In this document: positions 1-23,512 of the stretch, piece after piece
How the letters are laid out: the number at the start of each line of letters is the position of its first letter
Numbering within the stretch: the first letter of the stretch is position 1
Assembly (NCBI GenBank): GCA_934457235.1
Contig: CAKSHT010000016.1
Location: 1-23,512 of the forward strand
Reading direction: 5' to 3'
Origin: an uncultured Oscillospiraceae bacterium
Lineage (GTDB): Bacteria; Bacillota; Clostridia; Oscillospirales; Ruminococcaceae
DNA: 23,512 nucleotides
Made by a program: the position numbers and the translations under genes
The notes under the pieces: generated by a model
Told to the model about the DNA's origin: nothing
The model's input: only the letters and a program-made list of their open reading frames with translations
Database searches by the model: none

Positions 1-716
1 CCGCTGAGCTGATAGGCTCCGATACCGACACCGACCTTGCGGTCCTCAAGATAGACGCAACTGACCTTACCGCCGCAAAGCTGGGTGACTCCGATAAGCT
101 GAGCCTGGGCGACGATGTTGTAGTAATCGGTAATCCGCTCGGACTTGAGACCTCCGTTGCAAAGGGTGTTGTATCCGGACTTAACCGTCAGGTATACGAT
201 GACAACAGCGTTTCCGCTATCCAGACTGATACAGCCATCAACAGCGGCAACTCCGGCGGTGGGCTGTTCAATATGTACGGCGAAGTAGTCGGCGTTGTAA
301 ACATGAAGCTCGTCAACAACAATGCTGAGAACCTGGGCTTCGCTATCACAATTAACGACGCTAAGACCGTTATCAGCGACCTTATTTCCAAGGGCTATGT
401 TACCGGCCGTCCGATACTCGGCATAACCTGCCTTCAGGTCAGCGATTATCTGGGCGCTATCCAGGGGATGACTCCCGGTCTGCTGGTAACTGATATCGAC
501 AGCGGCCTTGCAATCGCCAAGAGCGAGTTGGTTGTCGGCGATACCATCACAGCCATCAACGGCACGCAGGTGCGCTCAGTTGACGAGGTTTCCGAGGTCA
601 TCAAGGACATGAAACCCGGTGACACCGTAACGGTTACAGTCGTAAGAACTGACAGCCGCGGCCGTGAGAAGTCCGTTGACTTCGATGTTGAGCTTTCCGA
701 ATACAGCGGCAACTGA
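1..716 (+). CDS. HtrA/DegP-family serine protease, 3' part (S1C trypsin-like domain plus one PDZ)
   Basis: Partial gene; the reading frame enters the window at base 3 and ends at TGA 714-716, so about 237 C-terminal residues are visible. HtrA proteases degrade or refold misfolded proteins at the cell surface. The visible protease half contains DTDLAVLKID, which carries the catalytic Asp, and GNSGGGLFN, which carries the nucleophile Ser; HtrA proteins usually read GNSGGPL, so the Pro to Gly change is a small deviation. The catalytic His and any membrane anchor lie upstream of the window. From about base 400 to the end there is one PDZ domain, starting near GRPILGI and including GDTITAINGTQV and KPGDTVTVTVVR. 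It ends shortly after the PDZ, which is the usual Gram-positive layout of anchor, protease and single PDZ. A hairpin terminator follows. Confidence 0.93.
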   Translation, partial: AELIGSDTDTDLAVLKIDATDLTAAKLGDSDKLSLGDDVVVIGNPLGLETSVAKGVVSGLNRQVYDDNSVSAIQTDTAINSGNSGGGLFNMYGEVVGVVNMKLVNNNAENLGFAITINDAKTVISDLISKGYVTGRPILGITCLQVSDYLGAIQGMTPGLLVTDIDSGLAIAKSELVVGDTITAINGTQVRSVDEVSEVIKDMKPGDTVTVTVVRTDSRGREKSVDFDVELSEYSGN

Positions 717-737
717 TAACAGAATTCAATGATTACA

Positions 738-766
738 CAAGGCAGGCGGTGAGCCTGCCTTGCTTT
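738..766 (+). terminator. Intrinsic terminator after the HtrA gene
   Basis: A perfect 10-bp stem (738-747 with 753-762, CAAGGCAGGC/GCCTGCCTTG) with loop GGTGA lies 21 bases after the stop codon. The T tract is short (CTTTG), so termination may be incomplete. Confidence 0.7.
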
Positions 767-1038
767 GTATCCCCTCATATTTACTGATCGACAGATGTAA
801 ATTATTTCAAACCGATCGAAACTTTGACCGTTTTCAGACGCTGAATTAACGAAAATACGACCGCCGTGACGCCTTTGTCATATTGGTCGTTTGGCTATGT
901 GCGGTAAAATATTAGACTAATTTATCATTGCGTCGATTATCTTGCAAAAGTAAACCAATCATTGCTAGAAAAATTGTCTAAATTAATCAAACTCAATAGG
1001 TTACTATTGTTATATTTCACGGTAATGCCGCATAAACC
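767..1038. other. Intergenic stretch without a recognised gene
   Basis: This AT-rich spacer lies between the HtrA terminator and the glgP promoter. I see no convincing coding frame, tRNA or known riboswitch. A weak inverted repeat (ACGACC near 857 with GGTCGT near 885) is the only structure noted. Confidence 0.5.
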
Positions 1039-1067
1039 TTGAAATTTCCGCAAAATAAGAGTATAAT
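1039..1067 (+). promoter_or_regulatory. Sigma-A promoter of glgP
   Basis: TTGAAA (1039-1044), a 17-bp spacer and TATAAT (1062-1067): one mismatch to consensus at ideal spacing. The transcript would start near 1074, giving a leader of about 58 bases to the preferred ATG at 1132. Confidence 0.8.
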
Positions 1068-1131
1068 GATAGATGGTGTAAAATAGCTAAAGGTGCAAAG
1101 CGCCGTGTATATGAAAGGGGTAACTAAAAGA

Positions 1132-3528
1132 ATGAAATCTCCGTTTACTAAGGAGGAGCTGAAAAGACAGCTCGACGGCATACTCGAATTCGACTTCAGG
1201 ACTGACGCACAGAACGCGACCATCACACAGGTTTATCGTGCACTTTCCTCTATCGTTGTAAACTACCTCAAGGAGAAGCGTCATGACTTCATGCACGACT
1301 GCAACTCCAAGGGCAGAAAGCAGGTTTATTACCTCTCTATGGAGTTCCTGATGGGACGTTCTCTCAAGACCTCCCTGTATAACCTTGGCATGCAGGACGT
1401 TGCAGCTGACGCCCTCAAGGATATGGGCATCAAGATCGACAGCGTTTACGACGAAGAGCCGGACGCTGGTCTGGGCAACGGCGGTCTGGGCAGACTCGCA
1501 GCATGCTACATGGACGGTCTTGCTACCTGCGACTATCCCGCTACAGGTTATTCTATCCGTTATGAGTACGGTATCTTCAAGCAGAAGATCGTTGACGGCT
1601 GGCAGACTGAGCTTCCCGATAACTGGCTCCCCGGCGGCGGCGCATGGCTGGTTCCGGTTCCTGACCAGGCTATCGAGGTTCACTTCGACGGTCAGATCAA
1701 CGAGTACTGGGAGGATAACTACCACCATCTTGAGCATGTCAACTATACTACAGTAAACGCTGTTCCTTATGATATGTACGTTTCCGGATACGACAGCAAG
1801 GGCGTATCCAAGCTTCGTCTGTGGAGCGCTGAGAGCATGTCCTTTGATATGGGCAGCTTCAACACCGGCGACTATGCAAAGGCTATGGGTGCAAACAACA
1901 TCGCTCACGCTATTTCCAAGGTTCTTTATCCTAACGATAACCACCTTGAGGGTAAGGCGCTCCGTCTGCGCCAGCAGTACTTCATGTGCGCTGCTTCCGT
2001 CGGCGATATCGTAATGCGCCACATGAACGTATACGGTACACTGGAGAACTTCCACGAGAAGGTAGCTATCCATATCAACGATACTCACCCGACACTTGCT
2101 ATCCCCGAACTGATGAGAATACTCCTTGATGACTGCGGCTACGGCTGGGAGCAGGCTTGGCATATCGTTACCAACACCTTCGCTTACACCAACCACACCG
2201 TTATGGCAGAAGCACTTGAGAAGTGGGATCAGAGTCTGGTTGAGAAGATCCTTCCGAGAATTTACTCCATTATCTGCGAGATCAACCGCCGCTACTGCGA
2301 GGATCTGTTCAACAGAACCCAGGACAGCGACAGAGTTTCCAAGATGTCCATTATCCAGGACGGCAAGATCCACATGGCATATCTCTGCTGCGCTGCTTCC
2401 CACAGCGTAAACGGCGTATCCAAGCTGCACAGCCAGATCATCAAGGACGACGTATTCAGACTTCAGTACCTTGACAGACCGTCCCAGTTCAAGAACGTCA
2501 CCAACGGTATCGCATACAGAAGATGGTTGCTCCAGAGCAACAAGGGCCTTACCGACCTGCTCACGCAGTGCATCGGAGAAGGCTTCAAGAAGGACGCTGC
2601 TGAACTCATCAAGTTCCAGGTATTCGCTAACGACAAGAACGTACTTGAGCAGCTCGGCAAGATCAAGAAGCAGAACAAGCAGGCATTCGCTGAGTATGTT
2701 GAAAAGACTACCGGCACAAAGCTCAACCTTGATTCCATTTTCGACGTACAGGTAAAGCGTCTGCATGAATACAAGCGCCAGCAGCTGAACGCAATGAACA
2801 TCATTGCTGACTATAACTACCTGCTCCAGAATCCGGACGCTGACTTCGTTCCCAAGACATATATCTTTGCTTCCAAGGCGGCTCCTGGTTACTATATCGC
2901 TAAGCAGATCATCAAGATGATCTGGTGCATCGGCGAGGAGATCAAGCATAACCCGAAGATCCGCGAGAAGCTCTCTGTTGTATTCCTGGAGGACTACCGC
3001 GTAACTCTGTCCGAGATTCTTATGCCCGCTGCCGAGATTTCTGAGCAGATCTCCCTGGCAGGTACAGAGGCTTCCGGTACCGGTAACATGAAGCTCATGC
3101 TCAACGGCGCACTGACCCTCGGTACCTACGATGGCGCTAATGTCGAGATCCACGAGGCTGTCGGCACTGACAATATCTTCATCTTTGGTATGAGAACACC
3201 GGAGGTCAACGAGCTTCGCATGAATGGCTACCACCCTGAGGACTACATCAACAACAGCCAGGTTATCCGCGACGTACTGTCCCGCATGTACAACGGAATC
3301 AACGGCGCTACCTTTGAGGAAGTCGCGAACTCCATCAGAAACAAGGATTTTTATATGGCTCTGGCAGATTTCGACAGCTACAGAGGAACTCAGCATTACA
3401 TCAGCGAGGTTTACAAGAACCAGCTTGACTGGAACAAGAAGTCCCTGTACAATATCGCAGGCGCAGGCAGATTCTCTGCTGACCGTGCAGTAACAGATTA
3501 CGCAAGAGACATCTGGAACCTCAAGTGA
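1132..3528 (+). CDS. glgP: Glycogen/maltodextrin phosphorylase (GT35)
   Basis: Cytoplasmic enzyme that releases glucose 1-phosphate from the non-reducing ends of alpha-1,4-glucans using inorganic phosphate and pyridoxal phosphate. The protein has 798 residues, normal for bacterial GT35 enzymes. Family landmarks run in order: EEPDAGLGNGGLGRLAACYMD near the N-terminus, HINDTHPT, KRLHEYKRQQLN, then EASGTGNMK whose Lys654 should carry the PLP cofactor, followed by NGALTLGTYDGANVEI. Start choice: the frame is also open from GTG 1093 and ATG 1111, but ATG 1132 has AAAGGGG at 1114-1120 with an 11-base gap, and the protein then begins MKSPFTKEEL. The neighbouring GH13 gene suggests joint use of glycogen or imported maltodextrin. 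Codon use matches the other housekeeping genes in the window. Confidence 0.97.
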   Translation: MKSPFTKEELKRQLDGILEFDFRTDAQNATITQVYRALSSIVVNYLKEKRHDFMHDCNSKGRKQVYYLSMEFLMGRSLKTSLYNLGMQDVAADALKDMGIKIDSVYDEEPDAGLGNGGLGRLAACYMDGLATCDYPATGYSIRYEYGIFKQKIVDGWQTELPDNWLPGGGAWLVPVPDQAIEVHFDGQINEYWEDNYHHLEHVNYTTVNAVPYDMYVSGYDSKGVSKLRLWSAESMSFDMGSFNTGDYAKAMGANNIAHAISKVLYPNDNHLEGKALRLRQQYFMCAASVGDIVMRHMNVYGTLENFHEKVAIHINDTHPTLAIPELMRILLDDCGYGWEQAWHIVTNTFAYTNHTVMAEALEKWDQSLVEKILPRIYSIICEINRRYCEDLFNRTQDSDRVSKMSIIQDGKIHMAYLCCAASHSVNGVSKLHSQIIKDDVFRLQYLDRPSQFKNVTNGIAYRRWLLQSNKGLTDLLTQCIGEGFKKDAAELIKFQVFANDKNVLEQLGKIKKQNKQAFAEYVEKTTGTKLNLDSIFDVQVKRLHEYKRQQLNAMNIIADYNYLLQNPDADFVPKTYIFASKAAPGYYIAKQIIKMIWCIGEEIKHNPKIREKLSVVFLEDYRVTLSEILMPAAEISEQISLAGTEASGTGNMKLMLNGALTLGTYDGANVEIHEAVGTDNIFIFGMRTPEVNELRMNGYHPEDYINNSQVIRDVLSRMYNGINGATFEEVANSIRNKDFYMALADFDSYRGTQHYISEVYKNQLDWNKKSLYNIAGAGRFSADRAVTDYARDIWNLK

Positions 3529-3572
3529 TACGAATAAAGGCACATAAGCGCCTTTGTTATCAGTAATAATCG

Positions 3573-3615
3573 GGCGGCATGCCGCGGCTTTTCGGCTGCG
3601 GCAAACCGCCTTTTT
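3573..3615 (+). terminator. Two-part intrinsic terminator between glgP and the GH13 gene
   Basis: Outer stem GGCGG (3573-3577) with CCGCC (3606-3610), inner stem GCCGCGGC with GCTGCGGC around a TTTTCG loop, then five T at 3611-3615. A smaller AAAGGC/GCCTTT hairpin (3536-3555) precedes it. The T run ends only 25 bases before the next ATG, and I see no promoter in that gap, so this may act as an attenuator within one transcript. Confidence 0.75.
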
Positions 3616-3640
3616 CTGTACTATCTACAAGGAGAAATTC

Positions 3641-5527
3641 ATGGGAAAACCGATTTTTGACTGCTTCGACAGCAGCTACAAGCATCCTTTCGGCGCGCTG
3701 CGTAAAGGTCAGCCGAGCATTTACAACCTGCGATTCCCGAAAAGCATGGCGGTGACGGATCTGACTCTCGTCATGTTCCGACCGGGATACAAGGAGCGCT
3801 TCATTGAGCTGATACTCCAGGACGAGAGCGGCGATGACAATATCTATTCCTGCTGCTTCACTCCGAATAACGTGGGACTTCACCACTACTACTTCACCTG
3901 TATTCTCGACGGCAGACGCCGTTACATCAAGCGCCGCGGCGCTTCCGAAGGCGTATTCGAGGGTGAGGACCTTTTCCAGCTCACTGTTTTCGATGATAAT
4001 CTGTATACTCCGCTGTTCATTCGCGGCGGTATCATGTACCAGATATTCCCCGACCGCTTCTATAAAAGCGGAGTGGAGCATGAGGGAGTTCCCTCCGACC
4101 GCATAATCCGCGATGACTGGAACGCTACTCCATACTACAAGCCTGACGAAAAGGGCATAGTACGCAACAACGACTACTTCGGCGGCGATCTCCGCGGAAT
4201 TATCGAGAAACTCCCATACATCAAGAGCCTGGGAACCACCGTACTGTATCTGAATCCGATTTTCGAGGCTCACGAGAATCACCGCTATAACACCGCGAAC
4301 TACGAGAAGATAGACCCTATGCTGGGTACGGAGGAGGATTTCAAGGAGCTTTGCGAAAAGGCAAAGGAAATGGGCATAAGCGTTATCCTTGACGGAGTTT
4401 TCTCGCATACCGGCGCGGATTCCATCTACTTCAACAAGTTCGGCAGATACGGCGACCGCACCGGCGCGTATCGCGACCGCAACAGCCCCTATTTCCCGTG
4501 GTACAGCTTCACCGGATATCCGGATAAGTATGAAAGCTGGTGGGGAATTACAACGCTCCCGAACGTAAACGAGAACAACCCGGATTACACGAATTACATC
4601 TGCGGCGAGGGAGGAATACTCCAGAAGTGGATCGCGTTAGGCGCGCAGGGCTGGCGACTTGACGTCGCTGACGAGCTGCCGGACGAATTTCTTGACAACA
4701 TCAACAAGGCGGTCAAGGGCATGGGCGGCGACAAGATAGTTTACGGCGAAGTCTGGGAGGACGCTTCCAACAAGGAGAGCTACGGCGTGCGCAGGCGCTA
4801 CCTTATCGGCGGTCAGCTGGACAGCGTAATGAACTACCCGTTCAAGGAAGCCATTCTGAATTACGTCAAGTACGCAGACGCAAAGGTATTTACCGACAGC
4901 GTCATGACGATACTTGACCACTATCCGAAGCCTGCTATCGACATGCTTATGAACTTCCTCTCCACCCACGACACAGAGCGCGCTCTCACGCGCCTTGCTG
5001 GTGATGATGTGGGATGGAACGGAAAAGACTGGCAGGCGGAGCGCTATCTGAACGGTCAGCAGTACATGTACGGTATTTCGCTGATGAAGTGTGCGATGGT
5101 GCTTCAGTTTTTCCTGCCGGGAATCCCGTCGGTATATTACGGCGACGAAGCGGGAATGGAGGGCTATCGCGACCCGTTCAACCGCCGCTGCTATCCGTGG
5201 GGCAATGAGAACCACGACCTTATTGAGTTCACAAGACAGCTCGCGGTTATCCGCAAGGGAACCAAGGCGTTCGAGCAGGGACACATGATGTTCGTTGAGG
5301 TAGATGACAACGTGTGCGTATTTGCGCGTTATGACAAGATAACTCGTGAAGCGGCGATAATTTACCTTAACAAGAGCACCCGCGGACGTACTTTTGAGAT
5401 AGTCAACGATAAGACCGACATGTTCTATGATTTCGTTCCGGCATTCGACCGCTACGGCAGGGGAATAAAGGACGGAAAGGTGCAGGTCGCACCATTCGAT
5501 TATGCGGTTGTTTATTGCAAGGTTTAA
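3641..5527 (+). CDS. GH13 alpha-glycosidase (neopullulanase/cyclomaltodextrinase-like)
   Basis: Glycoside hydrolase of the alpha-amylase superfamily, 628 residues, without a signal peptide, so it probably trims maltodextrins, cyclodextrins or glycogen branches in the cytoplasm. An N-terminal beta-rich domain (about residues 1-125, CBM34/N-domain-like) is followed by the catalytic barrel starting at GGIMYQIFPDRF. The catalytic triad is complete: nucleophile Asp341 in GWRLDVADE, acid/base Glu370 in YGEVWED, and Asp444 in STHDTER. Region I reads DGVFSHTG where most members have DxVxNH, a form typical of the neopullulanase group. The frame opens earlier (3554), but ATG 3641 has AAGGAG six bases upstream and gives a natural N-terminus. 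Substrate preference cannot be fixed from sequence alone. Confidence 0.93.
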   Translation: MGKPIFDCFDSSYKHPFGALRKGQPSIYNLRFPKSMAVTDLTLVMFRPGYKERFIELILQDESGDDNIYSCCFTPNNVGLHHYYFTCILDGRRRYIKRRGASEGVFEGEDLFQLTVFDDNLYTPLFIRGGIMYQIFPDRFYKSGVEHEGVPSDRIIRDDWNATPYYKPDEKGIVRNNDYFGGDLRGIIEKLPYIKSLGTTVLYLNPIFEAHENHRYNTANYEKIDPMLGTEEDFKELCEKAKEMGISVILDGVFSHTGADSIYFNKFGRYGDRTGAYRDRNSPYFPWYSFTGYPDKYESWWGITTLPNVNENNPDYTNYICGEGGILQKWIALGAQGWRLDVADELPDEFLDNINKAVKGMGGDKIVYGEVWEDASNKESYGVRRRYLIGGQLDSVMNYPFKEAILNYVKYADAKVFTDSVMTILDHYPKPAIDMLMNFLSTHDTERALTRLAGDDVGWNGKDWQAERYLNGQQYMYGISLMKCAMVLQFFLPGIPSVYYGDEAGMEGYRDPFNRRCYPWGNENHDLIEFTRQLAVIRKGTKAFEQGHMMFVEVDDNVCVFARYDKITREAAIIYLNKSTRGRTFEIVNDKTDMFYDFVPAFDRYGRGIKDGKVQVAPFDYAVVYCKV

Positions 5528-5537
5528 ACAGAAAACT

Positions 5538-5567
5538 AACTCCCGGAGTTTATTCCGGGAGTTTTTT
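5538..5567 (+). terminator. Intrinsic terminator after the GH13 gene
   Basis: A perfect 10-bp stem AACTCCCGGA (5538-5547) with TCCGGGAGTT (5554-5563), loop GTTTAT, and a T run to 5567. It lies 11 bases after the stop codon. Confidence 0.93.
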
Positions 5568-5598
5568 ACTTAAAAACGGCGTTTTTTTAATAAAGTTA

Positions 5599-5627
5599 TT
5601 GACAAGGGAATAAAATAGTGCTATAAT
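5599..5627 (+). promoter_or_regulatory. Perfect consensus sigma-A promoter
   Basis: TTGACA (5599-5604), 17 bp, TATAAT (5622-5627): no mismatch at optimal spacing. It drives the unrecognised membrane protein at 5659, with a leader of about 25 bases. Confidence 0.9.
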
Positions 5628-5658
5628 TATATCAAATTATTGAAAAGGAAGGTTTTTT

Positions 5659-6261
5659 ATGAGAACAGTAAGGGCTTTTATTTCAGCCATAACATTTTTA
5701 GCGCTTGGCATAGTGCTTATCGTTTTTACGGCGTCAGAGATGGCGGATTATTCGAAAAAGGGCGCAAGCTACGCTTCTCTTGAAATGTCTGATTTCAAGG
5801 AGGGCATGATGGTAGAGGGATATCTGCCGTATAATTACGGTTCGTACGAGCGCGTGTATGACGAGGACGACAACGATTCCGTTGGATATTATTATCTTAT
5901 CGATGCCGGCGAGGACGGATACATGGGTCTTTATACTCCGATAGACGATCTTATCAAGTCCCTGGATTCCCAGTCCGACGATTATTACGCAGCTTCCACT
6001 GAGGTGGAGTTAAGTGCCATCACTCCAGTAAAGTTCAAGGGCAAGGTCACAAAGATGGACAGCGACGATCAGAAGTACTTCAAGCAGATACTGAGCGAAG
6101 CAGGCTACACCGATGAATTCATCGCAAGCTGCCCGCAGCTGTACATAAAGTGCGTCGATACCACCACACACCCGATAATGCTGGTCATCGGCATCGCGGC
6201 GACAGTTCTCGGACTTGCGATGATGCTTGTGTTTATCCGCAGAAAGATGATGGGACGCTGA
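5659..6261 (+). CDS. Unrecognised protein with two membrane segments and an acidic exposed domain
   Basis: I do not recognise this 200-residue protein. Residues about 5-27 form a hydrophobic segment (FISAITFLALGIVLIVF) after a short basic start, and residues about 172-194 form a second one (IMLVIGIAATVLGLAMMLVFI) followed by RRKMMGR. By the positive-inside rule both ends are cytoplasmic and the roughly 145-residue middle is outside. That middle part is acidic and rich in Tyr, Asp and Ser (YDEDDNDSVGYYYLIDAGEDG), with two cysteines near its end (CPQLYIKC). AAGGAAGG six bases before the ATG is a good ribosome site. The gene is monocistronic, between two terminators and behind a perfect promoter, so it is probably well expressed. 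It might belong to one of the small membrane families of unknown function in gut Clostridia; this is a guess. Confidence 0.85.
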   Translation: MRTVRAFISAITFLALGIVLIVFTASEMADYSKKGASYASLEMSDFKEGMMVEGYLPYNYGSYERVYDEDDNDSVGYYYLIDAGEDGYMGLYTPIDDLIKSLDSQSDDYYAASTEVELSAITPVKFKGKVTKMDSDDQKYFKQILSEAGYTDEFIASCPQLYIKCVDTTTHPIMLVIGIAATVLGLAMMLVFIRRKMMGR

Positions 6262-6278
6262 GTTCCGTATAATAACAA

Positions 6279-6320
6279 CGCCCCCTCCTGTGATACGAGC
6301 CGCAGGAGGGGGCGAATTTT
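6279..6320. terminator. Bidirectional terminator
   Basis: A 12-bp perfect stem (6279-6290 with 6303-6314, CGCCCCCTCCTG/CAGGAGGGGGCG) with a 12-base loop sits between convergent genes. It is followed by AATTTTATT on the plus strand and TTGTTATTAT on the minus strand, so it can serve both the 5659 gene and fucO. Confidence 0.9.
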
Positions 6321-6335
6321 ATTCAGTCAACGATA

Positions 6336-7484
6336 TCACAGCAGGCTCTTGTAAAGCTCGGTGATCTCCTCAACGGAGGTGTCACGCGGGTTGCCGGGTC
6401 TGCATGCGTCGTCGTATGCGGACTGAGCCAGGAACGGGATATCTTCGGGCTTTACGATGTCCTTCAGATTAGCCGGGATACCTACATCATGGGACAGCTG
6501 CTTAACTGCGTCAACGGCTGCCTTTCTGTATTCCTCCTGGGTCATCTTCTCGGTGCCCTCAACGCCCATAGCCTTTGCGATGTCGCGGTACTTCTCGCCG
6601 GTGCAGGGAGCGTTGTACTCCATTACAGTCGGGAGAATGATCGCGTTTGCAACGCCGTGCGGCGTATCATACAGCGCGCCGAGTGGGTGAGCCATGGAGT
6701 GTACGATGCCAAGACCGACGTTGGAGAATCCCATACCGGCTACATACTGACCGAGAGCCATGCCCTCACGTCCATCGGGAGTGTTTGCAACTGCGCCGCG
6801 CAGAGATCTGGAGATGATCTCGATAGCCTTGAGATGGAACATGTCGGAAAGCTCCCAGGCTGCCTTTGTGATGTAACCCTCAATAGCGTGGGTCAGCGCG
6901 TCCATACCGGTAGCGGCGGTCAGCCCCTTGGGCATGGTGGACATCATATCCGGGTCAACTACAGCAACTACAGGGATATCATGCGGATCAACGCATACCA
7001 TCTTGCGATTCTTTTCAACATCGGTGATAACGTAGTTGATAGTTACCTCTGCGGCTGTACCAGCGGTGGTAGGAACTGCGATGATCGGAACAGCGGGCTT
7101 CTTTGTGGGAGCAACGCCCTCCAGGGAGCGTACGTCAGCGAACTCCGGGTTGTTGATGATGATACCGATAGCCTTTGCGGTATCCATGGAGGAACCGCCG
7201 CCGATGGCGATCAGGTAGTCAGCGCCGCTCTTCTTGAATGCGGCAACGCCGGTCTGTACGTTTTCGATGGTAGGGTTGGGCTTGATATTGTCATAAACCT
7301 CGTAAGCAAGGCCGTCCTTTTCCAGAACGTCGAGTACCTTCTTGGTAACGCCGAACTTGATGAGGTCGGGGTCGGAACATACAAATGCTTTCTTGAATGC
7401 TCTGTTCTTCGCTTCAACAGCGATGTTGGCGATTGCCCCTGCGCCGTGATAGGAGGTTTCGTTAAGTACAAATCTGTTTGCCAT
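6336..7484 (-). CDS. fucO: Lactaldehyde reductase / 1,2-propanediol oxidoreductase (iron-dependent alcohol dehydrogenase, FucO type)
   Basis: Group III Fe-ADH of 382 residues that interconverts lactaldehyde and 1,2-propanediol with NAD(H), the redox-balancing step of anaerobic fucose or rhamnose use. The sequence tracks E. coli FucO closely from the start (MANRFVLNET), through GADYLIAIGGGSSMDTAKAI, NNPEFADVRSLEG, PTTAGTAAEVTINYVITD and MALGQYVAGMGFSNVGLG. The expected iron ligands are present: Asp195 and His199 in GMDALTHAIEGY, His262 in VHSMAHPLG, and His276 in YDTPHG. AAAGGA ten bases before the ATG is the ribosome site. It is the second gene of a likely operon with the PocR chemoreceptor, 59 bases downstream of it with no terminator between. 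Related Fe-ADHs such as 1,3-propanediol or butanol dehydrogenase are the main alternatives. Confidence 0.93.
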   Translation of the reverse strand: MANRFVLNETSYHGAGAIANIAVEAKNRAFKKAFVCSDPDLIKFGVTKKVLDVLEKDGLAYEVYDNIKPNPTIENVQTGVAAFKKSGADYLIAIGGGSSMDTAKAIGIIINNPEFADVRSLEGVAPTKKPAVPIIAVPTTAGTAAEVTINYVITDVEKNRKMVCVDPHDIPVVAVVDPDMMSTMPKGLTAATGMDALTHAIEGYITKAAWELSDMFHLKAIEIISRSLRGAVANTPDGREGMALGQYVAGMGFSNVGLGIVHSMAHPLGALYDTPHGVANAIILPTVMEYNAPCTGEKYRDIAKAMGVEGTEKMTQEEYRKAAVDAVKQLSHDVGIPANLKDIVKPEDIPFLAQSAYDDACRPGNPRDTSVEEITELYKSLL

Positions 7485-7543
7485 AATAAAATTTTCCTTT
7501 CTGTTGGAAATATATCTGAACGGCGGAATGCCAGTTTCAGCCC

Positions 7544-8560
7544 TTACTTGAGGTTCTTGACCTGTAAGTTTGCCTCATCGACCAGAGTCTTGAGCTTTTC
7601 AATGACGTCAGCGTTCTGCTGGATTTCGGTGTTGCAGGTCTTGAGCTGCGCGTTGATGCCGATGATGGCTTTCTTTATCTCGTTAAGTGTGTTTTCTACC
7701 TCGTTTGCCTGCTTGGTGTTCTTGTCAGCGAGCGTACGTACTTCCTGTGCGATAACGTTGAAGCCTGCGCCCGCAGCGCCTGCACGTTTAGCTTCGATGG
7801 AAGCGTTGAAGCCGATGAGAGTCAGCTGCGTGGAAGCGTTCTCGATAGCCTTTACGATGCCGTCGGTGCTCTCTACCGCCTTTGAAGAAGCGGCTGCGGA
7901 GTCCTTGATGGTCGCAAAGTTGTTTTCCAGCGCCAGGATGTTGCTCATGACGTTGTTCATGCTGTCGGTGATCTCGCTGAACTTGCTGTTCACCTCGGAA
8001 ATTATTTCGTCCTTGTCCTTCTGGTCATCAAGGGAAACAAGGCGCTGATATCCCAGCTCGGAAAGCGCGGTTGCCATCTGCCACAGCAGGTTTGCAGCGG
8101 CTTCGATCTGGCGTTTGGGGACTATCTTTACCTTGCGGAGCGCAGCTATGTATTCGTCCGGGTCAACGCCAATCTCGTCTGCTATCCTGCGGAACTTGTC
8201 CTCGTCGGGAGCTTCGGGGAGCACCTGACCGCCGATGAGGGAGCCGATGTGTTTTCCGTTGACGATAACGGGTGCAGCGAAATCCATCAGACCGCTGGTG
8301 CAGTAGTATACGGCGGGCTTGCCTGTGCGGCTTGCCTCTTCGCCGCCCTTGAGATCGCACTGGTTGCATCTGTCGGCGCCAACGCGGGATTTCCTTGTAA
8401 GAGTCATACAGAAATCTGTAAAATTGCTGCCCTCGGTAACGGGGCCGTTTTCATCAGTCGCCAGCGCAGCCATTCCTGTAGCGGCAGCAAATGCGTCCTG
8501 CAGGTTCTGGAGTGTGCGCCTGTCGATCACATCAAGCAGTGTGATATTATTAAGATCCAT
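7544..8560 (-). CDS. Soluble PocR-domain chemoreceptor-like protein
   Basis: Protein of 338 residues without membrane segments. The N-terminal half is a PocR sensory domain: residues about 5-170 with FCMTLTRKSRVGADRC, a CNQCD pair, YYCTSGLMDFAAPVIVNGKHIG and GGQVL. PocR domains were named after the 1,2-propanediol-responsive regulator of Salmonella. The C-terminal half is a short methyl-accepting signalling coiled coil with the tip GFNASIEAKRAGAAGAGFNVIAQEVR. That tip differs from the usual NAAIEAARAGExGxGFAVVAxEVR at several places, including loss of the Glu after RAG, so coupling to CheA/CheW is not certain. The frame extends upstream to 8605, but ATG 8560 has AAAAAGGAG nine bases before it. 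It is probably co-transcribed with fucO. Confidence 0.9.
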   Translation of the reverse strand: MDLNNITLLDVIDRRTLQNLQDAFAAATGMAALATDENGPVTEGSNFTDFCMTLTRKSRVGADRCNQCDLKGGEEASRTGKPAVYYCTSGLMDFAAPVIVNGKHIGSLIGGQVLPEAPDEDKFRRIADEIGVDPDEYIAALRKVKIVPKRQIEAAANLLWQMATALSELGYQRLVSLDDQKDKDEIISEVNSKFSEITDSMNNVMSNILALENNFATIKDSAAASSKAVESTDGIVKAIENASTQLTLIGFNASIEAKRAGAAGAGFNVIAQEVRTLADKNTKQANEVENTLNEIKKAIIGINAQLKTCNTEIQQNADVIEKLKTLVDEANLQVKNLK

Positions 8561-8627
8561 GTTGAAATTCTCCTTTTTGGAAATTGATAATCGTGGGAAA
8601 AACAATACACGACTTTTGCACAGTTCT

Positions 8628-8656
8628 ATTATACATGATTTTTACAAATAAATCAA
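8628..8656 (-). promoter_or_regulatory. Sigma-A promoter of the PocR-receptor/fucO operon
   Basis: On the minus strand TTGATT (8656-8651), a 17-bp spacer and TATAAT (8633-8628). The leader to the ATG at 8560 is about 60 bases. A 15-base block around the -35 is also present upstream of groES. Confidence 0.75.
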
Positions 8657-8741
8657 GGGGTTTAATGTGAAAAAAAGCAAACAGAGCCTAATTTGAGGTG
8701 AAAATTTTGTGAATATTTCACATAACGGGCATATTAAAAAG

Positions 8742-8770
8742 ACATATCCCGGACAAGCGCCGCATATAAT
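8742..8770 (+). promoter_or_regulatory. Sigma-E-like promoter of the TIGR04086/ylbJ operon
   Basis: ACATATC (8742-8748), exactly 14 bp, then CATATAAT (8763-8770). The Bacillus mother-cell sigma-E consensus is GMATATT-14-CATACAHT, so the match is 5/7 and 7/8 with ideal spacing. The embedded TATAAT could be read as a sigma-A -10, but no TTGACA-like hexamer sits 16-18 bp upstream. Transcription would start near 8777, about ten bases before the ATG. Confidence 0.5.
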
Positions 8771-8785
8771 CTGACGGGTGATGAT

Positions 8786-9166
8786 ATGCGAAAGAACTTC
8801 AGAAGATCCAGAACAGCGCCATTTGCTGCGGGGCTGAGCGTGGGATATACTGCCGCCGCCGTGGTATCTGCGGCAGGTGCGCTGATAATGTGGGCGACAG
8901 GCGCGGACAGCGGAGCCGAGTGGCTGGCTGCGATACTCGCGCTGGCTGCCGGGAGCTTCCTGTGCGGGAGGGCTGCGGGTAAGCTCCGCCGAAGAAACGG
9001 ACTTAAAACCGGAGCAGTATGCGGAGTTGTGTTTATTATCCCGCTGCTCCTGCTGGGATTGATATTCGGCAGGGCGGAGGGCGCTATGCTGCCGGTTAAG
9101 CTGCTGCTGTGCCTGGGATTTTCCGCAGCCGGCGGAGTTTCCGGGGTCAACGCTCCGGAAAAGTGA
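8786..9166 (+). CDS. TIGR04086/DUF3792-like four-helix membrane protein
   Basis: Small integral membrane protein, 126 residues, with four hydrophobic stretches at about 12-38, 45-60, 76-95 and 102-120, and basic clusters at the N-terminus (RKNFRRSR) and in the central loop (KLRRRNGLK). Size, helix number and the Gly/Ala-rich helices fit the TIGR04086 family of Clostridia and Bacilli; no biochemical function is established for that family, as far as I know. The ribosome site is weak (GGGTGAT overlapping a very short leader). It overlaps the YlbJ-like gene by one base (TGATG), so the two are translationally coupled, and both lie behind a sigma-E-like promoter, which suggests a role in sporulation. 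Confidence 0.75.
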   Translation: MRKNFRRSRTAPFAAGLSVGYTAAAVVSAAGALIMWATGADSGAEWLAAILALAAGSFLCGRAAGKLRRRNGLKTGAVCGVVFIIPLLLLGLIFGRAEGAMLPVKLLLCLGFSAAGGVSGVNAPEK

Positions 9167-10242
9167 TGGGCGCGGCAAGAAAGTATCTGCTGTCCGGGTT
9201 GGTTCTGTGCGCGGCGGCGGGAGTGATATTGTGTCCGGCGGAGCTTTCGGCGGCGGTCAGAAACTCGGTTTCCGGCTGTCTGGAGGTCGTGATACCGGCG
9301 CTGTTTGCGTTTACTGTTATCTCAATATACATTCAGCGCAGCGGACTGTATCTCACGGCATTCGCGCCGCTGACAAAGCCGCTGTCCAGGCTGCTTCGGC
9401 TCCCGGAGGAGCTGTGCGCGGTGTACCTGCTGGCAAACATTGGCGGATATCCGGTAGGCGCACGGCTCCTGTCTGAGCTTGTTAAGTCCGGGAGATTGTC
9501 GAAGAAGGACGCAGGGCGCATGCTGTGCTGCTGCTACGGGAGCGGGCCGTCTTTCGTTATAGGGACAGCAGGCACTGAGGTTTTCAGGAGCGCAGGGGCT
9601 GGCGGAGTGATATACGCAGCGTGCCTTGTTTCGTCGCTTGTTGTGGCGCTTGTCGTCTGCCGTGCCGGGGAGCGGATAACGCTCGGCAGCGGCGAAAACC
9701 GGCTTGACCTTTCCGCAGACTGCTTCGTCAGGTCGGTAGACAGCGGAGCCAGGGTAATGTATACGGTATGCGCAATGGCTACGGCATTCGCGGGGATTAC
9801 GGCTCTGCTGGAGCGCTCCGGGATAACCAGGGCGGTATCGTGGCTGCTGGAGATCGCCGGATTTGGCGGGAACGCAGACCGCGTATTCCCGGCGTTCCTG
9901 GAAGTCACGAGAGTACGCGGTATGCTGCCGGACGGAGTGCTTGCGGCTCCGTTGTGCGCGGGTCTGCTGAGCTTCGGCGGTATCTGCGTGATAATGCAGG
10001 TCATGGCGGTGTCCGGAGGGCTTGTCCCGGTGCGGGGACTGCTGATATTGAGGATACCGGCGGCGCTGCTGAGCGCAGCACTCGCGTTCCCAGTGAAATT
10101 CCTTCCGGACGCGGCGCAGGAGGTATATTCCGCGAATGCTGCGTCAGTCGAGGCGTTCTCGGTGAACGCCGGACTTTCCATGTGCGTGATGATAATGGCG
10201 GCAATTCTTATCATTTCTGTCAGCCGCATGACCAGCGAATAA
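9166..10242 (+). CDS. ylbJ: YlbJ-like sporulation membrane protein (nucleoside-recognition/Gate domain)
   Basis: Polytopic membrane protein of 358 residues with about eight hydrophobic segments. The Gate-domain signatures are visible: VIPALFAFTVIS, LLANIGGYPVGARLLSEL and CCCYGSGPSFVIGTAG; the last two correspond to the paired half-helix motifs that line the core of this fold. B. subtilis YlbJ is somewhat longer (about 408 residues), is made in the mother cell under sigma-E and is required for normal spores. The start is ATG 9166, inside the TGA of the upstream gene; the frame is open from 9109, but that would overlap by 58 bases. It converges with dpaBA, which suggests a link to dipicolinate movement or spore maturation. 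That link is inference. Confidence 0.8.
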   Translation: MGAARKYLLSGLVLCAAAGVILCPAELSAAVRNSVSGCLEVVIPALFAFTVISIYIQRSGLYLTAFAPLTKPLSRLLRLPEELCAVYLLANIGGYPVGARLLSELVKSGRLSKKDAGRMLCCCYGSGPSFVIGTAGTEVFRSAGAGGVIYAACLVSSLVVALVVCRAGERITLGSGENRLDLSADCFVRSVDSGARVMYTVCAMATAFAGITALLERSGITRAVSWLLEIAGFGGNADRVFPAFLEVTRVRGMLPDGVLAAPLCAGLLSFGGICVIMQVMAVSGGLVPVRGLLILRIPAALLSAALAFPVKFLPDAAQEVYSANAASVEAFSVNAGLSMCVMIMAAILIISVSRMTSE

Positions 10243-10245
10243 AAA

Positions 10246-10272
10246 TACCTGCCGAAAAGATTTCGGCAGGCT
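10246..10272. repeat. Left target-hairpin copy of element 1 (also terminator of the ylbJ-like gene)
   Basis: A 27-base sequence with the hairpin CCTGCCGAA-(AAGAT)-TTCGGCAGG starts 4 bases after the ylbJ stop codon. It is repeated at 10499-10525 with a single mismatch (A/C in the loop). Both copies can act as hairpin terminators, although neither has a long T run. Confidence 0.85.
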
Positions 10273-10498
10273 CAGTCTGTCAAAAAAGTAAATTTTGCCC
10301 GCGAAGCGGGCTTTTGAAATCAATTTTTTGACCCAGCTTTGCCGGGTCAAAAAATACTTCTATCCGCACAAGTGTGCGGTTTGTCGGCTATGCCGACAAA
10401 CCGTGCGCGCAGAAGCGAAGCGGTGGACTTGGGCAACGCCCAATGTCCTCGGATTGTTTCGGCGGAAAAGTCACTTTAGTGACTTTTTCGACGGTCTC
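10273..10498. mobile_element. Multi-hairpin MITE-like element, copy 1
   Basis: 226 bp, non-coding. Terminal inverted repeats are GTCAAAAAAGT (10279-10289) and ACTTTTTCGAC (10482-10492), one mismatch. Successive hairpins are GCCCGC-GAA-GCGGGC (10297-10311), TTTTTTGACCC/GGGTCAAAAAA (10324-10354), CCGCAC-AAGT-GTGCGG (10364-10379), GGTTTGTCGGC-TAT-GCCGACAAACC (10378-10402), TTGGGC-AAC-GCCCAA (10429-10443) and AAAAGTCACT-TT-AGTGACTTTT (10466-10487). The first 97 bases from 10279 match copy 2 at 91 positions. There is no transposase, so mobilisation in trans is inferred. Confidence 0.75.
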
Positions 10499-10525
10499 TA
10501 CCTGCCGAAAAGCTTTCGGCAGGCT
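10499..10525. repeat. Right target-hairpin copy of element 1 (also terminator of dpaB)
   Basis: Direct repeat of 10246-10272 with one mismatch; perfect stem CCTGCCGAAAG/CTTTCGGCAGG. It lies 12 bases beyond the dpaB stop codon on the minus strand, so it can end the dpaAB transcript. Confidence 0.85.
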
Positions 10526-10537
10526 TTCGCGTTGTCG

Positions 10538-11146
10538 TTAATCAGCGCCCGGCGCGGCGGTTATCATAGGCTGTATCTGTATGCCGTCAAGGGCGGCTTC
10601 TATCGTCTGCGGGATCCTGTTGAAATCCGCGATCATTGAAAACGGCTTGTTCACCGGATCGTCCTGGAATACCGGTACAAAATAAAAGTTCCGGTAATTG
10701 CGGAGTATACCGATGTTCTTTGAAGCGCCGGAAAGCGCGTCGTTGGTGGATACCGCGATCACTACCGGGCGCTGGCTGCGCAGATGGCTTTTTACGGCAA
10801 GACATACCGGAGTGTCTACGATACCGGCGGCAAGCTTGGCGAGAGTGTTTCCGGTGCAGGGAGCGACAAGAAGAATGTCGAACATCTTTTTCGGGCCGAT
10901 CGGCTCGACAGTCGTCAGTTCGTGAAGCACGGTCTTTCCCGTGATGTCGAACAGACGCGCGGCGTGCTCCTGCGCGCGTCCGAAGCGGGTGTCCGTGGTG
11001 TAGGCGTTGTCGGACATTATCGGGGTGATATCGCATCCGGCAGCGGTCAGTTCCGACAATACCCGGAACACCCGGGAAAACGTGCAGAATGAGCCGCATA
11101 TCGCCGCCCCTATCCGCAGCCCGGCAAGTTTTGAGATATCGGTCAT
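10538..11146 (-). CDS. spoVFB: Dipicolinate synthase subunit B (flavoprotein-like)
   Basis: Subunit B of the enzyme that makes dipicolinic acid, the calcium-chelating compound of the spore core, from a lysine-pathway intermediate. The 202 residues match the usual size (about 200). Diagnostic parts are RIGAAICGSFCTFSRVF near the N-terminus, the flavoprotein-type LLVAPCTGNTLAKLAAGIVDTPV, and AVKSHLRSQRPVVIAVSTNDALSGASKNIG. The ATG at 11146 is the only usable start in this frame before the SD. The nearest Shine-Dalgarno, AAAGGAGG (11183-11176), is 29 bases upstream with a hairpin between. It is 52 bases downstream of dpaA in the same operon. Its presence indicates that the organism can probably form dipicolinate-containing spores. 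Confidence 0.92.
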   Translation of the reverse strand: MTDISKLAGLRIGAAICGSFCTFSRVFRVLSELTAAGCDITPIMSDNAYTTDTRFGRAQEHAARLFDITGKTVLHELTTVEPIGPKKMFDILLVAPCTGNTLAKLAAGIVDTPVCLAVKSHLRSQRPVVIAVSTNDALSGASKNIGILRNYRNFYFVPVFQDDPVNKPFSMIADFNRIPQTIEAALDGIQIQPMITAAPGAD

Positions 11147-11183
11147 ATATGAATACCGCCGTATTGCAGGCGGTTCCTCCTTT
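11147..11183 (-). promoter_or_regulatory. Hairpin-spaced ribosome binding site of dpaB
   Basis: Reading on the minus strand: AAAGGAGG (11183-11176), A, then ACCGCC (11174-11169), loop TGCAATAC, GGCGGT (11160-11155), then ATTCATAT and ATG. The linear gap from SD to ATG is 29 bases; folding out the 20-base hairpin leaves 9, a normal distance. Confidence 0.55.
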
Positions 11184-11198
11184 CATGTGGCATATATA

Positions 11199-12023
11199 TC
11201 AGCGTCCGCGCACTGCCGCAAGAACTGTATTCGCAATGGCTTCCCCGGCGGTTCTGGCGGAGAATTTACCGGGCAGACCGGCGCCGTTGATGTAGTTCAC
11301 TCCGGCAGGTACCGCCCAGGATTGCTCCGGACGTCCGGCGCGGGTGGCAAGTTCAAGGTAAACCGCGCCGCGGCGGAGCTTCCCGAAATCGCTCTCCGTC
11401 AGCAGCTGCGCGGGGACTGTGTTGATTATGAGATCCGCGCTGGACGCAGCAAGCCCGGTCAGCTCTGTTGGCAGGGCGCAGAATCCGTCCAGCAGGGCAG
11501 CCTGGCGCTGTACGGGAGCCCTGGCGGTAACGGTCACGCGGCAGCGGAATTCCCGCAGGAATCGCGCGAGATAGCGTGCTATCCTGCCGTATCCGGTTAT
11601 GACCGCCGAGCTGTCGCAGAGCGCCGTGTCTGAACCACTTATCAGCAGTGAAACAGCGCCCTCTGCGGTGAGCAGTGCGTTTTTCAGCGTCAGTTCCTCA
11701 CCGGCAAAGTAATTGTAAAGCTCCAGGCGGTTTGCGGCGCAGATAGCCTCAAGCTTGTCGGAGGTGCCGCCGGACATTACGAGCGCGTCGGGCTGTGCGT
11801 ATTCCGCGATTATATCCAGCGGGAGCGGCTTATCTGACGACGGCGCGTTGATTATAGTGCCGTTGCGGGAAAATGGCAGCGGCAGGACGATGCCTGAATA
11901 TCTGCCCTGCGGTTCCGGAAAGCCGCCGCCCAGTCCCAGGGCAAATGCCCCGGTGCTCTGCGAGATTAGTTCCGCCGCATATATTATCCGTTTGTCGCCG
12001 CCAATGAAAAGAATGTTCTCCAT
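11199..12023 (-). CDS. spoVFA: Dipicolinate synthase subunit A (NADPH-binding)
   Basis: Subunit A of dipicolinate synthase, 274 residues, slightly shorter than the B. subtilis protein (about 297). The N-terminal domain (about 1-125) starts with the Rossmann-like MENILFIGGDKRIIYAAELI. The C-terminal half carries the nucleotide-binding motif SAVITGYGRIARYLARFLREF, in which the third glycine of GxGxxG is Ala, followed by SADLIINTVPAQLL, YLELATRAG and GAGLPGKFSARTAGEAIANTVL, which are typical DpaA endings. GGAGGTG five bases before the ATG at 12023 is the ribosome site. It is first in the dpaAB operon, behind a sigma-K-like promoter and divergent from the pyrophosphatase gene. Confidence 0.92.
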   Translation of the reverse strand: MENILFIGGDKRIIYAAELISQSTGAFALGLGGGFPEPQGRYSGIVLPLPFSRNGTIINAPSSDKPLPLDIIAEYAQPDALVMSGGTSDKLEAICAANRLELYNYFAGEELTLKNALLTAEGAVSLLISGSDTALCDSSAVITGYGRIARYLARFLREFRCRVTVTARAPVQRQAALLDGFCALPTELTGLAASSADLIINTVPAQLLTESDFGKLRRGAVYLELATRAGRPEQSWAVPAGVNYINGAGLPGKFSARTAGEAIANTVLAAVRGR

Positions 12024-12067
12024 GCCGCACCTCCGTACAGGTATTCCGGTAATTCCGGGTCAGTACC

Positions 12068-12095
12068 ATAATATGTAACACAGCCTGTGGCAGTG
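12068..12095 (-). promoter_or_regulatory. Sigma-K-like promoter of dpaAB
   Basis: On the minus strand CACT (12095-12092), exactly 16 bp, then CATATTATG (12075-12067). The Bacillus late mother-cell sigma-K consensus is MACM-16-CATANNNTA. The site matches at seven of nine defined positions with ideal spacing. The B. subtilis spoVF operon is sigma-K controlled, which fits. The leader to ATG 12023 would be about 37 bases. Confidence 0.45.
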
Positions 12096-12118
12096 ACGGA
12101 TTTCTATGTAATTTCCAC

Positions 12119-12147
12119 TTGAAAATGCGCCGGAAAAGTTGTATAAT
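12119..12147 (+). promoter_or_regulatory. Sigma-A promoter of ppa-maf
   Basis: TTGAAA (12119-12124), 17 bp, TATAAT (12142-12147). The leader is about 28 bases. It diverges from the dpaAB promoter region. Confidence 0.85.
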
Positions 12148-12181
12148 AAATTCACACAGGACACCTGAAAGGAGCAGATTT

Positions 12182-12757
12182 ATGAATATATGGCATGACA
12201 TCGACCCGGCGCGCATCACGCCGAATGATTTTATGGCGGTTATTGAGATAGAAAAGGGCAGCAAGAAGAAGTACGAGCTTGACAAGCAGACCGGACTTAT
12301 CGTACTGGACAGAATCCTCTACACATCAACGCACTATCCTGCAAATTACGGATTTATCCCACGCACTCTGGCGGATGACGGCGACCCGCTGGATGTTCTT
12401 GTGCTCTGCAACGAGCCTATAGACCCGCTGGTGCTTGTGCAGTGCTATCCTATCGGCGTTATCACGATGCTGGATAACGGAAAGAACGACGAAAAGATAA
12501 TCGCTATCCCGTTTGAGGATCCGACGTATAACGCATATCGCGGAATAGAAGCTCTGCCGAGCCACCTGTTTGAGGAGATGCGCCACTTCTTCTCGGTATA
12601 CAAGGCGCTGGAGGGCAAGGAAACCGCTGTCAATGAGGTAATGGGACAGAAACAGGCTGTTGAGGTCATAAAGCAGTGTATAAAGAATTACAATGAGATT
12701 TATGCGCCGCTGCATCCCTACAAGCCGGAGCACCATACAAAGGGAAGCAAGGCATGA
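12182..12757 (+). CDS. ppa: Inorganic pyrophosphatase, family I
   Basis: Soluble Mg-dependent enzyme that hydrolyses pyrophosphate and so drives biosynthetic reactions. It has 191 residues. The family I active site is complete: EIEKGSKKKYELDK supplies the basic substrate-binding residues, HYPANYGFIPRTLADDGDPLDVLVL contains the D-x-D-P-x-D metal signature, and the C-terminal part holds FFSVYKALEGK, a family feature. The frame is open from 12119, but ATG 12182 has AAAGGAG seven bases upstream, so it is chosen. The stop codon overlaps the maf start by four bases (ATGA), so the two genes are translationally coupled. Confidence 0.96.
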   Translation: MNIWHDIDPARITPNDFMAVIEIEKGSKKKYELDKQTGLIVLDRILYTSTHYPANYGFIPRTLADDGDPLDVLVLCNEPIDPLVLVQCYPIGVITMLDNGKNDEKIIAIPFEDPTYNAYRGIEALPSHLFEEMRHFFSVYKALEGKETAVNEVMGQKQAVEVIKQCIKNYNEIYAPLHPYKPEHHTKGSKA

Positions 12758-13323
12758 TACTTGCAAGCCAGTCGCCCAGGCGCAGAGAGCTTCTGGCGCT
12801 GATAACGCCGGAGTTCGAGATTATCCCGGCGCAGGGCGAGGAGGTACTTCCGGACGGGATAACGCCATGCGACGCCGTCAAGCAGCTTTCTAAGCAGAAA
12901 GCGGAGGAGATCGCGGCGCGTAAGTTCCCGGACGGCAGGATCACCGATACGATAATCGCGGCGGATACTGTTGTTGCTATAGACGGCGAGATACTCGGAA
13001 AGCCGTACAGCGCACAGCATGCTTCTGAAATGCTTCATAAGCTGTCCGGCAGGCAGCACAGTGTGTTCACAGGAGTTACGGTGATTTCCGGAGAGCAGCG
13101 CTGTACTTTCGCGGAGGAAACTACGGTGGAATTCTTCCCGCTGACAGAGCAGGAGATCGCGGACTATATTGCCACCGGCGACCCAATGGACAAAGCGGGC
13201 GCATATGGCATACAGGGACGCGGAGCGTTACTTGTACGGCGTATCAACGGCGATTATTACAATGTGATGGGACTTCCCGCCGGAGAGCTTTATCAGCGCC
13301 TCAGGTCAATGAAACTCATATGA
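12754..13323 (+). CDS. maf: Maf-family nucleoside triphosphate pyrophosphatase
   Basis: House-cleaning enzyme that hydrolyses non-canonical or excess dTTP/UTP-type nucleotides to the monophosphate and pyrophosphate. The 189 residues contain the Maf signature at the start (LASQSPRRRELL, residues 3-14), IIAADTVVAIDGEILGKP with the catalytic Asp, LSGRQHSVFTGV, and DKAGAYGIQGRGALLV with YYNVMGLP near the end. It follows ppa with an ATGA overlap; the product of the Maf reaction, pyrophosphate, is the substrate of Ppa, so the pairing is functionally sensible. A hairpin copy belonging to element 2 lies directly after the stop codon. Confidence 0.95.
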   Translation: MILASQSPRRRELLALITPEFEIIPAQGEEVLPDGITPCDAVKQLSKQKAEEIAARKFPDGRITDTIIAADTVVAIDGEILGKPYSAQHASEMLHKLSGRQHSVFTGVTVISGEQRCTFAEETTVEFFPLTEQEIADYIATGDPMDKAGAYGIQGRGALLVRRINGDYYNVMGLPAGELYQRLRSMKLI

Positions 13324-13324
13324 A

Positions 13325-13352
13325 AAACGGGCTGCGTAATGCAGCCCGTTTC
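13325..13352. repeat. Left target-hairpin copy of element 2 (also terminator of maf)
   Basis: A 28-base sequence with the stem AAACGGGCTGC/GCAGCCCGTTT around GTAAT, next to the maf stop codon. It is repeated at 13588-13615 with one mismatch. Its sequence is unrelated to the hairpin pair that flanks element 1. Confidence 0.88.
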
Positions 13353-13587
13353 AGCTTGTCGAAAAAGTATCTTTTGCCCGCGAAGCGGGCATTTGAAATC
13401 CATTTTTTGACCCAGCTTTGCCGGGTCAAAAAATACTTCTATCCGCGCAAGTGTCTAAGCGACGGCTGCGCCTTACGCAAGGCGACGACCTGCGGTCTTA
13501 CGCTGGTTTGTCGGCTTTGCCGACAAACCGTGCGCGCGGCGTGGATGTTCGGCGGAAAAGTCCCAACGTGACTTTTTCGACGGTCTC
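13353..13587. mobile_element. Multi-hairpin MITE-like element, copy 2
   Basis: 235 bp, non-coding, same orientation as copy 1. Terminal inverted repeats GTCGAAAAAGT (13358-13368) and ACTTTTTCGAC (13571-13581) are perfect over 11 bp. Blocks shared with copy 1: 13358-13454 (91 of 97 identical), 13505-13537 (32 of 33 identical) and 13548-13587. Copy 2 carries a private 50-base segment (13455-13504) with its own hairpin CGCCTT-ACGC-AAGGCG, and lacks the 47-base segment 10411-10457 of copy 1. The element looks modular, with hairpins as units. Confidence 0.75.
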
Positions 13588-13615
13588 AAACGGGCTGCGT
13601 AATGCAGCTCGTTTC
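13588..13615. repeat. Right target-hairpin copy of element 2 (also terminator of the HD-GYP gene)
   Basis: Direct repeat of 13325-13352 with one C/T difference, 2 bases from the stop codon of the HD-GYP gene on the minus strand. The hairpin serves that gene as a terminator-like structure. Confidence 0.88.
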
Positions 13616-13617
13616 TG

Positions 13618-14223
13618 TTATGCTATATGCTTGTAGGTTTCCTCAACGATATGCCAGTTGTCAAGCATCGCTTTTGCTACCTGCGGGTCGTACATCACGC
13701 CGGAGTTCTTTTCAATCTCCTCGCGGACGCGGGAAAGCGGCATGGCTCTGCGATACGCGCGGCTGCTTGCCATTGCGTCGATGGAGTCGCATACTGCGAT
13801 TATCCTGGAGCCTAGCGGTATCTCCTCGCCTTTTGCGCCGAATGGATAGCCCTTGCCGTCAAAACGCTCATGATGGTGCAGGATTATAGCGGCAATTCTG
13901 TCGAAATTGTGGCAGCCGGAGAGTATATCGGCGCCTATTTTCGGATGCTGTTTCATCAGCTCCCATTCGTGGTCGTCCAGACGTCCGGGCTTCAGCAGAA
14001 CGCTGTCTGGAATGCCGATCTTTCCTATATCGTGAAGATGTCCGGCTATATGTATCTCCCGTGTGGCATCGTGAGAAAGTCCAAGGATATGGCACAGCTC
14101 GCACGCCATGTCGCTCACCCGGCGAGAATGGTTCCCAGTGTACGGATCACGGGCGTCCAGCGCGGAGGTTATGCAGTCAACTAGGTCGTGCTCCTCAAAA
14201 TTGGTTTCACAGTCGCAGCTCAT
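13618..14223 (-). CDS. Stand-alone HD-GYP domain protein (probable cyclic-dinucleotide phosphodiesterase)
   Basis: 201-residue soluble protein consisting almost only of an HD-GYP domain, a family that hydrolyses cyclic di-GMP or related cyclic dinucleotides. All hallmark residues are seen: His32 in GNHSRRVSDMA, the HD pair His64-Asp65 in GHLHDIGKIGIPD, LLKPGRLDDHEW, KQHPKIGADIL, and HHHERFDGKGYPFG with the GYP at 125-127. There is no receiver, GAF or membrane part, so its input signal is not evident. The frame extends to 14259, but ATG 14223 has AAAGGAG seven bases upstream. The first residues, MSCDC, include two cysteines of unknown meaning. It is monocistronic, convergent with maf. Confidence 0.92.
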   Translation of the reverse strand: MSCDCETNFEEHDLVDCITSALDARDPYTGNHSRRVSDMACELCHILGLSHDATREIHIAGHLHDIGKIGIPDSVLLKPGRLDDHEWELMKQHPKIGADILSGCHNFDRIAAIILHHHERFDGKGYPFGAKGEEIPLGSRIIAVCDSIDAMASSRAYRRAMPLSRVREEIEKNSGVMYDPQVAKAMLDNWHIVEETYKHIA

Positions 14224-14268
14224 ATTATCGCTCCTTTCGGCATTAGAACAGGCTAACACCTACATTAT

Positions 14269-14297
14269 ATAATAAATCTTTTTTCGACAAAAGTCAA
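14269..14297 (-). promoter_or_regulatory. Sigma-A promoter of the HD-GYP gene
   Basis: On the minus strand TTGACT (14297-14292), 17 bp, TATTAT (14274-14269). The leader is about 40 bases to ATG 14223. Confidence 0.7.
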
Positions 14298-14346
14298 GCA
14301 GTTTTGCAAATTTGACAGAACGGTAATCATTCTCTTTTATTTGTTG

Positions 14347-14375
14347 TTGACAACCCTATTATTTTATAGTATAAT
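14347..14375 (+). promoter_or_regulatory. Upstream promoter P1 of the liv operon
   Basis: TTGACA (14347-14352), 17 bp, TATAAT (14370-14375): a perfect consensus. It would give a leader of about 327 bases to livK. Within 14376-14543 a small stem CGGACG/CGTCTG (14398-14419) and several weak pairings are seen, but no riboswitch I can name. Confidence 0.8.
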
Positions 14376-14543
14376 ATTTAAATAAGGCTTAATTCAGCGG
14401 ACGTGCAAAAATGCGTCTGATAATTCTCAGGTGTTTCATATAATGCTGCTTTTTGGGGCCTTTTGTGCTGAGTTTATGTGATTTTAGTAAAAAATGTACA
14501 AAAATTGAGCGGTATATTGTGAATAATCAATGCTATTTTGTCC

Positions 14544-14572
14544 TTGACAGAATTTGAATTAAAGGTTATTAT
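14544..14572 (+). promoter_or_regulatory. Downstream promoter P2 of the liv operon
   Basis: TTGACA (14544-14549), 17 bp, TATTAT (14567-14572), overlapped by a TATAAT at 14572-14577. The 130-base leader contains two clear hairpins: AAATCCG-CTGA-CGGATTT (14587-14604) and ACTGC-TCC-GCAGT (14637-14649). Confidence 0.75.
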
Positions 14573-14708
14573 ATAATTGCAAAGAAAAATCCGCTGACGG
14601 ATTTCCTGCAATTAGCGAACAAACACTAAAAAACGCACTGCTCCGCAGTCTGACAGCAAAATCAAACCCGGACGGCGGGGCGAAAACAAGGAAAGGAAGA
14701 AATCTAAA

Positions 14709-15941
14709 ATGAAAAATGTATTCAGAAAGGTTGCAGCAGCTACTCTTGCAGCAGCTATGATGGTACCCTTCGCAGGCTGCTCCAACAATGGCAACAGCTC
14801 TGCTGCTGACAATTCCGCAGCTGACAACTCCAACACAAACGTAACAGAGGGCGAGAACGGCAAGCTCGTTATAGGCGGTATCGGTCCGATCACCGGCGCA
14901 GCAGCAGTTTACGGCAACGCTGTAAAGAACGGCGCTCAGCTCGCAGTTAATGAGATCAATGCGGCAGGCGGCGTAAACGGCATGACTCTCGAACTTAACT
15001 TCCAGGACGATGAGCACGATGCTGAGAAGTCTGTAAACGCATATAACACACTTAAGGACGCTGGCATGAAGCTGCTGGTCGGCACCGTTACCTCAGCTCC
15101 CTGCGTTGCAGTAAGCGCTGAGGCTGCTAAGGACAACATGTTCCTGCTCACTCCGTCCGGTTCTTCCCTGGACGCTATCTCTGCCGGTGACAACTGCTTC
15201 CGCGTATGCTTCACCGACCCTGGTCAGGGTAAGATCGCAGCTGACTATATCGTTGACAACGCTCTTGCTACCAAGGTAGGCATTATCTATGACAGCTCCG
15301 ATGTATACTCCACCGGTATCCTCGACGGCTTCAAGGCTGAGGCTGAGGTAAAAGGCCTTGAGATCTCCGCTGAGGAAGCTTTCACAGCTGACGCTAAGAC
15401 CGACTTCTCCGTACAGATCCAGAAAGTAATGGACAGCGGCGCTGACCTGCTCTTCCTCCCGATCTACTACCAGGAAGCTTCCCTTATTCTCCAGCAGGCC
15501 AAGTCCGCTGGCATGAACATGACGATATTCGGCGGCGACGGTCTTGACGGCCTTATCGACCAGCTCGGCGACAAGGTTGACATCGCTCAGGACGTTCTTG
15601 TTATGACTCCTTTCGCAGCTTCTTCTCCTGATGAGAAGTCCGCTAAGTTCACCGCTGCTTATGAGGAACTCACCGGCGGCGAGGTTCCGATCCAGTTCGC
15701 AGCTGACGCTTACGACGCAGTTTACGCTATCAAGCTCGCTCTTGAAAAGGCTGAGATCAGCGACGCTTCCATGAGCGCTTCCGATATCTGCGACAAGGTA
15801 AAGGTTGCTATGACCGAGATCACACTCGACGGCGTAACAGGTTCCACCACATGGACCGCTGACGGCGAGCCGACCAAGGCTCCTCAGGTTATGAAGATCG
15901 CAGTTACTGACGGCGTAGGCTCCTACGTTTCCGCTCAGTGA
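14709..15941 (+). CDS. livK: Branched-chain amino-acid ABC transporter, substrate-binding lipoprotein
   Basis: Extracytoplasmic receptor of the Liv importer, 410 residues. The N-terminus is a lipoprotein signal: basic MKNVFRK, a hydrophobic core and the lipobox FAGC with Cys24 as the lipidation site. A Ser/Asn/Ala-rich linker (about 25-50) follows, then a type I periplasmic-binding fold starting at GKLVIGGIGPITGAAAVYG and including GGVNGMTLELNFQDDEHD, a family-typical stretch, then VGTVTSAPCVA and FAADAYDAVYAIKLALE. The ribosome site is GGAAAGGAAG. The gene heads a five-gene transporter operon and is followed by a large hairpin that may favour higher levels of livK than of the membrane genes. 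Ligand specificity (Leu/Ile/Val or another small amide or amino acid) is not decided by sequence. Confidence 0.95.
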   Translation: MKNVFRKVAAATLAAAMMVPFAGCSNNGNSSAADNSAADNSNTNVTEGENGKLVIGGIGPITGAAAVYGNAVKNGAQLAVNEINAAGGVNGMTLELNFQDDEHDAEKSVNAYNTLKDAGMKLLVGTVTSAPCVAVSAEAAKDNMFLLTPSGSSLDAISAGDNCFRVCFTDPGQGKIAADYIVDNALATKVGIIYDSSDVYSTGILDGFKAEAEVKGLEISAEEAFTADAKTDFSVQIQKVMDSGADLLFLPIYYQEASLILQQAKSAGMNMTIFGGDGLDGLIDQLGDKVDIAQDVLVMTPFAASSPDEKSAKFTAAYEELTGGEVPIQFAADAYDAVYAIKLALEKAEISDASMSASDICDKVKVAMTEITLDGVTGSTTWTADGEPTKAPQVMKIAVTDGVGSYVSAQ

Positions 15942-15970
15942 TCATCTGAACTGAAATAAATCACAAACTC

Positions 15971-16022
15971 AGACCCGTATGTATGGTTTCTCCGGCTTTT
16001 TCCGGAGAAACTGTACGGGTCT
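15971..16022 (+). terminator. Large hairpin after livK (partial terminator or mRNA stabiliser)
   Basis: Outer stem AGACCCGTA (15971-15979) with TACGGGTCT (16014-16022), inner stem GTTTCTCCGG (15986-15995) with CCGGAGAAAC (16002-16011), loop CTTTTT. The following T tract is poor (CATTTG), so some read-through into livH is expected. Confidence 0.65.
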
Positions 16023-16062
16023 CATTTGTATAATTAAGGGTATATTTTTTATGGCAGACTTA

Positions 16063-16112
16063 CTGCCGTAAATCAAAGCAGATTTTGTCAAGTCTGTTTT
16101 GATATGCGGCAG
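16063..16112 (+). other. Second long stem-loop in the livK-livH gap
   Basis: CTGCCG (16063-16068) pairs with CGGCAG (16107-16112), and ATCAAAGCAGA (16072-16082) with TCTGTTTTGAT (16093-16103) including one G-T pair; loop of 10 bases. No T tract follows. It ends about 12 bases before the livH ribosome site. It could stabilise the processed downstream mRNA; function unknown. Confidence 0.6.
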
Positions 16113-16140
16113 ATAAAATTCCGAAAGGAGAAGGTTCTAT

Positions 16141-17070
16141 ATGAGCTTTGTTTCTTATCTCATCAGCGGAATAAGCCTCGGCAGTATCTACGCGCTCATC
16201 GCGCTTGGCTACACGATGGTTTATGGTATCGCAAAGATGCTGAATTTCGCGCACGGCGATATCATCATGGTAGGCGGATATGCTGTGTTTACGGCGATGT
16301 CTACGGCATGGTGCCCGGTGTGGCTTTCAGTCATCATTGGTATAATCGTATGCACGGTGCTCGGCGTAGTCATCGAAAAGGTGGCGTACAAGCCGCTGCG
16401 TAACGCACCGCCGCTTGCGGTGCTTATCACAGCCATCGGCGTCAGCTACCTGCTCCAGAACCTCGCGCTCCTGATTTTCGGCTCCGCTGCACGGAACTTT
16501 ACCTCTATCGTTGACGGAATGCCACCGTTTATGACCGTTTCCGAGAACGGTACACATTTCTTTACCGCGGTCGAGCCGGGTGTACAGACCTCGCTCAAGG
16601 TTTCTATGGAAACTTTCCTGTCCATCGTGGTATCAGTTATCATCATGGCTGCCCTGACCTGGTTCATCAACAAGACCAAGGCTGGCAAGGCAATGCTGGC
16701 GGTCGCCGAGGACAAGGGCGCTGCTCAGCTCATGGGCATCAACGTCAACAGCACTATTTCGCTTACATTCGCCATCGGCTCTGCGCTCGCCGGAGTTGCA
16801 AGCGTGCTGATGTGCTCCGCATATCCGCAGCTCAGCCCGTACACCGGTTCAATGCCTGGCATCAAGGCGTTCGTTGCGGCGGTGTTTGGCGGTATCGGAT
16901 CCATCCCCGGCGCTATGATAGGCGGCGTGTTACTGGGCGTTATCGAACAGCTCGCAAAGGCTTACATATCCTCTCAGCTTTCTGACGCTATCGTGTTCCT
17001 CGTGCTGATAATCGTGCTGGTAGTAAGACCTACCGGTATCCTCGGCAAGAAGATCCGCGAAAAGGTTTAA
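16141..17070 (+). CDS. livH: Branched-chain amino-acid ABC transporter permease LivH
   Basis: First of two membrane subunits of the Liv importer, 309 residues with about eight hydrophobic segments. It begins MSFVSYLISGISLGSIYALIALGYTMVYGIAKMLNFAHGD, the canonical LivH N-terminus (GxIYALxALGxTLVYG...NFAHG). GKAMLAVAEDKGAAQLMGINV is the cytoplasmic coupling loop that contacts the ATPases, and the end reads FGGIGSIPGAMIGGVLLGVIE and VLVVRPTGILGKKIREKV, also typical. AAGGAG about nine bases before the ATG is the ribosome site. The gap of 199 bases from livK holds two hairpins; livM follows after 12 bases. Confidence 0.96.
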   Translation: MSFVSYLISGISLGSIYALIALGYTMVYGIAKMLNFAHGDIIMVGGYAVFTAMSTAWCPVWLSVIIGIIVCTVLGVVIEKVAYKPLRNAPPLAVLITAIGVSYLLQNLALLIFGSAARNFTSIVDGMPPFMTVSENGTHFFTAVEPGVQTSLKVSMETFLSIVVSVIIMAALTWFINKTKAGKAMLAVAEDKGAAQLMGINVNSTISLTFAIGSALAGVASVLMCSAYPQLSPYTGSMPGIKAFVAAVFGGIGSIPGAMIGGVLLGVIEQLAKAYISSQLSDAIVFLVLIIVLVVRPTGILGKKIREKV

Positions 17071-17082
17071 GGGGGCAGGGAC

Positions 17083-18165
17083 ATGACAAAGACAACAAAG
17101 AATAATTTCATAACCTGCGGCATGACGCTCGGATTATTCGTTATATTCGGCGTGCTCTCTACGACTGGCGTGCTGGGAAGTCAGTATTCCGGTCTGCTTA
17201 TCCCGATAGGTATTTACATCATACTCTCCATCTCGCTTAACCTCACGGTCGGCATTCTTGGCGAGCTTTCTCTCGGACATGCGGGATTTATGTGCATCGG
17301 CGCGTATGCCGGAGGTATATTCTCGCTGATCACACAGGAAACCATCAATCCATCATGGCTGCGAATGATACTTGCGCTGTTGGTCGGCGCGGTGGCTGCG
17401 GCTATTTTCGGCGTGCTCATCGGTATCCCGGTTCTTCGTCTGCGCGGCGACTACCTGGCTATCGTAACGCTGGGCTTCGGCGAAATAATAAAGGCGCTTG
17501 CCAATAACATCTATCTCACAATGGACAAGGACGGACTGCATTTCAGTTTCGCTTCCGGAGTTACCGGAACTGACCCCGGAACCAGCAAACTTATCCTGGA
17601 GGGTGCAAAGGGAATCAAGGCGCCGCAGGACACCACTCTGATACTGGTCGTTGTGGTTCTGATGATATGCCTGGTTATACTGATGAACTTCATCAACTCC
17701 CGTACCGGACGCGCGTGCATGGCAGTTCGCGATAATTATATCGCAGCGCAGTCCGTGGGCATAAACGTTACAAAGTTCAGACTTATCGCGTTCACTGTTT
17801 CCGCAGCCATCGCCGGTGTTGCCGGAGTGCTTTACGCGCACTCGCTGACTGTTCTGGCTCCGAAGAAGTTCGATTACAATCTGTCAATTCTGATACTCGT
17901 ATTTGTCGTACTCGGCGGACTAGGCAGCCTGCGCGGCTCCATCATCGCGACCATCGTACTGTACGCCCTGCCGGAGATATTCCGTGAACTTGGCGATTAC
18001 AGAATGCTTATCTACGCCATAGTTCTGATACTCATGATGGTGTTCAACAACGCTCCGGTGTTCATTTCACTGCGCGAAAGGATAGGCGTATCCGCTCCGG
18101 TTCAGAAGATACAGGGCTTCTTCAAACGCGGCGGCAAAAAGACTGGAGGTGCGGACAATGGCTGA
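17083..18165 (+). CDS. livM: Branched-chain amino-acid ABC transporter permease LivM
   Basis: Second membrane subunit, 360 residues, about ten hydrophobic segments. Family motifs are LNLTVGILGELSLGHAGFMCIGAYAGG, PVLRLRGDYLAIVTLGFGEI, the coupling loop SRTGRACMAVRDNYIAAQSVGINV, and VFVVLGGLGSLRGSIIATIVL. The C-terminus is basic and Gly-rich (FFKRGGKKTGGADNG). The gene starts 12 bases after livH behind a weak GGGGCAGGG site and overlaps livG by eight bases, so coupled translation of the permease and ATPase genes is likely. Confidence 0.96.
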   Translation: MTKTTKNNFITCGMTLGLFVIFGVLSTTGVLGSQYSGLLIPIGIYIILSISLNLTVGILGELSLGHAGFMCIGAYAGGIFSLITQETINPSWLRMILALLVGAVAAAIFGVLIGIPVLRLRGDYLAIVTLGFGEIIKALANNIYLTMDKDGLHFSFASGVTGTDPGTSKLILEGAKGIKAPQDTTLILVVVVLMICLVILMNFINSRTGRACMAVRDNYIAAQSVGINVTKFRLIAFTVSAAIAGVAGVLYAHSLTVLAPKKFDYNLSILILVFVVLGGLGSLRGSIIATIVLYALPEIFRELGDYRMLIYAIVLILMMVFNNAPVFISLRERIGVSAPVQKIQGFFKRGGKKTGGADNG

Positions 18166-18925
18166 GAGCAACATTCTTGAGGTCAAGAACCTCTCTATAC
18201 AGTTCGGCGGACTGCGTGCCGTTGACGGTCTTAATATGACCATAAAAAAAGGTCAACTCTATGGACTTATCGGTCCGAACGGCGCCGGAAAAACTACGGT
18301 GTTCAACATGCTGACCGGCGTTTACAAGCCCACCACAGGAACTATCCTGCTTGACGGGCAGGACATAACCGGCAAGCCCGCTATCTACATCAATCGCGCG
18401 GGAATCGCGAGAACGTTTCAGAATATACGTCTGTTCAAGGCGATGAGCGTGCTTGACAACGTAAAGGTCGGACTTCACAACCATATGAATTACACCGCCA
18501 TCGAGGGCGTACTCAGGCTTCCCAGATACTTCAAGGAAGAAAAGCGCGCCAACGAAAAGGCAATGGAGCTGCTCAAAGTATTCGACCTTGACAGCGAGGC
18601 AGAGCAGCTTGCTGCGAACCTCCCGTACGGCAAGCAGAGAAAGCTTGAAATAGCGCGTGCGCTTGCTACAGACCCCAAGCTGCTGCTTCTTGACGAGCCG
18701 GCGGCTGGCATGAACCCGAACGAGACCGAGGAGCTCATGCAGACGATACACTTCGTCCGTGACAAGTTCAATATGACAATACTGCTTATTGAGCATGATA
18801 TGAAGCTGGTTTCCGGTATCTGTGAACAGCTGACCGTACTCAACTTCGGGCAGGAGCTTGCGCAGGGCGATACTTCGGCGGTGCTCAACGACCCGAAGGT
18901 CATCACTGCATATCTTGGAGAATAA
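18158..18925 (+). CDS. livG: Branched-chain amino-acid ABC transporter ATPase LivG
   Basis: Cytoplasmic ATPase subunit, 255 residues. Walker A is GPNGAGKTT (residues 39-47), the region after the Q-loop reads RTFQNIRLF, the signature loop is PYGKQRKLEIARAL (LivG proteins replace LSGGQ by YGxQR), Walker B with the catalytic Glu is LLLLDEPAAGMNPNE, and the switch His is in LLIEHDMKLV. The frame opens at GTG 18149, but GGAGGT at 18145-18150 is seven bases before ATG 18158, which is chosen; this overlaps livM by eight bases. It pairs with LivF in the heterodimeric motor. Confidence 0.96.
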   Translation: MAESNILEVKNLSIQFGGLRAVDGLNMTIKKGQLYGLIGPNGAGKTTVFNMLTGVYKPTTGTILLDGQDITGKPAIYINRAGIARTFQNIRLFKAMSVLDNVKVGLHNHMNYTAIEGVLRLPRYFKEEKRANEKAMELLKVFDLDSEAEQLAANLPYGKQRKLEIARALATDPKLLLLDEPAAGMNPNETEELMQTIHFVRDKFNMTILLIEHDMKLVSGICEQLTVLNFGQELAQGDTSAVLNDPKVITAYLGE

Positions 18926-18938
18926 GGGGGAAACGCTC

Positions 18939-19649
18939 ATGTCAATGCTGTCTATCAGGGATCTACAGGTATATTACGGCGCGATAAACGCAATAAAGGG
19001 CATTTCCTTTGACGTCGAGCAGGGCGAGATAATCGCGCTGATCGGCGCTAACGGTGCAGGTAAGACCACGATACTCCATACCATCACTGGACTCGTGCAG
19101 GCAAAGCACGGTTCCATCATGTTCGGCGGAAAGGATCTTACAAAGACTCCGGCGCACAAGATAGTTTCAATGGGTATGGCGCATGTTCCGGAGGGACGCC
19201 GCGTATTTGCGCAGCTTTCGGTTTATGAGAACCTCATGCTCGGCGCCTTCACCCGCAAGGACAAGGCTGAGATTAATGAATCTCTGGAGAAGGTGTTCAA
19301 GCGCTTTCCCAGACTGGAGGAGCGCCGCACGCAGGCTGCGGGTACTCTCTCCGGCGGCGAGCAGCAGATGCTGGCGATGGGCAGGGCGCTGATGTCCAAG
19401 CCGTCGATAATTCTCATGGATGAGCCGTCTATGGGACTTTCTCCGCTGTATGTAAGCGAGATATTCGATATAATCCAGGAGATAAACAAGAGCGGCACGA
19501 CCGTTCTTCTGGTCGAGCAGAACGCAAAGAAAGCGCTTTCCATCGCGAACCGCGCATACGTTCTGGAAACCGGTAAGATAGTTCTCTCCGGCGACGCGAA
19601 GGAACTTATGAACAACGATCAGGTCAAGAAAGCATATCTGGGCGAATAA
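18939..19649 (+). CDS. livF: Branched-chain amino-acid ABC transporter ATPase LivF
   Basis: Second ATPase subunit, 236 residues. Walker A GANGAGKTT (36-44), HVPEGRRVFAQLSVYENL which is characteristic of LivF, signature LSGGEQQMLAMGRALM, Walker B IILMDEPSMGLSPL and LLVEQNAKKAL with the position where other ABC proteins carry the switch His (VEQN in LivF). The frame is open from 18858, but ATG 18939 has AAGGGGG eight bases upstream and follows the livG stop by 13 bases. It completes the importer. Confidence 0.96.
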   Translation: MSMLSIRDLQVYYGAINAIKGISFDVEQGEIIALIGANGAGKTTILHTITGLVQAKHGSIMFGGKDLTKTPAHKIVSMGMAHVPEGRRVFAQLSVYENLMLGAFTRKDKAEINESLEKVFKRFPRLEERRTQAAGTLSGGEQQMLAMGRALMSKPSIILMDEPSMGLSPLYVSEIFDIIQEINKSGTTVLLVEQNAKKALSIANRAYVLETGKIVLSGDAKELMNNDQVKKAYLGE

Positions 19650-19676
19650 TTTGATTTGTAATTTGTGGGAGGGTCT

Positions 19677-20294
19677 ATGGATAAGTTTATAGTTACCATT
19701 GCCAGAGGTTACGGCAGCGGCGGCAGAACGATCGGAAAAATGCTGGCCGACAAGCTGGGCGTGAAGTTCTATGATAAGGATCTTATCCGCATGGCTTCCG
19801 ATGTCAGCGGTATCAATGAAGCGCTGTTCGGACAGAGCGACGAAAAGACAAAGTCCGGAGTATTCGGCAAGCCCGGAGTTTACAAGGGTGATGTCATTGC
19901 TCCCGGCAAGTCCGGATTCATTTCGGAGGAGAACCTGTTCAATTACCAGGCGATGGTGATAAAGCAGATCGCGTCCGAAAGCTCCTGCGTTATCGTGGGA
20001 AGATGCGCGGATTACGTCCTGCGTGAAGATCCGTCGGTTGTCCGCGTGTTCATCTATGCGGACGAGGAAGCCTGCGTAAAGAACGCCGCAGAAGTCAAGG
20101 GCATTACCGACCGCAAGGAGGCGCTGAAGACTATCGCTTCAATTGATAAGGAGCGCGCAGCTTATTACAAGGCGCACACCGGCAGGGAGTGGATCGACGC
20201 GCGTAATTACGATCTCTGCCTTAACAGCGGAGATCTGGGCTTTGACAAGTGCGTTGATATCATTACGGATTTCATTCGTGTAAAGCTTGGCTGA
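19677..20294 (+). CDS. Cytidylate-kinase-like P-loop protein
   Basis: Protein of 205 residues of the cytidylate-kinase-like family (AAA_26/Cytidylate_kin2), found in many Clostridia in addition to the true Cmk. The P-loop is near the N-terminus (TIARGYGSGGRTIGKMLADKLG), followed by FYDKDLIRMAS, SSCVIVGRCADYVLRED, a lid-like region with KERAAYYKAHTGREW, and YDLCLNSGDLGFDKCV near the end. True Cmk phosphorylates CMP/dCMP; the substrate of this branch is not known to me. ATG 19677 follows GGGAGGG with a short gap; GTG 19665 is the alternative start. It is 27 bases after livF without a terminator, so it is likely the last gene of the liv transcript. Confidence 0.85.
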   Translation: MDKFIVTIARGYGSGGRTIGKMLADKLGVKFYDKDLIRMASDVSGINEALFGQSDEKTKSGVFGKPGVYKGDVIAPGKSGFISEENLFNYQAMVIKQIASESSCVIVGRCADYVLREDPSVVRVFIYADEEACVKNAAEVKGITDRKEALKTIASIDKERAAYYKAHTGREWIDARNYDLCLNSGDLGFDKCVDIITDFIRVKLG

Positions 20295-20306
20295 AACAAT
20301 AAAACG

Positions 20307-20340
20307 ACGGGGCTGTGAAAACAGTCCCGTTAATTTTTTA
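20307..20340 (+). terminator. Terminator of the liv operon
   Basis: Ten-pair stem ACGGGGCTGT/ACAGTCCCGT (one G-T pair) with a GAAA tetraloop and TAATTTTTTA, 12 bases after the last stop codon. Confidence 0.93.
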
Positions 20341-20350
20341 TATAACAAAA

Positions 20351-20373
20351 CCGGGGCGGCATAGCCGTCCCGG
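20351..20373 (-). terminator. Terminator of groESL
   Basis: Stem CCGGGACGGC/GCCGCCCCGG on the minus strand with a three-base loop, followed by TTTTGTTATATAAAA. It lies 26 bases after the groEL stop codon. Confidence 0.88.
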
Positions 20374-20399
20374 TCAGTTGTTTATTCAGAAGTCCGGAA

Positions 20400-22043
<1,644 letters not shown>

Positions 22044-22051
22044 CTATACGA

Positions 22052-22375
<324 letters not shown>

Positions 22376-22402
22376 TTAGCACTCTGTTTCTTTGAGTGCT
22401 AA
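22376..22402. promoter_or_regulatory. CIRCE operator (HrcA binding site)
   Basis: TTAGCACTC (22376-22384), nine bases, GAGTGCTAA (22394-22402): a perfect match to the CIRCE inverted repeat. It lies between the groE -10 and groES, so HrcA repression and heat induction of groESL are expected. Confidence 0.98.
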
Positions 22403-22434
22403 TTATATTTTAACCATTTTTCAGAATAAATCAA
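22402..22434 (-). promoter_or_regulatory. Sigma-A promoter of groESL
   Basis: On the minus strand TTGATT (22434-22429), 16 bp, TAAAAT (22412-22407), with an overlapping TATAAT (22407-22402) as an alternative -10. The start point falls at the edge of CIRCE. Confidence 0.7.
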
Positions 22435-22439
22435 GGGGT

Positions 22440-22717
22440 AACAGGTACTTTTTTGAAAAGTTTGTCAACATTGTGCAATATATCTGTTTTGAATTGTGCT
22501 TATTTGTAACATTTGCACACAAATCTATTAAGAATTCTGACGACATATCATATAGATATTCCCTGATGTGATCCAACATACCGCCGCAGGGGAATTATCC
22601 CGGATATTTTTCCGTAAATCTGCAACCTTTTTTACTGTGATCTGGTTTTATAAGTGAATTCAAAAAACAAGGCGGCGCTGATAAGCCTCCGCCCGACGGT
22701 ACCGGAGATATACGAAT
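22440..22717. other. Divergent intergenic region upstream of the ECF sigma gene
   Basis: About 280 AT-rich bases without a gene. TGCAACCTTTTTT at 22621-22633 resembles an ECF-type -35 (TGCAAC/TGAAAC), which would fit autoregulation of the sigma gene, but no clear CGTC/CGTA -10 is seen at 16-17 bp. A GGCGG/CCGCC stem (about 22671-22693) lies in the probable leader. Confidence 0.35.
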
Positions 22718-23269
22718 ATGCAGACACTATCCCTAAGCGCTGCGGAGAGCTTTGAGGAGGTCATGGAGCAGTACATGCCCATGGTCTACCGGATCGCATT
22801 TGCGAGGCTGGGCGACCGCAGCGACGCAGAGGACGTGACCCAGGAGGTGTTCCTGAGGTACTTCCGAACGAACCTTAACTATAATGATGAAGAGCACCGG
22901 AAAGCGTGGCTTATCCGGTGTGCGGTGAACTGCGCGAAAAATACGGCGTCCTCTGCGTGGAACCGCCACAGGGCTTCCGGAGAGATGCTGGAAAATTCCG
23001 ACGACCCGGAAAACGAGCCGGCGTACTCCGACTGCGAGGAGCAGTTTGAGAAATCGGAAAGGCGCATTTCGGTGCTCAACGCCGTTATGAAGCTGCCCGA
23101 AAAATACCGTACGGTGATACACCTGTTCTATTTTGAAGATATGTCGGTGGCGCAGATAAGCGCCGCTGTCGGCGCGGGGGAGTCAACAGTGAAATCCCAG
23201 CTCAGCCGCGCCCGAAGGCTGCTGAAGCCGTTACTCAGCGAAGAATTTTCCGGGGAGGTGGTTTTCTGA
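22718..23269 (+). CDS. ECF-type RNA polymerase sigma factor
   Basis: Sigma-70 family protein with only regions 2 and 4, 183 residues. Region 2 covers about 10-80 (EEVMEQYMPMVYRIAFARLGDRSDAEDVTQEVFLRYF and RKAWLIRCAVNCAKN). A short acidic linker (SDDPENEPAYSDCEEQ) leads to region 4 (about 115-172, LPEKYRTVIHLFYFEDMSVAQISAAVGAGESTVKSQLSRARRLLK), which holds the helix-turn-helix for the -35 element. GGAGA lies nine bases before the ATG. Its TGA overlaps the ATG of the next gene, a probable anti-sigma factor, by one base. Stimulus and regulon cannot be told from this window. Confidence 0.95.
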   Translation: MQTLSLSAAESFEEVMEQYMPMVYRIAFARLGDRSDAEDVTQEVFLRYFRTNLNYNDEEHRKAWLIRCAVNCAKNTASSAWNRHRASGEMLENSDDPENEPAYSDCEEQFEKSERRISVLNAVMKLPEKYRTVIHLFYFEDMSVAQISAAVGAGESTVKSQLSRARRLLKPLLSEEFSGEVVF

Positions 23270-23512
23270 TGGATTTCAGAGAGGAATACAAGAAGTCGAT
23301 GGAGAGCAATTCCCCGGACAGAGAAACTATAGACAGAATGAAAGCGGCAGTAATGGCGGAGCTTCAGAACAGCACTCAGAATGAAGTCCCGGAAAAGAAG
23401 CCGCTGAACATTCGCAGAACGTACTATGCGTTAGGCGCGCTGGCCGCATGTGCAGTTATCGCTGTATCCGCAGCGACGATACTTCCCAACATAAACAAGA
23501 ACAACGATATGA
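23269..23512 (+). CDS. Probable membrane-bound anti-sigma factor, 5' part
   Basis: Truncated by the window end; 81 codons are visible. It starts at ATG 23269 inside the sigma stop codon, with GGAGGT nine bases upstream. The N-terminus, MDFREEYKKSMESNSPDRETIDRMKAAV, is the cytoplasmic helical part often seen in Clostridial proteins encoded after an ECF sigma gene. Residues about 57-74 (YALGALAACAVIAVSAATIL) form one membrane segment. No zinc-binding HxxxCxxC motif is present in the visible part. The assignment rests mainly on position and topology. Confidence 0.75.
   Translation, partial: MDFREEYKKSMESNSPDRETIDRMKAAVMAELQNSTQNEVPEKKPLNIRRTYYALGALAACAVIAVSAATILPNINKNNDM

Follow-up and report, generated by a model that had tools for sequence, protein, structure and literature searches.

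We report two non-coding elements of 226 and 236 nt, each with copies of a 27-bp hairpin on both sides, in a 23,512-nucleotide stretch of DNA, called the window below, from an uncultured Oscillospiraceae bacterium. The unit is very probably a MITE that is moved in trans by a DDE transposase of the IS1182 family, its target being a palindrome and usually an intrinsic terminator. The link between MITE and transposase is a putative one that draws on the ends of the elements and on their behaviour. In the mechanism that we propose, the transposase would target the extruded terminator hairpin and would cut and join at both of its 5' feet; the whole hairpin would be duplicated, leaving one copy on each side of the element, and the target's fold rather than a fixed stagger would determine how much is duplicated. 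We infer both the extrusion of the hairpin and the cutting at its feet. We also lean towards the broader view that this branch of the IS1182 family measures its duplication by the secondary structure of the target, with cuts at the 5' feet and full-hairpin duplications of about 20-39 bp, and that its MITEs are conserved folded cassettes which spread through the 3' ends of genes and leave one hairpin with a T-run for each direction.

The 226-nt non-coding unit with terminal inverted repeats, described beforehand as lying between 27-base hairpins that differ by one mismatch, was confirmed at 10246-10525 (Table 1). The left 27-mer of copy 1 is TACCTGCCGAAAAGATTTCGGCAGGCT and the right 27-mer differs from it by that mismatch. 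The hairpin of copy 2, AAACGGGCTGCGTAATGCAGC[C/T]CGTTT, is also 27 bp long and is unrelated to that of copy 1, and this lack of likeness between the two loci indicates that the hairpins belong to the target. The inner terminal repeats of copy 1 (GTCAAAAAAGT / ACTTTTTCGAC) have one mismatch in 11, and GTCGAAAAAGT, with at most one mismatch, occurs four times in the window against 0.5 expected, a count reached in 0 of 100 shuffles; two of these four matches are the bounds of copy 2. The true ends of the elements lie 6 nt outside these 11-mers and abut the hairpins (CAGTCTGTC... and ...GACGGTCTC). No transposase-like frame was seen inside the window elements in the list of open reading frames, in agreement with the MITE-like passenger proposed earlier, and the elements have the marks of IS1182-derived MITEs: they are short, have no transposase, and carry IS1182-like ends and flanking direct repeats. 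The preliminary description knew of no named family for the unit; its ends and behaviour match those of IS1182-family insertion sequences.

Table 1. Features of the two insertions and of the neighbouring genes, in window coordinates.
Feature	Position	Strand	Basis
YlbJ-like ORF, neighbour of copy 1	9109-10242	+	TIGR02871 79.7 bits, below cut-off 304.65
Left target-hairpin copy, insertion 1	10246-10272	.	direct repeat; absent from copy 2
Element copy 1, 226 nt	10273-10498	+	end motifs and flanking direct repeats
Left end of copy 1, CAGTCTGTCAAAAAAGT	10273-10289	+	end-motif search
Internal hairpin of copy 1, with A and T flanks	10323-10355	.	inverted repeat; helix 2 of the interior structure
Right end of copy 1, GAGACCGTCGAAAAAGT read on the minus strand	10482-10498	-	end-motif search
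Right target-hairpin copy, insertion 1	10499-10525	.	direct repeat, one mismatch
dpaB, neighbour of copy 1	10538-11146	-	NF006161 249.2 bits, above cut-off 156
Maf-like gene, neighbour of copy 2	12754-13323	+	PF02545; TIGR00172 above cut-off
Left target-hairpin copy, insertion 2	13325-13351	.	27-bp repeat, one mismatch
Element copy 2, 236 nt	13352-13587	+	end motifs and flanking direct repeats
Right target-hairpin copy, insertion 2	13588-13614	.	27-bp repeat, one mismatch
HD-domain protein gene, neighbour of copy 2	13618-14259	-	PF13487

Relatives of the element were collected by scanning a collection of species genomes with the 18-nt right end, which gave 68 stretches, 33 of which were examined, and by searching seven MAGs with a two-end pattern, which gave 7 to 29 matches each against 0 to 3 for the backward control. 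From 74 stretches fetched, leaving out one single-ended match in G005, 56 gave 57 two-ended elements after overlapping spurious end pairs had been removed, and 18, without paired ends by the rule, were uncounted. The scored set thus consists of 59 elements, 57 from the seven related MAGs and the two window copies. The relatives are mostly 159-191 nt long, the rest being 220-334 nt, and in four cases (L170, L172, L173 and L175) the interiors are quite different, yet the ends and the hairpin repeats are similar. Three matches to the 17-nt right end were found in viral contigs, none of them with element-like surroundings, and the interior was unmatched there.

A strong direct repeat (score of at least 12), 12-35 nt in length with a mean of 25.7, was found at the ends of 49 of the 59 elements and is a hairpin in almost every case. 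When the left flank of one element was paired with the right flank of another, the same score was reached in 2 of 3422 pairs, both of which would be accounted for by the common hairpin and flank of L118 and L120. The outer eight positions of the repeat are self-complementary at a level of 0.88 in place against 0.20-0.31 when shifted by 1-8, and the repeat, although variable in length, is centred on the dyad of the hairpin (offset 0) at 46 of the 48 sites measured, the remaining two being off by 0.5 and 1 base. The statistics show that the repeat is centred on the hairpin, and the earlier proposal that the element enters at a terminator-like hairpin and doubles it entirely is supported. With a whole hairpin left on each side, it appears to be the target's shape and no fixed distance that determines how long the duplication is. 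The correlation of repeat length with a simple measure of stem-loop length is moderate (r = 0.52), partly because A/T pairs often lengthen the stem past the repeat. At 43 of 49 sites a T-run directly follows the repeat on the right or an A-run directly precedes it on the left (both at 16), against 2 and 5 of 49 at positions 14 nt further out, so that the majority of targets resemble intrinsic terminators.

Empty sites with one hairpin, which had been named beforehand as support for such a duplication, were found for one complete insertion sequence, with both flanks, and for two MITEs of related genomes, with one long flank each, though not for the window's own insertions. The orthologous sites of the complete element, L184, in G302 and G238 hold both flanks and one hairpin, and the alignment of the joined-flank query crosses the junction and covers 1047 nt (86.6%) in the first and 611 nt (83.1%) in the second. 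In G226 an element lies after dpaB between two AGAGGTAAGAG...CTCTTACCTCT hairpins, and G101, G235 and G236 have one similar hairpin after dpaB, with orthology on the dpaB side only. The element of G224 lies between two AACCGC...GCGGTT hairpins where G225 has one similar hairpin; the two sites match at 83% over 455 nt of left flank and, on the right, at 11 of 14 nt of a short flank. Both MITEs of L362 in G224 are at synteny breaks with G225, G207 and G221, and only the L364 site is informative. No empty site for the two window insertions was found among the dpaB and copy 2-neighbour loci of the relatives: the dpaB loci, listed for 30 of the 38 matching genomes, mostly have one hairpin after dpaB, of other sequence and with different DNA beyond, the seven orthologues of the copy 2 neighbour offered no usable empty site, and the joined flank pair was spanned by none of the loci compared.

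Ends of this type also bound complete insertion sequences. L184, found in G032, measures 1562 bp, carries a transposase ORF of 487 aa and has identical 39-bp hairpins on both sides; its transposase, of the DDE type, scores 389.2 bits against the IS1182 model NF033551 (cut-off 270); this family-model test covers L184, the other copies being placed by tblastn similarity or record annotation only. Eight complete copies have terminal inverted repeats and identical direct repeats of 21-39 bp, namely L184 (39 bp), L229 (29), L232 (31), L235 (21, one base of which is probably fortuitous), L418 (21), L417 (34, with two stop codons in the transposase frame) and the plasmid copies of Cetobacterium somerae (22) and Peribacillus pB (24), and all fall within the range of 2-60 bp given for IS1182 by ISfinder, as quoted in PMC7335449. 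L417 and L418 come from the same genus as the MITE carriers. The ends of L418 are CAGCCTGTCGAAAAAG and GTTTTTCGACAGACTG, the first of which compares with the window-element end CAGCTTGTCGAAAAAGT. Complete IS1182-type elements have ends similar to those of the MITEs; at the right end the MITE GACGGTCTC and the GACAGACTG of L418 differ at 3 of 9 positions.

A search with the L184 protein gave matches in 22 of the 297 family genomes at E 1e-60 and, within the genus of the MITE carriers, in 5 of 43 genomes at E 1e-12; transposase copies of intact length occur in G221, of that same genus. The end pattern was matched in 85 of the 197 genomes of the family of G003. Many contigs of G144 and G065 end just inside element ends, as multicopy insertion sequences can cause, and in G144 the insertion edges touch the foot of a hairpin in 20 of 20 cases, these being the ones listed of 21 counted matches, against 243 of 6826 control positions (3.6%). 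In the seven MITE-rich MAGs no intact transposase was found; decayed fragments are found in G004 only, adjoining an end whose flank is no hairpin, and PF13751 matched a single fragment, in G007, which lacks matching ends. Multicopy insertion sequences are often missing from MAGs.

The observed dyad symmetry would also arise from a symmetric reader, and a transposase dimer of the same family might read the inverted arms as double-stranded DNA with variable spacing, making extrusion unnecessary. We consider this unlikely, as the length of the repeat ranges over 20-39 bp depending on the target, no common arm motif was noticed, and great flexibility would be required of such a dimer. To the reading in which the hairpins are themselves part of the mobile unit, and which could appeal to their abutting the ends at most loci, we give almost no credence: nearly every locus has a different hairpin, as the 2 cross-matches in 3422 indicate, and the empty sites hold a single one. 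The locus-specific nature of the hairpins, which the preliminary description had named as support for its account, refutes this reading.

Copies with unlike hairpins on their two sides suggest that exchange or deletion occurs, and the second hairpin might be a later acquisition, in which copies or adjacent hairpins exchanged sequence by recombination or gene conversion. At dozens of loci the two hairpins abut the ends exactly and are alike in a locus-specific way, and this, together with the empty sites with two flanks, makes later exchange a very improbable source of the second hairpin; it was set aside. CRISPR adaptation by Cas1 duplicates palindromic repeats, and by analogy some other integrase, such as a Cas1-like one, might produce a similar outcome through whole-repeat duplication; the complete elements that behave in this way carry a DDE transposase of the IS1182 type, as encoded by L184, and integration of the Cas1 kind, which was likewise set aside, is highly implausible. 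Group IIC introns insert at terminator hairpins too, but they are retroelements without inverted ends or hairpin duplication, and this reading was also dropped.

Several findings speak against the main reading, among them the lack of an intact transposase in the seven MITE-rich MAGs. Ten of the 59 elements are without a strong repeat. L106, L127, L143, the second element of L144, L152 and L166 are read as having diverged hairpins, L132 as two neighbouring elements around one hairpin, L168 as a wrong end pair, and L114 and L140 as being without any hairpin. Among the IS1182-type elements, L228, L231, L189/L236 and the plasmid copies L428 and L429 have a hairpin on each side, but the two are unlike, perhaps, at a guess, through exchange or deletion between copies; L240, as read, has an 8-bp repeat and lacks the hairpin, and the Thermocaproicibacter plasmid copy has no repeat in the stretch compared, which is truncated by the start of the record. 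A look-alike set of 22 MITEs in G226 and G101 (L292-L311), with ends such as CAGACTGTATATAAAG, has exact 6-7-bp repeats at A/T-rich sites in 9 of 22 cases and in one more with a mismatch; one member has a 28-bp near-identical hairpin repeat, most others are weak and a few lie at hairpins. The mostly short or weak repeats of this set indicate that the procedure does not yield hairpins everywhere and that elements of similar look do not all behave alike.

Palindromic targets have been reported for some IS1182 members (cited in PMC4923244 and PMC5678879), and in this, in the similarity of the ends and in the NF033551 match of the L184 transposase, the elements described here resemble that family; they differ in the dyad-centred duplication of the whole hairpin, which is not described in the IS1182 accounts compared. 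ISCaa15 and MITEPye1 are reported to have 4-bp repeats (PMC3196728, PMC11578231), and it is in these direct repeats that MITEPye1 of Paracoccus yeei, a 159-bp MITE with IS1182-like ends, departs from our elements (PMC11578231). In targeting there is a likeness to IS1272 and TnSha1, IS1182-family elements of Staphylococcus whose targets are also stem-loops, often terminators, with no sequence consensus (PMC4923244, PMC5678879). Furi et al. 2016 (PMC4923244) describe terminator targeting with deletion, and in the account of Wan et al. 2017 (PMC5678879) IS1272 replaces the hairpin, duplication of the stem-loop being the hypothetical pathway b of their Fig 13, one of three routes. IS1272 thus deletes or replaces the stem-loop without target duplication, whereas the elements here keep and double the hairpin, and stem-loop replacement of the IS1272 type does not describe them. 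In the parts of the open-access literature compared, no report of observed whole-hairpin duplication was found for IS1182 or its MITEs, and the curators of ISfinder may know of one.

The phenomenon is real and recurrent and largely as the preliminary description supposed, but it is that of a named family. What is new is the hairpin-centred duplication at many loci, along with the empty sites; the best described member of the family deletes the hairpin instead. In DDE transposition the joining sites normally lie at a fixed distance, and a few bases are duplicated as a result. Here that distance appears to vary with the target's fold, and to do so with exact symmetry, which could account for the range of 2-60 bp quoted for IS1182 and suggests a way for an element to settle at gene ends with little harm. 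It also opens structure-guided target choice to direct testing, and the hairpin-deleting relative IS1272 offers a natural comparison.

The interior of the element was aligned for 35 of the 59 elements, the window copies and 33 relatives, picked by interior and length. Across this alignment a six-helix structure with 50 pairs shows 97.4% pairing, and 22 pairs are changed on both sides against a shuffled mean of 12.9, with 0 of 500 shuffles as high; slid by one to three columns, it is 41-52% paired, a control that is biased in its favour since the consensus guided the drawing of the structure. RNAalifold, unaided, arrives at almost this structure and differs in the first helix. The stem of the internal hairpin of copy 1 has paired changes among relatives, and the fold of copy 1 together with its hairpins is much stronger than that of shuffled sequences (z -12.4). 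The selected form could be either an RNA or a single DNA strand. Rfam gave no match at gathering threshold in the window, and three matches in the element, far below thresholds, were taken as chance.

The gene pairs around copy 1 and around copy 2 are both convergent. The YlbJ-like ORF, which has no Pfam match at 1e-5, ends 3 nt ahead of the left hairpin of copy 1, and DpaB also scores 224.3 bits against TIGR02852, just under the cut-off of 229. After insertion, the gene-proximal hairpin is backed by the element instead of a T-run, the original T-run lies beyond the far-side hairpin, and each direction retains one hairpin with its original tail. The earlier suggestion that each gene was handed one terminator therefore holds as far as there is one hairpin with a T-run per direction, but that hairpin is on the far side of the element; the only match resembling a terminator in copy 1 is the left hairpin, read on the minus strand, which for dpaB lies on the far side. 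Transcripts may read on across the element if they are not stopped by the hairpins inside it.

Several minor observations were made along the way. The loop of the same terminator hairpin is oppositely oriented in G302 and G238 (L284 and L285), as if flipped between its arms. A different repeat of about 210 nt with inverted ends GAGCTTGTGTTAATAGG... occupies about 9000-9221 of L362 in G224 and is missing from the same site in G225, G207 and G221. Around position 3015 of L132 (G002), two elements stand back to back and share one hairpin, like a repeat-element-repeat array, and at 2001-2032 of L192 (G036) two inward-facing ends nearly touch and pair into a hairpin, while the hairpins that flank them are unlike each other; similar places occur in G173.
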